Shown here piece by piece: positions 1 to 64,000 of a DNA stretch of 64,000 nucleotides. The notes beneath the pieces are model-generated. The model worked only from the letters and a program-made list of their open reading frames with translations. It did no database searches and was not told where the DNA came from. Numbering within the stretch: position 1 is the first letter of the stretch; each line of letters starts with the position of its first letter. Origin of the DNA: Bacteroidales bacterium (GTDB taxonomy: Bacteria; Bacteroidota; Bacteroidia; Bacteroidales; F082); assembly GCA_017394865.1 (NCBI GenBank), contig JAFPWT010000014.1:1-64000 (forward strand). The letters are read 5' to 3'. The translations under genes were made by a program, and so were the position numbers.

Positions 1-1
1 C

Positions 2-2602
2 TACAACCATGGCGCGACCTGCACGCTGACAGCGACGGCCAACACGGGCTACAATTTCATCAATTGGACGCTATACGGTGACGAATACGACACCATCCCA
101 ACCATCCAGTTCGAGGTAACCGACACCTTGGTCTTCGCGGCTAACTTTGAACTGATCAACTACGACATCACGGCAATGGTGACGGTCAATCCTACCGAGG
201 GCGGTACTGTGACGGGCGCTGGCAACTACAACTACGGACAGACCTGCACATTGACAGCAGTGCCAGCCACGGGTTATCATTTCGTGAACTGGACCAAGAA
301 CGGCCAAGAGGTCTCTACAAATCTTACTTATACATTTGAGGTGACCGAAGCTGCTGAATACGCTGCTAATTTTGCGATTAACAACTACAACATCGCCGCA
401 ACGGCCAACCCGGCCGTGGGCGGCACTGTCACTGGCGCTGGTACCTATAACCACTTCGAGGAGATCACGCTGACGGCCACCGAAGGCGAGGGTTATACCT
501 TCGTTAACTGGACGGAGAACGGTCAAGAGGTCGCTACGACCTTGGCTTACACCTTCACGGTGACAGGTCCTAGAACGTTGGTTGCCAACTTCAGCCTGAA
601 CAGCTATGATATCACTGCTTCAGCCAACCCGGCCGTAGGCGGCACTGTCACTGGCGCTGGTACCTATAACCACTTCGAGGAGATCACGCTGACGGCCACC
701 GAAGGCGAGGGTTATACCTTCGTTAACTGGACGGAGAACGGTCAAGAGGTCGCTACGACTTTGGCTTACACCTTCACGGTGACAGGTCCCAGAACGTTGG
801 TTGCCAACTTCAGCCTGAACAGCTATGATATCACTGCTTCAGCCAACCCGGCCGTGGGCGGCACTGTCACTGGCGCTGGTACCTATAACCACTTCGAGGA
901 GATCACGCTGACAGCCACCGAAGGCGAGGGTTATACCTTCGTTAACTGGACGGAGAACGGTCAAGAGGTCGCTACGACCTTGGCTTACACCTTCACGGTG
1001 ACAGGTCCTAGGACTTTGGTTGCCAACTTCAGTCTGAACAGCTACGACATCGCAGCATCGGCCAACCCGACCGTAGGCGGCACTGTGACCGGCGCTGGTA
1101 CCTACAACCACTTTGAGGAGATCACGCTGACAGCCACAGAGGGCGAGGGTTACACCTTCGTGAACTGGACGGAGAACGGCCAGGAGGTCGCCACCACCTT
1201 GGCCTACACCTTCACGGTGACAGGTCCTAGAACGTTGGTTGCCAACTTCAGCTTGAACAACTATGAGATCACGGTGTCTGGCACACCGTCGACTGGCGGT
1301 GAGGTGAGCGGTGCAGGTACTTACGACCATTTCGCTACCTGTACGTTGACCGCCACCCCTGCCGAAGGTTATCATTTCGAGAAATGGACGCTTAACGGCA
1401 CAGAGGTCTCCACTTCTGCCACTTACAGTTTCACAGTAACAGGAGAGGCTGCTTACGTGGCGCACTTCCAGCGGAATAGATATGCCATTACCGTCAATCA
1501 TACTACAGGCGGCACCGTCACTGGCGCAGGCAACTACTATCACTTTGCGATCTGTACGTTGAGAGCGATTCCTTCGACAGGTTATCATTTTGTGAACTGG
1601 ACGGAGAACGGCCAGGAGGTAGCTACAACAACGACTTACACCTTTACCGTAACCGAGGCCAGAACCTTAATGGCAAACTTTGAACAGAATACTTACACCA
1701 TTACTGCTATTGCCAACCCAACAGCGGGAGGCGCTATTACAGGTGCAGGCGACTACACTCATGGCGAGATTTGTACGCTGACTGCAACATCTAATCCGGG
1801 TTATTACTTTGTGAATTGGACCAAAGGCAACGACATAGTCTCCACAGACGAGGTCTATAGCTTCGAAGTGACAGAGAGTGCCACTTATAGGGCCCATTTT
1901 GAACAGTTTGACTATGTCGTTTTGGCGGACGCCAATCCTGAGGATGGTGGCACCATCACTGGTACGGGCGAACAGTTCCACTATGGTCAGACATGCCAGT
2001 TGAACGCGCAAGCCAATACAGGATACCATTTTGTGAATTGGACTTTGAACGGTGTTGAGGTTTCGACATCTAACATCTATACTCTCACTGTAACAGAGTC
2101 GGTACACTACGTGGCCAACTTTGAGCTCGACACCTTTGAGATCACAGCAATCGCTGATCCGGAAGAAGGCGGTGTCATTACAGGTGCTGGAACCTACACC
2201 TATGGTCAAGAGGTTGTTTTATCCGCTGAGCCCAATCCGGATTTCATATTTGTGAATTGGACTGAAGGTGACGAGGTCGTTTCCGAGGATAACCGAATCA
2301 TATTTAATGCAGAAGAGGATAGACAGCTGGTAGCCCACTTCATTAGTACGGTAGGCTTAACCGAACAATATTCGTTGACAGTCTCGGTCTACCCGAACCC
2401 CACCACTTCCCAACTGACCATTGAAGCTTCAGAGCCCGTTAAAATGCTCGAGATTTACACCATCAATGGAGCCCTGGTCGGTAAGCAAGTCAATTGTTCC
2501 GACAAGATCGTGCTTGATGTTGAGAATTATGTCTCAGGCACTTACATGATTCGCTTGACCACCGACAAAACTGTTGGTATCAGAAAATTTGTAAAGGAAT
2601 AA
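2..2602 (+). CDS. T9SS-exported InlB-type repeat surface protein (5' partial)
   Basis: The reading frame is open from base 2, so the gene starts upstream; 866 residues are visible. It consists of about ten complete tandem modules of roughly 70-73 residues plus a partial first one. Each has the pattern NPxxGGTVTGAGxY...F..CTLTA.P..GYHFVNWT..G..V and ends near AxF. This matches the divergent InlB B-repeat (beta-grasp-like) family of surface proteins. Four consecutive modules (bases 380-1255) are almost identical at DNA level. The last 80 residues, from VSVYPNPTTSQLTIEA to IRKFVKE, are a type A T9SS sorting domain, so the protein should cross the outer membrane by T9SS and be attached or released at the surface. 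An adhesive or structural role is inferred. An outer-membrane barrel gene follows 53 bases downstream. Confidence 0.85.
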   Translation, partial: YNHGATCTLTATANTGYNFINWTLYGDEYDTIPTIQFEVTDTLVFAANFELINYDITAMVTVNPTEGGTVTGAGNYNYGQTCTLTAVPATGYHFVNWTKNGQEVSTNLTYTFEVTEAAEYAANFAINNYNIAATANPAVGGTVTGAGTYNHFEEITLTATEGEGYTFVNWTENGQEVATTLAYTFTVTGPRTLVANFSLNSYDITASANPAVGGTVTGAGTYNHFEEITLTATEGEGYTFVNWTENGQEVATTLAYTFTVTGPRTLVANFSLNSYDITASANPAVGGTVTGAGTYNHFEEITLTATEGEGYTFVNWTENGQEVATTLAYTFTVTGPRTLVANFSLNSYDIAASANPTVGGTVTGAGTYNHFEEITLTATEGEGYTFVNWTENGQEVATTLAYTFTVTGPRTLVANFSLNNYEITVSGTPSTGGEVSGAGTYDHFATCTLTATPAEGYHFEKWTLNGTEVSTSATYSFTVTGEAAYVAHFQRNRYAITVNHTTGGTVTGAGNYYHFAICTLRAIPSTGYHFVNWTENGQEVATTTTYTFTVTEARTLMANFEQNTYTITAIANPTAGGAITGAGDYTHGEICTLTATSNPGYYFVNWTKGNDIVSTDEVYSFEVTESATYRAHFEQFDYVVLADANPEDGGTITGTGEQFHYGQTCQLNAQANTGYHFVNWTLNGVEVSTSNIYTLTVTESVHYVANFELDTFEITAIADPEEGGVITGAGTYTYGQEVVLSAEPNPDFIFVNWTEGDEVVSEDNRIIFNAEEDRQLVAHFISTVGLTEQYSLTVSVYPNPTTSQLTIEASEPVKMLEIYTINGALVGKQVNCSDKIVLDVENYVSGTYMIRLTTDKTVGIRKFVKE
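380..1255 (+). repeat. Four near-identical 219-bp tandem repeats inside the surface protein gene
   Basis: Units begin at 380, 599, 818 and 1037 with an exact 219-base (73-codon) period. Units 1-3 differ at only a few bases, mostly synonymous; unit 4 is slightly more diverged. The flanking modules of the same protein are related only at amino acid level. This indicates recent duplication or ongoing gene conversion. Confidence 0.95.
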
Positions 2603-2655
2603 GAGTTACTTAGTATTTTCGCAATAATAATCCAACGATAACGAAAAATCATACC

Positions 2656-4620
2656 ATGAAACGTCGAATAATTCTTTTAAATCTTTTCTTTTGTTTTGTA
2701 TTGTTGTTTGGCTTTTCACTAACCTCAAAGGCACAAGACTCAGAGCTTCAAACTGTGGTTGACCCGTTGACTGTGTCAGGTACAGTTGGCACTCAACTCA
2801 CGTCATCGTGGAATAATGCCGATCTGCATTACAATTCGCCGTTTTCGGCCCTTGCTTATGCCAATATGACCTATAACATTTTTGGTATCAGTGTCCCGAT
2901 GAGCGTTAATTTGATTAATGTGAGCGCCGAACAATTCACCTTTTCCGAACCAGTCTTTACCATCAATTTTAGGCCTACATGGAAAAGATTCACCTTCCAT
3001 TTCGGTACGTCTTGCATGAATTTCTCCAACTACACATATAACGGTATTTCCTTTGACGGTGTAGGTATGGAATATCGAGGTAAAAAATTCCGTTTTGGAG
3101 GCTTTTACGGCAACTTCAATCACGCTACGACCTTCCGTACGGAACTCGATGACCGCGATGCCATTCAATTTCTGTCCGACTCGTTATTGGGCATGAACAA
3201 TGTGGCTTATACCACCTTGCCTCAGTTCAAGCGCAAGGCATACGCAGCACACATCGCCGTTGGAAGCAAGCGAAATTATGTTGATTTTAGTTTATTACAC
3301 GCTGCCGATGACTTAAACAGCTTGCCCACACAATGGTATGTGTATAACATTTATTCCTCCGACATGATTGACACCTCACTTGTTATGCGTGACTCCACCA
3401 TTAAAGGAAAGGAAAACCTGGCGTTAGGCCTGAAAGGACACTTTACCATTGGCGAGCATGTAATGTTTGAAGCCAATTTGGGAGCCAGCTTGTTCACTCC
3501 TGACATTGCGCGGGAAGAAATAGTGCTGGAAGGAGAAGGCGATGTTGAGTTGGCCAATAAGATCATGGGTGGATTCCGGAAGATAGGCATGTTCAATGTG
3601 CGTTATGGCAGCGAGGTTCGCTTTGCTGGTGACGCCTTGTTAAATTTGAACTTCAAGCCTGTCACAGCCACTTTAACTTACCGCTTTGTGCAACCTGACT
3701 ATACTTCTTTGGGTGCTAACGGATTCAACCAAAATGCCCAAACTTTTGGCGGCAACCTTTCTACCTCATTGTTTAACCAAACAGCTTTCCTGACCTTGAA
3801 TGGCTATCTGCAACGCGATAATTTGGATAAAAAACAAATGTACACCAATCAGGTAGGTTCTTATGCCCTCACCTGGAACAATTTCTTTGGCGATAACGTG
3901 GCCTTGGCGGTCATGTACAACGGCGTTACGCAGAAACAGTTGGACGGTGTATTGGAAGTTCCTGAAGAAATACAGATTAACCAAATTGCACATAGCTTGG
4001 ATATCTCGCCCAGCTACACATTGTCTCTCGAAAACGACCATACGTTTAACGTAAGTTTCAACTTGTTGCAGAACAAGAACCTTAACAAACACATGGAAGG
4101 GATGAGTTTTGATGTTTCTACTACAAGTTTTGGTGTTGGTTATGAAGTCTATTTTTCTCACTCGCGGGTTTCACTAAATGCCAATTACGACTATTCCCTG
4201 TCACGTTCTCCGGGCAACGACTATAACTCCCACTGCCTCACAGGCTGCACATCCTACAACTTCATAAAAAAAGAGGATCTTACACTATCTGGCAATGCTA
4301 GATTGACAATGGCTTTTAATGTTGAAAAGACGGAAGTTGATGAAGTGGATGACTCAAAGCGCAGAGTTCTTGACTACCTTGCACACCGTGTTGGTGCCGA
4401 AGCGGGTATCGAGATGACCAACGACCTTTCTGTCGCCGCTCGTCTGGGCGCTTCGCTGAATTACAAAGATCGACACAATGCATCCGTATTCTTTTCCATC
4501 AGCAATTATAGCGACAATATCGTCATCGGCCAGCACGTGGCGGTCAACACCGACGTGCGCTTCATGATGGAATATAGCTATAGCTTCGCCTCTCGTGTGA
4601 TTAAGTCAAAAAAGAAATAA
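2656..4620 (+). CDS. Outer-membrane beta-barrel protein
   Basis: 654 residues with a clear Sec signal peptide (MKRRII..., cleavage near SKAQ-DSE, about residue 27). The mature part is made of alternating hydrophobic/polar strands rich in Tyr, Phe and Asn, for example FRPTWKRFTFHFGTS and NFKPVTATLTYRFVQP, and it ends in a barrel-like FMMEYSYSFASRV segment followed by a basic tail. These are the marks of a Bacteroidota outer-membrane barrel; no plug or TonB box is evident. The gene lies between the repeat adhesin and a TANFOR-like gene (33-base gap), so the three are probably co-transcribed and act together at the surface. I cannot assign a specific family; it may be a surface anchor or channel. 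Confidence 0.6.
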   Translation: MKRRIILLNLFFCFVLLFGFSLTSKAQDSELQTVVDPLTVSGTVGTQLTSSWNNADLHYNSPFSALAYANMTYNIFGISVPMSVNLINVSAEQFTFSEPVFTINFRPTWKRFTFHFGTSCMNFSNYTYNGISFDGVGMEYRGKKFRFGGFYGNFNHATTFRTELDDRDAIQFLSDSLLGMNNVAYTTLPQFKRKAYAAHIAVGSKRNYVDFSLLHAADDLNSLPTQWYVYNIYSSDMIDTSLVMRDSTIKGKENLALGLKGHFTIGEHVMFEANLGASLFTPDIAREEIVLEGEGDVELANKIMGGFRKIGMFNVRYGSEVRFAGDALLNLNFKPVTATLTYRFVQPDYTSLGANGFNQNAQTFGGNLSTSLFNQTAFLTLNGYLQRDNLDKKQMYTNQVGSYALTWNNFFGDNVALAVMYNGVTQKQLDGVLEVPEEIQINQIAHSLDISPSYTLSLENDHTFNVSFNLLQNKNLNKHMEGMSFDVSTTSFGVGYEVYFSHSRVSLNANYDYSLSRSPGNDYNSHCLTGCTSYNFIKKEDLTLSGNARLTMAFNVEKTEVDEVDDSKRRVLDYLAHRVGAEAGIEMTNDLSVAARLGASLNYKDRHNASVFFSISNYSDNIVIGQHVAVNTDVRFMMEYSYSFASRVIKSKKK

Positions 4621-4653
4621 ATAACAGTTAGAATCATAAAAACAAATCTTAAT

Positions 4654-6648
4654 ATGAAACGCATTTTTCGAACTCTAGTTTTGGCTGTTGCCCTCTTTAC
4701 GGGACTTATGACGGTTTCAGCACAGACAGTTCAAGTGGTGGTGTTCCCCAAGGTTCCTGCACTACCAACGACACTGACCAGCTATCTGGATGACCCGCTT
4801 CGTTATTTCAACATACAGTTTATTGTAACCGGCGCGGGAAGCGAAGGATTAGAAGTTTTCTTTGATGCCGAATTCTCAGTCAACAACCAAGCACTCTATG
4901 TCCGTACCAAGCCAGGAACGGTTCCTTCACAACCCATTCTTCTTTCTGAGGGAATCAATAGAATGAAGACAGACGTGCTAGCCACCCAGATAGGAAGCGG
5001 TCGTCTGGAAACCAACATTAACTACAATAATCCCATCGAGATTCAACAGTTGCCCGAAGGAACCTATCAGCTTTGCATCGATATCTACCTCTGGAGCGAC
5101 CGTACGAATCCAAATCGTGAATCGATTACCGTAGGACCTTGCCCAACGTTCGAAATCTGCTACTCAGGCTCCGCACCTGAATTGGTGTCTCCTATGGCCG
5201 GTGCACAGATGGACTTGAACGGTGCTATGGTGGTAACACCGAACCGGAGAATCAATTTCTTCTGGACTCCCGTCATTTCCAATTGTGCTGGCAGAAACGT
5301 CCGTTTCAAATACAAATTGAAGGTGGTAAAGGTACTGGATGGTCAGAACTATCAGGATGCCATTAAATACAACCCCGTCCTCTTCTCTACAGAAGTTCGC
5401 GACAATAATTATGCTGTGTTTGACACCTTGCGCGATATCAAAGTTCAGTTGGAAAGCGGTAAACTCTATGTGGCACAAGTGGAGGCCGAGCAGATTAAAA
5501 CCAGAGATTCCGACGAGCCTTTCATTGTCGCCAACAACGGTGTTAGCCAGCCAATGCCTTTCTTCTGGAGCCACTCTGACGGCGTATTTAGAAAGTACAA
5601 TTACAATTATTCCGTGGATGACGAAAGTGAAGAAGATGATGAAAGTGAAGGCGTTGAAGGTTTGACACAATGGGAAGGTGGCGTAGAAGAGGTGTCAGAA
5701 CTGGAGACCATTCTCGAAGAGATGCAAGACCAACATATTGTCGACTTCTCGACCAAGCGTCATTATGTACCGAGCGACGGCTACTACACCATCCCCATGA
5801 GCGATGATATAGAGGTGGTCTTCGAACCTGCACGACATGAATCACTGAAAAACGTCTCCTATACTTTAGAATTATATGAAAATACAGGTGACGATATTGA
5901 CAGTATCACGTCCTATGAACCGCTGCACAGTGAAGAAATCAAAGGATTGCCCGAACGCTACAACAAAATGGACAACCACGAATTGATCAACCGCACCCTT
6001 GCCGGTTGGGGTACTGATCTGGAGCAAGGCAATCTTTACTATCTGCAATTGTCAAGCACCTACACCGTGAATTATTGGGAATACGAAGTCTCCGACACCA
6101 TTTATTACGTCAATGAGATGGTGGCAGAGCATATTCACGACACGATTTCTCGTGAGTTTTTAGAGAGAGAAGTGACCTATCCCACTGGGGTGTTCTTCCA
6201 ATGGGGCGACGATCCGGAAGTTCCGACATTTACCACACCGCAATGGAAAGCTCCCGTAGATCGCTCTGGTGACGACATCTACGATCCGGAAAATTACAAA
6301 CTTCCCACTTCGGTGCCAGAAGTGAAGAAAGCCAAGTCATTCCCTGTTTCATGGACCCCAGTCAAGAATGTGACCGACGGAGATGAAGTGGCATACGAAG
6401 TGAATGTTTATGAACTAAAGCCGGGTCAGACCGTGGAAGAGGCCATTGCCAACAATTACGCGCTGATCACCCGCACCTTGGATGTCAATAAGATCTCTGC
6501 AGAGGATACCCAGTTCTTCAAGGTGTTCTCCGCTAAGAAGACTTATGTGATGACGCTTAGCACCGATGTCAGCGGCGACAGCGAAACCATATACCACTTC
6601 GAAAATGGCAACGAAGCACTTCCGATCATCTTCAAAGTAGTTAAATAA
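4654..6648 (+). CDS. Exported TANFOR-like protein
   Basis: 664 residues with a signal peptide (MKRIFRTLVLAVALFTGLMT, cleavage near VSAQ-TVQ). The N-terminal half contains LPEGTYQLCIDIYLW followed by a Cys-containing segment (GPCPTFEICY) and a RINFFWTPV fibronectin-like strand. This is the layout I associate with TANFOR-domain proteins of Bacteroidota. Around residue 325 lies a short acidic linker (DDESEEDDESEG). The second half repeats a beta-rich segment (FPVSWTPVKNVTDGDEVAYE). There is no T9SS tail, so it is probably periplasmic or in the outer-membrane inner leaflet as a partner of the preceding barrel. The family call rests on motif memory. The gene converges with trkH, six bases away. 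Confidence 0.5.
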   Translation: MKRIFRTLVLAVALFTGLMTVSAQTVQVVVFPKVPALPTTLTSYLDDPLRYFNIQFIVTGAGSEGLEVFFDAEFSVNNQALYVRTKPGTVPSQPILLSEGINRMKTDVLATQIGSGRLETNINYNNPIEIQQLPEGTYQLCIDIYLWSDRTNPNRESITVGPCPTFEICYSGSAPELVSPMAGAQMDLNGAMVVTPNRRINFFWTPVISNCAGRNVRFKYKLKVVKVLDGQNYQDAIKYNPVLFSTEVRDNNYAVFDTLRDIKVQLESGKLYVAQVEAEQIKTRDSDEPFIVANNGVSQPMPFFWSHSDGVFRKYNYNYSVDDESEEDDESEGVEGLTQWEGGVEEVSELETILEEMQDQHIVDFSTKRHYVPSDGYYTIPMSDDIEVVFEPARHESLKNVSYTLELYENTGDDIDSITSYEPLHSEEIKGLPERYNKMDNHELINRTLAGWGTDLEQGNLYYLQLSSTYTVNYWEYEVSDTIYYVNEMVAEHIHDTISREFLEREVTYPTGVFFQWGDDPEVPTFTTPQWKAPVDRSGDDIYDPENYKLPTSVPEVKKAKSFPVSWTPVKNVTDGDEVAYEVNVYELKPGQTVEEAIANNYALITRTLDVNKISAEDTQFFKVFSAKKTYVMTLSTDVSGDSETIYHFENGNEALPIIFKVVK

Positions 6649-6654
6649 AACAAT

Positions 6655-8115
6655 TTATTTCCAGAAGTTTCTGGAGAAGATTGAAATTAGCGTAAAGATC
6701 TCCACGCGGCCAAGTAGCATGAACATCATCAGCACCCACTTGGCCGCTTGGGGTAAGTAAGCGTAGGTGCCAAAAGGCCCGACCAAGCCGATCCCTGTGC
6801 CGAGATTGCTTAGCGAAGCGATGGATGCCCCTACTGAAGTGTTGAAGTCAACGCCCAAAGCGAGCAGGATGACAATGCCGATGACGAACAAGAAGAAGTA
6901 AAGAAAAACAAAGGTCATCGTCTTGAAAATCACGCTTTTGGAAATTGATTTCCGATTAATCTTCACAGGGATGACAGCATTGGGATGAATGACGCGCTTC
7001 AGTTCCAGCACAGAATTCTTGATAAAAATAAGGTGTCGGATGATCTTTATACCGCCAGCCGTGGAGCCGGAACATGCACCGATAAACATCAACAGCAGCA
7101 ATACACACCATAACCCGACAGGCCATAGGGTGTAGTCGTTCACGAAGAATCCTGTGGTAGTGAAGGTGGAAATCACGCTGAAAAACGAAGATCTCAAAGC
7201 ACTGCTGACGGGTTGCTTTACGATGAAAATCAACACAGCAGCAAATACGGCGCTGATACCTAAAATACTGAAAATAAAGTGCTTGAATTCCTCGTTGCCG
7301 AAGAGTGCTTTGGGCCGTCGCACCAAAGCGATGAGCAACAGTGTGAAGTTACACCCTGACAGGATCATGAAGCACATCACCACAATCTGTGAATAACTAG
7401 AAAATCCGGCTAAACTGCCTGTACGGGTGGAAAAACCGCCTGACGAGATGGTGGTCAATGAGTGGCACAAGGCATCGAACCAATCCATGTCGCCCACCCA
7501 CAGCAAAAGTGTCTCCAGCAGTGTGAAGAAAATATAAAGTCCCCAAAGTCGCTTGGCGGTATGCATGGTACGAGGATGCAACTTGTCATAGTTGATGCCG
7601 TTCATCTCGATCATGAACAGCTGCATTCCGCCGACGCCAAGCAGAGGCATCAAGGCCACAGCAAAGACAATGATAGCCAATCCTCCCATCCACTGGGTCA
7701 TGCTCCGCCACAAAAGGATATCTTTTGGTACTGCTTCGATGTTGGTGAGGATGGTGGCTCCCGTAGTAGTGAACCCCGACAACGCTTCAAAGAAAGCGTC
7801 AGTGAAGTTGGGGACGCTCTTGCCAAGCAGGAAAGGCAATCCGCCAAACACCGAGAGCACCAGCCACGAGAAGCAAACCGTGAGTACGCCTTCACGGTGG
7901 TTGAGCTGTTGGCCTTTGAACCTTCGGGTCGAGAAACTCAGGATAAAACCGGTGAGCACCGTGATGAGCGCGGCAAACGGCATACTGAAGACGTTGATGC
8001 CGTGGTGAAAATAGGTAACGGGAAGCACCGCGAGCATAAAACATCCCTCGATAAGCACCAAATTGCCCTGTATGCGAAGCAGGACAGGAATGCGTATTTT
8101 GCCGTTGGAGCTCAT
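6655..8115 (-). CDS. trkH: Potassium uptake channel subunit TrkH
   Basis: 486 residues, very hydrophobic, about ten membrane segments in the TrkH/KtrB fold of four pore loops. Pore-loop signatures are visible: SGFTTTGATI near residue 115, TTISSGGFSTRTGS, STFTTTGFFVNDY and SLSNLGTGIGL. The filter glycine is present in each loop. It forms the membrane pore of Trk potassium uptake, gated by the cytosolic TrkA. trkA lies immediately upstream on the same strand (11-base gap), with the DUF937 gene first, so the three form an operon. Length is normal for bacterial TrkH. Confidence 0.93.
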   Translation of the reverse strand: MSSNGKIRIPVLLRIQGNLVLIEGCFMLAVLPVTYFHHGINVFSMPFAALITVLTGFILSFSTRRFKGQQLNHREGVLTVCFSWLVLSVFGGLPFLLGKSVPNFTDAFFEALSGFTTTGATILTNIEAVPKDILLWRSMTQWMGGLAIIVFAVALMPLLGVGGMQLFMIEMNGINYDKLHPRTMHTAKRLWGLYIFFTLLETLLLWVGDMDWFDALCHSLTTISSGGFSTRTGSLAGFSSYSQIVVMCFMILSGCNFTLLLIALVRRPKALFGNEEFKHFIFSILGISAVFAAVLIFIVKQPVSSALRSSFFSVISTFTTTGFFVNDYTLWPVGLWCVLLLLMFIGACSGSTAGGIKIIRHLIFIKNSVLELKRVIHPNAVIPVKINRKSISKSVIFKTMTFVFLYFFLFVIGIVILLALGVDFNTSVGASIASLSNLGTGIGLVGPFGTYAYLPQAAKWVLMMFMLLGRVEIFTLISIFSRNFWK

Positions 8116-8126
8116 AAAAAAAGATA

Positions 8127-9467
8127 TTAGTGGAACAGACGTTCAACAGAGGGGATGGCGTTGGGTAATGCCAGCACCACCACGCGATCTTCAGCTTGGA
8201 TCTCGAAGTCGTCGGTGGCGATATAACCTTCGCCATCGCGCACAATACCGCAAATCACTGCATCGTCGGGCATGGCCAGCCTGCCGATCATCTTACGGGT
8301 CACGGCAGCGCCTAGGCGCACCTCAAACTCCACGATATCGGCGTCAATGCCACTGAGGCATTTCATGGTGGAGACCTTGGCACCCAAGGTGTAACGCACC
8401 ATGTAGCTGGCCGCGATGAGCTTCTTGTTGATGATACTGTCGATGCCGATGTTCTGTGAGATGTCGATATAGTCGATATTTTCCACCAAGGCAATGGTCT
8501 TTTTCACGCCAAAGGCCTTGGCTTGCAGACAAGTCAGAATATTGGTTTCGGTGTTTTCGGTGACAGCGATGAAGGCGTCCATATTAGAGATGCCTTCGTC
8601 CTCAAGCATGTCGATATTGCGCGCGTCGCCGTTGACGACAAGGGCATTCGAGAGAGCGTTGGTGAGCTCCATGCAGCGTTCTTTGCTGATCTCCAAGATT
8701 TTGATATTCAGTTCGTTTTCGAGCCGCTTGGCGGTGATACGCCCCACACGTCCGCCACCTACGATCATCACATTGTGAATGTTGATCTGTTTTTTGCCGC
8801 TCAGCCGGATAATGTCCTTGATGGCATGGGGTTTAGTGACCACATAGACCATGTCGGCCACTTGAAACACGGTGTCATCCTGTGGGATGAAGGTGTTCTG
8901 TCGGCGGTGGATCACTGCGATACGGAAATCGATGTGCTGGTATTGCTCGGTGACTTCCCCAACACTCTTTCCGATGATTTCGGCACCTTGCTCCAGCTTT
9001 ACCATGAAGAGCTTCAGTTTTCCTCCGCTGAAATCATAAGTCTCCAAAGAAGCATTCTGTTTCAACAGCGAGATGATTTCCTGAGCAGCGATATCCTCGG
9101 GCGAGAGCAACCCGTCGATGCCTAAATCTTGATACATGCGCCACACATTGGTATCTAGGTTTTCCATCGTGTTAACGCGTGCAACAACTTTTTTGGCACC
9201 GAGTTTTTTGGCCACGATGCCCGTGAGTAGATTGATGTGTTCGTCGTGCAACACGGCGATGACTAAATCGGCTCGCGACACATTGGCTCGTTGCAGTACC
9301 GAGACAGAGGTAGAGTCGCCCGTGATGGTCATCACGTCGCTATGTGACTCCACCATCTTCAGCAATTCCTCGTGAGGGTCAACGATGGTGATATTATGGT
9401 TGTCGCGCACTAAAGCCTCCGCCAAGTGCAGTCCGACTTCACCGTCTCCAGCAATGATGATATCCAT
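8127..9467 (-). CDS. trkA: Trk potassium system NAD-binding regulator TrkA
   Basis: 446 residues containing two RCK units, the classical tandem TrkA. The first Rossmann motif is GDGEVGLHLAEAL near the N terminus, ending in the acidic residue of TIVD. The second is VGGGRVGRITAKRLE near residue 230. Each is followed by a TrkA-C domain (for example IIGKSVGEV and TRKMIGRLAMPDDAVICGI). It binds NAD(H)/nucleotides in the cytosol and gates TrkH. It sits between the DUF937 gene (6-base gap) and trkH (11-base gap). Confidence 0.94.
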   Translation of the reverse strand: MDIIIAGDGEVGLHLAEALVRDNHNITIVDPHEELLKMVESHSDVMTITGDSTSVSVLQRANVSRADLVIAVLHDEHINLLTGIVAKKLGAKKVVARVNTMENLDTNVWRMYQDLGIDGLLSPEDIAAQEIISLLKQNASLETYDFSGGKLKLFMVKLEQGAEIIGKSVGEVTEQYQHIDFRIAVIHRRQNTFIPQDDTVFQVADMVYVVTKPHAIKDIIRLSGKKQINIHNVMIVGGGRVGRITAKRLENELNIKILEISKERCMELTNALSNALVVNGDARNIDMLEDEGISNMDAFIAVTENTETNILTCLQAKAFGVKKTIALVENIDYIDISQNIGIDSIINKKLIAASYMVRYTLGAKVSTMKCLSGIDADIVEFEVRLGAAVTRKMIGRLAMPDDAVICGIVRDGEGYIATDDFEIQAEDRVVVLALPNAIPSVERLFH

Positions 9468-9473
9468 ATGTTA

Positions 9474-10034
9474 TTATTTCATGAATCCCTCGATGATATC
9501 GGGGATGCCGTTGTTGTTGTTGTCACTCATGGCGCCGCCAAGGAGGCCGCCGAGTAGCCCGCCAGAGCTTTGTTTACCAGTTGAGCCACCGCCAAGCAGA
9601 CTTCCTAACAGGCCGCCTAAATCACCGGCACTGGTGTTGGTGCTTTTCTGGCTTTGTCCCAGCAATCCGAGCAGCATGGGTGCGATGGCTGACAAGATGG
9701 CGCCCACCTTACCGCTATTAGTGCCTGTTTGCTTGCCCAGAGCTGAACAGACCGAGGCGGAATTGTTTCCAAAAATGTGATTTAAAATCTTGGCTCCGTC
9801 AGTAAGATTGTCATCGCTCAGATTGATGCCGTCACCTATATGGCTTGCCAAGGCTCCTGATAGCGAGGAAGCGCCACGCTCTGTGGCTGCGTTTTTCTGC
9901 ATGGCACTGATAAGCGTCGGCAGAGCGGCGGTGATGATCGAATTCACCTGATCTCCGTTAATCTTGAACTGTTTACTCATGTCGTTGACAGCGCCATTGG
10001 CCGTCAAAGCTCCGATAATACTGTTTAAGTCCAT
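9474..10034 (-). CDS. DUF937 domain protein
   Basis: 186 residues. The N-terminal 110 residues are helical and resemble DUF937 (MDLNSIIGALTANGAVND, then VNSIITAALPTLISAMQKNA). The C terminus is Gly/Leu-rich (GGLLGSLLGGG, GGLLGGLLGGAM) and ends with a DNNNNGIPDIIEGFMK segment similar to calcium-type acidic loops. DUF937 proteins have no established biochemical role. It is first in the trk operon and has its own -7 box at 10060-10067. Whether it has any link to potassium is unknown. Confidence 0.75.
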   Translation of the reverse strand: MDLNSIIGALTANGAVNDMSKQFKINGDQVNSIITAALPTLISAMQKNAATERGASSLSGALASHIGDGINLSDDNLTDGAKILNHIFGNNSASVCSALGKQTGTNSGKVGAILSAIAPMLLGLLGQSQKSTNTSAGDLGGLLGSLLGGGSTGKQSSGGLLGGLLGGAMSDNNNNGIPDIIEGFMK

Positions 10035-10059
10035 AGAAATATTTTTTTTGTGTCAAGTG

Positions 10060-10067
10060 CAAAGATA
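10060..10067 (-). promoter_or_regulatory. -7 box for the DUF937-trkA-trkH operon
   Basis: The minus strand reads TATCTTTG, a perfect TAnnTTTG box, 25 bases before the start codon at 10034. Confidence 0.7.
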
Positions 10068-10089
10068 TATTTTTTTGTTTGAAAAGCAT

Positions 10090-10097
10090 TATTTTTG
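10090..10097 (+). promoter_or_regulatory. -7 box for metG
   Basis: TATTTTTG matches TAnnTTTG and lies 24 bases before ATG 10122. It shows that the longer open frame starting at 10095 is not the translated start. Confidence 0.7.
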
Positions 10098-10121
10098 CAT
10101 CCTGTTTTAAAAATAATCATT

Positions 10122-12182
10122 ATGGAATCAACCAACAAACACTTCAAGCGTTATACCGTAACCACGGCCTTGCCTTATGCCAACGGCCCCGTCCACATCG
10201 GTCACCTTGCCGGCGTGTATATCCCCGCCGACACCTATGTCCGTTATCTACGAATGCGCGGTGAGGAGGTGCTGTTTGTTGGTGGTTCCGACGAGCACGG
10301 CGTGCCGATCACCATCAAAGCCGAGAAAGAAGGATGCACCCCACAGGACATCGTGGACCGCTACCACAGCATCATCAAGAAGTCGTTCGAGGAGCTCGGC
10401 ATCAGCTACGACATTTATTCGCGTACTTCTTCGAAGATGCATCGTTCCACGGCTCAAGAGTTCTTCAAAAAACTCTACGACGAAGGAAAATTCATCGAAA
10501 AGGAGACGGAGCAATACTTCGACCCCGAACGCCAGAAGTTCCTCTCTGACCGTTATATCGTGGGTACCTGCCCAAAGTGCGGTGCCGACGGTGCTTATGG
10601 CGACCAATGTGAGAAATGTGGTTCTTCTTTGAGCCCTGACGAGCTCATCAACCCGCATTCCCAACTTAGCGGCGCGGCCTTGGTGAAGAAGCCCACCAAA
10701 CACTGGTACCTGCCCCTTGACCAATACGAACCTTGGCTCCGGGAGTGGATTCTCGAAGGCCATAAGGAATGGAAGTCGAATGTCTATGGTCAGGTGAAGA
10801 GCTGGCTCGACGGCGGTCTTCAACCCCGTGCCGTCACCCGTGACCTCGACTGGGGCGTGCCTGTCCCAATTGATGGTGCCGATGGCAAAGTGCTGTACGT
10901 TTGGTTCGATGCGCCGATCGGCTATATTTCAAATACTAAGGAAATCTGCGAACAGCGCGGCGAAGACTGGGAAAAATGGTGGAAAGACCCCGAGACCAAG
11001 TTGGTACACTTCATCGGCAAGGATAATATCGTGTTCCATTGCATTATCTTCCCCTGCATGATGAAGGCCTACGGCGAATACATCATGCCCGACAACGTGC
11101 CGGCCAACGAGTTCCTTAACCTTGAAAACGACAAGATCTCGACTTCGCGCAACTGGGCTGTGTGGCTGCATGAATACCTCGAAGAGTTCCCTGGCAAGCA
11201 GGATGTTCTGCGTTACGTGCTTACGGCCAATGCTCCTGAGACCAAGGACAATAACTTTACTTGGAAGGATTATCAGGACCGCAACAATAACGAACTGCTA
11301 GCCATCTTCGGCAACTTCGTTAACCGCACCTTGGTGCTAACTCATAAGTATTATGAAGGCGCAGTACCGGCTTTGGGTGAATTGAACGAGGTGGATCAAG
11401 CTGCCATTGCCGAGATGAATGCCTATCCTGAGAAGATAGGCCATTTGCTGGATACCTACAAGTTCCGCGAGGCGCTCTCTGAGTTGATGAACTTAGCCCG
11501 TTTGGGTAACAAATACCTTACCGACAACGAGCCTTGGAAACAAATCAAGACCGATCCCGAACGCGTAAAAACAGTGATGGCTGTTTCGCTACAGATTGTG
11601 GCACACCTTGCCATCCTCAGCGAGCCCTTCCTGCCGTTCAGCGCCCATAAACTGCAGGCTATGATTGGCCTTTCCGTGAAGGGCTGGAACGACGCTTGCG
11701 AAACCGTTTTGTTGCCCGAAGGCCATGTCATTGGTCAGCCCGAGTTGCTGTTTGAGAAGATCGAGGACAGCGTGGTGGCCGCCCAGCTGCAGAAGCTGGA
11801 GGACACCAAGAAGGCCAACCAGCTCAACGCATGGAAGCCCGCCGAGGTGAAGCCCGTGGTGAGCTTCGATGACTACATGAAAGTCGATGTCCGCGTGGGC
11901 ACTGTCCTCGAGTGTCAGAAGGTACCGAAGGCCGATAAGTTGCTGCAGTTCCTCATCGACGACGGCATGAACAAACGCACCATCGTGAGCGGCATCGCCA
12001 AATACTACACCGAGCCTGAAAAACTTGTGGGCAAACAGGTGTGCTTTATTGCCAACTTCGAACCGCGCAAGCTCAAAGGTGTTGTCAGCGAGGGCATGAT
12101 TCTCTCCGCTGAGGATAAGGATGGTCGTCTCGTACTGCTTACTCCTGGTGATCTAGTCGCTCCTGGGTGCTCCGTAGGTTAA
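10122..12182 (+). CDS. metG: Methionyl-tRNA synthetase
   Basis: 686 residues, class I aminoacyl-tRNA synthetase charging tRNA-Met in the cytosol. The HIGH motif is seen in [12 protein letters not shown] near the N terminus. The KMSKS motif appears as the variant KISTS ([11 protein letters not shown]). A zinc knuckle [18 protein letters not shown] occurs near residue 150. The C-terminal ~110 residues ([20 protein letters not shown] onward) are the EMAP/Trbp111-like tRNA-binding and dimerisation domain. I chose ATG 10122 ([11 protein letters not shown]) over an in-frame codon at 10095, which lies inside the promoter. The 3' end overlaps the convergent yraN by four bases. Confidence 0.97.
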
Positions 12183-12544
12183 TGGGAAGTGATAATAAAA
12201 GCGTCCTCGATGTGTTCGACGCGTTGTTCCGTGTCATTAATGACAATTGAGATGATGTCGAATCGGACGTCAACATCCATTTTTTTGTAACGAACATAGG
12301 CATCTGCTGCCCAAATGAGCATCCGTTGTTTGCTGACACCTACGGCGAGATCAGGCTCACCGAAGTCATAGGATTTACGTGTTTTTACTTCCACGGCAAC
12401 CAATGTATTGTCTTTTAATGCGATGATATCAATCTCCTTATGCCCAGACCGCCAGTTGCGTTCGAGAATCTGATACCCATTGTCGATTAAGTGTTCCACA
12501 GCGAGGTCTTCGCCTCTTTTTCCAAGGTCGTGAGGTTCTATCAT
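12179..12544 (-). CDS. yraN: YraN family (UPF0102) nuclease-like protein
   Basis: 121 residues from the start [15 protein letters not shown]. The PD-(D/E)XK core is visible: the early helix [12 protein letters not shown], then [12 protein letters not shown] and VAVEVKTRK, giving the E-D-ExK set. YraN proteins are predicted nucleases, and some characterised relatives cleave branched DNA; the cellular role is unsettled. An in-frame codon 48 bases further upstream was rejected because the -7 box at 12559-12566 lies between the two. The gene is divergent from the GH92 gene and convergent with metG. Confidence 0.88.
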
Positions 12545-12558
12545 TTTCAAATTTTTTA

Positions 12559-12566
12559 CAAAGATA
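12559..12566 (-). promoter_or_regulatory. -7 box for yraN
   Basis: The minus strand reads TATCTTTG, 14 bases before the start at 12544. It lies 12 bases from the opposing GH92 promoter. Confidence 0.65.
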
Positions 12567-12578
12567 AAATAAATTTTG

Positions 12579-12586
12579 TATTTTTG
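12579..12586 (+). promoter_or_regulatory. -7 box for the GH92 gene
   Basis: TATTTTTG, 17 bases before ATG 12604. The longer frame beginning at 12586 starts on the last base of this box and is not used. Confidence 0.65.
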
Positions 12587-12603
12587 TGGCAAAATCCTAT
12601 TCT

Positions 12604-14943
12604 ATGAAGAAAATAATTCTATGGGCTGCTGTTTGCTTGCTTCTTTTGGGATGCAACGAAACGCCCTTTGTTATTGAAAACACCCCCGATTATACCCATT
12701 ATGTCAACCCTATCATCGGTACTAACGGCATGGGGCATACTTTCCCTGGGGCATGCGCCCCGTTTGGCATCGTGCAACTGAGTCCTGATACCGACACCGT
12801 GCCACATGACATCGACGGTGTTTACCAGCCCAGGGTATATGAATATTGCGCAGGCTATCAACATAAAGACAGCACCATCGTGGGCTTCAGCCATACTCAC
12901 TTCAGTGGTACAGGCCATTCCGACTTGGGCGATATCCTCGTGATGCCCGTCACGGGAGCCATCAAATTCAACCCAGGAACACAAACCGATCCCGATGCAG
13001 GCTATCGCTCACGCTACCGCCATGAAACGGAGACGGCCACCCCGGGATACTACACTGTAACCCTCGACGATTATGGCGTAAAAGCCGAACTCACTGCCAC
13101 CGAGCATGTGGGAGTACACCGCTATTCCTATCCCGAAGGACAAAACGGAAGCATGATCATCGACTTGCAGCACGGCATCTACAACTATGATGGCAAGACG
13201 CTTTGGGCAAATCTCCGAGTGGAGAACGATACCCTGCTCACGGGATATCGCATTACTAACGGTTGGGCGCGCACCAACTATACTTATTTTGCCATCAGCT
13301 TCAACCAGCCCATCGCCGACTACGGCTATCGGGAACTGGAGAAGCCCAAATACAACGGCATGTGGGGCAAGTTCGATGTGAAACATCACTTCCCGGAGAT
13401 GACCGGGCGTAAAATTGTGGCCTATTTCACCTTCAACAATCCCCAAACACTGGAGATGAAAGTCGCTCTCTCCGCTACCAGTACCGAAGGGGCGTTGAAG
13501 AACCTCCATGCTGAAACTGATGGTCGTGACTTCGAACAGTTATTGGCTGAAACGCAAACCAAGTGGAACAAAGAACTCTCAGTGATAGAAGCCGAAGGCA
13601 CCGAGGATCAGAAGGCCATGCTCTATACCTCTTTATACCATACGATGATCAATCCTTCCGTCTATATGGACGTGGACGGGCAGTATCGCGGCATCGACCA
13701 TAACATCCATCAGGCGGAAAGCTTCACCAACTATACTGTGTTTTCGCTGTGGGACACCTACCGCGCCTTGCATCCGCTGTTCAACGTGCTGCAACTCCAA
13801 CGTAACGCCGATATGGTGGAATCTATGCTCAAGCACAGCGAGCAGAGCGTCCACGGATTGCTTCCCGTATGGTCGCACATGGGCAACGAGAATTGGTGTA
13901 TGATCGGTTATCATGCCACTTCAGTTCTTGCTGATGCCTACAAAAAAGGCATAGTACCACAAAATAGCGAAATGCTAAAGGCTATGCGCCGCAGCTCCAC
14001 CTGTCCCTACTACGTGAACCTATCAGACTATCAGCGCCTTGGCTATGTGCCTTTTGATCGTAACAGCGGCTGTGTGTCCATTACCCTCGAATACGCCTAC
14101 GACGACTGGGCCATCTACCAAGCAGCCCTGAAAGCTGGTGATACCGTTATGGCCTCGGAATACCAACAGCGTGCAACCAACTGGATCAACACCTTCGACA
14201 CTTCGTTGGGTTTTGCCCGTCCGAGAATGAGCGACGGCAGTTGGAAAGAGCCCTTTAGCCTGATGGACACTGAAGGGGAGGGCTTTGTAGAAGGCAACTC
14301 CAGGGTGTATTCGTTTTATGTGCCGCATGATGTGAAGGGACTCATCGAAGCTATGGGCGGTGATGAACGGTTTATCCACAACCTCGACACGCTATTTGTG
14401 ATGCAGCTTCCTAAAGAATTCTTCGAGAACACCGAAGACGTCACCGAGGAAGGCTTGATGGGTTGCTACAACCACGGCAATGAGCCGGCGCATCATATTG
14501 CCTACCTCTATAACTGGAGTTCGCAGCCTTACAAGACCCAATATTGGCTCCGCGAGATTATGAATCGTTTCTACAAGAACAACATCGACGGACTCTGCGG
14601 CAACGACGACTGCGGTCAAATGTCGGCCTGGTACATCTTCTCTGTGATGGGTTTCTATCCTGTTTGTCCTGGCAGTGACCAGTATGTACTTGGTGCGCCT
14701 TATCTGCCTTACATGAAGGTTCGTTTGGGTAATGGCCGCATCTTGGAAATCAAAGCTCCTAACGTGAGCGACGAAAACCGTTACGTCCAAAAGGTGATGT
14801 TGAATGGTCAAGAGATCACCAAACTTTATCTTACTCACGACCAGTTGATGCAGGGCGGTGAGCTTTTCTTCGAGATGGGTTCCGAGCCGAATTACGAGCG
14901 CGGTTTGAATCCTGAAGATAAACCCTATTCAATGACGGAATAA
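12604..14943 (+). CDS. GH92 family alpha-mannosidase, lipoprotein
   Basis: 779 residues. A lipoprotein signal ends in LLLLGC (Cys about residue 17), so it is anchored in a membrane facing the periplasm or surface. The GH92 opening signature YVNPIIGTNGMGHTFPGACA is present. The C-terminal catalytic region has GNEPAHHIAYLYNW, with Glu627 in the family's acid position, and GNDDCGQMSAWYIFSVMGF, with Asp668/Asp669 in the base region. GH92 enzymes are calcium-dependent exo-alpha-mannosidases that trim N-glycans and mannans. There is no SusC/SusD pair nearby, so it is a stand-alone enzyme. Linkage specificity cannot be read from sequence. Confidence 0.93.
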   Translation: MKKIILWAAVCLLLLGCNETPFVIENTPDYTHYVNPIIGTNGMGHTFPGACAPFGIVQLSPDTDTVPHDIDGVYQPRVYEYCAGYQHKDSTIVGFSHTHFSGTGHSDLGDILVMPVTGAIKFNPGTQTDPDAGYRSRYRHETETATPGYYTVTLDDYGVKAELTATEHVGVHRYSYPEGQNGSMIIDLQHGIYNYDGKTLWANLRVENDTLLTGYRITNGWARTNYTYFAISFNQPIADYGYRELEKPKYNGMWGKFDVKHHFPEMTGRKIVAYFTFNNPQTLEMKVALSATSTEGALKNLHAETDGRDFEQLLAETQTKWNKELSVIEAEGTEDQKAMLYTSLYHTMINPSVYMDVDGQYRGIDHNIHQAESFTNYTVFSLWDTYRALHPLFNVLQLQRNADMVESMLKHSEQSVHGLLPVWSHMGNENWCMIGYHATSVLADAYKKGIVPQNSEMLKAMRRSSTCPYYVNLSDYQRLGYVPFDRNSGCVSITLEYAYDDWAIYQAALKAGDTVMASEYQQRATNWINTFDTSLGFARPRMSDGSWKEPFSLMDTEGEGFVEGNSRVYSFYVPHDVKGLIEAMGGDERFIHNLDTLFVMQLPKEFFENTEDVTEEGLMGCYNHGNEPAHHIAYLYNWSSQPYKTQYWLREIMNRFYKNNIDGLCGNDDCGQMSAWYIFSVMGFYPVCPGSDQYVLGAPYLPYMKVRLGNGRILEIKAPNVSDENRYVQKVMLNGQEITKLYLTHDQLMQGGELFFEMGSEPNYERGLNPEDKPYSMTE

Positions 14944-14947
14944 TTCT

Positions 14948-14955
14948 TATCTTTG
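14948..14955 (+). promoter_or_regulatory. -7 box for mnmA, almost touching the start codon
   Basis: TATCTTTG ends only four bases before ATG 14960, predicting a leaderless or nearly leaderless message. The box lies just after the stop codon of the GH92 gene. Confidence 0.65.
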
Positions 14956-14959
14956 CCCC

Positions 14960-16027
14960 ATGAACATTGCCGCATTAGTATCGGGAGGAGTGGACAGCTC
15001 CGTGGTAGTGCCGCTGCTTAAGGAGCAGGGCTATGATCCGCATATTTTCTATATCAAGATCGGGATGGAAGGGAAGGAAGACCTGTCGAGTTGTCCTTCG
15101 GAAGAGGATATAGAAATCACCACTTACATCGCCAAGAAATACGGCTGCAAGTTCAATATTGTGGATCTGCAACATGAGTATTTTGAGACGGTCGGAAAGT
15201 ATACCATGGAGATGGTACGCAAAGGCCTCACGCCCAATCCTGATGTGATGTGCAACCGTTGGATCAAACTTGGTGCCTTCGAGGAGAAGGAAGGCCATAA
15301 CTTCGATAAAATCGCTACGGGACACTACGCCCGGTCTTGGGAAGATCAAAACGGTATCTTCTGGCTCGGCACCGCGGCAGATACCTTCAAGGATCAGACC
15401 TATTTTCTGGGGCGAATTACCTACGCCCAACTGAGCAAAGTGATCTTTCCCATTGGCGACTTGCCCAAACCAGAAGTGCGCAAATTGGCAGCCAAATACA
15501 AGCTCCCAAGCGCGGAACGCCACGATAGTCAAGGCATCTGCTTCTTAGGCAAGATCAACTATAACGACTATATCCGCGAATACCTTGGCGAGATGCCGGG
15601 CGACATCGTAGAGCTTGAAACCGGCAAAAAATTGGGTCGTCATAAAGGCTTCTGGTTCCATACCATCGGGCAACGCAAAGGCCTCGGTCTCGGCGGAGGC
15701 CCATGGTTCGTGGTCAAGAAGGATATCCCCAACAATATTGTGTATGTGTCGCAAGGCTATGACCCTGTGGCGCAATATACCGACATCATCCCGCTGGGCG
15801 ATATTCAAATGATGAACCCCACACTCCACCTCACCGAAGGCATGCGGGTGCGCTACAAGATTCGTCACCAGCCTGAGTTTACCATGGGAACGATCCATAT
15901 CACCGAACAAGGTGCCGACATCATCTCCGATGTGGCCATTTCGGGCATTGCCCCAGGACAGTTCGGGGTGATGTATCACGAGACAGAACCTTATGTTTTG
16001 GGTAGCGGAGTAATTATAGAACGGTAA
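14960..16027 (+). CDS. mnmA: tRNA-specific 2-thiouridylase MnmA
   Basis: 355 residues. It adds sulfur to U34 of tRNA-Glu, -Gln and -Lys using ATP. The PP-loop is ALVSGGVDSSV at residues 5-15. Both catalytic cysteines are present: Cys98 in TPNPDVMCNRWIK and Cys194 in DSQGICFLGK. HTIGQRKGLGLGGGPWFV marks the central domain and the C-terminal beta-barrel is complete. Its start sits just after a -7 box. Its 3' end overlaps the convergent pseudouridine synthase by 14 bases. Confidence 0.95.
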   Translation: MNIAALVSGGVDSSVVVPLLKEQGYDPHIFYIKIGMEGKEDLSSCPSEEDIEITTYIAKKYGCKFNIVDLQHEYFETVGKYTMEMVRKGLTPNPDVMCNRWIKLGAFEEKEGHNFDKIATGHYARSWEDQNGIFWLGTAADTFKDQTYFLGRITYAQLSKVIFPIGDLPKPEVRKLAAKYKLPSAERHDSQGICFLGKINYNDYIREYLGEMPGDIVELETGKKLGRHKGFWFHTIGQRKGLGLGGGPWFVVKKDIPNNIVYVSQGYDPVAQYTDIIPLGDIQMMNPTLHLTEGMRVRYKIRHQPEFTMGTIHITEQGADIISDVAISGIAPGQFGVMYHETEPYVLGSGVIIER

Positions 16028-16697
16028 ATGAGGGCCAGGGCTCAGCCTTAGGCAATGGAGCTGTAATCTCCACAGGTGTCTTCTGCACGGGATGTTCAAA
16101 CGAAATCCGATAAGCATGTAAACAGATAGACGCATCAGGATTACTCCGAGGATATCCGTATTTTAAGTCACCTTTAATAGGACAACCTATATGTGCCAGC
16201 TGGCAGCGGATCTGATGATGGCGACCAGTGAAAAGTTCAACCTCCAGCAAATAATAGTTGTCCGATTTACCTACCAAACGATAGCTCAGGCGCGCTAATT
16301 TGGATTCTTTAGTACCTTCAGGAACCACAAACGACTTATTTTGCTTCTCGTTCTTTACGAGGTAATTTTCCAGTATGTCGGCGTCTTTTGGAGGTCGGTT
16401 TTTTACAATTGCCAAATAAATCTTATGGAAGTCGCGATCCTTCACCTTCACGGTCATGCGTGAAAGAGCCTTGCTTGTCTTGGCAAACACCACAGCACCA
16501 CTTACAGGACGATCGATACGGTGTACCAAGCCGGCAAACACGTTCCCGGGTTTGTCGTATTTTTCCTTGATGTATTGTTTTACATCGTCGAGTAGACATA
16601 CATCACCAGTCTTGTCGCCTTGGACAATCTCTGATGGGAGCTTGTTCACCACAATCAGATGATTGTCTTCGTATAATATTCTATCGTCAATTTTCAT
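16014..16697 (-). CDS. RluA-family RNA pseudouridine synthase
   Basis: 227 residues from MKIDDRILYEDNHL. It converts uridine to pseudouridine in rRNA or tRNA. The catalytic motif is GLVHRIDRPVSGAVVFAKT with the nucleophilic Asp. ELFTGRHHQIRCQLAHIGCP and GDLKYGYPR are the other RluA-type motifs. There is no S4 domain, so it is a short single-domain member; the substrate cannot be assigned. It lies eight bases after the GH97 gene and is probably transcribed with it. A 67-codon in-frame upstream extension overlaps the GH97 3' end and was rejected. Confidence 0.9.
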   Translation of the reverse strand: MKIDDRILYEDNHLIVVNKLPSEIVQGDKTGDVCLLDDVKQYIKEKYDKPGNVFAGLVHRIDRPVSGAVVFAKTSKALSRMTVKVKDRDFHKIYLAIVKNRPPKDADILENYLVKNEKQNKSFVVPEGTKESKLARLSYRLVGKSDNYYLLEVELFTGRHHQIRCQLAHIGCPIKGDLKYGYPRSNPDASICLHAYRISFEHPVQKTPVEITAPLPKAEPWPSFTVL

Positions 16698-16705
16698 TTT
16701 TCCGT

Positions 16706-18805
16706 TTAAAACACCATCACCGCTCCACCGCCTTTGGCGAGATGGACTTTTACGGTATTGCCCATTACCTGAACTTGCTCGGAGACATAGTCCTTGCCTA
16801 CACGGTTGGCGTTGGGACCGTCGCGGAAGATCTTGCCCGACTTGGCTCCAAAACCAGGCAACACGGAAAGATCCAAAACCAAATCGCGCTCCTCCCAATT
16901 GGTAATGGCACCGACATACCAGTGGAAACCTTTCTTTCTGGCAATCACAAGGTATTCGCCAACCTTGCCGTCCAACACCACAGTCTCATCCCAAGTGGTG
17001 GGAACGCTGGCGATGAATTGGGTGCATTCGTCCTCCTTCAGATAGTTGCTTGGGCTGTCGCACAGCATGTTGAAAGGCGACTCGAAAATGACGTATTCGG
17101 CCAATTGACGGCAACGGGTGCCTTGGCTCATAGGCTCACCCCAGTTGGCGGCAAAGCTGTTTCTTTGGGCGTTTTTCATCGCGCCTTGGGTATAGTCGAA
17201 CGAGCCTGCCACCATACGGATGAAGGGAATGGTAACCTCGTTTAAAGCGAGGTCGCCTTCATTGTCCCACTTGGCCTGCTCCAAACCGTACACGCCTTCG
17301 TAGTTCAACACATTAGGATAGGTGCGACTCAATCCTGTAGGTTTATAGGCCCCGTGGAAGTCAATGAAGAGATGGTATTTGGCTGCCATTTCCGCCATGC
17401 GGTAGTAGAAATCAACTACCTTCTGATCGTCACGATCCATAAAGTCGACCTTGAAGCCTTTTACGCCCATCTCGGAATAATGTTGGCAAACATGTTCCAT
17501 ATCCTTGTCAATGGCAGCGTAGCCAGCCCAGAGGACAATGCCTACGTTGCGTTCTTTGCCATAGTTCACCAACTCTTGAAGATCGATTTCAGGCACTACT
17601 TGGAATAAATCGGCTTGTTTGTTCACGGCCCAACCTTCGTCCAAGATGACATATTCGATGCCGTATTTCGAGGCAAAGTCGATATAGTATTTATAGGTGT
17701 CGTTGTTGATGCCGGCTTTGAAAGGCACACCATAGATATTCCAGTTGTTCCACCAGTCCCAAGCCACCTTACCGGGCTTGATCCAGTCGAGGTCTTTAAC
17801 GCGGCAGGGGGAGGCGAGGCGGTACACCATGTCGCTGTTGGCCAGGTCTTTGTCGTTTTCGGAAATCACAATGCATCTCCACGGGAAGCTACGCTTGCCT
17901 TTCACTTTGGCGATGTAATTCTCACGCTCTTTCACCACATACTGCAAGTTGTTATGTCCGCCTTGTTCTTCTATCTTGGGATAACCAGCATGAATAGCGG
18001 TGAAACCCGTTTTGCCGTGTTCGTTGCGTAATAGCAGCCCCGGGAAGTCCTCTAAATCAGCCTCGGTGATGACGGCCTTTTTTCCGTCTTTTAATTCCAC
18101 CAAGGCGGGCAGAAACACCAGCCTTTCTGGTTCCATCTTGCTTAAGGGAGTGATGGTATAGGTGTTTTCAAACGAGGTAAAAAACTGTTGCTGGATGAAG
18201 TCGCCTTCGCCTTTGCGGGCGTTCACGTAGGGGATCCACGCGGTGTAATCCTCGTCAAAGTTGAAATCAGCGGTTTCGCTAACCACTTTGAAAGGTTTTT
18301 TAAAGTTGGTTTCAAATCGATAGGCCACGCCGTCATTGTAGGCGCGGAAAACCACTTTATAGTTGCCTTTAATATAATCGCTTTTCAAACAGAGTGTCAG
18401 TTCGTTATATTGGTCTTGGATTTCAGATCTCTTATAAAAGGGAGCTTTGATGGTTTGATCCACGGATGTGGTCTTGGTTGAAGTGATGGACGGTTTAGTG
18501 GAAATACCTAATTCGGGACATCCTGTTATTCCAATATCAATCATCATGGCTATTTCCGACTTGTCCAAAACAATAGTCTCTTCGTGTTTTACGGAATAGC
18601 ATAAACGGTACTCAGTAAAATCATGAAATCGTTTGTCGGGATAGGGTGAATTCATTAGCATCACCACATCATGCTCATCTTCTGAGACTGTCACGGTGAT
18701 TTTCCCGTCAGGCGACTGTACGATATATTGCTCCTGAGCCAAGAGACAAGAAATATTTGTGCTCACCAGAACAAGAAATAATAGAAACAAGGCCTTGTTT
18801 TTCAT
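16706..18805 (-). CDS. GH97 family glycosidase, probably retaining type
   Basis: 699 residues with a signal peptide (MKNKALFLLFLVLV..., cleavage near LLAQ-EQ). The N-terminal beta-sandwich, the TIM-barrel (KVAWDWWNNWNIYG near 350, IEYVILDEGWA near 385) and the C-terminal domain are complete. GH97 contains inverting alpha-glucosidases (SusB) and retaining alpha-galactosidases. The SusB base lies in a HEAVRPTG-like motif. Here that motif reads HGAYKPTG (Gly485), so the inverting Glu is missing, while KVDFMDRDD at 452-460 supplies Asp454, a nucleophile candidate of the retaining clade. A retaining alpha-galactosidase-like activity is therefore inferred. It acts in the periplasm, and is divergent from tatA. 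Confidence 0.9.
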   Translation of the reverse strand: MKNKALFLLFLVLVSTNISCLLAQEQYIVQSPDGKITVTVSEDEHDVVMLMNSPYPDKRFHDFTEYRLCYSVKHEETIVLDKSEIAMMIDIGITGCPELGISTKPSITSTKTTSVDQTIKAPFYKRSEIQDQYNELTLCLKSDYIKGNYKVVFRAYNDGVAYRFETNFKKPFKVVSETADFNFDEDYTAWIPYVNARKGEGDFIQQQFFTSFENTYTITPLSKMEPERLVFLPALVELKDGKKAVITEADLEDFPGLLLRNEHGKTGFTAIHAGYPKIEEQGGHNNLQYVVKERENYIAKVKGKRSFPWRCIVISENDKDLANSDMVYRLASPCRVKDLDWIKPGKVAWDWWNNWNIYGVPFKAGINNDTYKYYIDFASKYGIEYVILDEGWAVNKQADLFQVVPEIDLQELVNYGKERNVGIVLWAGYAAIDKDMEHVCQHYSEMGVKGFKVDFMDRDDQKVVDFYYRMAEMAAKYHLFIDFHGAYKPTGLSRTYPNVLNYEGVYGLEQAKWDNEGDLALNEVTIPFIRMVAGSFDYTQGAMKNAQRNSFAANWGEPMSQGTRCRQLAEYVIFESPFNMLCDSPSNYLKEDECTQFIASVPTTWDETVVLDGKVGEYLVIARKKGFHWYVGAITNWEERDLVLDLSVLPGFGAKSGKIFRDGPNANRVGKDYVSEQVQVMGNTVKVHLAKGGGAVMVF

Positions 18806-18813
18806 AGATTTGT

Positions 18814-18821
18814 TATTTTTG
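18814..18821 (+). promoter_or_regulatory. -7 box for tatA
   Basis: TATTTTTG, 21 bases before ATG 18843, in the short divergent gap to the GH97 gene. Confidence 0.65.
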
Positions 18822-18842
18822 CAGCAAATAAACTATTTGATT

Positions 18843-19028
18843 ATGGCACTTTTATTCATTGGCACTACGGAAATCATCATCATCGCTTTGGTTGTGCTGT
18901 TGTTATTTGGTGGCACGCAGATCCCGAAACTGATGCGCGGTCTCGGCAGAGGCGTCAAGGAATTCAAGGATGGTGTGAACGGAAAAGACGAGGAAGAGAA
19001 GAGTGATGAAGTGAAAAGTGAAAAGTAA
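18843..19028 (+). CDS. tatA: Twin-arginine translocase subunit TatA/E
   Basis: 61 residues. One N-terminal membrane helix (IGTTEIIIIALVVLLLFGG) is followed by the conserved hinge GGTQIPKLMRGLGRGVKEFKDG and a short charged tail. This is the complete small TatA fold that forms the pore for folded twin-arginine substrates. ATG 18843 was chosen because the box at 18814-18821 precedes it and the preceding codons overlap GH97. No tatC is in the window, so it is a detached subunit gene. The 3' end forms one arm of a stem-loop. Confidence 0.92.
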   Translation: MALLFIGTTEIIIIALVVLLLFGGTQIPKLMRGLGRGVKEFKDGVNGKDEEEKSDEVKSEK

Positions 19029-19067
19029 AAAGTGAAAAATTGTCAAATTCAACTCTTCACTTTTCAC
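19011..19067. terminator. Stem-loop between convergent tatA and pheS
   Basis: GTGAAAAGTGAA (19011-19022) pairs perfectly with TTCACTTTTCAC (19056-19067) across a 33-base loop. The left arm lies in the last codons of tatA. The position suits a shared bidirectional terminator; there is no long T-run. Confidence 0.55.
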
Positions 19068-19076
19068 CTTTAACTC

Positions 19077-20108
19077 TTAACTAAGCTCGAACTGTTCCAA
19101 GAACTTCAGATCGTTTTCAAAGAACAATCGTAAGTCATTAATGCCATACTTCAGCATGGCGATGCGTTCTACGCCCATGCCGAAGGCGAATCCTGTATAC
19201 TTTTCAGGATCGATGCCGCTGGCGATCAGGATATTGGGATCGCACATGCCGCAACCTAGGATTTCCACCCAACCGGTGTGTTTGCAAATGTTGCAGCCCT
19301 TGCCGCCGCAGATGTTGCATGAGATATCCATCTCAGCCGAGGTCTCAGTGAAGGGGAAGAAGGAGGGACGGAAACGCACCTTAGTGCCTTCGCCGAAGAA
19401 CTCCTGCACAAAGTGGTAGAGTGTCTGTTTCAGGTCGGCAAAGGATACGTTTTCGTCGATATACAGGCCTTCAATCTGATGGAAAATGCAGTGGGCGCGG
19501 GCCGAGATGGCCTCGTTGCGGAATACACGACCAGGAGCGATGACGCGAATGGGCGGTTGTTGCTTTTCCATGGCGCGGACTTGCACACTCGAGGTGTGGG
19601 TGCGGAGTAGGATGTCAGTGACTTTGTTGACATTCGGTTCCTTGTTGATGAAGAAGGTGTCCTGCATGTCGCGTGCCGGATGGTCGAGCGGGAAGTTCAA
19701 GGCCGAGAACACATGGTAGTCGTCCTCGATTTCGGGACCTTCGACGATGGTAAAGCCGAGGTGCGAGAAGATCTCATTGATGTCGCGACGGACCACCGAG
19801 AGGGGATGGCGAGAACCACGTATCTCGGCAGCGGGCATGGTCATATCGAAACCAGCATCAGAGCTGCTCTGGGTCTCGAATAATGCCAACTGTTCCTCTA
19901 CTTTGGCGGTGACGGCATTCTTCAATTCGTTGAGCAACATGCCCATCTCCTTACGCTGCTCAGGAGGTACATTCTTGAAATCGGCGAACAAGGCGGGGAT
20001 AATACCTTTTTTGCTCAAATAGGTGATACGGAAGTTTTCCAGTGCTTCTTTGTTTTCGGCCTGGAAGCCTTTCACTTCATTCAGTATCTGTTCGATTTTC
20101 TCTTTCAT
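19077..20108 (-). CDS. pheS: Phenylalanyl-tRNA synthetase alpha subunit
   Basis: 343 residues, class II synthetase catalytic subunit that pairs with PheT (not in the window). An N-terminal coiled coil covers about 1-90. Motif 2 is seen as GRVFRNEAISARAHCIFHQI and the Phe-binding region as RPSFFPFTETSAEMDI. Motif 3 is FGMGVERIAMLKYGI near the C terminus. Four cysteines (CNICGGKGCNICKHTG) form a small Zn-type knuckle found in some PheS proteins. It is last in a minus-strand operon, 12 bases after the cyclophilin gene. Confidence 0.96.
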   Translation of the reverse strand: MKEKIEQILNEVKGFQAENKEALENFRITYLSKKGIIPALFADFKNVPPEQRKEMGMLLNELKNAVTAKVEEQLALFETQSSSDAGFDMTMPAAEIRGSRHPLSVVRRDINEIFSHLGFTIVEGPEIEDDYHVFSALNFPLDHPARDMQDTFFINKEPNVNKVTDILLRTHTSSVQVRAMEKQQPPIRVIAPGRVFRNEAISARAHCIFHQIEGLYIDENVSFADLKQTLYHFVQEFFGEGTKVRFRPSFFPFTETSAEMDISCNICGGKGCNICKHTGWVEILGCGMCDPNILIASGIDPEKYTGFAFGMGVERIAMLKYGINDLRLFFENDLKFLEQFELS

Positions 20109-20120
20109 TGGGAATAAGAA

Positions 20121-20798
20121 TTACTTGCAGCAATCTTTTTCAGACTTCTTGCTCTTGCAACAATCTTTTTCGTTTTCAATGGTGATTTTAGTGATGGTAA
20201 CCGGCTCCACGGGTACATCCATATAACCGGTCTTGACCCTTGCGATCTTGTCCACGACCTCGAGTCCTTCGGTAACTTCGCCGAACACAGTATAGTCGCC
20301 ATCGAGATGCGGAGTGCCGCCAACAGTTTTGTAGGCTTGACGCTGTGAAGCGTTGAACACTTTGCCTAAACGCTCTTCGTAGAGGTTGAGTTTTTGGTCG
20401 TCGAACACCTGTCCTTGAACGATGTAAAACTGTGATCCGCTAGAGGCTTTCTTGGGGTTCACTTGGTCGCCTTGACGAGCGGCGCAAAGGGCACCTTTTT
20501 TGTGAAAATGGTTGTCGCGGAACTCAGCAGGAACGGTGTAACCAGGATCCATACGGCCGTCTTTGTTTTGTCCGCCCTGGATCATGAAATTATTGATCAC
20601 ACGGTGGAAAGGCGATCCGTTGTACCATCCTTCGTTCACCAGTTTGATGAAATTGTCGCGGTGCAGCGGCGTGTCGTTGTACAACTTGGCCTTGATGGTG
20701 CCATAATTGGTTTCGATGATTACTACAGTTTCTTTCTGTTGAGCCTGACAGGTCAGTCCGGCGATGATAAGTGTCATAATGATAAAAAGCTTTTTCAT
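20121..20798 (-). CDS. Exported cyclophilin-type peptidyl-prolyl isomerase
   Basis: 225 residues with a signal peptide (MKKLFIIMTLIIAGLTCQAQ). The cyclophilin core follows: SPFHRVINNFMIQGG carries the catalytic Arg-Phe-Gln region, then SGSQFYIVQG and HLDGDYTVFGEV. It catalyses proline cis-trans isomerisation, presumably in the periplasm. The C terminus is odd: residues 209-225 hold a duplicated EKDCCK motif (EKDCCKSKKSEKDCCK) beyond the fold, giving two vicinal Cys pairs. It lies in an operon with the DUF4270 gene (12-base gap) and pheS (12-base gap). Confidence 0.92.
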   Translation of the reverse strand: MKKLFIIMTLIIAGLTCQAQQKETVVIIETNYGTIKAKLYNDTPLHRDNFIKLVNEGWYNGSPFHRVINNFMIQGGQNKDGRMDPGYTVPAEFRDNHFHKKGALCAARQGDQVNPKKASSGSQFYIVQGQVFDDQKLNLYEERLGKVFNASQRQAYKTVGGTPHLDGDYTVFGEVTEGLEVVDKIARVKTGYMDVPVEPVTITKITIENEKDCCKSKKSEKDCCK

Positions 20799-20810
20799 AT
20801 AGATGATTTT

Positions 20811-22175
20811 TTATTCTTTTACTAAGGAATATTTTATTTCGTACCTCATTTGTTGGTCTTGTGGGGCGTCCGGGCCGGCGATGATCCAGCGGTAGGCGTT
20901 GTACGAGGCTCCGGCAATGCTAAGATAGAGGCCTTGGCTGTCTTCGTGACCCAAGATCAAGCCTTGAATGTATTCGGAAATTCGGAAAGTGACGTTTTGT
21001 TTGCTGCTTGAGTAGCTTCCGCCATAGTAACTGCTACCTTCCATGTAGTCAGGTAGTAGCGCAGATCCACCGGTGGTTTTTAGGCTGACTAAAGCCAACG
21101 AGGCGGGAGGTGTCAATACCTCAGACTCGGGCGCGTCTTCTGAAACGGGGATCACGAGCTTGGCTTCGTTGATGATAAGATGGGTCCCTTCGTCTTGAAG
21201 TCCAGCGGCCCACTCTTTCAGGTCGGGGAAGCTGATGAAACAACGGATGCCGCCCATTGATTGGAGATACAGCTGTGTCTGCCCCAAGGCTTCATTGCCG
21301 TCCAGCACCTGCTGTATGAAAACAGACGATCCCAAGGTGTAGTCGTGCAGGTATTGATTAAAGAACACGTCGTCAGAGGTGATGTAGAAGTCGTAGCGCA
21401 TCTGGTTAGTGCTGGGTGTTTCATGGTAGTAGACCTGCAGCTTGGTGATTGAGTTGCTAGTAGGGTTGAAGTAGCAAATAGCACCGTTTTGGCTGACGCT
21501 CTCGCAGCTGATCTTCAATCCGTGGAAATAGTTCTTGAATGCGTCGGGGGTGCTGAAGATGGCGCTGTCAGCCGTCGCCAGTCGTTCGCCGAAACTATTT
21601 GACAGAGGAATACGGAGTACAGCGTTGCTAAGTGTGTCGTTGCCAACTATCGTCTTCACTGTTTTGGGATGGGGCTGAAACTGATAGCTGTTGGCGAGAT
21701 CTTCGCCTTGCACCATCACTTCGGAGAACTGATAATAATCGGCGCTGTCGATCAGGATGTCTGACAGTTCGTAAACGTGTACAGTCTGTGTCGTGGTGGT
21801 GTCGCCGTAATAGCCATTGTAAGCCAGTTGAAGCACTACCGAGTCGATGACGGGATCGTCGCCGAAATATTGGTTTGTCGACGAAAGGTGTAGCTGAGTG
21901 ATAAGGTTGGCGTCGGTCAAACCCATCACCGGATCCATCATGGAGCCCAACAACACCGTGCTCAAGCCTTTGGAGTACAAGGTGTCGATGCGCACTGAAT
22001 GACAGTTAAGTTGAAGTGTGTCGGTATAGAAGGCGCCGATATGGTCGTTTTCTGACAGCAGACCGTTGCCGATGGATTCGGTGGTTTTGCTGCATGAACT
22101 ATATAAAACAACTAAAACACTGAAAATCAGTGTTTTATATAATAGTTGACGATGTTTTTTCAAAATAGAAATCAC
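20811..22175 (-). CDS. DUF4270 lipoprotein
   Basis: 454 residues. The N terminus MISILKKHRQLLYKTLIFSV ends in a lipobox-like LYSSC, so it is a lipoprotein of the cell envelope. The start SCSKTTESIGNGLL and the phrases DPVMGLTDANLITQL and DPVIDSVVLQLAYNGYYGD match the Bacteroidota DUF4270 family, whose function is not established. It overlaps the upstream starch-synthase-like gene by four bases (ATGA), so the two are translationally coupled. Confidence 0.82.
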   Translation of the reverse strand: MISILKKHRQLLYKTLIFSVLVVLYSSCSKTTESIGNGLLSENDHIGAFYTDTLQLNCHSVRIDTLYSKGLSTVLLGSMMDPVMGLTDANLITQLHLSSTNQYFGDDPVIDSVVLQLAYNGYYGDTTTTQTVHVYELSDILIDSADYYQFSEVMVQGEDLANSYQFQPHPKTVKTIVGNDTLSNAVLRIPLSNSFGERLATADSAIFSTPDAFKNYFHGLKISCESVSQNGAICYFNPTSNSITKLQVYYHETPSTNQMRYDFYITSDDVFFNQYLHDYTLGSSVFIQQVLDGNEALGQTQLYLQSMGGIRCFISFPDLKEWAAGLQDEGTHLIINEAKLVIPVSEDAPESEVLTPPASLALVSLKTTGGSALLPDYMEGSSYYGGSYSSSKQNVTFRISEYIQGLILGHEDSQGLYLSIAGASYNAYRWIIAGPDAPQDQQMRYEIKYSLVKE

Positions 22176-22987
22176 TGGTTTAAAATGGTATCGTAAAAAT
22201 CGTTATAGATGTCTGCGTAGTTTTCCGAGTTCTGGTATTCAAGAATGGGTTTGTTGCAACTCTTGAGGTATTCCGCGATCTCGGGGTTGATTTTCTCGCT
22301 TCCGATAATAATGCCGTCAGAGAGATCGATGGCTGATTTGGTGAGGTTGACGTAGTTGGGTTCTTTAAAATATTTGAGGTCTTTGGGTGTGATACCGGGG
22401 AGTTTTACTTTTTTCTCGAAGCCTTCGCGGAAAGTCTCCTTGAAGCCGTCGTTATAGATGGAGTAGATGATCTTCGACTCGTTGAACAGGGGGTTGTCCT
22501 TGTAGGCTCGTTTGATGAACAGGGGCATCAGGGCCGACATCCATCCGTTGCAGTGGATGATGTCGGGCGACCAACTTTGTTTTTTCACCGTCTCGATGAC
22601 GCCGCGGTTGAAGAACACGATGCGATAGTCGTTGTCTTCGCAGAATTTTCCGTTGTTATCATATGCGGTGTATTTCTTCTTTGTAAAGAAGTCGTCGTTG
22701 TCGATGAAATAAATCTGCATCCTGGCTTTCTGGATAGAAGCCACCCTGATGATGAGGGGATGGTCGGTGTCGTTGATGATGAGGTTCATGCCTGACAGGC
22801 GGATCACTTCGTGCAGCTGATTACGGCGCTCGTTGATGTTGCCATAGCGAGGCATGAAAATCCTGATTTCTCTTCCTTTTTCTTGTGTGGCTTGGGGCAG
22901 GTTTCTCCCTAACAGGCTCACCGGATTTTCCGGCAAGTAGGGGGTGATTTCCTGATGTACAAATAGTACCCGATGTTTGTTCGTCAT
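22172..22987 (-). CDS. Starch/glycogen synthase catalytic-domain protein (GT5 N-terminal half only)
   Basis: 271 residues resembling only the N-terminal Rossmann half of GT5 glycogen synthases: VLFVHQEITPYLPENPVS, REIRIFMPRYGNINERRN and SWSPDIIHCNGWMSALMPLF. The usual C-terminal GT-B half with the nucleotide-sugar site is absent. The usual KTGGL motif near the N terminus is replaced by PENPVSLLG. A full glycogen-synthase activity is therefore doubtful. It leads a four-gene operon (then DUF4270, cyclophilin, pheS) with a -7 box at 23012-23019. A role in envelope or sugar sensing is only a guess. Confidence 0.75.
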   Translation of the reverse strand: MTNKHRVLFVHQEITPYLPENPVSLLGRNLPQATQEKGREIRIFMPRYGNINERRNQLHEVIRLSGMNLIINDTDHPLIIRVASIQKARMQIYFIDNDDFFTKKKYTAYDNNGKFCEDNDYRIVFFNRGVIETVKKQSWSPDIIHCNGWMSALMPLFIKRAYKDNPLFNESKIIYSIYNDGFKETFREGFEKKVKLPGITPKDLKYFKEPNYVNLTKSAIDLSDGIIIGSEKINPEIAEYLKSCNKPILEYQNSENYADIYNDFYDTILNQ

Positions 22988-23011
22988 GGTATGCAGTTAG
23001 CTGTTAAACTG

Positions 23012-23019
23012 CAAAGTTA
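23012..23019 (-). promoter_or_regulatory. -7 box for the GT5-like/DUF4270/cyclophilin/pheS operon
   Basis: The minus strand reads TAACTTTG (TAnnTTTG), 24 bases before the start at 22987. Confidence 0.65.
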
Positions 23020-23061
23020 CAAAAAAAAACCGAAATACGAGAAAAAAACTTTTAAAAACAT

Positions 23062-23069
23062 TATCTTTG
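23062..23069 (+). promoter_or_regulatory. -7 box for meaB
   Basis: TATCTTTG, 22 bases before ATG 23092. Confidence 0.7.
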
Positions 23070-23091
23070 CCACTTAAAACCTAGAAGTGGA

Positions 23092-24207
23092 ATGGAAATA
23101 GAACACTTTGAAAATCAAGAGCATGAATGGGATTCGAACCTGAAGGTAGCTGAAGGCGTCGATCAACCGGTGCAGGTGAACCCTCAGGCGATGGAGCGCA
23201 TGATGCGAAACAGACAACAGTTGATGCCGCTCGAATGGTATATCGATGGTATCCTAAAAGGCGACCGCGTTGTGTTGGGTAAAGCCATCACTTTGGTGGA
23301 GAGCGCCCTGCCCAAACACCAGGAGCTGGCCCAGCAGATCATCGCCGCCTGCCTGCCTCATTCTGGGAAAGCCCTTCGCTTGGGCATCACAGGCGTCCCT
23401 GGCGCTGGAAAAAGCACCTTCATCGAAGCTCTGGGCATGTACCTTTGCCGCAACGACCACAAGCTGGCAGTGCTGGCCATCGACCCCTCCAGCCAACGTT
23501 CCAAAGGTTCTATTTTGGGCGACAAGACCCGTATGGAGGAACTCTCAGTGCATCCTAATGCCTTCATCCGTCCTTCAGCCTCGGCAGGAACCCTAGGCGG
23601 CGTGGCTCGCAAGACACGTGAAACGGTGATTCTCTGCGAAGCAGCGGGTTACGACACAATCTTTATCGAAACCGTGGGCGTGGGTCAATCGGAGACCGCC
23701 GTACACTCCATGGTCGATTTCTTCTTGTTGATTCTCATCAGCGGTGCTGGCGACGAACTCCAGGGCATCAAACGTGGCATCATGGAGATGGCCGATGGCA
23801 TTGCTGTCAACAAAGCCGATGGCGACAATGTGCTTCGCGCCGAACGTGCTGCCGCCGAATGCCGTACGGCCCTGCATCTCTTTCCCATGCCCGACTCGGG
23901 CCAAGAGACCCAAGTGCTCACCTGCTCTTCGCTCACAGGCTACAATGTCGACGCGGTATGGCAAATGGTGTACGACCACGTTCAGGCCATCCGCGCCAAT
24001 GGCTACCTCCAACAGAAACGCTCCCAGCAGGACGTCCAAATGATGATCGACACCATGGAATCTGCCCTCAAATCGGATTTCTACCAGAACCAACTGGTCA
24101 CCGACCTGCTCCCCCTGATCGAAAACGATGTCCGCAATCAACGCATGAGCGCCTATATAGGCGCGCAAAAGCTTTTGGATGCATATTTCAATATGTTGAA
24201 GAGGTAA
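23092..24207 (+). CDS. meaB: Methylmalonyl-CoA mutase-associated GTPase MeaB
   Basis: 371 residues. The P-loop GVPGAGKST is at 101-109. Further family motifs are LAIDPSSQRSKGSILGDKTR, RPSASAGTLGGVARKTRE and the G3 region IETVGVGQSE. NKADGDN gives base specificity. MeaB/ArgK chaperones load and protect adenosylcobalamin-dependent methylmalonyl-CoA mutase in the propionate/succinate pathway typical of Bacteroidota. The mutase genes are not in the window. It has its own promoter. Confidence 0.95.
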   Translation: MEIEHFENQEHEWDSNLKVAEGVDQPVQVNPQAMERMMRNRQQLMPLEWYIDGILKGDRVVLGKAITLVESALPKHQELAQQIIAACLPHSGKALRLGITGVPGAGKSTFIEALGMYLCRNDHKLAVLAIDPSSQRSKGSILGDKTRMEELSVHPNAFIRPSASAGTLGGVARKTRETVILCEAAGYDTIFIETVGVGQSETAVHSMVDFFLLILISGAGDELQGIKRGIMEMADGIAVNKADGDNVLRAERAAAECRTALHLFPMPDSGQETQVLTCSSLTGYNVDAVWQMVYDHVQAIRANGYLQQKRSQQDVQMMIDTMESALKSDFYQNQLVTDLLPLIENDVRNQRMSAYIGAQKLLDAYFNMLKR

Positions 24208-24275
24208 GACGGAAGCGGTTCTTTTTGATGCTTTTTTCATTTTAGACTGATAGTTTTTCCACGAGTCTCTCGTCT

Positions 24276-24340
24276 ATGATGTTGTAAGGTTCATGCAAAT
24301 GGGCCATAGTTAACGTACATCATTAACCTAACAACATCAT
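24276..24340. repeat. 16-bp-arm inverted repeat just upstream of the peptidase start codon
   Basis: ATGATGTTGTAAGGTT (24276-24291) and AACCTAACAACATCAT (24325-24340) are inverted copies with one mismatch, separated by 33 bases. The right arm ends four bases before ATG 24345. It could fold in the 5' leader and occlude the ribosome-binding region, be an operator, or be the ends of a very small element. No clear target-site duplication is seen. Confidence 0.7.
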
Positions 24341-24344
24341 TACA

Positions 24345-25682
24345 ATGAAAAAAACATTTATTATCCTTTTTGCCATCGCTATGGTAAGCGTGACAAAAGC
24401 ACAAAGTTTACAAGAAACAGAAGCCAACCACATCCTCAACCGCTTTCTCGACTATGTCAAGATCGAGAGTCAATCCATTGACGATCCAGATCCTGAGTCT
24501 ATTCCCATGACCGAAGGTCAAAAGGAAATGGCTCAACATATCTTTAACGAGCTGAAGGCTATCGACAGGGACAACAAGACGGACATCAAGATGTCGCCCA
24601 ACTACTATGTTTACGTGAAAGTGCCATCAAATATGGGAAAAAAAGCGCCTTCGGTCATGTTCATGGCTCATTTGGACGTCACTCCCGAAGCCAACGCCAA
24701 AGGCATTCGTCCGCAAGTTCACTATAACTACGATGGATGCGACATCGCCTTAGGCAACGGACTGGTTTTAAGCCCGAACAATCCAGAAGGCGACCATTTG
24801 AAAGATGTCGTTGGCAAGACCATCATCACCACCGACGGTAATACGTTGCTAGGAGCCGACTGCAAGGCCGGTTGCACCATTTTGGTGACACTCTTCGAAC
24901 AAATGGTCAACGATTCAAGTTTCGAGCATGGCGATGTATACTTCACTTTCACGCAAAACGAGGAAGTGGACAAAGATGTCATGGGCATGGACATGAGCTA
25001 TTTTGATCGCATCCCGGACATCTTCTTCGATGTTGACGGCTCATATACCTACCAGTATAGCGTTTCCAACTTCACTGCAGAGGGACGCACCTACTTGTTC
25101 AAAGGCAACCAAGCCCACCCTGCAAAAGCTAAAGCTATGAGATATGCCGATGCCCTTACCGCATCAGGCTTTTTTATCGGCCAATTACCACCTGAGATTC
25201 ACCCCTCCTATTCGGAAGGGCGTCAGGGTTATGTGCATTGTTACAGTTTGGAGCCGCTGCCCAATGGACATGATATGCGTCTTCGTGTTCGTATCCGCTA
25301 TTTTGACAAAGCTGATGGCGAACGACTCAAAGCCGACCTTGACGAAGCCTATCGTAAAACGCGACAGGCCTTTCCTTTAGTCGAGATAGACCTCGAAAAC
25401 GACGCGCTACAATACGAAAACATCGCTTACACCATGCATCCTCAAGCTGTTAATGTGATCCAACGGGCAGCTGAAAAAACTGGAATAAACATGAAAGGCT
25501 TTGACTTGCGGGCGGGAACTACTGGAGCGTCGATGGTTGCCAAGGGTTTACCAGGAGGTCCTTGCCTCTACGGCGCGCAACAGGCATCACATAGTGTTTA
25601 TGAATGGTGCTGTCTTGAAGAAATTATGGAAATCATTAAATTGACATCCAATATTGTGACGGAAGTGAGCCTGCTTGAATAG
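24345..25682 (+). CDS. Exported PepT-like M20 peptidase (tripeptidase)
   Basis: 445 residues, related to peptidase T of family M20 but with an N-terminal signal peptide (MKKTFIILFAIAMVSVTKAQ), so periplasmic rather than cytosolic. Metal-site motifs are visible: MAHLDVTPEA (His and Asp), GNTLLGADCKAG (bridging Asp), FTQNEEVDKD (catalytic Glu), DVDG (Asp) and a late His in the segment QQASHSVYEW. The lid/dimerisation domain follows near 215. It should release N-terminal residues from short peptides. A long inverted repeat precedes its start codon. No TAnnTTTG box was found, so its promoter is unclear. Confidence 0.88.
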   Translation: MKKTFIILFAIAMVSVTKAQSLQETEANHILNRFLDYVKIESQSIDDPDPESIPMTEGQKEMAQHIFNELKAIDRDNKTDIKMSPNYYVYVKVPSNMGKKAPSVMFMAHLDVTPEANAKGIRPQVHYNYDGCDIALGNGLVLSPNNPEGDHLKDVVGKTIITTDGNTLLGADCKAGCTILVTLFEQMVNDSSFEHGDVYFTFTQNEEVDKDVMGMDMSYFDRIPDIFFDVDGSYTYQYSVSNFTAEGRTYLFKGNQAHPAKAKAMRYADALTASGFFIGQLPPEIHPSYSEGRQGYVHCYSLEPLPNGHDMRLRVRIRYFDKADGERLKADLDEAYRKTRQAFPLVEIDLENDALQYENIAYTMHPQAVNVIQRAAEKTGINMKGFDLRAGTTGASMVAKGLPGGPCLYGAQQASHSVYEWCCLEEIMEIIKLTSNIVTEVSLLE

Positions 25683-25691
25683 CCTCTTTGT

Positions 25692-27062
25692 TCATTTGTC
25701 GAAACAGCCAGTATGTTGGTCAAAATGACGAATAAGTTCATGGTCTTTAGCATTAGGCACAATATCTCCTTCGTTATTGTTTTTTGGAAAGTTGACTATT
25801 CCTATTTTGGCAAGGAATGAGCGTACTGTATTTGGAACAAAATAGTCGTGGCTGTTACTTGTTTTATAGACAACAAAATAGACATACAGGGGACAGGTGG
25901 CAAGACCGTTGTTAGATGAATCGATAACCTTGATGCGGCGTGGTGTGTCATTGATTAATGCTGCAGTGTAAGAGCTTGATTCAAGGATTACGTATGGGTG
26001 ATCAAAACGGTCGTCCCCTGTATGAAAACGCTCCGTCTTTATAGAGTCTGCCAATTTTGAATGAAATAAGGAATTGTACTTACGCCAGGTGGCACTGGTG
26101 TTTGCGGTCGTAGTGTATACATGAGTTTTTGTCAAAGTATCACTCTGTGTTTTTAGTAGAATCTGTAATAAAACTTCAGAATCAATCGAATCGTGTTGTT
26201 TGTGTTGTTCGAAGATGCTATCGAATTCTTCACTGTAAAGCACCTGCAACGGGCTTTCTCCTATCTCTATTTCAGCAAGATAGCCAATTGTCGACCTAAA
26301 TTTTTCTTTAGATTCCTCATTCATTATTTGGTTAGCATCAAACTTTTCAGCGGACATCAAAACCAAATAATAATCTCGAGAACTCTCTTTAGTTAGTGCG
26401 CCAATACTGATTTCTTCTGTCACGACAGACCACGCAGCCGTGCTTGCCATAGGCATATTGATGGTATTGTTCAAAGCCCCAGGAAAAGTGTTTTGGATGT
26501 ATCCTTTCACCGAACCACCTCCAAACAGTATCAGTTTAGGTTTGTCTCTCAACAGGCCATGCATGGCAAATCCCACGATAGACAAAACCACTAAACCTAT
26601 TACGATCTTTCCTATGTGTCGCCGAAAAGGTTGAGAGGTCTTCATGTGCTCAAAAAGCCTTTTATAAAAACCATCATAATAATCGCTGCTATAAGGTACC
26701 CCGTTTTCGCGCTTTACTTCAATAATGTCAACCGGGAGTTTCTGCTGAGGCCACTCAAACTCGGGTAACATGACAGGAATGATGTTTTTTCCAAGTTTTA
26801 TGGCATACGCCAATTCCATACGCGCCCAATCGTTTTCGATAGGAGTGCCGGCAAGTGTGCGGTCAAAGAAATTCTTGTCAAGGATGACGATGAAGTCTTT
26901 GCTTTGTTCGATGTTCTTAAGGATTATTTCATCAAACTTACCACCTCGCAAAGAGGTCTTGTCCATAAAAACCTTATAACCATCATTTCTTAATCTTGTT
27001 GCAAGAAGCTCTGCCTCGTTATAACCACCTTCGTGCCGATAACTGATGAAGACACCACCCAT
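25692..27062 (-). CDS. TIR-transmembrane-PstS-like receptor protein
   Basis: 456 residues from MGGVFISYRHEGG. Residues 1-140 are a TIR domain: VFISYRH strand A, VFMDKTSLRGG BB-loop region, DFIVILDKNF, and WARMELAYAIKLGKNIIPV with Glu83 in the NADase catalytic position. One membrane helix spans about 151-170. Residues 175-456 look like a periplasmic binding fold (KPKLILFGGGSVKGYI, MASTAAW, late CPLYVYFVVYK) resembling PstS-type proteins. The TIR would be cytosolic and the binding domain periplasmic, a receptor-like layout. It may hydrolyse or cyclise NAD when the outer domain is engaged (inference). It has its own -7 box at 27085-27092. I know no named family with this order. Confidence 0.75.
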   Translation of the reverse strand: MGGVFISYRHEGGYNEAELLATRLRNDGYKVFMDKTSLRGGKFDEIILKNIEQSKDFIVILDKNFFDRTLAGTPIENDWARMELAYAIKLGKNIIPVMLPEFEWPQQKLPVDIIEVKRENGVPYSSDYYDGFYKRLFEHMKTSQPFRRHIGKIVIGLVVLSIVGFAMHGLLRDKPKLILFGGGSVKGYIQNTFPGALNNTINMPMASTAAWSVVTEEISIGALTKESSRDYYLVLMSAEKFDANQIMNEESKEKFRSTIGYLAEIEIGESPLQVLYSEEFDSIFEQHKQHDSIDSEVLLQILLKTQSDTLTKTHVYTTTANTSATWRKYNSLFHSKLADSIKTERFHTGDDRFDHPYVILESSSYTAALINDTPRRIKVIDSSNNGLATCPLYVYFVVYKTSNSHDYFVPNTVRSFLAKIGIVNFPKNNNEGDIVPNAKDHELIRHFDQHTGCFDK

Positions 27063-27084
27063 ATCATACAGTTTAATTACAGCA

Positions 27085-27092
27085 CAAAAATA
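27085..27092 (-). promoter_or_regulatory. -7 box for the TIR gene
   Basis: The minus strand reads TATTTTTG, 22 bases before the start at 27062, in the 107-base gap after the membrane-protein gene. Confidence 0.6.
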
Positions 27093-27169
27093 CATTTTTT
27101 CCGATAAACTGCTGATAGATTTACATGGGTTGAAAGTTTCGCCCCTTGCGTTTAATACTGCTGCTCAAT

Positions 27170-28072
27170 TTAGCCATTTTGCTCCATGAATAGACTCTTG
27201 ACGTCTACATAGCCTTTTGGTGATAGTTTATACTTTTGTATTTTCCAGGTGTCAGCTGCTTCTTTATAACGCAAGATATAGAAACAGCCGTCAAAGGCTT
27301 GTAATTGAGGCAGATCGGGAAACTCAGCACGTACAGCATCGTATTCGGAGATGTTATCAACAATAAGGGAAAGCTTTTCTTTAAAAGACAGCGACTTCCC
27401 TAATTCCCATTTGCAGGGTTCTGTATCACATACCCGTAGGAATATCTCAGAGGCTTTAAGAATCAACTCCTCCACCTCTTGTTTCCAGGTTGATTCACTA
27501 ATATAGATTCTTGTGGCGCCATAAGGGGCATCGACCTCATTCGGAAGACCGACAGCATATAATTTAGGAAATCCCACTTTAGCCACAAGTCTCGCAAAAT
27601 CCTTCTCGGAGAAATTTGAAGCGTCTTGATCCGATCTGAATGCGCGCAAATAGAGCGAAAAATGTCTGTTGCTGGATAATAGTTCTTTTGACACCACTGT
27701 AGAAATATTACCTCTATTCTTGTTAATGCTCCTCGTCATATTGACAAACATCACAAAGATGATGGTTACCAATGATAACAGAGCAGAATCTGCCCAATCG
27801 CCTTGAAGGTATCCCAAAACAACAATAACACCTATCACACATATTGCAATAACAACAGAGTAGATAATAATGGTAAGTGATATCCTATTATTCTTCAATT
27901 GTTTCCTTGCGAGCACGGTCTCTTTCAGGTTTGACCGAGAGTGTTTTTCGATCTTTTTCTTCGTGAAAGCTTCCTCTTTTGAGAGAAGTTTGGAAAGCCA
28001 CGAACTCAGCAAAGCAGATAATAAGATAATTACAATTCTTGTTATTATCCTACCATATCCAATAGCACTCAT
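27170..28072 (-). CDS. Three-helix membrane protein with a YLRAF-type soluble domain
   Basis: 300 residues. Membrane helices lie at about 8-27, 65-87 and 95-112, with a basic loop between the first two. The soluble part (about 135-300) carries YLRAFRSDQD at 141-150, then VGLPNEVDAPYGATRIYI, STWKQEVEELILKA and a late WELGKSL. This order (LRxF-D, then a GxP loop, a W-xxxV helix and WEL) suggests an alpha/beta nucleotide- or TIR-like fold, which I cannot name. It sits between the peptidase-RyR gene (48-base gap, no promoter box seen) and the TIR gene, so it is probably part of the same unit. Function unknown. Confidence 0.65.
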   Translation of the reverse strand: MSAIGYGRIITRIVIILLSALLSSWLSKLLSKEEAFTKKKIEKHSRSNLKETVLARKQLKNNRISLTIIIYSVVIAICVIGVIVVLGYLQGDWADSALLSLVTIIFVMFVNMTRSINKNRGNISTVVSKELLSSNRHFSLYLRAFRSDQDASNFSEKDFARLVAKVGFPKLYAVGLPNEVDAPYGATRIYISESTWKQEVEELILKASEIFLRVCDTEPCKWELGKSLSFKEKLSLIVDNISEYDAVRAEFPDLPQLQAFDGCFYILRYKEAADTWKIQKYKLSPKGYVDVKSLFMEQNG

Positions 28073-28120
28073 ATTAAAATAGTATATTCTCTAAGAAAGG
28101 ATGTCGTCAAGCTGGAAACA

Positions 28121-29104
28121 TTATGGCATCTTGATTTCAAATCCTAGTTTCTGGATTAGCTTAAGCGTTCGCATGGCTGTTTGACGATCGTATTCTTTTT
28201 CGCTGTCGGGAAGGGCGCAATAAGGAACAAGGTCAGGATTCTCTTTCTTTTTGTCATTGCGACGTGGTCCCCACTTCCATCCTTCTTTAATACGATTAAC
28301 GGCCCAAACATCATGCGCGTTTTCAGCGATGGCTTCTTGAAGTTCGAGGAGGATGTCAGACAAGGCAACCTCTTCGGTTTCTATAGGTTCGGGTTCGTAT
28401 TCGTGAAGGTCGTTCAAGACACGAACGATATAGTTGTGGGAGTCGTTCCAGGCATTTTGGAAGAAAGCCAAAGGAATAGAGACCTCGGCGTTTTTCTTGG
28501 GATCGAAGATGGAAACGGTTTCCTCTTCAACATTGATACCAGTGACCACAACGGCATGGTTGACATTTTCGTCAATAAAAGGTTGTTCAACATAGAGTTT
28601 TTCGATGTCGACAGCCACAATGATATCATTGTCAAGGGCGAGAATACGGACGAGGTCATCAATGGTGGCATCGTATTTTCGGGTTATCAGTAGGTCTTTC
28701 AAGGCTAGTAGCTGCCCTATAGCATAAAGCGGTGTCCCCTCGGTTTTAAGCCAATTTTTCTCGCGGGCTGTTTTAATAAGTTCTTTGAATTCGAAAGGAA
28801 TGCCACGGCGTTTGAGAATATAGCCTTCACAGGCTACACTGCATATATTTTCATCGTCTTTGGCAGCGAGTTTCCGCATGGGAAGTATGTTGCTTTGTAG
28901 GGTTATGATTCGGATGGGCTTTTCTTCCAATTCAAATTCCGGCATGCCGCCGTTCTTTTTCATCTCTTTGTCTACAGCTAGAGAAATCTTAACCATTTCT
29001 CGTAATGTTGCATCTGTCTTGATGGCTTGAAGCACTTGCAGTGTCTGTTTCTTATTGGTTTTGCCTTCCAAATAGGCGGCAAGCAATTCTTCTGATATCT
29101 TCAT
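28121..29104 (-). CDS. Anti-sigma-like N terminus + C39-like cysteine peptidase + RyR domain protein
   Basis: 327 residues from MKISEELLAAYLEGKTN. Residues 1-50 are helical and resemble the start of Bacteroidota anti-sigma factors without zinc ligands. Residues 80-230 look like a papain/C39-type peptidase: ENICSVACEGYILKRRG with Cys88, NHAVVVTGI with His183, VSIFDPKK with Asp201, and a NAWNDSHNYIVRV end. Residues 262-325 are a RyR domain: HDVWAVNRIKEGWKWG, LVPYCALPDSEKEYDR, LKLIQKLGF. RyR domains in prokaryotes are proposed sensors in nucleotide-based conflict systems. The start is one base from the sigma-factor stop, so the two are coupled. There is no signal peptide or membrane helix, so it is cytosolic. 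Confidence 0.8.
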   Translation of the reverse strand: MKISEELLAAYLEGKTNKKQTLQVLQAIKTDATLREMVKISLAVDKEMKKNGGMPEFELEEKPIRIITLQSNILPMRKLAAKDDENICSVACEGYILKRRGIPFEFKELIKTAREKNWLKTEGTPLYAIGQLLALKDLLITRKYDATIDDLVRILALDNDIIVAVDIEKLYVEQPFIDENVNHAVVVTGINVEEETVSIFDPKKNAEVSIPLAFFQNAWNDSHNYIVRVLNDLHEYEPEPIETEEVALSDILLELQEAIAENAHDVWAVNRIKEGWKWGPRRNDKKKENPDLVPYCALPDSEKEYDRQTAMRTLKLIQKLGFEIKMP

Positions 29105-29105
29105 T

Positions 29106-29672
29106 TTATCTTTGTTTTTTGTATTTCTTGATGTCCTTAAGAGCAACCAGCGTAAGTTGTTTTATTGCTCGTTTCTTTAAATTGTATAGGTTGGCAATTT
29201 TGATGTTCATTTCAGCAGCCAGTTCTTCAGGAGGAACGTCTTCGAGGATCAGCTTTTCTATTACATAGGCATATCGTTTGCTAGACATTGCCGCCAGTAG
29301 CCGTTCCACGTCCATGCTTGTTTCTATGGTGTTTTCTAGTGTCGTATCGTTACCTTCTTTTTTAGCAGGAGTCTCCTTGCCCCCTGGAACTATCAGTCGG
29401 TCGTGATTTTTTTTATCCAAGAAATAGCGGATGGCAACAGTTTTAAGCCAGCCATACAAGGAGCTGCTAAATTTGAAAGTTTTCAAACGACGCGCATCAT
29501 TTTCCATCAAGTGTTGGTACAATTCATTGACAAACTCATTGTAATCCATTTGATAATCAAACACATTGCGTATAATAGATTGAAACAAAGGCTTGCAGTG
29601 TTTGAAGAAAAACTCCTGCGTCACCCGGTTGTCTCGGTCAATAAGTTTTTGTATGATTTCTTTGTCGGTCAT
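29106..29672 (-). CDS. ECF-like sigma-70 family factor
   Basis: 188 residues from MTDKEIIQKLIDRD. Region 2 is seen as CKPLFQSIIRNVFDYQMDYN and LYGWLKTVAIRYFLDKKNHD; region 4 as YAYVIEKLILEDVPPEELAAEM followed by the recognition helix NLYNLKKRAIKQL. No region 1.1 or 3, so it is an extracytoplasmic-function-size factor that would direct RNA polymerase to specific promoters. The ORF extends 12 codons upstream, but ATG 29672 follows the -7 box at 29696-29703. It is directly coupled to the peptidase-RyR gene, which occupies the usual anti-sigma position. Confidence 0.87.
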   Translation of the reverse strand: MTDKEIIQKLIDRDNRVTQEFFFKHCKPLFQSIIRNVFDYQMDYNEFVNELYQHLMENDARRLKTFKFSSSLYGWLKTVAIRYFLDKKNHDRLIVPGGKETPAKKEGNDTTLENTIETSMDVERLLAAMSSKRYAYVIEKLILEDVPPEELAAEMNIKIANLYNLKKRAIKQLTLVALKDIKKYKKQR

Positions 29673-29695
29673 ATGACTTTTGTTTGTTTTGGCTT

Positions 29696-29703
29696 CAAAG
29701 ATA
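29696..29703 (-). promoter_or_regulatory. -7 box for the sigma factor operon
   Basis: The minus strand reads TATCTTTG, 23 bases before the start at 29672. Confidence 0.65.
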
Positions 29704-29715
29704 CACAAAAATTCT

Positions 29716-29728
29716 TCCTTTTAAAGGA
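29716..29728. promoter_or_regulatory. Palindrome in the -33 region of the sigma promoter
   Basis: TCCTTTTAAAGGA is a perfect palindrome around a central T, 12 bases upstream of the -7 box of the sigma gene. It is a candidate operator or autoregulatory element; there is no second copy to support it. Confidence 0.35.
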
Positions 29729-29835
29729 TTGTTTTTAAAAACCGGTGATAGATTTTTTTGACAACAAGCATATTATGAGTGTTGATCATAATCAAAATCA
29801 AACGACACACGATAAATCCTAAAAAACTAATTGTT

Positions 29836-30309
29836 ATGAATAAACTATTATTTCCATTACTGGCCGTTGTAACAGCCGTCCCCATTCTGTGGTTTTTCGA
29901 CATCAGAATACAGGCATTGTTGTGGCTTTCACTCGTGATTTCTATTTTGTTACTGGCTTTTAGATATCTAGTGCTAAGGAAAGTGGTAAAGAGCTACGAA
30001 CTTTCAGAAGACGATGAACTTTTCAGTTCAAATTTGTCCCCCCTTCTGTTTACGCTGAATGGGATCGGAACCAGATTTTACGGCTCTTTCCGTCAAGAAA
30101 AGGATTTATACGTCACCTATGAATTTTTGTGTGTACTCTTTATTCCCGTTATCCCGATCGGGTGTTACTTGGTTTCGGATATGGAAGATGGTTCCTACAA
30201 GATATACGGTAAGCTGACCCGTAGAAGGTATGAGTGTACCGATATTTATTTGAAATGGTACGGATGGCTGGGATGCGCTCTCTCTGTGTTGTTTTTGGTT
30301 ATTGGATAA
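29836..30309 (+). CDS. Small membrane protein of unknown function
   Basis: 157 residues from MNKLLFPLLAVVTAVPI. Two N-terminal membrane helices (about 3-20 and 25-45) are followed by a soluble middle section (LNGIGTRFYGSFRQEKDLYVT), a hydrophobic strand LCVLFIPVIPIGCYLVSD, and a C-terminal helix. The IGTRFYG...FIPVIPIGCY pattern recalls a family of small Bacteroidota membrane proteins with no known role. It is divergent from the sigma-factor operon with a 163-base gap, in which no clear + strand promoter was found. A link to the sigma/TIR genes is possible only by position. Confidence 0.6.
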   Translation: MNKLLFPLLAVVTAVPILWFFDIRIQALLWLSLVISILLLAFRYLVLRKVVKSYELSEDDELFSSNLSPLLFTLNGIGTRFYGSFRQEKDLYVTYEFLCVLFIPVIPIGCYLVSDMEDGSYKIYGKLTRRRYECTDIYLKWYGWLGCALSVLFLVIG

Positions 30310-30365
30310 TATTAATAATTAATATAAAATCGGATATTTTTTATAATAAAATTAGAGTATTTTAT

Positions 30366-30373
30366 TATTTTTG
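30366..30373 (+). promoter_or_regulatory. Orphan -7 box between two convergent gene ends
   Basis: TATTTTTG fits TAnnTTTG but no + strand gene follows for 900 bases. A weak TGGTG/CACCA stem follows at about 30385-30408. It may be chance in an AT-rich gap, or a small RNA promoter. Confidence 0.25.
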
Positions 30374-30439
30374 CAAAAACAAAGTGGTGTAAAAAACAAA
30401 ACCCACCAGTTTGACTTGCTTTTATAATCGTAAGCCTGA

Positions 30440-31165
30440 TTATTTCTCTTTCACATTAGTAATCCACTCCCAATGATTCTCCACTACCCATTCCATTGGG
30501 TAAATCTTTTCTTTCCAGGTGTCAATGTAAAAGAATTGACTTCCTTTCATGCCAAAACAATAGCCGAGTTCCCAGGAAATATAACGAACCTCAGGACCAC
30601 CATCATGGTGAGTAAATGTTGGATAATGAAACACAAAGTCTATTGTATCAGATTTGAAAAGAGTCCCAAGGAAATCGTTTTCCTCTGCTTGGAAATTTCT
30701 ATCAATAAAGTAACCGAATGAACTAGGTGTATCGCTGATAGAATATGATTTATTGTTTACAGTGTCGAAAATAAAAACGTCATGCGCGAACATGTAATAA
30801 TTTATGAGAACTTTTCCTTGTTCTTTTAACTCAACCCAATCTTCCAAAAACTCTCCACTGACAAAATAATTTTTACTGAATTTATTGGTGTCAACAAGAT
30901 TTAAACAAGGTTCTTTATACAAAACGAAATTAAGACCCGAACAAGTGTCGTGACAGTTGTAAATTTCATGGATTACACAATCTTTCGATTCAAAAGGATG
31001 AATATATTCTCCCATGATAGGAATATAGGCAGAATCCAATTTCGACATAATGAATTCATGCTGTTCTTTTACCAACGCAGAATCCACAATCCTTTCAAGG
31101 AGTATTTGGGCATTGGCAAATACCGAACAACACATCAAGGCGAATAATACACAATATTTTCTCAT
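30440..31165 (-). CDS. Exported protein of unknown function
   Basis: 241 residues with a signal peptide (MRKYCVLFALMCCSVFANAQ). The mature part has five Cys, including a CHDTC motif near residue 70, and aromatic-rich beta segments (YFVSGEFLEDWVELKEQG, VLINYYMFAHDVFIF). I do not recognise a family. Composition is AT-rich like the neighbouring TIR/sigma region. It has a -7 box at 31193-31200 and is divergent from glnA. A periplasmic location is likely. Confidence 0.6.
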   Translation of the reverse strand: MRKYCVLFALMCCSVFANAQILLERIVDSALVKEQHEFIMSKLDSAYIPIMGEYIHPFESKDCVIHEIYNCHDTCSGLNFVLYKEPCLNLVDTNKFSKNYFVSGEFLEDWVELKEQGKVLINYYMFAHDVFIFDTVNNKSYSISDTPSSFGYFIDRNFQAEENDFLGTLFKSDTIDFVFHYPTFTHHDGGPEVRYISWELGYCFGMKGSQFFYIDTWKEKIYPMEWVVENHWEWITNVKEK

Positions 31166-31192
31166 GGTTGGGTTATTCTCAACATTCTAACG

Positions 31193-31200
31193 CAAATTTA
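31193..31200 (-). promoter_or_regulatory. -7 box for the exported orphan gene
   Basis: The minus strand reads TAAATTTG (TAnnTTTG), 27 bases before the start at 31165. Confidence 0.55.
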
Positions 31201-31231
31201 CAATTATTTCCGAAACATCCCAATTTTTTAT

Positions 31232-31239
31232 TATATTTG
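31232..31239 (+). promoter_or_regulatory. -7 box for glnA
   Basis: TATATTTG, 42 bases before ATG 31282, giving a short leader. Confidence 0.65.
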
Positions 31240-31281
31240 CCTCCCCAATCACAAAGGACAACTATTCTAAAAAATATCGTA

Positions 31282-32793
31282 ATGGATCAACGCATTGCAA
31301 TGAACCCCAACCTGCTGGTTCAGTACCTTCAGAAACCGGCAGCTGAATTTACCCGCGCCGACATCATCCGCTACTGCGAGGAAAACGAAATCGAATTCGT
31401 GAACTTCCACTATTGTGGGTGGGACGGCAAACTCAAAACCCTCAATTTCGTCATCCACAGCGCCGAACATCTGGAGAACATCCTCTCTGCCGGCGAGCGT
31501 GTCGATGGCTCCAGCCTCTTCCCCTTCATCGAAGCCGGAAAGAGCGACCTCTACGTGGTGCCGAAGTACAAGACGGCCTTCCGTAACCCCTTCTCCGAGG
31601 TGCCGACCCTCGACATCCTCTGCTCTTTCTACAACCGCGACGGCGAGCCCTTCGAGAGCTCACCGGAGTACATCCTCCGCAAGGCCCACCAAGTGTTCAA
31701 GAAGACCACGGGTCTCGAGATGCAGACCATGGGCGAGCTGGAATACTACATCATCGCCGACGATGAACAGATCTACGAAGTGCCCGACCAGCGCGGCTAC
31801 CATGAGAGCGCCCCGTTCAACAAGTTTACCGAGTACCGCGTGGAGGCCATGCGCCTTATCGCCCAAGCCGGCGGCTTGATCAAATACGGTCACTCCGAGG
31901 TGGGTAACTTCACCCACGACGGCAAGATCTACGAGCAGAATGAAATCGAGTTCCTGCCCACCAACATCGAGGACGCCGCCGACCAGTTGGTCGTGGCCAA
32001 GTGGATCATGCGCCAGTTGGCCTACCAGTACGGCGTGGTGCTGACCTTCGCCCCGAAGATCACTGTGGGCAAGGCCGGTTCAGGCATGCACGTGCACTGC
32101 AAGTTCACGAAGAACGGTAAGAGCGTGATGGTGGAAAAGGGCGAACTCAGCGACTATGGCAAAAAAGCCATCGCCGGTTACATGGATGCCGGCACCTCGC
32201 TGCCTGCCTTCGGCAACCCCAACCCGCTGTCGTTCATGCGTCTGGTGCCGCATCAGGAAGCCCCGACATCCCTCTGCTGGTCGTACAGCAACCGCAGCGC
32301 CCTGGTGCGCGTGCCGCTGGGCTGGATCAACAACGGCAAGGACATGGTGGCCGACTGCAACCCGCTCGAGAAACGTTCGAATCGCGACTTCAGCGACAAG
32401 CAGACCTTCGAGTGGCGTGCCTCCGACGGCTGCGCCGACATGTACCTGCTGATGGCTGCCCTCTGCGCCGCCGCACGTCATGGCTTCGAGATGCCCGATG
32501 CCCTCAAGGTCGCCGAAAAGACCTATGTCGGCCTCGGCGTGAACATTCACGATGCCAAGAACAAGAAGGTGCAGGAAGCCCTCGAACAGCTGCCTGACAG
32601 CTGTGTGGCCGCCGCCAAGGAACTCAAGAAGGATCGCAAGATCTATACCGACAAGGGCGTGTTCTCCGATGCCATCATCGACTACATGATCAAGTACCTC
32701 AGCGACTTCAAGGATGCCAACCTCCGCAAGGAATTAGGCAACGATACCGAGAAGATCATGAAACTTGTGAATGAGAATATCCACGTCGGGTAA
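31282..32793 (+). CDS. glnA: Glutamine synthetase
   Basis: 503 residues. It makes glutamine from glutamate, ammonia and ATP in the cytosol. The N-terminal beta-grasp domain (FVNFHYCGWDGKLKTLNF) is followed by catalytic-domain motifs: MGELEYYII (metal Glu), IEFLPTNIEDAADQ, GSGMHVHCKF and a SYSNRSALVRVPLGW arginine region. Its length is longer than the ~470 residues of classical GlnA. No adenylylation-site tyrosine motif was recognised. ATG 31282 (MDQRIAMNPN) follows the promoter; an in-frame start 38 codons upstream is not used. Codons are strongly C-ending, consistent with high expression. Confidence 0.93.
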   Translation: MDQRIAMNPNLLVQYLQKPAAEFTRADIIRYCEENEIEFVNFHYCGWDGKLKTLNFVIHSAEHLENILSAGERVDGSSLFPFIEAGKSDLYVVPKYKTAFRNPFSEVPTLDILCSFYNRDGEPFESSPEYILRKAHQVFKKTTGLEMQTMGELEYYIIADDEQIYEVPDQRGYHESAPFNKFTEYRVEAMRLIAQAGGLIKYGHSEVGNFTHDGKIYEQNEIEFLPTNIEDAADQLVVAKWIMRQLAYQYGVVLTFAPKITVGKAGSGMHVHCKFTKNGKSVMVEKGELSDYGKKAIAGYMDAGTSLPAFGNPNPLSFMRLVPHQEAPTSLCWSYSNRSALVRVPLGWINNGKDMVADCNPLEKRSNRDFSDKQTFEWRASDGCADMYLLMAALCAAARHGFEMPDALKVAEKTYVGLGVNIHDAKNKKVQEALEQLPDSCVAAAKELKKDRKIYTDKGVFSDAIIDYMIKYLSDFKDANLRKELGNDTEKIMKLVNENIHVG

Positions 32794-32801
32794 TCAACCA
32801 T

Positions 32802-32830
32802 TGTAGAGACGTCGTTATGGCGTTTCTACA
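32802..32830. terminator. GTAGAGACG-type palindrome between convergent glnA and the IPExxxVDY gene
   Basis: TGTAGAGACG (32802-32811) pairs with CGTTTCTACA (32821-32830) with one G-T wobble across a 9-base loop. It starts nine bases after the glnA stop. The same core occurs at 49132-49165, so it is also a dispersed repeat. Confidence 0.6.
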
Positions 32831-33248
32831 TGTGCATTTCAATCCGCTCCAGCAGGACGTCTAAGGCTGGTAATTTTTCCAGATCCATGACGTAGGCGTA
32901 AGTCACCTGCCTGATGGAGCGGATTTTTTTGATTAGCTGTTCCAACCGGTCGTCGGTGATGTGGTTACGCACGATGAGCAGATAGTCCATCTGGGGCTTG
33001 AGTTTCACGCAGGGTGAGCCTTGGTATTTAAGCGACACCAAGTTGTAGACGTTTCGGTTCTCGCCGGCGTTGTAGTAGAAAAACGCATAGGGATGCTCGT
33101 CGTCCAGCAATATCTCTTTCAATCTGGTGAAATCGAAATGCAACTCGGCGTTGAAATAATACGCCAGTTTATAGTCGGCCAACGCGGAATTGATGCCGAT
33201 GATTTGGATATCGTCGAAAGGCTCTATGGTCAGCTTGTTCTTTTTCAT
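32826..33248 (-). CDS. IPExxxVDY family protein
   Basis: 140 residues. The position right after rnc, the opening KKNKLTIEPFDDIQIIGINS and the length fit the small Bacteroidota family named IPExxxVDY, although the eponymous motif is not obvious here. The function of the family is unknown. It overlaps rnc by four bases (ATGA), indicating translational coupling, and ends the acpP-fabF-rnc operon. Its stop lies within the right arm of the downstream palindrome. Confidence 0.7.
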   Translation of the reverse strand: MKKNKLTIEPFDDIQIIGINSALADYKLAYYFNAELHFDFTRLKEILLDDEHPYAFFYYNAGENRNVYNLVSLKYQGSPCVKLKPQMDYLLIVRNHITDDRLEQLIKKIRSIRQVTYAYVMDLEKLPALDVLLERIEMHM

Positions 33249-34003
33249 GGCTCGTCTTTTTCGCGATGTTCGTTACCGGCTTTGTTTTGCTCCACGAGCA
33301 TGTTCCAGGTTTTTTCGGCGGCGAGTTGCTCTGCTCCTTTGATGGAGTAATCGATACCTTTCCCGTATTCCTTTTCGTCGATGACCGCAATCACATGATA
33401 CAGCTTTTCATGTGGGTTGTCTTTGCCTCCGACGAGTTTGAAGTTGAGTTTGTGCTTTTCTTTTTGTGCCCACTCTAGCAGTTTGCTCTTGAAGTTGACG
33501 TCGGTGTTCTCCAGTTGGTCGAGGTCGAGGTGCACTCGGATGATGCGGTCGATGATGATGTGTTTGGCAAAGTCATAGCCGCGGTCGAGGTAGACGGCTC
33601 CCACAAAGGCTTCGAAAGCGTTGCCGGTCATCGACTTGAAATTGGAGTGCCCGTCGCTGGCATAATGGATCATCTCTTGGAAGCCCAGCTTTTGCGATAG
33701 TTTATTCAGCGAGGCGCGGCTCACAATCTTGGAGCGCATCTCGGTTAGAAACCCTTCTGATTTCGTTGGAAACAGCCTGAAGAGGTAATCGGCTACCACG
33801 GCGCTGAGGATGGCGTCGCCAAGATATTCAAGGCGTTCGTTGCTTAGCTTGAAGTTGCCGATGTTGTCGGCGGCAGACTTATGGGTAAAGGCAAGCTCGT
33901 AAAGTGCCAGATTACGGGGATAAAAACCGAAGTCGTTTTTGATGAATTGCGACAAAGGCTTCTTCTTCGCGGAACAATGCGCAAACAAACCCCTCAATGC
34001 CAT
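33245..34003 (-). CDS. rnc: Ribonuclease III
   Basis: 252 residues. It cleaves double-stranded RNA in rRNA and mRNA processing. The signature SNERLEYLGDAILSAVVADY carries the catalytic Glu and Asp; a second acidic pair lies in NAFEAFVGAVYLDRG. The C-terminal double-stranded-RNA-binding domain runs from about residue 175 (FKSKLLEWAQKEKHKLNF) to GAEQLAAEKTWNML. It is the third gene of the acpP-fabF-rnc-IPExxxVDY operon, 12 bases after fabF. Confidence 0.95.
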   Translation of the reverse strand: MALRGLFAHCSAKKKPLSQFIKNDFGFYPRNLALYELAFTHKSAADNIGNFKLSNERLEYLGDAILSAVVADYLFRLFPTKSEGFLTEMRSKIVSRASLNKLSQKLGFQEMIHYASDGHSNFKSMTGNAFEAFVGAVYLDRGYDFAKHIIIDRIIRVHLDLDQLENTDVNFKSKLLEWAQKEKHKLNFKLVGGKDNPHEKLYHVIAVIDEKEYGKGIDYSIKGAEQLAAEKTWNMLVEQNKAGNEHREKDEP

Positions 34004-34015
34004 TGTTCACGAAGA

Positions 34016-35263
34016 TTAAAATGTAAACTTTTTAAATAAAAGCGATGTGTTTTGTCCGCCAAAACCAAAGGCGTTGCTGATGGCATAGCGAAGGTCGCGT
34101 TTACGGGCTTGGTTAAAGGTGAAGTCCAGCTCGGGATCGATATTCGGGTCGTCCTCAAAGTGGTTGATGGTGGGAGGAACGATGCCTTCATGCAAGGCCA
34201 TGATGGTAGCGATGGCTTCCACTGCGCCGGTGCCTCCGAGGAGGTGTCCGGTCATTGACTTGGTGGAGTTGAGGCTGATGTTGCGGGCGTGATCGCCGAA
34301 GACGCGTTTGATGGCAACGACTTCAGCCAGGTCACCTTGTGGGGTGGAAGTGCCGTGGGTGTTGATATGGTCGATCTCCGTTTTGTCGACGCCAGCGTCT
34401 TTGAGGGCGCGTTCCATGCTCAGCGAGGCGCCGTAGCCCTCGGGATGTGGGGCGGTGATATGATAGGCGTCGCCCGACATGCCCACACCTACGATCTCGG
34501 CGTAGATGTCGGCGCCGCGTTTCAAGGCGTGCTCCAGATCCTCCAGCACCACACAACCGCCGCCTTCACCCATGACAAAACCGTCGCGGTTTTTGTCGAA
34601 GGGCCTTGATGCTGTCGCCGGGTCGTCGTTACGCAACGACAGGGCGTGCATGGCGTTGAAACCACCGATACCTGCCTCGCAGATGCCTGCCTCGGCACCG
34701 CCTGCCACTACCGCTACCGCTTTATCATAGCGGATCAGGTCGTAAGCAGCTGCAATGGCGTGTGATGATGAGGCACAGGCTGACACGGTGGCAAAATTGG
34801 GCCCCCTAAATCCATATTTGATCGAAATCACCCCAGCTGGGATGTTCAAGATCATTTTAGGGATATAATAGGGACTCATGCGTGGCACTCCATCGCCTTG
34901 GGCGTGCTCCATCACTTCATTATAGAAATGGGTGACACCTCCGATACCGGCAGTAATCACCACGCCCACCTCATCAAAATTAGTGTTTACCGGCGTGAGG
35001 TGGGAACTCTCCACCGCCTCCATGGCCGCAACAATGTCGAACTGCGAGTATAAGTCGTGTTTGCGGACATCCTTGCGGTCAAAGTAGTTCAAGGGATCGT
35101 AATCCTTGACCTCGGCGGCGAAATGGGTTTTGTACTTGCTGTGATCGAAATGAGTGATCTCGGCAACACCGTTGCGGCCGTGAATCAGCCCCTCCCAGAA
35201 ATCCTTGACGTTATTTCCGATAGGTGTGATAGCGCCTAATCCGGTGATGACGACCCTTTTCAT
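34016..35263 (-). CDS. fabF: 3-oxoacyl-ACP synthase II
   Basis: 415 residues, the condensing enzyme that elongates acyl-ACP with malonyl-ACP. The catalytic triad is visible: Cys163 in [11 protein letters not shown], His in [12 protein letters not shown] and His in [18 protein letters not shown]. The C terminus [14 protein letters not shown] is typical. It overlaps acpP by four bases and precedes rnc by 12, the usual Bacteroidota arrangement. Confidence 0.96.
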
Positions 35264-35502
35264 GCGTTCTTCTGATGTTCTTCGATCAATTTGACCACGT
35301 CACCTACAGTGACGATGCTCTCTTGCTGGTCGTCGGGAATGGTGATGCCAAACTTTTTCTCAAAATCGAGCATCAGCTCAACAGTGTCGAGCGAATCAGC
35401 TCCCAAATCGTTGGTGAAGCTTGCTTCCATAGTGACTTCTGAAGGATTGACACCCAGTTTTTCAGCAATTAAAGGCACAATCTGTTCTGCAATTTCTGAC
35501 AT
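35260..35502 (-). CDS. acpP: Acyl carrier protein
   Basis: 80 residues, acidic and helical. Ser37 in the [11 protein letters not shown] motif receives 4'-phosphopantetheine. It carries growing acyl chains for FabF, whose gene it overlaps by four bases. The start [16 protein letters not shown] was chosen; an in-frame upstream extension of 45 codons crosses the promoter and is not used. It is the first gene of the operon. Confidence 0.97.
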
Positions 35503-35555
35503 AGTTTCCAATTTTTGATTAAAAATAAAATCTCTCTCGTTTTCAAAATATCTTG

Positions 35556-35563
35556 CAAAGATA
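35556..35563 (-). promoter_or_regulatory. -7 box for the acpP-fabF-rnc operon
   Basis: The minus strand reads TATCTTTG, 53 bases before the acpP start. Confidence 0.65.
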
Positions 35564-35628
35564 TAGGTTTTTTTCAATACACTCCAAATTTTTCGGATTT
35601 TTTGTATATTTACGCCAAATTGCCAACC

Positions 35629-38160
35629 ATGGAACAACCCACCAAAAAACTTTTTTTACTTGATGCTTATGCATTGATTTACAGGGCTTTCTTTGCTCTT
35701 AGCAAGCGTCCTGCCGTGAACTCAAAAGGCTTGAACACCTCTGCCGTCATGGGTTTTTTGAACACCCTATATGACGTGTTGCGCAACGAGAAACCTACCC
35801 ACATCGGCGTGGCCTTCGATTTGTCAGGGCCTACAGTGAGAGCGCAAGAATTTACCGAATATAAAGCCAACCGCGAATCCATGCCGGATGACCTTAGGGC
35901 ATCCATCCCTTATATCATCAGGCTTATCGAAGGCTTCAACATCCCGATTTATGCCGCTCAAGGCTACGAGGCCGACGATGTCATCGGAACACTTTCTCAC
36001 AAGGCCGAAAAAGAGGGTTTCACCACTTATATGATGACCCCCGACAAAGACTTTGGACAACTGGTTACTGACAAGGTTTTGATATACAAGCCTGCCAAAT
36101 TCGGTGCTCCGGCACAAGTACTAGGACCGAAGGATATCTGTGAAAAATACGGCATCTCCGATCCGACTCAAGTGATTGATATTTTGGGCCTTTGGGGCGA
36201 TGCATCGGATAACATCCCAGGCATCCCAGGCATTGGCGAGAAAAACGCTTCTATTTTAGTTGGCAAATACGGTAGCGTGGAGAATGTGATCGCCCATGCC
36301 GACGAACTCAAAGGGAAACAGCAAGAAAACGTCCGCAATTTTGCTGAACAAGGCTTGATGTCCAAACATTTGGCCACCATCATGCTTGATGCTCCGGTGG
36401 ATTTCAACGCCGAGGAACTGGAATTGAATGACCCGGACGTTCCGGCTTTGATGGAACTCTTTGATGAATTGGAGTTCAGGACGTTTAAACAACGGTTTAT
36501 TAGAGATTACAATGTTTCGGAAACCGAAATGCGGAAGCCGAGTCCAGCTCAACAGAAACCGGCAGAACTGGTTCAAGATGGGGCGTTTCTCCTTGGTGGG
36601 CCTGCTGTTGTTCTCAATCAAGACGAAAACCAATGGTTGAAACATCGCGCAGAGATTGAAAACCCCAAAATCACCAAGGTGGGCTATAATCTCAAGCCTA
36701 TCCTCACCGGGCTTCGTCGAAAAGGCATCAGCCCTCAAGGCGCTCTCTTCGATGTAATGATCGCCCACTATCTTATCGAGCCGGAACAACGTCACACCTT
36801 GGACTATCTTGCCGAGGTGTATCTTGGGAAGACGCTCTCGCCGACGGGTAATCTATGGAATCCTGACGAGAACGACGAGGCCGTCCTCGACCTCTATAAG
36901 GTTTTTCTGCCCATGCTGAAACAAAACGGACAGGAAGCGCTGTTTCAAAACATTGAGATGCCTTTGGTCCATGTGCTGGGTGTGATGGAAGAAAACGGGG
37001 TGAAGATTGACAGCGACAACCTCAAAGGCATCAGTCACGAGTTTGGTCAACACATTCATCAACTCGAAGAGAGCATCTATGAAATGGCTGGCGTTCGGTT
37101 TAATATCGCATCGCCTCGTCAACTGGGTGAAGTGCTGTTTGAGAAGATGCAACTTGACGTTAAAGCCAAGAAGACCAAGACTGGACAATATGCCACGGGT
37201 GAAGAGGTACTTCAGAAACTCGCAGGCAAGCATCCAATCATCAACGCCATCCTCGAATACCGCTCCTACACTAAACTCAAATCGACTTACCTCGATGCGT
37301 TGCCGGCCCTCATCAACCCTCGCGATGGATTGATTCACACGTCTTTCAACCAGGCCGTCACAGCCACAGGTCGTCTGAGTTCCAATAACCCCAATCTGCA
37401 GAATATCCCGGTCCGTACCGCCAATGGTCGCGAGATCCGACGGGCTTTTGTGCCAAGGGGAACTGAATACACGCTGATGGCAGCCGACTATTCTCAGATT
37501 GAACTTCGTATCATCGCTCATCTTAGTGGCGATCCAGCCATGATCAACGACTTCAAGTTGGGTCATGACATCCACGCTGCCACCGCTGCCAAGGTGTTCC
37601 ATGTGCCGATGGATCAGGTTACCAAGGAACAGCGCAGCCGGGCAAAAGCGGTCAACTTCGGCATCATTTACGGCATGTCGGCTTTTGGTCTTGCCGAACG
37701 GATGGAGATCTCACGTGGCGAAGCATCTGACATCATCAAGAAATATTTTGAAGAATATGCGGGCATCAAAGAATACATGAACCGCAGCATTGCATTGGCC
37801 AAAGAAAGAGGTTACGCTGAAACCATTATGGGGCGTCGCCGTTATTTGCGTGATATCAACGCTGCCAACGGCACGGTGCGTAATTTTGCCGAACGTAATG
37901 CCATCAATGCGCCTATCCAGGGCTCGTCGGCGGACATGATCAAGATTGCCATGATTGGCATCCAACGCGAGATAGAACGGCTTCAACTGCAGTCAAAGAT
38001 GATCCTCCAAGTCCACGACGAATTGGTCTTCGATGCTCGTCTTGACGAAATAGACGCCTTAAAAGCTTTAGTCAACGAGAAGATGGTCAACGCCATGCCG
38101 CTCTCCGTCCCGGTGGTGGTAGAGATCAACACGGGTGACAATTGGCTGGAGGCCCATTAA
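35629..38160 (+). CDS. polA: DNA polymerase I with degenerate proofreading domain
   Basis: 843 residues. The N-terminal 5'-3' nuclease (1-~290) is intact: [26 protein letters not shown] and a helix-hairpin-helix ([13 protein letters not shown]). The polymerase domain has motif [16 protein letters not shown], motif [17 protein letters not shown] and motif [11 protein letters not shown]. The 3'-5' exonuclease segment (~310-440) is short and lacks the FDTE-type motif; the second motif reads [11 protein letters not shown] without its Asp. Proofreading is therefore probably lost, as in Taq polymerase. The protein is shorter than the ~920-residue PolA typical of Bacteroidota. ATG 35629 follows a near-consensus TATATTTA box (35605-35612). 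Confidence 0.94.
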
Positions 38161-39302
38161 TGAATTTTGTGGGTTTTGATCAGAACCTTCCTTTCGTCTG
38201 ATAGGGTGGTGGCGAAGAGGTATATCTGATCGCCATCGTTGATCTTCAGCTTTTTCCGGAGTTCAGCTACGGTCATGGGAAAATTGCGAACGGCAATGCT
38301 GGCTTTGTCGACGCCTTCTAGCATCGCTTTTGCTTTTTTACCGAACACCGCCCAATCATCTACCTCGAAGATACGTCCAGGAAAATCCGAAATCAGTTGG
38401 TCAGCGGTGTAAAGATGGCTGTTGCGATGCAATTTCTGAACTTGATAACGCTGCGTTAAAAGATGGTAACAGCCGCCTTTCATCACAGCGGCGTTGGGTT
38501 CGTAAAGAAAATGGCCTATTTCCGAGGTCAATGTAGCGGTTGCAAGCTTCTCTTCTTCTTGGGTGAAACTTACCATGGGTTGTTGGGTTCCCAGATTTAC
38601 ACAGGTGAATACGGGATCACTTTCAAACTCGGGTTCCATGACAAAAAGCAACTCCTTGCACTCGTTCTCTACGGCCACTACATGGACTTCCTTGATATGA
38701 TGTAGCTCTTTCAAGGCTAGGCTGATGTCGAGCATAGGGGAGAGCTTGATCATCACCCGCTTTGCTTTTTGGAGCATGAGACCCTGAAGCTCTACCACAT
38801 TGGGGGTGCAGTCGGCGACGCTTACCATCTTCCGACCGTAGTTGTCACGTCGTGCCGGATCGATGAAGAGACAGTGTTTGGGCTCGCAAGACTGCAAGTA
38901 AGCTTCGGCTGACGTATTATGGATTACCGATCCTTTTAGATTATGCTTTGCCAACTCACAAAGCTCTGGATTCAGCTCCACATAATCGCAATGCTGGAAA
39001 TTCTGTGAGATAAAAAAGAAATCCACTCCTAAGCCTCCAGTGAGATCGGCAAAGGAGGTTCCACTCAAAAGGGATGCTTTGTAACGAGCGGTGGCTTCGG
39101 AGGAGCATTGTTCGATAGAGAGGCGGACGGGGAAGAGCAGCTCGTCATTGTTGCTCCACGAAGGTACTTTCTTTCGGAGCAGCTGACGGGCTTCTATTTG
39201 ACGCAACGCCAAGGTCATGTCGACCTTGGCGTTGCTGTATTTCAAAGCCAATTCGTGGACGTCATCGTTAAGATGGTCGGCGATGAATTGCTTTGTATCC
39301 AT
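38157..39302 (-). CDS. SAM-dependent methyltransferase with THUMP-like domain
   Basis: 381 residues from MDTKQFIADHLNDDV. A class I methyltransferase core is visible: motif I FADLTGGLGVDFFFISQ, an acidic strand DYVELNPE, and FIDPARRD, an NPPY-like motif IV. The C-terminal ~80 residues (GRIFEVDDWAVFGKK to TLSDERKVLIKTHKI) resemble a THUMP-like RNA-binding region. An RNA methyltransferase is inferred, substrate unknown. Its start codon shares one base with the stop of the upstream pseudouridine synthase gene (TAATG), so the two RNA-modification genes are coupled. It overlaps polA by four bases at the other end. Confidence 0.85.
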   Translation of the reverse strand: MDTKQFIADHLNDDVHELALKYSNAKVDMTLALRQIEARQLLRKKVPSWSNNDELLFPVRLSIEQCSSEATARYKASLLSGTSFADLTGGLGVDFFFISQNFQHCDYVELNPELCELAKHNLKGSVIHNTSAEAYLQSCEPKHCLFIDPARRDNYGRKMVSVADCTPNVVELQGLMLQKAKRVMIKLSPMLDISLALKELHHIKEVHVVAVENECKELLFVMEPEFESDPVFTCVNLGTQQPMVSFTQEEEKLATATLTSEIGHFLYEPNAAVMKGGCYHLLTQRYQVQKLHRNSHLYTADQLISDFPGRIFEVDDWAVFGKKAKAMLEGVDKASIAVRNFPMTVAELRKKLKINDGDQIYLFATTLSDERKVLIKTHKIH

Positions 39303-40768
39303 TAGATTTTCTTGAGGGTGCGCACTTCCTGATCGGTGAGGAAACGCCATTCACCGCGAGGCAGTTTGTATTTGTCGAGGCCGGCGAACATCACGCGGTC
39401 GAGTTTCATGATGTCGTAGCCGAGATGTTCGAAGATACGGCGCACGATGCGATTGCGGCCCGAGTGCAGGCGGATGCCGATGCTCTTCTTGGAGTCGTCG
39501 TCCTCGTCGTAGGCGATTTCATCGGCAGCGATGAAGCCATCGTCAAGCTCGATGCCGTCAGCAATGCGGAGCATGTCGTTCTTGGTCAGCGGTTTGTCGA
39601 GGACCACATGGTAGAGTTTGCTTACCTCGCTGCTGGGGTGGGTGAGTTTCTTGGCCAGATCACCGTCGTTGGTGAGCAGCAGGAGCCCGGTGGTGTTCTT
39701 GTCGAGACGGCCCACGGGGAAGATGCGTTCGTTGCAGGCGTCACGGACGAGTTCCATCACGGTCTCGCGACCTTCGGGATCGTCGGCAGTGGTGATGTAG
39801 CCTTTCGGCTTGTTGAGCAGGATGTAGCGGAGCTTCTCGCGGTTGAGGGTCTGGCCACCGTACATCACTTTGTCGTTGGTCTTCACGCGGAAGCCCATGG
39901 TGGTAACAACTTCGCCGTTCACGGTGACGCAGCCGGCTTTGATCAGGTCATCGGCCTCACGGCGTGAGCACACGCCACAGTCGGCCAAGTATTTGTTCAG
40001 ACGGATCTCGCCAGTGGCGGCTGGACGGTCGTACATCGGGTCTTTTTCGCGGACATAGCCCTTGCGGCCTCTTCTTGGGGCTTCCTCTTCTTCGTAATCA
40101 GCGCGACGGCGGCCTCTTGGCTTTTCGTCGTCAAACTTACGGCGCGGATGCTCGTCATCATCGTGGAAACGGCGACGAGGCTTTTCTTCGTCATCATGGA
40201 AGCGACGATGGGACTTTTCGTCATCGTCATGGAACCTACGACGTGGCTTTTCGTCATCATCATGGATGCGGCGTTTCGGACGGTCGCTGTCGTCATTGAA
40301 CTTACGACGTGGACGTTCATCATCGTCATGGAAACGACGACGCGGTTTTTCGTCATCATTGTGGGATCTACGACGTGGTCTTTCTTCGTCGTCATGGAAT
40401 CTACGACGTGGCTTTTCATCATCGTCGTGGAAGCGACGTTTCGGACGGTCGTTGTCATCGTTAAACTTACGGCGCGGATGCTCGTCGTCATCGTGGAAGC
40501 GGCGGCGGGGCTTTTCGTCATCGTCGTGGAAACGACGGCGGGGTCTTTCTTCGTCGTCGTTGAATCTGTGGCGAGGTCTCTCGTCGCTGTCGCTGAAGCG
40601 GCGACGCTCACCTCTCGGCTTGTCGCCAAACTTTCTCTCTTTTTTCTCTCCTTCTTCGTCACCGTCACGGTGAGAAATTCTGAAGGACTTGTGCTGCAGG
40701 AATTCTTCTTTGTGCTCTGCAGATTTTCTGGTGCGCGGACGCTTGCCAGAGTTTTCTTGTTCTGTCAT
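39302..40768 (-). CDS. RluB/RsuA-type pseudouridine synthase with long Arg/Asp repeat arm
   Basis: 488 residues. Residues 1-~245 are a charged, low-complexity arm whose core (65-207) is 13 tandem 11-residue units of the form PRRRFHDDDEK. The enzyme follows: an S4 domain (IRLNKYLADCGVCSRREADD) and a RsuA/RluB catalytic core with PVGRLDKNTTGLLLLTNDGD. It pseudouridylates ribosomal RNA. The arm more than doubles the usual RluB length and is probably disordered and RNA-binding. A -7 box lies at 40801-40808. The downstream methyltransferase is translationally coupled. Confidence 0.92.
   Translation of the reverse strand: MTEQENSGKRPRTRKSAEHKEEFLQHKSFRISHRDGDEEGEKKERKFGDKPRGERRRFSDSDERPRHRFNDDEERPRRRFHDDDEKPRRRFHDDDEHPRRKFNDDNDRPKRRFHDDDEKPRRRFHDDEERPRRRSHNDDEKPRRRFHDDDERPRRKFNDDSDRPKRRIHDDDEKPRRRFHDDDEKSHRRFHDDEEKPRRRFHDDDEHPRRKFDDEKPRGRRRADYEEEEAPRRGRKGYVREKDPMYDRPAATGEIRLNKYLADCGVCSRREADDLIKAGCVTVNGEVVTTMGFRVKTNDKVMYGGQTLNREKLRYILLNKPKGYITTADDPEGRETVMELVRDACNERIFPVGRLDKNTTGLLLLTNDGDLAKKLTHPSSEVSKLYHVVLDKPLTKNDMLRIADGIELDDGFIAADEIAYDEDDDSKKSIGIRLHSGRNRIVRRIFEHLGYDIMKLDRVMFAGLDKYKLPRGEWRFLTDQEVRTLKKI
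40148..40576 (-). repeat. Thirteen 33-bp tandem repeats in the pseudouridine synthase gene
   Basis: Each unit encodes 11 residues (consensus PRRRFHDDDEK). Units 3-6 and 8-11 share a higher-order order, with RRKFNDD units followed by PKRR units, showing duplication of a block. The number of units is a whole number of codons, so copy-number change would not break the frame. Confidence 0.9.
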
Positions 40769-40800
40769 GCTATAGCTAATAAGTGTGATTAAATGGGCGG

Positions 40801-40808
40801 CAAAAGTA
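40801..40808 (-). promoter_or_regulatory. -7 box for the pseudouridine synthase/methyltransferase pair
   Basis: The minus strand reads TACTTTTG, 32 bases before the start at 40768. Confidence 0.6.
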
Positions 40809-40819
40809 GTAAATATTTG

Positions 40820-41716
40820 TCAAACCCGCTTCTTTTTGTCTAACTTTTCTTTCTGCATCATCTGGAAACTGTTGTAAAGGTTCTGCCAGATCACATACAA
40901 GGTGGGCACGATGCAGCTGCCCGCATCAAGGAAATTATGTGCCATCCATATGGCCAGCACTGTGTTTTTCTGCCCCAAAGCCTGACCGCCAGCCACCCGG
41001 TCGCCGTAGCGTTTTCCAATGAAGTGCCCCACAAAAAACTGCAAAAAACACAGGAAAATGGAGACAGCCACCATCCAAAGGAACATGACCTTATGCTCGT
41101 GAAACTGCTCGATGAGCTGCTCGATGGCCCTGGAAATGACCACCGTTAACGACACCGCCCACACATAAAACGACATGTTCTTGTGCCGGTTGATGTAGGC
41201 GTTGGCCCTCGGCAACAGCCATCGGGTGAGCAAAGCCAACAGGAAAGGTGCAATCAACAAAGGAAACACCTTGCCTAGGATGGCCAAGAACGTGGCCCAA
41301 AATGAGATGCCGGGTTTCATCAATGAAAATGATAATGGTGCCAGAACGGCCACCATCAGGTTACAGGAAATCAAATATGTGCTCATCATGCTGATGTTGG
41401 CACCAAGGATAAGCGACACTGCAATGGCCGCTGCCGCTGTAGGTGCCAACACCGTCACAAAGGCACCTTGGGCCACAATATCGCTGAATGGCCTGATTAT
41501 GAAATAGATAGCCACGGATACCACCAACTGGAACAACAACAGCCAAAAATCGAACATCGTGAACCGCATCGTCTTCACATCCAATGCATTGAATGAGAAA
41601 TACAGCATCAAGAAGATGAAATAGGGCAACGCATCCTCCAACACGATGATATACTCGTGGAAGAAGATGCCTAAGACAACGGCAATCGGCAATATCCAAC
41701 TCTTGAAACGTTGCAT
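40820..41716 (-). CDS. BASS family (bile acid:sodium symporter-type) transporter
   Basis: 298 residues from MQRFKSWILPIAVVLGIFF. Eight to ten membrane helices in the bile acid:Na+ symporter fold: LPYFIFLMLYFSFNALDV, LAPTAAAAIAVSLILGANI, and a late GQKNTVLAIWMAHNFL cross-over motif. Substrate unknown; family members carry organic acids, pantoate or bile acids with sodium. An in-frame 27-codon extension overlaps the tatD promoter and was rejected. It is divergent from tatD with only 39 bases between the start codons. Confidence 0.88.
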   Translation of the reverse strand: MQRFKSWILPIAVVLGIFFHEYIIVLEDALPYFIFLMLYFSFNALDVKTMRFTMFDFWLLLFQLVVSVAIYFIIRPFSDIVAQGAFVTVLAPTAAAAIAVSLILGANISMMSTYLISCNLMVAVLAPLSFSLMKPGISFWATFLAILGKVFPLLIAPFLLALLTRWLLPRANAYINRHKNMSFYVWAVSLTVVISRAIEQLIEQFHEHKVMFLWMVAVSIFLCFLQFFVGHFIGKRYGDRVAGGQALGQKNTVLAIWMAHNFLDAGSCIVPTLYVIWQNLYNSFQMMQKEKLDKKKRV

Positions 41717-41733
41717 GGCTGTGAAATGAGCCG

Positions 41734-41741
41734 CAAAATTA
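41734..41741 (-). promoter_or_regulatory. -7 box for the BASS transporter gene
   Basis: The minus strand reads TAATTTTG, 17 bases before the start at 41716 and two bases from the opposing tatD box. Confidence 0.6.
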
Positions 41742-41743
41742 GT

Positions 41744-41751
41744 TATTTTTG
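41744..41751 (+). promoter_or_regulatory. -7 box for tatD, four bases before the start codon
   Basis: TATTTTTG ends four bases before ATG 41756, predicting a leaderless message. It is back-to-back with the BASS promoter. Confidence 0.6.
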
Positions 41752-41755
41752 CCAC

Positions 41756-42460
41756 ATGATTTCCAAAGAAGTACCTTTTATTGACATCCATACCCATAGC
41801 ACCCGTATCAAAAGCGGTTTATATAGTTATGGGATTCACCCATGGGCCATCCAGCGTGATGAGCTGACGCCAGAGGCGTCACTGCTCAGTGACCGAGGGT
41901 ACGGCTTGGACGTACCATCGGAGATAGCCGCCATCGGCGAAACGGGTCTCGATCGTCTCCATAAAGAAACCTTTGACCTCCAGCAGAAAGTCTTTGAGCA
42001 ACACATTCTGCTATCAGAGCAATACCAGAAGCCTTTGATCATCCATAACGTAAAAGCTACCGCCAATATCCTGAACCTTCATAAAAAGCATCATCCCAAA
42101 CAACCCTGGATTATCCACGGCTTCAATGGCACTACGGATGAAGTTCGCCAACTAACGGCCAAAGGCATTTATCTTTCCGTCGGCGAAAGCTTATTTTACC
42201 CCAACAGGAAAATCACCCAATCCATATCATCCATCCCCTTGGAATATTTGTTTCTTGAGACGGACACCTCCCCAAAAACCATTCAAGAAATCTACGAAAA
42301 GGCATCAGAACTTTTAAACATTCCGCTTGATCAACTGAAAGAACAAATTTTCGCTAACTTTGCACGGTTAAACCTTACCCCATGGAAGACTGGAAACAAC
42401 GTACCCGATTGCTCATCGGCGACGATGGCATTGATCAACTTGGACGAAGCCATGTGTTAG
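41756..42460 (+). CDS. TatD family metal-dependent deoxyribonuclease-like hydrolase
   Basis: 234 residues from MISKEVPFIDIHTHS. The TIM-barrel amidohydrolase metal motifs are present: FIDIHTH, AIGETGLDR, KPLIIHNVKA, WIIHGFNGT and FLETDTSP. TatD enzymes are DNases or tRNA-editing-type hydrolases in the cytosol. The last 26 codons overlap the start of tcdA in another frame, so the C-terminal tail (PWKTGNNVPDCSSATMAL...) is shared sequence and probably not conserved. Confidence 0.88.
   Translation: MISKEVPFIDIHTHSTRIKSGLYSYGIHPWAIQRDELTPEASLLSDRGYGLDVPSEIAAIGETGLDRLHKETFDLQQKVFEQHILLSEQYQKPLIIHNVKATANILNLHKKHHPKQPWIIHGFNGTTDEVRQLTAKGIYLSVGESLFYPNRKITQSISSIPLEYLFLETDTSPKTIQEIYEKASELLNIPLDQLKEQIFANFARLNLTPWKTGNNVPDCSSATMALINLDEAMC
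42355..42362 (+). promoter_or_regulatory. -7 box for tcdA inside tatD
   Basis: TAACTTTG fits TAnnTTTG, 19 bases before ATG 42382, within the tatD coding region. It would give tcdA independent expression. Confidence 0.5.
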
Positions 42461-43095
42461 TGGTGGGGCTAGGCGGCGTGGGTGCCTATGCCGCCGAACA
42501 GCTGGCACGCGCGGGCATCGGCAAGCTGACGCTCGTTGACGGTGATGTGGTGAGCGTCACCAACCGCAACCGACAACTCCTGGCCATGTGCTCCACTCAA
42601 GGTCGACCCAAAGCCGAAGTCATGGCGGAACGCATCCGCGACATCAATCCGGATATCGAGCTGGAGGTAATCAACCAATATATGAAGGATGATGCCATCA
42701 TCGAGCTGGTATCGAAACCTTACGACTACATCGTTGATGCCATCGACACGGTGGCACCCAAGGTGTTTCTGCTATACTACGCCAAACAAAACAACCAGCG
42801 TGTTGTAAGTTGTATGGGGGCAGGAGGGAAGTTCCATCCGGAAAAGATCGAAATCGCCGACATCAGCCAGTCAAACCATTGTCGCCTGGCGTTTTACATC
42901 CGCAAACGCCTTCACCGCCTTGGCGTCTTCGAAGGTATTACCGCGGTCTACTCTCCTGAGCCGGTCGACGATTCGGCCATCGAAAATGTCAATGAGCAAA
43001 ACAAGGTTTCCAATGTGGGAACCATCTCTTATATGCCCGCCGCTTTCGGTATCTTCTGCGCTTCAGCGGTGATTAATGGGTTGCTTAATCGTTAA
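42382..43095 (+). CDS. tcdA: tRNA threonylcarbamoyladenosine dehydratase
   Basis: 237 residues, E1/ThiF-like. It converts t6A37 of tRNA to its cyclic form using ATP. The opening EDWKQRTRLLIGDDGIDQLG and the nucleotide-binding VVGLGGVGAYAAEQLARAG are diagnostic, with TNRNRQLLA and DAIDTVAPKVFL following. No Cys-rich zinc CxxC pairs are needed in this family. The gene overlaps the end of tatD by 79 bases in another frame. Its 3' end overlaps the DUF5060 gene by 11 bases, convergent. Confidence 0.94.
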   Translation: MEDWKQRTRLLIGDDGIDQLGRSHVLVVGLGGVGAYAAEQLARAGIGKLTLVDGDVVSVTNRNRQLLAMCSTQGRPKAEVMAERIRDINPDIELEVINQYMKDDAIIELVSKPYDYIVDAIDTVAPKVFLLYYAKQNNQRVVSCMGAGGKFHPEKIEIADISQSNHCRLAFYIRKRLHRLGVFEGITAVYSPEPVDDSAIENVNEQNKVSNVGTISYMPAAFGIFCASAVINGLLNR

Positions 43096-45166
43096 TTTTT
43101 GTTAGGACAAACACAGCATCGCCATAGGTGTTGTTGACCTTGACGTCCCAGATGTCCCTGATGGAGGAGGGGAATTCAATAACGATGCGTCGTCCTCTAA
43201 ACCAGGGTCTGCGGACGGTGACCTCGGTCGCCTCGTCGGTCAGTTCCAGTCCTGTCTCGGTGTCGTACCAGCGGACTTGAAACCTTGTTCCTCTGGGGTG
43301 ATTTTCGATCGGCAGAACGATACGGTTGCTGATATAGCTCGGAGCAGGGCGTTTGGAGGGATCAAGGGTGTAGATGTATCCGTTTGAATCAGACTTTCCA
43401 TCGTCGACAAAGTGACCATTTTTACCTACCTCGTCCGTCAACCGTCGTAGTGACTGGTAACAGAACGCCGTGTCCTGAACCCATCCCATCAGAGTGTCCT
43501 CGTCGGCATTCACCATGTAGTAGGTTTCCAGATGGTTCGGGAAAGATAGACTTTGGCCTTTGGTGGTACCAGTGGTTTTGGCGGTGAATGAATCCGACAA
43601 AACAGGCAAATTGTTGAAGAAGGTGGTCACTGGTTTAAACAGGTTATACCAGTTGTTTTGATCGAGAGTCTCCCAATACCAGAACGATGCCGGTCCCATA
43701 GCGCCAGAAAAAGCCGACGACCAAAGAGAATTGTGCAGGTCGACGCCATGTGGGTCTTTGTTGTTGTATTGTGCTTTCGGGTTGCTTTGGCTGAAACCGA
43801 ACTCTCCCATGTAATACGGCTTGTTAGGAAAGCTGTTTCTTGCCTCGTCAGCCTTCTGATATAAGATGTAGGAAAACTGCTCCTTGGACTTGGCTTTCTG
43901 GATGTTTTGATAATTGTGGTCTTGGACGATATCCAGATGCTGAAATACATTTACGAGCGTCGGACGGTCTTTGACGGACCCCAACGAAGTGGAAACGGGA
44001 TGCTGATACGGGTCGATGGAACGGATATAGTCCGTCATCTGAATGTGCCATTGTACGATATCTTTCTCGATCTTTGGAGTCAGGTCGTTCCCATCGGCCA
44101 TGTTGGCAACCTCATTCCATAGTTCCCAACACATGATATTGGTGGCGTATCCCCAGCGAGCGACAATATAACGGATCAGGTTCTTTTCGATGCGGATCGC
44201 ACGTGCATCGGTGAAGAAATCATATTTCGAGTGAAGTCCCAAAACGGTGTTATAGGGGTTGTTGGCCCAGTCGCTCGGCATGGCCGGATTCTCTTTGGTG
44301 CCACTGGCGGTTCCTTTTTTATGCTCGAAGTTTCTATAGTTGAAGATGCATGCCATCAACGAGATGCCATGTTCTTGGGCGTACTGAACGATATGGTCCA
44401 ATTCGGCGGCATCTTTTTGATTGAGGGTGTTGTCGAAGTACATGTGAGGCTTGCCATCCATGGTTCCGGCATGTTCTGGACCGTAAAGAGAGAGAAACTG
44501 ATAACGGTTGAGCCAGATACGGAGGTAGTTGGCATTGCCCGAAAGGGCTTTGATGTATTTCTCGTAATCGTAGATGCCATAAGGCTTTTTGTATTTGCCG
44601 TAGTCAACGGAATTATACCATGCCACATTGGGACCGACGGGAAAGAAAGCACGTGTTTTCTTTTGTCCTCTGACGAAGACATCCCGTTTTAGATATTTGG
44701 TGTTGGCAACGGAAATGAAGCCCTCTCCGTCTTTTTTCTGACATTCAAAAGCCAAGGCGTTGTTGTTGTAGGAAGACAGTTGTGTTTCGCCTTTTTTATC
44801 GATGGCGTGGATGACGTAAGTCCACTGGCCAACCATATCGGGTGTAAAGCGGATCTTCCAGCAGTCGCCGTCGCGGTTGCGCGACGACACCTCATACCCC
44901 TTTTCTCTGTCTTTGATAAAGGAGTATCCTTCGCAGTAAAAGCCAATCACACGTCTGATACGACCGTCGGGTCCCTTGAAATCGGCATATACGTCGATCA
45001 CCTCGGGGTCGTATGGATTGTCGTAAGCGCCGAGCTGAAACGACACTTCGTAAAGACCATATACATCGGCTGATTTAGGGAAAGAAAGGCTGTGGATATT
45101 GGGTTTTGCAAAGCAAAAAAGACCACAACCGGCCAAACAAAGTATCAATAAGCACCTCTTTATCAT
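43085..45166 (-). CDS. DUF5060 glycoside-hydrolase-like protein (GH5-type barrel)
   Basis: 693 residues with a signal peptide (MIKRCLLILCLAGCGLFCFA-KP), exported. Residues ~25-145 are an Ig-like DUF5060 domain (VYGLYEVSFQLGAYDNPYDP). A TIM barrel follows, with CWELWNEV (acid/base Glu352) near 347 and YYMGEFGFSQ (nucleophile Glu455). It ends in a C-terminal beta domain (GTRFQVRWYDTETGLELTDE). These are clan GH-A hallmarks, so a retaining endo-glycosidase such as a mannanase or glucanase is likely but not assigned. It overlaps the L,D-transpeptidase gene by four bases (translational coupling), in a three-gene operon. Confidence 0.85.
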   Translation of the reverse strand: MIKRCLLILCLAGCGLFCFAKPNIHSLSFPKSADVYGLYEVSFQLGAYDNPYDPEVIDVYADFKGPDGRIRRVIGFYCEGYSFIKDREKGYEVSSRNRDGDCWKIRFTPDMVGQWTYVIHAIDKKGETQLSSYNNNALAFECQKKDGEGFISVANTKYLKRDVFVRGQKKTRAFFPVGPNVAWYNSVDYGKYKKPYGIYDYEKYIKALSGNANYLRIWLNRYQFLSLYGPEHAGTMDGKPHMYFDNTLNQKDAAELDHIVQYAQEHGISLMACIFNYRNFEHKKGTASGTKENPAMPSDWANNPYNTVLGLHSKYDFFTDARAIRIEKNLIRYIVARWGYATNIMCWELWNEVANMADGNDLTPKIEKDIVQWHIQMTDYIRSIDPYQHPVSTSLGSVKDRPTLVNVFQHLDIVQDHNYQNIQKAKSKEQFSYILYQKADEARNSFPNKPYYMGEFGFSQSNPKAQYNNKDPHGVDLHNSLWSSAFSGAMGPASFWYWETLDQNNWYNLFKPVTTFFNNLPVLSDSFTAKTTGTTKGQSLSFPNHLETYYMVNADEDTLMGWVQDTAFCYQSLRRLTDEVGKNGHFVDDGKSDSNGYIYTLDPSKRPAPSYISNRIVLPIENHPRGTRFQVRWYDTETGLELTDEATEVTVRRPWFRGRRIVIEFPSSIRDIWDVKVNNTYGDAVFVLTKIND

Positions 45167-45768
45167 AGATTATCTTTTAATATTATAACTTTCATTCCGA
45201 CGAAAGCATATTTTTCTTTTAGAACATCCAGGTCGTCGTTTTTCAGTCGGATACAGCCTTCACTGCCGCGGCCAGGGACGGAACCTTCGTTGTTGGTGCT
45301 GCCGTGGATGCCGATGCCGCTGTGCCCCGGGGTCTTAAGCCGCATGAACCAGTTGCCGTAGGCAAGGATAGCACCACGACCGTCGCCGAAGTCGTGGGTC
45401 CATGTCGACGCTGGCTGGATCTGGGTGATGGTAAAGGGCTTATCGAAGGTGCATTCGGGGGTCTTCATATCTCCGGGCTTCTCTTTCTGTCCGAGGTTTT
45501 TGCCCACGCACACAGGGTAACGGGCAATCAGTACGGTGTCGCCCTTTTGATCTTCATACACGTTAAGTTGCAAGGCCGGCTTGTCAATCACAATGAAACA
45601 ATTTTTACGGTTCACCAACTCACCGAAAACCACAGGTTGTTCCTCTGGAACGGTGTCTTTTTTTTGTTCCACTGTGTCGGTTGATGGTCCTTGCTCTGTG
45701 GTGTTATTGGCGTTTCCGCCACACGCGGTCATCATGACCACCGCCATAATAAATAATATCTTTTTCAT
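45163..45768 (-). CDS. L,D-transpeptidase (YkuD) lipoprotein
   Basis: 201 residues. The lipobox MTAC puts the lipidated Cys at 16. A Thr/Glu-rich linker is followed by the YkuD domain: QLNVYEDQKGDTVLIARYPV, then GIGIHGSTNN (His155) and SEGCIRLKNDD (Cys172), the catalytic pair. It forms 3-3 peptidoglycan cross-links or attaches proteins to peptidoglycan in the periplasm. It lies in an operon between the zinc-ribbon gene (23-base gap) and the DUF5060 gene. Confidence 0.92.
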   Translation of the reverse strand: MKKILFIMAVVMMTACGGNANNTTEQGPSTDTVEQKKDTVPEEQPVVFGELVNRKNCFIVIDKPALQLNVYEDQKGDTVLIARYPVCVGKNLGQKEKPGDMKTPECTFDKPFTITQIQPASTWTHDFGDGRGAILAYGNWFMRLKTPGHSGIGIHGSTNNEGSVPGRGSEGCIRLKNDDLDVLKEKYAFVGMKVIILKDNL

Positions 45769-45791
45769 CTTAAAAACTTTTCATTTTTTCA

Positions 45792-46532
45792 CTACCCAGT
45801 CACCATAAATACTCTTGAATCTTTCCATTTTGTATGCCGGAGAATCTCATTGGTAAAATGGGTACGGCTTGAGCTTTTTTCCAAAATTGCTTTGGTTTTG
45901 TCGAATTGCCGCAATTCGCGGTAAATCTCAGGCAACTCCAGCTCCACTTGTTCTTCGGGATGCTTCTCCAGTAGCACCAGCAGTCGATAGAGGTTGTCGT
46001 TGAAGTCCTTTAAATTTTTGAGAAACAGCTTTTCCCCTTCAAGAAGCATTCGGCGGTAACTGCTCCAAACCCCATAACTCATGAAGCCGTTGAGCAGGTA
46101 TTTCGGTCGGATGTACTGGAAATTGCGGTGCAGGTCGTTGTAGGCCCACCATAGCAGTCGTCGCAGGTAGATTTCGCGTCTTGGCTCGTAGTGGGTCTTG
46201 GCCAAAAACTGCTGGTAGTGACGGATTAATGCCAGTTTGCCGCGGTTGTCGGAGAAGTTAATTCCGAAAAACCTCCATGTGTTCCACGAATAGACCACGG
46301 AATGGGGTTGCTCAAAAGTGATGAAAGGTTCTTTCGGTTTTTCCACCCAGAAGGTATGGCCACACGAGGGGCAAAGGATCATTTTCTGTGGGGTGGTGAT
46401 ATAGTTGTCGTATAGGATCTTCCCGTCGGAATAGAGAATGGCCTCGTTCACCAGTTCCGACTTGAGGTTGCGGCCTTCAAGCCAGGCTTGGCATTGCGGA
46501 CATTGGAAGTAATAGGAGTCGTATTTCAGCAT
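45792..46532 (-). CDS. Zinc-ribbon protein of unknown function
   Basis: 246 residues. The first 60 residues hold two Cys pairs (FQCPQCQAWL and MILCPSCGHTF) forming a zinc ribbon. The rest is helical, with tetratricopeptide-like spacing near the C terminus (EIYRELRQFDKTKAILEKSS). No enzyme motif or signal peptide, so cytosolic. I do not recognise a named family beyond the ribbon. It has its own -7 box and leads the L,D-transpeptidase/DUF5060 operon. Confidence 0.65.
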   Translation of the reverse strand: MLKYDSYYFQCPQCQAWLEGRNLKSELVNEAILYSDGKILYDNYITTPQKMILCPSCGHTFWVEKPKEPFITFEQPHSVVYSWNTWRFFGINFSDNRGKLALIRHYQQFLAKTHYEPRREIYLRRLLWWAYNDLHRNFQYIRPKYLLNGFMSYGVWSSYRRMLLEGEKLFLKNLKDFNDNLYRLLVLLEKHPEEQVELELPEIYRELRQFDKTKAILEKSSSRTHFTNEILRHTKWKDSRVFMVTG

Positions 46533-46553
46533 CTTCCATCAGGGATTTCACCG

Positions 46554-46561
46554 CAAAGATA
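46554..46561 (-). promoter_or_regulatory. -7 box for the zinc-ribbon/L,D-transpeptidase/DUF5060 operon
   Basis: The minus strand reads TATCTTTG, 21 bases before the start at 46532, directly after the RNase H stop. Confidence 0.65.
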
Positions 46562-47227
46562 TTATTTTCTTCCGTAATCTGCCGGAATCTCACCCCAAAT
46601 TTCTGTTTTCCATTTCAAAACAGGAATTTGAAGTGACATTTGCCGCATCCATTCGTCGTTCTCTTGTAGCCATTTCTCGGCTCTTCCGATGAGTTCAAAG
46701 AGATATTCGTTCTTGTCGTTGGGTTCAAGTTTGGTACGGCATCGTTTCTCTCTCACCCATTTCTGTGCGTTGACAGAGTCGCTGTAAATGGGGTAGGCGG
46801 TGCGTTTTTGTTTCTGCCAGGCCAAGGCATGGACGATGGCTAGAAACTCACCTATGTTATTGGTGCCATTTTCGAAGACAGGACTCTTGAACAGCGTGGT
46901 TGTCGTGGCAGGTTCTGTTCCGAAGTCGACAAACACCCCTTGGTACTCCATCTTTCCAGGATTACCTGAACATGCAGCGTCGACGGCGATGGCGGGACTC
47001 AAAGGAGAGTGAGGAGCATGGGATGAGGGTTGATGGGTTGTTTTTTCTGTTTTTTCAAAACCAGAAAAACCCTTTTCAAAAGCTTCTTCAGCACTAGTCT
47101 TGTCGGGAAAGCCTTTATATAATGCGCCCGGGAAGTTTTCCACTTCCTTTTTGCAAGCCTCCCAGTTGTCATACACTCCTGGATGGTTGCCCTTCCAGAC
47201 AACATAAAACTTGTTTTTCCTGCTCAC
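46562..47227 (-). CDS. Ribonuclease H with N-terminal viroplasmin domain
   Basis: 221 residues. Residues 1-50 form a viroplasmin/RNase H1 N-terminal hybrid-binding domain (KFYVVWKGNHPGVYDNWEAC). The RNase H core follows with Asp83 (AVDAACSGNPG), Glu127 (NNIGEFLAIVHAL), Asp150 (IYSDSVNAQ) and a late Asp217 (PADYGRK). It degrades RNA in RNA-DNA hybrids. It is 16 bases downstream of pfkA on the same strand. Confidence 0.93.
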   Translation of the reverse strand: MSRKNKFYVVWKGNHPGVYDNWEACKKEVENFPGALYKGFPDKTSAEEAFEKGFSGFEKTEKTTHQPSSHAPHSPLSPAIAVDAACSGNPGKMEYQGVFVDFGTEPATTTTLFKSPVFENGTNNIGEFLAIVHALAWQKQKRTAYPIYSDSVNAQKWVREKRCRTKLEPNDKNEYLFELIGRAEKWLQENDEWMRQMSLQIPVLKWKTEIWGEIPADYGRK

Positions 47228-47243
47228 CTCTAAATTCTCAATT

Positions 47244-48338
47244 CTAAATTCCCAGTGAGATATCCAACCCTTTGGCTGTGTTCACTAAATCGCTGTCGAT
47301 AGTGACCAAATTAGGTCTGGCAATGGCTTCGGCGAGGGGCACAGCCACAAGGTTTGGATGATGATAAGCCACCATCTGACCGAACTGGCCGTTGAGCACC
47401 ATCTCGAAGGCCTTCACGCCGAATTCTGAGGAGAGCACCCGGTCGTAGGCAATCGGAACACCGCCGCGCTGCAGGTGTCCTAGAATAGTCTCGCGCATGT
47501 CATGCTTGAAGCCCGCCGCCTTCAGTTGGTCTATGAGCGCATGGCCGATGCCGCCGAGCTTTTTGTTCTCGTAACCCACCTCGGTGCTGATTTCGTAAAT
47601 CTGCTGACCGTCCTTTGGACGGGCGCCTTCGGAGGCCACGATGACAGCGAAGCCACGGTCATGGTTGAAACGGCGCTCTAAACGATCCCTCACCACGTTG
47701 ATGTCGTAGGGGAACTCGGGCAACAGACATACCTCGGCACCGCCGGCGATGGCGCTGTGCAAGGCAATCCACCCGGCATCGCGCCCCATCACCTCGAGGA
47801 TGAAGACACGGTTGTGTGATGCCGCCGTGGTGACCAACTTATCTACGGCCTCAGTGGCAATCTGCACTGCGGTCTGGAAGCCGAAGGTGCATTCTGTCAT
47901 GGAGAGGTCGTTGTCGATCGTCTTGGGTACACCTATTATATTAAGACCCTTCTCATAAAGCTTCTGTGAGATGCGTTGGGAGCCGTCGCCGCCGATGCTG
48001 ATGACTGCGTCGATGCCCATGTACTGCAGCTTGCGGAGCATTTCATCGCTACGGTCTACCGTGCTCCAGGTGCCGTCGTTGTTCTTCACGGGCCAGTTGA
48101 ACGGGCCGCCTTTGTTGGTGGTCTCGATGATGGTGCCGCCACGGAAATGGATGCCGCGCACCACTTCTGGCGTCAGCCTGACGACCTCGGTGGGTTCCCA
48201 CAGGATGCCGTTATAGGCTTGTATGCTGCCGAGCACTTCCCAGTCTTTCTCCTGGGCGGCTCTCTTGACGATGGCGCGTATCACGGCGTTCAGGCCCGGG
48301 CAATCGCCGCCACCGGTTAGGACCAATAGTCTTTTCAT
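47244..48338 (-). CDS. pfkA: 6-phosphofructokinase
   Basis: 364 residues. It phosphorylates fructose-6-phosphate in glycolysis. GGGDCPGLNAVIR at the N terminus, ISIGGDGSQ and the catalytic PKTIDNDLS are seen. The Gly in GGDGS favours ATP use, while the Lys of PKTID is the residue seen in PPi-type and group III enzymes; this Gly/Lys pair is also known in ATP-dependent actinobacterial enzymes. Cosubstrate choice is therefore likely ATP but not proven. It is 22 bases after the DUF4919 gene. Confidence 0.94.
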   Translation of the reverse strand: MKRLLVLTGGGDCPGLNAVIRAIVKRAAQEKDWEVLGSIQAYNGILWEPTEVVRLTPEVVRGIHFRGGTIIETTNKGGPFNWPVKNNDGTWSTVDRSDEMLRKLQYMGIDAVISIGGDGSQRISQKLYEKGLNIIGVPKTIDNDLSMTECTFGFQTAVQIATEAVDKLVTTAASHNRVFILEVMGRDAGWIALHSAIAGGAEVCLLPEFPYDINVVRDRLERRFNHDRGFAVIVASEGARPKDGQQIYEISTEVGYENKKLGGIGHALIDQLKAAGFKHDMRETILGHLQRGGVPIAYDRVLSSEFGVKAFEMVLNGQFGQMVAYHHPNLVAVPLAEAIARPNLVTIDSDLVNTAKGLDISLGI

Positions 48339-48360
48339 ATTTAGTTGTTATTTGTAAAAC

Positions 48361-49101
48361 TCAAAAACCAAAAATCTTGTTCGTTGCCTCAATGCTAGTA
48401 GTAATATTGAAGTACATGGATTTCAATCCATATTGATTCTCCTTCAAATCTATCACATCGTATGATTGGCCGTTGTCCTCCACCAACGATTGCATCGTGG
48501 GCGAAAAGCCAAAAAACTCCATGATGCCATATTCGTCAGAGACGTTTATCACATGAAATGCTAATTCTTTCGAGCTCCCGTCACCCGTTGATATCACCGC
48601 CGAAAGGAGCACAGCAACCTGATAACGGGCATCGACGGTCTTTTCTGAATTTGGACCATACAGGTTACTATAGATAAGTTGTTTATACAAGTGAAATCTG
48701 ATATTCGTCGGGTCTGTTTCTAATTCCTTATCAATTTCCTTGGCTGCTTTTTCCCAATCTTCCTTATTCAAGGCTTCGCGCAAAGCATCGATTTTGGCCC
48801 TCTTATAGGGGTTATAATCCGGACGGGTGGCAGTCCCATAATAAAAGTGTCGAATTTGCTCAATGCTCAATGTGGTATCCGCAGCCTGGAACCGTCTCAA
48901 CAATTCAGGATAATAGAATTCGCTTTCTTTTGTGTTGATTTCTTTCTTTATCCTCTTATAATCAGGAGCGTTTGCGGTAATGCTTGCCTCACCTTTTTGA
49001 GTGGTTGTCTTTTTGCTTGTGGAACATGAGCCCATGACAAACAAGGCAACCATCGACAGAAATGCTACCGTTACAATGGATTTCAAATATCTCATTTTCA
49101 T
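48361..49101 (-). CDS. DUF4919 lipoprotein
   Basis: 246 residues from MKMRYLKSIVTVAFLSM. A lipobox GSC occurs near residue 25. The mature part has PDYKRIKKEINTKESEFYYP and RHFYYGTATRPDYNPYKR, the DUF4919 signature, plus a helical pair (WEKAAKEIDKELETDPTNIR). Function unknown; envelope-located. It lies between aspS and pfkA on the minus strand. An in-frame upstream extension starts in the GTAGAGACG palindrome and was rejected. Confidence 0.78.
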   Translation of the reverse strand: MKMRYLKSIVTVAFLSMVALFVMGSCSTSKKTTTQKGEASITANAPDYKRIKKEINTKESEFYYPELLRRFQAADTTLSIEQIRHFYYGTATRPDYNPYKRAKIDALREALNKEDWEKAAKEIDKELETDPTNIRFHLYKQLIYSNLYGPNSEKTVDARYQVAVLLSAVISTGDGSSKELAFHVINVSDEYGIMEFFGFSPTMQSLVEDNGQSYDVIDLKENQYGLKSMYFNITTSIEATNKIFGF

Positions 49102-49131
49102 ATTATTATTTTTTGAAGGTCCATTATTGAA

Positions 49132-49165
49132 TTTGTAGAGACGCGCCATGGCACGTCTCTACAAA
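49132..49165. repeat. GTAGAGACG-type palindrome between aspS and the DUF4919 gene
   Basis: TTTGTAGAGACG (49132-49143) is an exact inverted copy of CGTCTCTACAAA (49154-49165) around CGCCATGGCA. It is the stronger copy of the element also seen at 32802-32830. It could act as a terminator or be a dispersed REP-like element. Its internal ATG creates false start codons on both strands. Confidence 0.8.
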
Positions 49166-49176
49166 CGGTTACAATT

Positions 49177-50931
49177 TTATTTCAAATTCAACGCGATCTG
49201 CAATTCATCCAACTGCTCTGGGGCGATGGGAGCGGGCGAGCCGCTCATCACGTCGCGGCCGGCGTTGTTCTTCGGGAAGGCGATGAAGTCGCGGATCGAG
49301 TCGGCGCCACCGAAAAGCGAGCAGAGACGGTCGAAGCCGAAGGCCAGACCGGCATGGGGCGGAGCGCCATACTCGAAGGCACCCATCAGGAAGCCGAACT
49401 GCTCCTGGGCCTTCTCGTCGGTGAAGCCAAGGGTGTGGAACATCTTGTTTTGCAACGTCCTGTCGTGGATACGGATGGAGCCGCCGCCGACCTCTACGCC
49501 ATTCATCACGATGTCGTAGGCATTGGCGCGGATGTCGCCCCACTTCGTTGGGTCGTCCAGCAAGGCTTCGTCCTCGGGCTTCGGGGCAGTGAAGGGATGG
49601 TGCATGGCGTAGTAACGTTGCGTCTCCTCGTCCCATTCGAGCAACGGGAAGTCGATGACCCACAGGGGTGCATACACGTCGGGGTTACGCAGGCCGAGCT
49701 GGTTGCCCATCTCCAGACGCAAGGCGTTCAACTGCACGCGGGTCTTCATGGCCTCGCCACAGAGGATGAGCATCAGGTCACCAGGCTTGGCACCGAATTT
49801 GTCGGCGATGACTTTGAGGTCTTCGGGCGTGTAGAATTTGTCGACCGACGATTTGAACGTGCCATCGGTGTTGTATTTGATGTAGACCATGCCGCCGGCA
49901 CCCACTTGCGGACGTTTCACGAATTCAGTCAAAGCGTCGAGTTGTTTGCGGGTGTACTCGGAGCAGCCTTCAGCGTTGATGCCGACCACCAAATCAGCGT
50001 TGTCGAAGAGGCCGAAGCCTTTGCCCTTGACCACATCGTTGAGTTCCACGAACTTCATCCCGAAGCGGATGTCGGGCTTGTCGGAGCCGTAGTATTTCAT
50101 GGCATCCTGCCAGGTCATGCGGGGGAACTTGTCGAATTCGAGGCCCTTCATCTCCTTGAATAGGTGCTTGGCCAGACCTTCAAAGGTGTTCAGCACGTCT
50201 TCCTGCTCCACAAACGACATCTCGCAGTCGATTTGGGTGAACTCAGGCTGACGGTCGGCGCGGAGGTCTTCATCGCGGAAGCAGCGCACAATCTGGAAGT
50301 AACGGTCCATGCCGGCCACCATCAGCAGCTGTTTGTACTGCTGTGGGCTTTGCGGCAGGGCGTAGAACTCGCCGGGGTTCATGCGGCTCGGCACCACGAA
50401 GTCGCGGGCACCTTCGGGCGTGCTCTTGATGAGCATCGGAGTCTCGATTTCAAGGAAGCCGAGGTTGCTCAGGTAGTTTCGCACCAGCATGGCCATGCGG
50501 TGACGCAGCTCGAGGTTTTGGCGCACGGGGTTGCGGCGGATGTCCAGATAGCGGTATTTCATGCGGAGGTCGTCGCCACCGTCGCTGACGTCTTCGATGG
50601 TGAAGGGCGGGGTCTTGCTACTATTTAATAAGGTGAAAGCCTCTACGCGGAGTTCGATCTCTCCGGTGGGCACCTTCGGGTTCTTCGATTCACGTTCAAT
50701 CACTACGCCTTTGGCTTGGATCACATATTCACGGCCGAAGGAACGGGCCTGTTCCACCAGCTTCGGGTCGCTTTTTTCATCTAACAACAGTTGGGTGATG
50801 CCATAGCGGTCGCGGAGGTCGATCCACACCAAAGCACCTTTGTCGCGCACACGTTGCACCCAGCCTGCCAAGGTCACTTCTTTGCCACAATCGGCAAGAC
50901 GAAGTTCGCCACAAGTATGAGTTCTGTACAT
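49177..50931 (-). CDS. aspS: Aspartyl-tRNA synthetase
   Basis: 584 residues, the bacterial type. The N-terminal OB-fold ([20 protein letters not shown]), class II motif 2 ([20 protein letters not shown]), the inserted GAD domain in the middle and motif 3 ([15 protein letters not shown]) are all present. It charges tRNA-Asp. A -7 box lies at 50973-50980. It is divergent from the Ig-like lipoprotein gene. Confidence 0.97.
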
Positions 50932-50972
50932 ATTTTTGAGTATTTAGAATTCAGATGTAAGAATTTAGAAGG

Positions 50973-50980
50973 CAAAATTA
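50973..50980 (-). promoter_or_regulatory. -7 box for aspS
   Basis: The minus strand reads TAATTTTG, 41 bases before the start at 50931. Confidence 0.6.
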
Positions 50981-50991
50981 CATAATTTTCA

Positions 50992-50999
50992 TATTTTTG
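50992..50999 (+). promoter_or_regulatory. -7 box for the Ig-like lipoprotein gene, five bases before the start
   Basis: TATTTTTG ends five bases before ATG 51005, predicting a leader of zero to a few bases. Confidence 0.6.
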
Positions 51000-51004
51000 C
51001 ACCG

Positions 51005-52600
51005 ATGAAGGGCAAAATTATCTCCATACTGTTGATCCTTGTTGCGTTGTTGCTGACGCGATGCGCCAACGTGGTTGCGCCCACTGGAGGCGAGAAAGAC
51101 ACAACACCGCCCAAGGTCACAGAAGCCCATCCCGCTAATCATAGCACGGGATTCGACGGCCGTAAGATTCAGATCACCTTCGATGAATACATCACCCTCA
51201 ACAATGCCAGTCAGCAGGTGTTGATCTCGCCGCCGTTGGCCACCAAACCTGATATCAAGCTGAGTGGCAAGACGGTCTCCATCAAGTTCAAGGAGGAGCT
51301 GAAACCCAATACCACTTATACCATCCACTTCGGCGAGGCCATCAAGGATTTCCACGAGGGTAATGTCTTCAAGGATTATACGTATTCCTTCTCTACGGGT
51401 GATTATCTCGACACGCTTTCTCTTAAAGGAAAGGTGCTCAACGCTGACGATAAGAAACCTGTCGCCGACCTCTTCGTCACGCTTTATGCCGATACGGACA
51501 GCCTTTTGTTTCAACCATTAAAACGTACTCCCGACTTCATCACCAAAACCGACAAGGAAGGAGCGTTTCACTTCTATGGATTGCCCGACAAAAAGTTCTT
51601 GGTCTTTGCTTTGGGTGACATGAATTCCAACCTTTTTTTCGATCAGCCCAATGAGAAAGTTGCTTTTATCGATACGCTTGTCGCTCCGTCCGACTCGCTG
51701 AGTTTCACCCTCTATGCCTTCACCGAGATCGACACCACACAGATGCTCCTTGAGAGTAAGCTGGTGGAGGAGGGGTTGCTCCGTTTTGTGTTCCGTCGCC
51801 CAGCAGACAGCATCAGTGTCACAACTTCTGACCGTCTGGCTGACGGCTTCAAAATGGTGGAGGTTTGGTCAAAGCAACGCGATACCCTTTGCTGGTACTT
51901 TACCCCCGGGGTGATGGATAGTTTAAGGGTGGATATCCATAGCGACATCGACACCTTATTAAATAAAAGGATCCGTTTTGACCTTCATTACAAAGGTGCC
52001 AAGCCTCGCAACGAACGCACTGCTCATGTGCTTAAGGTTTCCAATAACCTGAAAAAGAATAAGTTGCCTCCTGGTGAAGAGTTGCTACTGCATTTTTCCG
52101 AACCGGTCGTTGAAATTCACGACACGTTGCATTATGAGCAGACCGATGCCTATGGCATGGAATACCGGCTTGACATGGGGATCAATGATACAACAAACTT
52201 TGCCTTTAAAATAGCCGACTCGGTTTTTTATTCGGTACGGGGTCGGACCAACCAAGCCTTTGACCTTAGGTTTGGGAGGGCTACAGCGTCGGATTTCGGT
52301 AATATTATTATAAAGGTGTGTCCTCCTGCTGGTCGACAGGTCATCGTTCAACTGCTCAACAACAAGGGTGTTGTGCTGGACCAACAGGTGGTAGAAACTA
52401 CTTCTGTAGTGTCTTTTAGCCAACTTCTTCCCGAAAAATACAAGGTTCAGGCCATTATCGACGCGGATCGCAACGGACAATGGAGTACGGGTAATTTTCA
52501 TCGTTGTTTCCAACCAGAGTCGGTTGTTCCCTATAAGGACGAATTTGATGTCAAAGCCGGATGGGATATTGCTCCCGACGAAATATGGACGATTCGTTGA
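51005..52600 (+). CDS. Ig-like domain lipoprotein
   Basis: 531 residues. The N terminus MKGKIISILLILVALLLTRC ends at a lipobox-like Cys. The domain that follows (TPPKVTEAHPANHSTGFDGR, then FDEYI and NTTYTIHFGEAIKD) is a bacterial Ig-like fold of the SbsA type. A middle domain with GKVLNADDKKPVADLFVTLY resembles a carboxypeptidase-regulatory fold. The rest is beta-rich without clear motifs. Envelope-exposed; function unknown. It is divergent from aspS. Confidence 0.8.
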   Translation: MKGKIISILLILVALLLTRCANVVAPTGGEKDTTPPKVTEAHPANHSTGFDGRKIQITFDEYITLNNASQQVLISPPLATKPDIKLSGKTVSIKFKEELKPNTTYTIHFGEAIKDFHEGNVFKDYTYSFSTGDYLDTLSLKGKVLNADDKKPVADLFVTLYADTDSLLFQPLKRTPDFITKTDKEGAFHFYGLPDKKFLVFALGDMNSNLFFDQPNEKVAFIDTLVAPSDSLSFTLYAFTEIDTTQMLLESKLVEEGLLRFVFRRPADSISVTTSDRLADGFKMVEVWSKQRDTLCWYFTPGVMDSLRVDIHSDIDTLLNKRIRFDLHYKGAKPRNERTAHVLKVSNNLKKNKLPPGEELLLHFSEPVVEIHDTLHYEQTDAYGMEYRLDMGINDTTNFAFKIADSVFYSVRGRTNQAFDLRFGRATASDFGNIIIKVCPPAGRQVIVQLLNNKGVVLDQQVVETTSVVSFSQLLPEKYKVQAIIDADRNGQWSTGNFHRCFQPESVVPYKDEFDVKAGWDIAPDEIWTIR

Positions 52601-52627
52601 TGTTTTTTACACACTCGTCTTTTTTTA

Positions 52628-52663
52628 GAAATTTTTTTCTTTTCACTTAGAGAAAAAAAATTC
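52628..52663. terminator. AT-rich hairpin after the Ig-like lipoprotein gene
   Basis: GAAATTTTTTTCT (52628-52640) pairs with AGAAAAAAAATTC (52651-52663) with one mismatch and a 10-base loop, 28 bases after the stop codon. The stem is weak in G+C. Confidence 0.45.
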
Positions 52664-52715
52664 CCCTGTTGATAAGTTTTTTTTCTGTTTTTTGTGGCGC
52701 AAATGATTTTTTTGT

Positions 52716-52723
52716 TACTTTTG
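52716..52723 (+). promoter_or_regulatory. Promoter of the giant T9SS protein gene
   Basis: TACTTTTG (-7 box) with a TTTG at 52691-52694 about 21 bases upstream fitting the -33 element. It leaves a leader of ~105 bases before ATG 52835, unusually long for this window. Confidence 0.65.
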
Positions 52724-52834
52724 CGAGTTAAACAGGTAGGACTATGTACTAACGAAAAGGATAGTTATAAACAAAATTATGAACAACTAAAACAAATCGA
52801 CAATTAACTACATATTAACAAAATCATTAAAATT

Positions 52835-55800
52835 ATGAGAAACAAACTTATTCTCTTTTTGATGTTAGCGCTCTTTGGAAGCACAAGTTTCTTAAGGGCC
52901 GACGAAGTTCAGATCGGAGTAGGTGGCACAGCAACCAACAGCTACCTCCCGAGCTACTCGTTGTACAACTACTCGCTGACCCAGCAGATCTACACTGCTG
53001 AGGAAATCGGCGTGGGTGCTTGCACGATCAACAGCATCGCTTTCTACAACAGCGGTTCTGAAAAGACTCGTGAGTACACCATGTACCTTGTGAACACCAC
53101 CAAGGAAACCTTTGCCGGCACCACCGACTGGATGACTGTCACTGCTGCCGACCAAGTGTTCACTGGCACCGTGACTATGGTTGCCTCTACGTGGAACGTA
53201 TTCACCCTCGACACGCCTTTCGAGTACACGGGCGACAACTTGGCTTTGATCATGGACGACAACACAGGTTCCTGGTCAAGCGGTCTGTCATGCTACGTGT
53301 TCGACGGCGCAAGCCAAGCTATCCGTGTCTACAGCGACGCTACCAACTATGACCCGATGAACCCCGTTGGTTACAGCGGCACCATCTTGGATGTCAAGAA
53401 CCAGCTCGTTCTCGATGTAACCATCAACTCCACTCCCGGTCCTGTCGTTCCCACTGGCGAATTCGGTATCACCCCCGATGAGTTCGTTCTGAACAACAGA
53501 CCTCTCAACGGCTGGAGCGAGCCCCTCACTGTCAGAATCTACAACGGCAGTGTACCTACCACCATCGAAGCTTCACTGAGTGGCTCTTACGACGAGAACC
53601 CCTTCTATATGATGATCGACGGACAGCAAGCCATGTCCATTGAAAGCATGACCCTCGAAACAGGTGACGCTTTCGATTTCGACATCGTGATCAACCCCAA
53701 CGCCGCCCCTGGCGACTACAATGAGGAATTCACCCTGTTCTATGCCGCTACTGGCAGAGACATCATGACCATTCCGGTGAACGCCACCCTTTACACTGCC
53801 GTTGCCCCCGATATCATCGAGGTTCCTGGCATGGTGACTTGGTCTGGCGATTCCTTCAGCGACACCCCGGACCTCACTAACGTTTATGCCAACTACAACC
53901 TCTATGGCATGACCGAGATGAAGCCAGATGTCGTTTACCGCATTGAACTCGCTGACGACTATCGCATCACTGCCAACGGTGGCGATGACTTCATCGCTAT
54001 TTACAACGTTGACGACGCTGCTGAACTGGATGCTAGCGTTGAGCCCGTCATTTTGGGCACCAGCGGTATCATCGACGACGAAGTCCTCCTTGCCGGCAAC
54101 TACTATATGGTTGTCGCCAGCAACAACATCACCGATGTGACGATCGACCGCGTCGAAATCCCGGCTCCGACGGATATCACCTACATTGCTCCTTCACCGG
54201 CCAACGGCGCCATGGAAGTGAACGCCCCTGTCACCCTTAAGTGGGAAGGCGGCGAAAACGCCACTGAATACCAAGTGCTCTTCGGCACCGTGTATCCTCC
54301 TACCATCCCCGTCGTCGACTGGACGATGATCGATGAGAACTATGGTACCTATGTCATTCCTGAACTGGCCAGCAGCACTCAATACTTCTGGCAGATCAAA
54401 GCCAGAAACTCCAAAGGCACTGTTGAAGGCGAAGTCCGTGGCTTCACCACCACACTGGGCGCTCCTACACAGGTCACTGCCTCTGAGACTGAGATCTTCA
54501 CTGACGAAAGCACCCTCATCAAATGGAAGATGACGGGCGTCGGCGGTGGCTTCACTGGTGAAATCACCGTCGCTGACGGAACCACCACCAGCAGCTACGT
54601 CCCGGTCTACGGCCTCTGGATGGACGACTACACCAGATGCGAAATGATCTATCCCGCCGAAATGATCGAAGAGATGGAAGGCGGCGAGATTACTTCTCTG
54701 ACTTACTACATCAGCTCAGCTTCCACCGGCTCATGGGCTCCTGCCACCTTCAACGTCTATATGATGGAAGTCGAAGGCACCACCCTGTCAAGCTACTATG
54801 GCTCAGCTAATGCTGAAATCGTTTATAGCGGCTCACTCGATGGCACTGGCACTACCATGACCATCAACCTGGACAATCCTTACACCTACACAGGCGGTAA
54901 CCTCCTCATCGGTATCGAAGAACCCACTGAGGGTACCTACCACTCCTGCTCCTTCTACGGTGTCTCTGCCACTGGCGCTTCCGCTTCTGGTTACAGCAGC
55001 AGCTCACTGTCAGCTGTCACCTTCAACCAGCGCGACTTCCTGCCCAAGACCACCTTCACCTGCGGCGGTCGCGGCTACCAGCCCGTTGAAAACCGTAGCT
55101 TCTTGGGCTTCAACCTGTACTACGGTGTGAAGAACGCTGAAAACGTGTATGAGTACACCAAGGTCAACACCGAGCTCATCACTGAAAAACAATACCTCCT
55201 CGATGGCGTGCTGCCTTACAACATGGACGGCAACGACATTAAGGTCACTGCTGTTTGGGACGAAGGCGAATCCGGCCACTCACAGCCCAACCCGCTCCTC
55301 GTTTACGTGTCTGGCTACGGCAAGTTCAACGGCCACGTCAGCGAACTGATCAGCGGCCAGCCTGTTGCTGGTGCTACTGTGAAGTTCAACGGTAGAGACG
55401 AATTCAACAACGCCGTCAGCTTCCAGGGTACCACCAACGCTGCTGGTAACTACTCCATCGACGGCGTGAAAGCTGGTAACTACACCGGCATGGCCACCCT
55501 CGAAGGTATGGAACCTGCTTATGCAACAGCAGCAACTGTTGACAATCAGATCCTTGCTTATCAAGGAAACAATACCGTCGACTTCATCATGCACGAAGAA
55601 TACAAGCCTGTCTTGAGTGTCTATGCTGAAGAGATTGATCCTACACTGTCTAAGGTCACCTGGTCGCTGAACACCACCATCACCGGTGGCGGCAGCGGTA
55701 ACGGCTCAGCCAGCACCTTCACCGAAGGCTTCGAAGGCGGTATGCCTACCGGTTGGACCGTGATCGACGGCAACAACGATGGCAACACTTGGTGCTTGAC

Positions 55801-58800
55801 TAGCGCTATTCCTACCACTTGGACTTACTATGCAGGTTTAACTCTCGATTGGTACCGCACTGGCACCAACGCCATCTGCAGCGGCTCCTACATCAACGGT
55901 GTGGGTGCCATCACGCCTAATGACTACCTCGTCACTTCTCAGGTGAACATTGTCAACGGCTCCACCTTCTCGTTCTGGGGCGCCGCCACCGATGAAAGCT
56001 ACCCGGCTGACCACTTCGGTGTGGCTATCTCCGACAACGGAACTGACTGGACGATGGTTCAGGAATGGACGATGACCGCCAAGGGCGCCGGCAACAACGG
56101 TGGCCGCGCTTCACGTGACGGTAACGGTGGCAAACTCGGTACTTGGCATGAATTCAGCGTTGACCTCAGCGCCTACACTGGCCAGAAGTACATCGCCATT
56201 CGCCACTTTAACTGCACCGACCAGTACATTATGTGCATCGACGATATCGAACTCTCCGTCGGTACCAAAGACCGCGCTGTTGAAAACTACACTGTCGTCA
56301 GAAAGGCCATCCTGAAAGAAGCTGACCTTACACCTGCCGACTCTGTGACACTGGTTGACGGCTATACCGATACCATCTATGCCGATGTCCACTGGGCCGA
56401 CATGGAACCTGGTCTGTATCAATATGGCGTCTCCGCTCACTATCCGATTCCGACCAAGGGCAACAACCGTGATGAGGTGATCATCGGTGAAGGTGCCACT
56501 GGTACCAACAGTTACGTCCCGACGTACAACCTCTACAACTACTCCTGCACCAACCAGATCTATACTGCTGAAGAAATCGGTGGCGCTTGCACCATCAACA
56601 GCATCGCCTTCAAGCCTGTTACCGTGAATACTCCTTCGCGTAACCTCAACATCTACATGGTGAACACCGATAAGACCAGCTTCTCTGGTGCTACCGATTG
56701 GATCCCGGTGACTGATGCCGACCTCGTTTACTCTGGTACCGTGAACTGGACCGCCAACGATTGGTCAACCATTGTCCTCACCAACCCATTCCAGTTCGAC
56801 GGCACGAACCTCGCTATCATTGTGAACGACCTCACTGGTTCATGGACTTCATCCAATAGCTATCAAGTATTCGACGCCACTGCTCAGGCTATTCGCATCT
56901 ATCAAGACTCTGCCCCGTACAACCCGGCAAGCCCAGGCAACGGCACCGTGTTGAATGTGAAGAACCAGATCAAGCTCGATGTCACCTTTGGTGCTCAGGC
57001 CGGCAATGACGATCCTATCACTCCTCTCACCTGGTCCAACATCCTGCCTAAGGATATGGATGCCGTGGTTATCGTGAACGCTCACGTTGCCGCTGGTTCC
57101 ACTGAAGGCGTTGCCGTCAACTTCGTCAACGACTTCGAGAGCGGTTACAACTTCGTCGCTGAAATGGACGAGACTGGTACTGTGACCTTCGACGAATTCC
57201 GCAAAGGTAACTACACCCTCTCCGTCACACTGCCCGACTATGTCTCCAACTACGAACAGGCTTCTGTAAGCGTGTGGAACGACACTGTCGTGTTCGATGT
57301 CACTCTCGAAGAAATCTTCAAGCCCGTTGAATCTCTCGAGGTCTCTGGCACTGGCTACGCTCGCTGGACCAGCATGCTGCCTGAAGAACCCGAAAGAGTC
57401 GCTGAGAGATATCACGTCACTCTGGAAGACATCTTCCAAGGTGAAACCACCGACAACTACATGCAGCTCAATACTGAAAACCTCACCGTGGGTGAGACCT
57501 ACACCGCCGCTGTGGCCGTGGTCTACACCACTGGTATGAGTGCTTTTGTCACCAAGAACTTCGTGTACACCGGCTGCGAAGCCACTGCTACTCAGGTTGA
57601 AGACCTCGAAGGCCATGCCGAGTGCATGAACGTCGTCCTCACTTGGAACGGCGGTACCAACCCGAACCCGAACCCGAATCCCAACCCGAACCCGAATCCT
57701 CCGACTGGCAACACCTTCGACTTCGACGATGGTACCATGATGGGTTGGACCAGCCTCGATGCCGATAACGATGGCTACGGCTGGGTTGCCGGCGATGCTA
57801 TTGGTGGTGTGTATCTGGTTGCTGGCGCCAGCCTCGCTGGTAGCGGCCACAACTCCTCCAATGGTTTGGTTTGCTCCGGTTCCTACAGCAATGTTGTGGG
57901 TGTTTTGACTCCCAACAACTTCCTCGTGTCACCCGCCAAGGCTCAATACACCGGCATTTCGTTCTGGGCTTGCGGTCAGGATGCCAGCTACGTTGCCGAG
58001 CACTTCGGCGTGGCCGTCTCCACTGGCAGCAACACCAATGCCTCTGACTTCACCACTGTCCAAGAGTGGACGATGACCGCTAAGGACGCTGGCGTTATGT
58101 CAATCGGCCGTGACGGTCAGACCAGAGCTCAAGGTTCATGGCATGAATACACTGTTGACCTCAGCGCTTATGCTGGTCAGGAAATCTGGGTGGCTATCCG
58201 TCACTTCAACTGCACCGACATGTTCATCCTCGACGTCGACGACATCACTCTCGGCGTTCCCGACAAGAGCTTTGCCGATGCTGAGACTTGCGGTATCCAA
58301 ACCAACAACAACACTGCAAGAGACATGTGGGATCTCCTCGGTCAGTTCGACTGCACCTCTGGATATCAATATGGTGTCGCTTCTGACGGTGAGTACATCT
58401 ACACCAGCTCATGGAGCGCCAGCTCAACCTCAATGTTCTACAAGTATACCATGGACGGCACCTTCGTCGAAGAGTTCAACGTCAGCGGCTGCGGTCAAAT
58501 CCGTGACCTCACCTACGACGGTCAGTACTTCTACGGTGTTGCCAACAGCGCTGTCATCTACTGCATCGACCTCGCCAACCACGCACTGGTCAGCCAGACC
58601 AGCACCAGCTATGGTGCCATGCGTTGCTGCTCATACGACCCGCAGCGCGACGGCTTCTGGGTTGTCGGTAACTGGTCAGGCAACCTGACTCTCGTCGACC
58701 GTTCAGGTGCCATCCAGATCACCGGTCCTGCTCCGGAAAGCGCTTCTGGCGTGGCCTACTTCAAGGATGACAACAATGTTGAGCACGTCTACTGCTTCAA

Positions 58801-59704
58801 CAATGCTGACAACGGTGTGTACGACTACAACATCACCACCAACAGCATGGGTGGCCAGGTGTTCAACTACAACAACGCTCCTGGTACCGCTGATGGTAGC
58901 TCAGGCGGCTGCCACGTCGGCAACTACAATGGCAAGCTCGCCTTCTTCGGCGACGTGCAGCAGAGCCCGAACTACATCGCCATCTACGAACTCAGCGCTA
59001 CTGCTGGTCCTAGCGGCGGTTCAGCCACGGCTGTCACTCCTGGTAAGTTCAACATCTTCAGAGATGGTGAAGTGATTGCCGCTACCAGCGACAACTACTA
59101 CACCTACGAAGCTGAAGACACTGATTTGCACCTCTATGAAGTGTATTATGTCGACGCCCAGTACAACTTCTCATGCGCAACTGGCGGTGTCGTCGTTGCT
59201 GCTGGTGGTTTGGATGCTGTGACCAACCTCACTGCTGAATATACCGTTGATCCGACTCAGGGTCCTGGTATGCTGATCACTTGGGAAGGCAATGCCGAAT
59301 CTTATGACGTCTACTGCGAAGGTCAGCTCCTCGGTAACACCACTGGTACTGAAGCATTCATCAGTGGCTTCCCGGCTGATGGCGACTACACCTTCGGTGT
59401 CGTGGCCAAGGCTGGTGACTGCGAATCAGAAATGGCTACTGTGACTGGTTACTACGATGACGTGAACGAATCCAACATCGTGAACGCCATCTATCCTAAC
59501 CCGACCAGCGACAACCTCACCGTCAAAGCCAATGGCATGACCCACATCAGCGTGGTCAACGCCCTCGGCCAGATGATGTATGAAGCTGATGTCGACGCCG
59601 ATGAGGTGGTCCTCAACATGGGTCAGTACAATGCTGGCATCTACATGGTGAACGTCGTCACCGTGAACGGCACTGCCGTGAAACGCGTCGTCGTGACCAA
59701 GTAA
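52835..59704 (+). CDS. Giant multidomain T9SS-exported surface protein
   Basis: 2289 residues with a signal peptide (MRNKLILFLMLALFGSTSFL, then RA-DE). Recognisable blocks: a repeated beta module IGxGxTxTNSYxPxYxLYNYS at ~24-190 and ~1212-1390, with a relative at ~565-760; a fibronectin-like domain ~452-540; a carboxypeptidase-regulatory-like domain ~828-905 (GQPVAGATVKFNGRD); two cleaved-adhesin/choice-of-anchor-J modules at ~955-1150 and ~1627-1815 (EHFGVAVS, QEWTMTAK, YIAIRHFNCTD); an NP repeat linker ~1608-1622; a propeller-like region ~1832-2060; and a C-terminal T9SS tail (YPNPTSDNLTVKA to VKRVVVTK). Codons are strongly C-ending, suggesting high expression. An adhesin or protease-partner role at the surface is inferred; no catalytic motif was seen. 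Confidence 0.88.
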   Translation: MRNKLILFLMLALFGSTSFLRADEVQIGVGGTATNSYLPSYSLYNYSLTQQIYTAEEIGVGACTINSIAFYNSGSEKTREYTMYLVNTTKETFAGTTDWMTVTAADQVFTGTVTMVASTWNVFTLDTPFEYTGDNLALIMDDNTGSWSSGLSCYVFDGASQAIRVYSDATNYDPMNPVGYSGTILDVKNQLVLDVTINSTPGPVVPTGEFGITPDEFVLNNRPLNGWSEPLTVRIYNGSVPTTIEASLSGSYDENPFYMMIDGQQAMSIESMTLETGDAFDFDIVINPNAAPGDYNEEFTLFYAATGRDIMTIPVNATLYTAVAPDIIEVPGMVTWSGDSFSDTPDLTNVYANYNLYGMTEMKPDVVYRIELADDYRITANGGDDFIAIYNVDDAAELDASVEPVILGTSGIIDDEVLLAGNYYMVVASNNITDVTIDRVEIPAPTDITYIAPSPANGAMEVNAPVTLKWEGGENATEYQVLFGTVYPPTIPVVDWTMIDENYGTYVIPELASSTQYFWQIKARNSKGTVEGEVRGFTTTLGAPTQVTASETEIFTDESTLIKWKMTGVGGGFTGEITVADGTTTSSYVPVYGLWMDDYTRCEMIYPAEMIEEMEGGEITSLTYYISSASTGSWAPATFNVYMMEVEGTTLSSYYGSANAEIVYSGSLDGTGTTMTINLDNPYTYTGGNLLIGIEEPTEGTYHSCSFYGVSATGASASGYSSSSLSAVTFNQRDFLPKTTFTCGGRGYQPVENRSFLGFNLYYGVKNAENVYEYTKVNTELITEKQYLLDGVLPYNMDGNDIKVTAVWDEGESGHSQPNPLLVYVSGYGKFNGHVSELISGQPVAGATVKFNGRDEFNNAVSFQGTTNAAGNYSIDGVKAGNYTGMATLEGMEPAYATAATVDNQILAYQGNNTVDFIMHEEYKPVLSVYAEEIDPTLSKVTWSLNTTITGGGSGNGSASTFTEGFEGGMPTGWTVIDGNNDGNTWCLTSAIPTTWTYYAGLTLDWYRTGTNAICSGSYINGVGAITPNDYLVTSQVNIVNGSTFSFWGAATDESYPADHFGVAISDNGTDWTMVQEWTMTAKGAGNNGGRASRDGNGGKLGTWHEFSVDLSAYTGQKYIAIRHFNCTDQYIMCIDDIELSVGTKDRAVENYTVVRKAILKEADLTPADSVTLVDGYTDTIYADVHWADMEPGLYQYGVSAHYPIPTKGNNRDEVIIGEGATGTNSYVPTYNLYNYSCTNQIYTAEEIGGACTINSIAFKPVTVNTPSRNLNIYMVNTDKTSFSGATDWIPVTDADLVYSGTVNWTANDWSTIVLTNPFQFDGTNLAIIVNDLTGSWTSSNSYQVFDATAQAIRIYQDSAPYNPASPGNGTVLNVKNQIKLDVTFGAQAGNDDPITPLTWSNILPKDMDAVVIVNAHVAAGSTEGVAVNFVNDFESGYNFVAEMDETGTVTFDEFRKGNYTLSVTLPDYVSNYEQASVSVWNDTVVFDVTLEEIFKPVESLEVSGTGYARWTSMLPEEPERVAERYHVTLEDIFQGETTDNYMQLNTENLTVGETYTAAVAVVYTTGMSAFVTKNFVYTGCEATATQVEDLEGHAECMNVVLTWNGGTNPNPNPNPNPNPNPPTGNTFDFDDGTMMGWTSLDADNDGYGWVAGDAIGGVYLVAGASLAGSGHNSSNGLVCSGSYSNVVGVLTPNNFLVSPAKAQYTGISFWACGQDASYVAEHFGVAVSTGSNTNASDFTTVQEWTMTAKDAGVMSIGRDGQTRAQGSWHEYTVDLSAYAGQEIWVAIRHFNCTDMFILDVDDITLGVPDKSFADAETCGIQTNNNTARDMWDLLGQFDCTSGYQYGVASDGEYIYTSSWSASSTSMFYKYTMDGTFVEEFNVSGCGQIRDLTYDGQYFYGVANSAVIYCIDLANHALVSQTSTSYGAMRCCSYDPQRDGFWVVGNWSGNLTLVDRSGAIQITGPAPESASGVAYFKDDNNVEHVYCFNNADNGVYDYNITTNSMGGQVFNYNNAPGTADGSSGGCHVGNYNGKLAFFGDVQQSPNYIAIYELSATAGPSGGSATAVTPGKFNIFRDGEVIAATSDNYYTYEAEDTDLHLYEVYYVDAQYNFSCATGGVVVAAGGLDAVTNLTAEYTVDPTQGPGMLITWEGNAESYDVYCEGQLLGNTTGTEAFISGFPADGDYTFGVVAKAGDCESEMATVTGYYDDVNESNIVNAIYPNPTSDNLTVKANGMTHISVVNALGQMMYEADVDADEVVLNMGQYNAGIYMVNVVTVNGTAVKRVVVTK
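57658..57701 (+). repeat. Asn-Pro hexanucleotide repeat (linker)
   Basis: About six to seven near-copies of AACCCG (some AATCCC/AATCCT) encode a PNPNPNPNPNPNPP linker between domains. Changes in number keep the frame. Confidence 0.85.
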
Positions 59705-59717
59705 TGGTTAACTACCT

Positions 59718-59753
59718 AACAAGGAGCGTCACCTTGAGGTGACACTCCTTGTT
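59718..59753 (+). terminator. Strong hairpin after the giant T9SS gene
   Basis: AACAAGGAGCGTCACC (59718-59733) pairs with GGTGACACTCCTTGTT (59738-59753) with one mismatch and a TTGA loop. It lies 14 bases after the stop codon. No T-run follows. Confidence 0.75.
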
Positions 59754-59809
59754 ACTCCTAAATTGAAAATAGAATAAATTCAATATAAGTATTAACCAAA
59801 ATTTCAGTT

Positions 59810-62800
59810 ATGAAAAAATTATTTCTAACTTTAACCATGCTCTTGTTCGCCTTCACAGGCGTGATGAGAGCTTCTGCTGAGCAGGGTAACGTCCGCGCCG
59901 ACCAGATAATCGAACAAGGTTTCGAGGGTGGCTTGGGCGACTGGACAATGAACCATTGCCATTCCTCATCAGGTGTAACAAGCTCATACGGGGGAAATAC
60001 TGGTAATTATGCTTTCAGATTCTATTACACAACTAATTATCCTCAGTACCTCATTTCACCTGAGTTGAATGACAACGACGGTGTTAATTTCACTTTCTAT
60101 GCCGCAAGGTATAGTAGCAACTATCCTGAAACATTCAAAGTCGGTTATTCATCAACCACAAACGACCCAACCGAATTCACATGGGGTAGCGAAGTAACTT
60201 GCACAACTTTGTACGGAGCTGGAGCATATCAAGAATACAGCTATGACTTTCCAGCCGGCACAAAGTATGTTTCTATCGCTTGCACATCAAACGACCAGTT
60301 CTATATGTTCGTTGACGACATCACAGTGACAGCAACAGAAGCTCCTACCGGAGGTGCTGCTATCACAACAAATCCAACTCCGCTCGACCTCGGCAATCGT
60401 CCGAACGGCGCATGGATGGCTCCCTACACCTTTAACCTTGAGAACAACGGTGGTTCCGTCACTGTGACAGAATTCAGCTTTAACGACAACTTCTTTACTG
60501 CCAATGCTGAACTGCCCGCAACGGTCAACGCCAGCCACCCGCTGCAAGTGGAAGTGACTACTGGTGAGACTGAAAATGTCGGTCCTGTTAGCACTGAGAT
60601 GCTCGTGGTCTTCGACGGTGGAAGAAACTTCGAGACCTTCCCCATCACCGCCACAGCTTACGACCCGGTCGACGGCGACGTTTGGGAAAAAGCCATTGAA
60701 GTTCCCGCTATGACAGCCCGTACTCCTTACGAGGCCGAACTTCCCGAGATGCTCTACAAAAACTACGAGCTTCCCGATGGCACTACCAATACCGATGCTG
60801 TTTACAAAGTGACCTTCGATCAGGATGTGCTTCTCTACGCTGGTGCCAACAGCGCCAACGCTTCGACCTTCCTCTACACCGAGGACTTCGAAGAAGTGGG
60901 TGGTCCTGCTGCCGACAACAACTACGAATACAACGGCCCGCAAATCAACCCCGGTCCGACTGCCCTGTGGTGGTCCTATGACTACACTGGCACGAACACC
61001 TGGTACGGCACTTCAGCCGGTGGTGGCTTCTACTTCGGTTACAAGATTTCCACCGCTATGATTGAAGCAAACGATCTCGCAGGCCTCACCATCACAACCG
61101 TTGAGGCTGCTGCCCGTGAGGCTTATCCTTACGAGTGCTATATCGTTGAAGGTGGTTCCACTCCTTTTGATGGTGATCTGATTGGCTATGGTGAAATTGA
61201 AAACCCCACTGCGTTGTACTTCTTTGATATCGACCTTGAAGAGCCGGCTTACATCAGTGGTAACCAGGATATTTGGGTGATCTTCTACTCCGATAGCCCG
61301 TATGCAGCTTACTGCGGAAGAACTCCTGTTGATGTGAATAACGGCAAGATTTGGACATACAACCCGAATTCATCTTCACCGCAGTGGAGCTCCAACTCGT
61401 CCTTCACTCCTGTGATCTATGCCCGTATGCTTGAACTGCCTACCGGCCGCGAGGTTAACATGAACCTGGCCAGCATGGAAATCAAACAGGGTAACGGCAC
61501 CATTAGCGAAGTTGCTACAGCCGAAGGTAACGTGATGAACGTTGCCAAAGCTAACATGCGCAACCGCACTGAAGAGACCCTTACCGTTCATGATGGATCA
61601 GCCACCAACGGCTATGTCCCGGTTTATGGTTTCTATGCCGACGCTTATCTGAAGAGCGAGATGGTTTATCCGGCTGCTGAACTGACCGCTATGACCGGCA
61701 GCACCATCAATGGCCTGACATTCTATGCTTCACAAGATAATGTCAGCTGGGGTTCTGCTGAATACCAGATCTTTGTGACCGAAGTTGCCGATGCCTCGAT
61801 CAGCGCTTTTGTTGGCCAAGGTACGGTGGTTTATGAAGGTTCTTTGATGATTGTTGGCAACCAGATGACTGTGACATTCACCACTCCTTACACCTATAAC
61901 GGCGGCAACCTGCTCGTGGGTGTTTATGAGACCGCTACAGGTTCTTACGTAACATCAACATGGCTTGGTGAGACTGTCGATGGCGCTTCAGTACAGGGTT
62001 ACAACTACACCAGCTTGGCTTCTGTTAGCCCCACGCAGCGTAACTTCCTGCCGAAGACCACGTTTACATACGAGGCTGCTAGCTCACCGACACCTCCGAC
62101 TCCGGCTTACGAGCCTTGGAATTGCCCGTTCACCTGCCAGATCGACGGCATGTACGTCCCGGCCGGCACCTACTATCTGGTGTTTGCTTCTGACGTCGTC
62201 CGCGATGTGGTGAACATCGGCTTCGCCGAAGTTCCTACTCCGGATCCGGCTTTCGTGATTGCTCCTTATGACGGTGAAAGTAACGTTATCGCTCCTTATC
62301 TCGCCGAGTGGGTCCTTGGTAACTACACCACCGAATTCCAGGTGCTTTGCGGTACTCAGTATCCTCCCACCACTGTAATGATCGACTGGACCGACTATCT
62401 CGTCGAATCAGCATTCCTCACCGAACTTGAGGGCAACAAGAATTACTTCATGCAAGTGAATGCCCGCAACTCCGCTGGCACCACTATGGGTGAGGTGATT
62501 GGCTTCACCACTCCGATCACTCCTGTTGAAGGATTCACCGTGGCAGAAGAGAACCTCTATCCTGGCGATGTTGCTGAATTCAGCTGGGAAGCCAACGAAC
62601 GTACCCTCATGGGCTACAACATCTATAAAGATGGTCAGCTCGTGAACGTCGAAGGTCCTATCACTGGCACCGAATACAGCGTTGAAGGTCTTGAATATAA
62701 CATGACTGGCTACGAATTCACCATCAGAGCCGTCTATGGCGCTGGCGAATCCGCAGATTCCGATCCTGTTATCGTTAAGATGACTGGCACCGGCACCGTT

Positions 62801-64000
62801 TCAGGTCATGTGTATGACACCGACGTGGATCACCCGGTGGCCAACATCCCTGTGAGCCTGATCGTCCTGGACGAATACCAGCAAACACAGCACTTCACAG
62901 CCACCACTGATGAAAACGGCTTCTACACCGCCGAGGTGCTCGCCGGCATGTGCATTGTCGGTATTTCACAGGAAGACGCCGAAGCTTATGGCTATGCTGT
63001 TGCCATCTATCTCGAACCTGGCACGAATACGCCATACGTGATGGTTGACTACCAAGGTGTGTATGAGAACATCGATATCATCACCCACGAGTACTACTAT
63101 CCGCTGGGTATGATCACTGCTACCGAGCAGCCTGAAGACAACAACGTGTTGGTTGAATGGAGCTGGGATCCCGCCGAGCTGATCGTCGACTTCGAAACCG
63201 GCGACTTCAGCCAGGCTGAGTTCACACTGCCCGCCACTTATCCTTGGACAGTGACCACCACCAACCCGCACGAAGGCACATACTGCATGAAGTCGACTTG
63301 CGAAGGCCAAGCCAGCGCCACCTCATCCATTGAGGCTACCGTTGAAGTGCCTTACGATGCTAAGATGGGCTTCTGGGTAAGAGTCTCTTCAGAAAGCAAC
63401 TACGACAAGTTCCACTTCTACATCGACGGTGTTGAACAAGGTCAAGCTTTGAGCGGCCAGCTCGCCTACCAGTACAAAGAGTACGCTGTGACAGCTGGTA
63501 CCCACACCTACAAGTGGGAATATGGTAAGGACAGTTCAGTGAACAGCAACGATGACTGCGTGTATGTCGACGACATCACCATGTATCGTCAGGATGTTCC
63601 TGTTCCTCCGATCCCGGGTGCTACCGTTTACGACTTCGAAAACGGCATGCAAGGCTGGACTTCACTCGATGCCAACAACGACGGTTATGGTTGGGTGCTT
63701 GGCTCTGAAATCGGTGGTGTCTATCTGGTCTCTGGCGCAAGCCTCGCCGGTACTGGCCACGAGTCATCAGCCGACATGGTCTGCTCAGGTTCCTACAGCA
63801 ACGCCACTAGTTCTGCCATCACTCCTGACAACTACCTCGTGTCACCCACTCAGATTTCTGCTGAGAATGGTGCTCAGATTCAGTTCTATGCCTGCGCACA
63901 GGATGCTTCTTATGCCGCTGAACACTTCGGCGTGGCTGTCTCCACAACCACCGCTACCGCTTCGGCCTTCACCATGGTCCAGGAATGGACGATGACCGCC
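59810..64000 (+). CDS. Second giant T9SS-type surface protein, paralogous to its neighbour (3' partial)
   Basis: ATG 59810 begins an open frame of 1397 codons that runs to the last base of the window without a stop. A signal peptide MKKLFLTLTMLLFAFTGVMR is present. Modules in order: an anchor-J-like domain ~40-180; beta module DGSATNGYVPVYGFYADAY ~600-750, related to those of the preceding gene; fibronectin-like domains; a regulatory-like domain (SGHVYDTDVDHPVANIPVSL) ~998; and another anchor-J module ~1270 onward (MQGWTSLDANNDGYGW, then EHFGVAVSTT, QEWTMTA). The last module closely matches the neighbour's at ~1627-1815. The T9SS tail is expected beyond the window. Likely tandem duplication partner of the upstream gene. 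Confidence 0.88.
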   Translation, partial: MKKLFLTLTMLLFAFTGVMRASAEQGNVRADQIIEQGFEGGLGDWTMNHCHSSSGVTSSYGGNTGNYAFRFYYTTNYPQYLISPELNDNDGVNFTFYAARYSSNYPETFKVGYSSTTNDPTEFTWGSEVTCTTLYGAGAYQEYSYDFPAGTKYVSIACTSNDQFYMFVDDITVTATEAPTGGAAITTNPTPLDLGNRPNGAWMAPYTFNLENNGGSVTVTEFSFNDNFFTANAELPATVNASHPLQVEVTTGETENVGPVSTEMLVVFDGGRNFETFPITATAYDPVDGDVWEKAIEVPAMTARTPYEAELPEMLYKNYELPDGTTNTDAVYKVTFDQDVLLYAGANSANASTFLYTEDFEEVGGPAADNNYEYNGPQINPGPTALWWSYDYTGTNTWYGTSAGGGFYFGYKISTAMIEANDLAGLTITTVEAAAREAYPYECYIVEGGSTPFDGDLIGYGEIENPTALYFFDIDLEEPAYISGNQDIWVIFYSDSPYAAYCGRTPVDVNNGKIWTYNPNSSSPQWSSNSSFTPVIYARMLELPTGREVNMNLASMEIKQGNGTISEVATAEGNVMNVAKANMRNRTEETLTVHDGSATNGYVPVYGFYADAYLKSEMVYPAAELTAMTGSTINGLTFYASQDNVSWGSAEYQIFVTEVADASISAFVGQGTVVYEGSLMIVGNQMTVTFTTPYTYNGGNLLVGVYETATGSYVTSTWLGETVDGASVQGYNYTSLASVSPTQRNFLPKTTFTYEAASSPTPPTPAYEPWNCPFTCQIDGMYVPAGTYYLVFASDVVRDVVNIGFAEVPTPDPAFVIAPYDGESNVIAPYLAEWVLGNYTTEFQVLCGTQYPPTTVMIDWTDYLVESAFLTELEGNKNYFMQVNARNSAGTTMGEVIGFTTPITPVEGFTVAEENLYPGDVAEFSWEANERTLMGYNIYKDGQLVNVEGPITGTEYSVEGLEYNMTGYEFTIRAVYGAGESADSDPVIVKMTGTGTVSGHVYDTDVDHPVANIPVSLIVLDEYQQTQHFTATTDENGFYTAEVLAGMCIVGISQEDAEAYGYAVAIYLEPGTNTPYVMVDYQGVYENIDIITHEYYYPLGMITATEQPEDNNVLVEWSWDPAELIVDFETGDFSQAEFTLPATYPWTVTTTNPHEGTYCMKSTCEGQASATSSIEATVEVPYDAKMGFWVRVSSESNYDKFHFYIDGVEQGQALSGQLAYQYKEYAVTAGTHTYKWEYGKDSSVNSNDDCVYVDDITMYRQDVPVPPIPGATVYDFENGMQGWTSLDANNDGYGWVLGSEIGGVYLVSGASLAGTGHESSADMVCSGSYSNATSSAITPDNYLVSPTQISAENGAQIQFYACAQDASYAAEHFGVAVSTTTATASAFTMVQEWTMTA

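Follow-up and report, generated by a model that had tools for sequence, protein, structure and literature searches.

A sigma factor paired with a C39 peptidase-RyR protein and associated with TIR genes in Bacteroidales: a possible second-messenger-controlled switch of transcription

The operon core of the locus described here is a pair of genes, in which a sigma factor gene is followed by the gene for a predicted soluble protein that combines anti-sigma-like helices, a C39 cysteine-peptidase domain and an RyR domain. By co-occurrence across loci, such pairs are strongly associated with genes for TIR proteins whose putative catalytic glutamate is kept. The pair looks like an undescribed route from a bacterial alarm molecule to gene switching. 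We tentatively read the locus as a second-messenger-controlled sigma switch, in which a TIR-made signal would be sensed by the RyR domain, the C39 domain would cut and the sigma factor would be released, and we give this reading a little less than an even chance. The preliminary description of this DNA had named no described system with these parts, in agreement with the literature searched, which included few subscription papers and where no match was found; nor did any paper there connect a sigma factor and TIR to either RyR or cADPR.

The window, by which we mean the whole stretch of 64,000 nucleotides that was analysed, carries four verified minus-strand genes at 25692-29672, in the order given for them earlier: sigma factor, C39-RyR, YLRAF membrane protein and TIR. 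The C39-RyR gene starts (29104) immediately after the sigma stop (29106), and the RyR and TIR family matches of the window are, as judged from sequence scores, far above chance. The locus had also been described as more AT-rich than its flanks, and it has 40.8% G+C versus 49.8% in the remainder of the window, with the low-G+C tract extending beyond the operon, up to ~31 kb.

The sigma factor (29106-29672, minus strand; 188 aa, ATG start) is assigned to the ECF type by the curated NCBIfam model TIGR02937 (sigma70-ECF), whose cut-off of 42.9 it reaches exactly (42.9 bits, E 3.8e-11). In Pfam, sigma regions 2 and 4 both fall under their cut-offs, and PHROGs gives a sigma factor match with E 2e-7. 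About 24 bp ahead of the sigma ATG lies a candidate -7 box, TATCTTTG (29696-29703, minus strand), which fits TAnnTTTG, the housekeeping -7 box consensus of Bacteroidetes. In 9 of 21 RyR-type loci, TANNTTTG is found no more than 70 bp ahead of the sigma gene, versus 1.19 in mononucleotide shuffles. Given a housekeeping-type promoter match before the sigma operon, the switch would be kept ready. These statistics cover the housekeeping -7 box; inspection of the upstream stretches by eye revealed no target promoter motif for the freed sigma factor.

The C39-RyR regulator (28121-29104, minus strand; 327 aa) is predicted to be soluble, without a TM segment. Its predicted structure starts with helices at residues 5-12, 18-30 and 32-50, and the region that they form (residues 1-50; 28955-29104, minus strand) is termed anti-sigma-like from its position and from weak matches of relatives: zf-HC2 is hit, below threshold, in the N-terminal region of two of them (E 0.008 and 0.01), and a Pfam search of the protein in the window gave no such match. 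The helices can be seen by eye in 21 of 23 aligned C39 proteins and are common to C39 proteins with quite different C-termini. The two proteins that lack them (L054 7365-8201 and the one in L070) have no sigma gene directly upstream, a reading limited for L070 by its place at a contig start. The C39 domain (residues 83-234; 28403-28858, minus strand) scores 22.4 bits against Pfam C39_2, under the cut-off of 24; the predicted fold is clearly C39, papain-like, with Cys88, His183 and Asp201, and peptidase activity is predicted. No conserved cleavage site was seen. C39 peptidases of the ComA kind cleave after Gly-Gly; a double glycine is present once in the linker of the window protein, but as a cut site it was rejected, since the relatives inspected in the alignment do not share it.

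Carriers of the sigma/C39-RyR pair are Bacteroidales, many from animal guts. An alignment-based scan of genome contigs retrieved 21 loci where a single-protein scan retrieved nothing, and 395 genomes drawn from the phylum yielded no further full-length C39-RyR beyond Bacteroidales at E 1e-12. We studied 25 distinct C39-RyR loci and used as controls 19 sigma/C39 loci without RyR, two of which (L070 and L071) are short contigs. L174, L176, L180, L182, L186, L188, L189 and L193 were dropped as duplicates of G-handle loci; L177 (whose contig ends inside C39 and carries two TIR genes) and L181 (a 3 kb contig) were excluded from both sets, and L178, which the ORF picker had missed, was included manually. 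The C39 domains of L192 and L194 are identical, and L184 is nearly the same as L185. In 23 of the 25 loci, C39-RyR is immediately preceded by a sigma gene; in L192 and L194 none can be recognised at that place, and L054 encodes two C39-RyR proteins, one without a sigma factor of its own.

TIR genes are found in the fetched flanks of 19/25 C39-RyR loci versus 1/19 controls (Fisher 2e-6), a weak TIR match in L062 (E 1e-3) being left out of the latter count, and the sole TIR-bearing control, L162, has an RyR gene ~13 kb off. Within 10 kb, TIR is present at 10 of 15 C39-RyR loci versus 0.40 expected under random TIR placement (P 2e-13), and at 0 of 11 C39 loci without RyR. Six loci have fetched flanks that lack a TIR gene; in L022, L052, L058 and L154 the contig breaks off close to the pair, and L178 and L179 are uncut. 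The C39-RyR protein most closely related to that of the window is encoded in L052; the genes directly downstream of it look housekeeping by eye, and on its upstream side the locus is cut by the contig end. Co-occurrence of the four genes, expected from the preliminary description, was borne out for the sigma/C39-RyR pair and TIR, which recur, and not for the full set: all four kinds of gene are together in 3/25 loci (the window, L055 and L155), and the order sigma, C39-RyR, YLRAF, TIR is found in two (the window and L155, which is from a different taxonomic family). A fixed four-gene cassette was rejected on these counts. The C39-RyR tree mixes taxonomic families, grouping for example L055 (f1) with L155 (f26).

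Such differences in gene content and order would also be seen if TIR, YLRAF and the sigma/C39-RyR pair were separate systems that share a defence or variable island. In line with this, the M20 peptidase gene that borders the locus recurs, 83% identical, beside a different RyR/TIR island in G332, and we therefore regard the site in the window as variable; moreover, a type I methyltransferase and a DpdF-like helicase occur in the flanks of islands L190 and L191. Island sharing nevertheless leaves the scarcity of TIR at RyR-less C39/sigma loci unaccounted for, and we consider it improbable as a full explanation. Gene order gives no direction of wiring either, so that TIR genes might be outputs, with the sigma factor driving their expression and RyR sensing a metabolite upstream of the TIRs. 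TIR genes do lie downstream on the same strand in several loci (e.g. L157 and L159), but they lie upstream of the sigma gene in L053, L175 and L187, and this arrangement seems to us highly unlikely.

The TIR protein of the window (25692-27062, minus strand; frame open from 27095) consists of a TIR domain (26727-27053, minus strand; TIR_2, E 2e-15), one TM segment and a C-terminal domain, TIRC (25695-26540, minus strand, from sequence comparison), presumed to lie outside the membrane. The glutamate of the W-A-R-M-E stretch (codon 26814-26816, minus strand) stands at the catalytic position of TIR domains. Of 30 TIR proteins encoded in C39-RyR loci, 29 can be aligned at this position, and all 29 keep the glutamate. 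TIRC was found in four distinct proteins, each adjoining RyR or RCK-like genes, and a pattern-limited scan of viral contigs found none. The domain had been called PstS-like, and its SGT...Y and VYF stretches do resemble a PstS motif by eye. This label could not be substantiated, as none of the four members has a meaningful Pfam match, no PDB sequence match was obtained, and structure prediction gave a mean pLDDT of 36 and no usable model. Among the 25 C39-RyR loci, the TIR-TIRC form is confined to the window and L054; elsewhere, the TIR partners vary and include fusions to WD40, FGE-sulfatase, PfkB and transglutaminase-kinase.

The YLRAF membrane protein (27170-28072, minus strand) has three hydrophobic regions, and its gene is present in 3/25 C39-RyR loci. 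Seven positions of its domain (L, R, F, W, V, W, E) are invariant across 7 relatives, and searches of Pfam and PDB returned no match and no credible match, respectively. A TIR-like fold for this domain was rejected, profile comparison giving it 0.4% probability.

The RyR domain (residues 238-327; 28124-28393, minus strand) matches Pfam RyR (PF02026) with 107.2 bits versus a cut-off of 27.4 (E 5e-31) and is 50-53% identical to the B. thetaiotaomicron RyR structure 3nrt and mutants thereof. Prokaryotic RyR domains were reportedly proposed as nucleotide sensors in a 2015 paper. The pocket residues in the window are His264, Trp267, Asn289 and Asp306. Among 25 C39-RyR proteins from 24 loci (L178 is absent from the count, and its residues fit by eye), His, Trp and Asp are each present in 25/25, and the third position varies (His 12, Asn 8, Thr 3, Ser 2). 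The TIR-to-RyR half of the circuit is well supported by genomics, owing to the co-occurrence with TIR, the kept RyR residues and the kept TIR glutamate; of the earlier proposal, this much is supported, and a fixed set of four genes is not, the TIR partner changing from locus to locus.

A 2026 preprint shows that 2'/3'cADPR is a ligand of phage RyR domains and that one of them also cleaves it; His, Trp and Asp of RyDEP bind or cleave this molecule, and the His/Asp dyad is catalytic (PMC13232231). The window protein has in common with RyDEP the PF02026 domain and the His/Trp/Asp spacing of +0, +3 and +42. With the RyDEP pocket mapped by this spacing, RyDEP itself being outside the alignment, three of four pocket residues are kept and Asn replaces the phosphate-binding His. 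Whereas RyDEP is a phage-encoded single RyR domain, the RyR domain of the window is part of a protein encoded among chromosomal genes and is fused to C39 and the anti-sigma-like helices. The dyad catalytic in RyDEP is nonetheless kept in all 25 aligned C39-RyR proteins, and stand-alone RyR genes are present in the same islands, as would suit an RyR domain that serves as a sponge or enzyme clearing the TIR signal, with C39 and the sigma factor answering something else. Fusion to a peptidase within a sigma operon would, however, be an odd site for a mere sink, and in a pattern-limited scan of viral contigs 0 of 23 pattern matches encode a relative of the C39 part. Furthermore, the remaining homologues assayed in the preprint showed no signal degradation (PMC13232231), and we think a clearing role quite improbable.

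Structures of human RyR3 repeat-12 with ATP, ADP and AMP-PCP are among the RyR structure matches, and since animal RyR repeats bind ATP/ADP, an ordinary adenine nucleotide could serve as the ligand here. RyR would then read ATP, ADP, ADP-ribose or NAD loss, the locus would be an energy- or NAD-stress sigma switch, and the TIRs would be NAD-depleting toxins sensed indirectly. The varying third pocket residue and the C39-RyR loci without a nearby TIR are consistent with such a sensor. By contrast, the strong RyR-TIR link, which is missing from RyR-less C39 relatives, favours a TIR-specific ligand, and we judge an adenine-nucleotide switch unlikely, though a serious candidate.

In the second-messenger switch that we tentatively prefer, the membrane TIR protein, triggered via its outer domain or the membrane, would convert NAD+ to a cyclic ADP-ribose isomer, which the RyR domain would bind. 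Ligand-bound RyR would activate the C39 domain, which would cut off the anti-sigma helices, in cis or in trans, and the freed sigma factor would launch a protective transcription programme; stand-alone RyR proteins, which are found in related islands, may end the response by soaking up the signal or destroying it.

The proposed circuit would have the logic of CRISPR CalpL/CalpT/CalpS, a SAVED-Lon protease, an anti-sigma factor and an ECF sigma factor (PMC11417357), made from other parts. The two would share a nucleotide messenger, a sensor-protease, anti-sigma cleavage and ECF sigma release, as well as a sensor able also to destroy its own ligand; they differ in having RyR here versus SAVED, C39 versus Lon, and a TIR as the proposed messenger maker versus Cas10, and in that the anti-sigma part and the protease are here in a single protein (PMC11417357). 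No SAVED-Lon fusion is encoded in the locus. Conflict-type modules are likewise coupled to ECF sigma factors in the EACC/TRADD-N systems, although these use caspase and effector-associated domains, and the text of that paper nowhere contains 'RyR', 'C39' or 'M48' (PMC8195603). With Thoeris (TIR ThsB plus a ThsA-type effector), the locus has in common a TIR with the catalytic Glu and the proposed NAD-derived messenger, but its proposed output is transcription. A comparison of the four proteins with PADLOC gave no ThsA match, and NCBIfam ThcB4 scored 36.9 versus a cut-off of 220.

TIR immunity is known mainly for cell killing via NAD loss or effector activation. If the proposed switch is real, it would add a transcriptional branch to TIR immunity and provide a natural bacterial receptor for 2'/3'cADPR, which would explain why RyR-domain proteins were available to phages as sponges. 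A one-protein combination of sensor, peptidase and anti-sigma part would also be a compact element for synthetic circuits. Moreover, an old question would become testable, namely whether a cADPR-type pocket is common to the ryanodine receptors of animals and signalling proteins of bacteria. On a broader view, which is possible but more doubtful, RyR domains in Bacteroidales would be native receptors, by origin or by wide use, for TIR-made cADPR isomers. Here, the receptor would be wired through a peptidase/anti-sigma protein to a sigma factor, as the first TIR pathway to answer with transcription; in related islands, the same receptor would act on RCK-type membrane proteins, in parallel to the cADPR-gated ryanodine channels of animals, and stand-alone RyR proteins would be the off switch.

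The four genes of the operon all lie on the minus strand: the gene for the ECF-type sigma factor (29106–29672), whose product scores exactly at the TIGR02937 cut-off, the C39-RyR gene (28121–29104), which starts directly after the sigma stop, and the YLRAF membrane-protein and TIR genes, preceded by gaps of ~50 bp and 75–107 bp, respectively. The RyR match is unequivocal, and PDB sequence matches include 3nrt from B. thetaiotaomicron. As had been proposed, the locus is more AT-rich than its flanks (G+C 40.8% versus 49.8% in the rest of the window). It is bordered by an M20/M42-type peptidase gene (24345–25682, plus strand) and, beyond two small genes, by a glutamine-synthetase-like gene (31168–32793, plus strand, named by eye). 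The stretch holding the small genes (29779–30309, plus strand, divergent from the sigma gene, and 30440–31165, minus strand) is the most AT-rich, at ~35% G+C; neither gene belongs to a Pfam family or has a relative among the loci compared. The M20 peptidase gene is 83% identical to one (2042–3379) in locus L054 of another species, and each flanks a different RyR/TIR island, so the site looks variable.

Within the window's family, the C39 part has matches in 19 of 173 genomes (E up to 1e-3) and the C39-RyR protein occurs in 10; the full-length form is present in 6 of 393 genomes drawn from the order, the window among them, and in the window's genome alone among 395 drawn from the phylum. A scan of named genomes yielded 21 loci, with titles of Bacteroidales, Bacteroidia or lower groups. 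After removal of duplicates, 25 C39-RyR loci were studied. Taxonomic families are intermixed in the C39-RyR tree, suggesting horizontal transfer.

The association with TIR genes is pronounced. Across 15 genomes, with TIR genes counted by Pfam TIR_2, a TIR gene lies within 10 kb at 10 of the 15 C39-RyR loci (9 of 14 without the window, which prompted the question), versus 0.40 expected under random TIR placement (P 2e-13) and none of 11 C39 loci without RyR (Fisher 7e-4). In the wider set, where our iterated TIR profile was applied at E < 1e-6 and flank lengths vary by locus, some contigs being short, which makes the samples unequal in size, TIR is found in 19 of 25 C39-RyR loci versus 1 of 19 controls without RyR (Fisher 2e-6; a weak match, E 1e-3, in control L062 was left uncounted). 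In genome G378, the sole TIR found lies 3.4 kb from C39-RyR. The catalytic Glu is present in all 29 TIR proteins (of 30) alignable at that position, and the Trp of W-x-x-x-E in 21 of these; Phe takes its place in 4, Tyr in 3 and Val in 1. The domains joined to TIR are WD40, FGE-sulfatase, PfkB, or transglutaminase plus kinase, as if many sensors fed one receiver. The sigma/C39-RyR pair is very probably a genuine, previously undescribed signalling module that is linked to TIR genes.

The RyR domain is the candidate receiver. According to PMC13232231, phage RyDEP binds and cleaves 2'/3'cADPR via His75, Trp78, His100 and Asp117; 6 of 8 tested homologues bind such signals, and RyDEP alone among them cuts these. 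Mapped by spacing, the pocket corresponds to His264, Trp267, Asn289 and Asp306 of the window protein. The first, second and fourth residues are kept in all 25 C39-RyR proteins; the third position holds His in 12, Asn in 8, Thr in 3 and Ser in 2. We somewhat favour the reading that the RyR domain reads a TIR product. Because the RyDEP catalytic dyad is also kept, self-limiting signal cleavage would be possible, as described for CalpL (PMC11417357). Phage-labelled, unannotated contigs from human faeces, MT836850.1 and MT837259.1, encode RyR-domain matches that share 57% and 53% identity with the RyR of the window and are candidate RyDEP-type sponges.

Other genes also populate these islands. RCK-like membrane proteins with a C-terminal RyR domain occur in 9 of 25 loci by our own profile, with L178 added by eye; most of those scanned lack a Pfam RCK match, Slo-like_RCK being just above the cut-off in L179 and just below in L157. 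The large RCK/TrkA-like proteins with C-terminal RyR (7836–10313 in L022; L157, L179, L191 and others), often accompanied by TIR and stand-alone RyR genes, may represent a parallel in bacteria to the ligand-gated ryanodine channels. C39-RyR islands frequently carry stand-alone RyR genes, and an M48 peptidase co-occurs with the zinc-ribbon protein U167 in 8 of 25 loci. By our profiles, none of these (RCK-like RyR, M48, U167, stand-alone RyR) was found in the window.

The preliminary description had treated the four genes as a set. All four do recur, in the window, L055 and L155, but in only these 3 of 25 loci; their order is shared by the window and L155, from different taxonomic families. At L155, YLRAF is a longer protein of 571 aa, and the TIR match, partial and below threshold, falls at the C-terminus of a 907-aa protein of the transglutaminase-kinase type. 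Beyond the four-gene loci, YLRAF occurs in one TIR/RyR island (L109) and, with neither TIR nor RyR present, in three loci (L113, L114, L115). TIRC, the C-terminal domain of the window's TIR protein, is found in three further proteins, each adjoining RyR or RCK-like genes; 2 of the 4 TIRC proteins (L118, 7899–9500; L160, 5934–7367) have an N-terminus without recognisable TIR, and we read them as members of a putative receptor-like family with exchangeable inner domains.

Most C39 relatives without RyR are also partnered by a sigma gene, and some of them have, in place of RyR, a carboxypeptidase-regulatory-like domain together with a membrane segment. N-terminal helices are present across the C39 kinds (21 of 23, by eye), with sub-threshold zf-HC2 matches in two relatives; since they are common to proteins with different C-termini, we read them as the putative anti-sigma part, and sensing would fall to the variable C-terminus. 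The membrane-segment proteins, observed with sigma in L062, L063, L064, L066–L069, L164 and L167 (Pfam check of the regulatory-like domain covering L062, L164 and L167), are perhaps envelope sensors. A RyR-less sigma/C39 branch (L061, L065 and L071, in genomes G259, G322 and G273) lies beside genes for long uncharacterized proteins and for Hsp70-like ATPases, the latter named by eye, and may be another conflict-type system.

Upstream of the sigma gene, TATCTTTG at 29696–29703 matches the housekeeping -7 box. Among 21 RyR-type loci, 9 have TANNTTTG within 70 bp, where mononucleotide shuffles give 1.19; among 18 other loci, 2 have it, against 0.58 in shuffles. We take these matches to mean that the switch would be kept expressed in readiness and not be mainly self-driven. 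That C39 cuts the anti-sigma part and thereby frees sigma has, in our estimate, an even chance of being correct, and the scheme as a whole, from a TIR-made cyclic ADP-ribose isomer through RyR and C39 to sigma, is at best a little less probable than that. Its logic of messenger, protease, anti-sigma and sigma already exists in the CRISPR Calp system (CalpL/CalpT/CalpS); the proposed sigma/C39-RyR switch would differ from it in sensor, protease and messenger maker.
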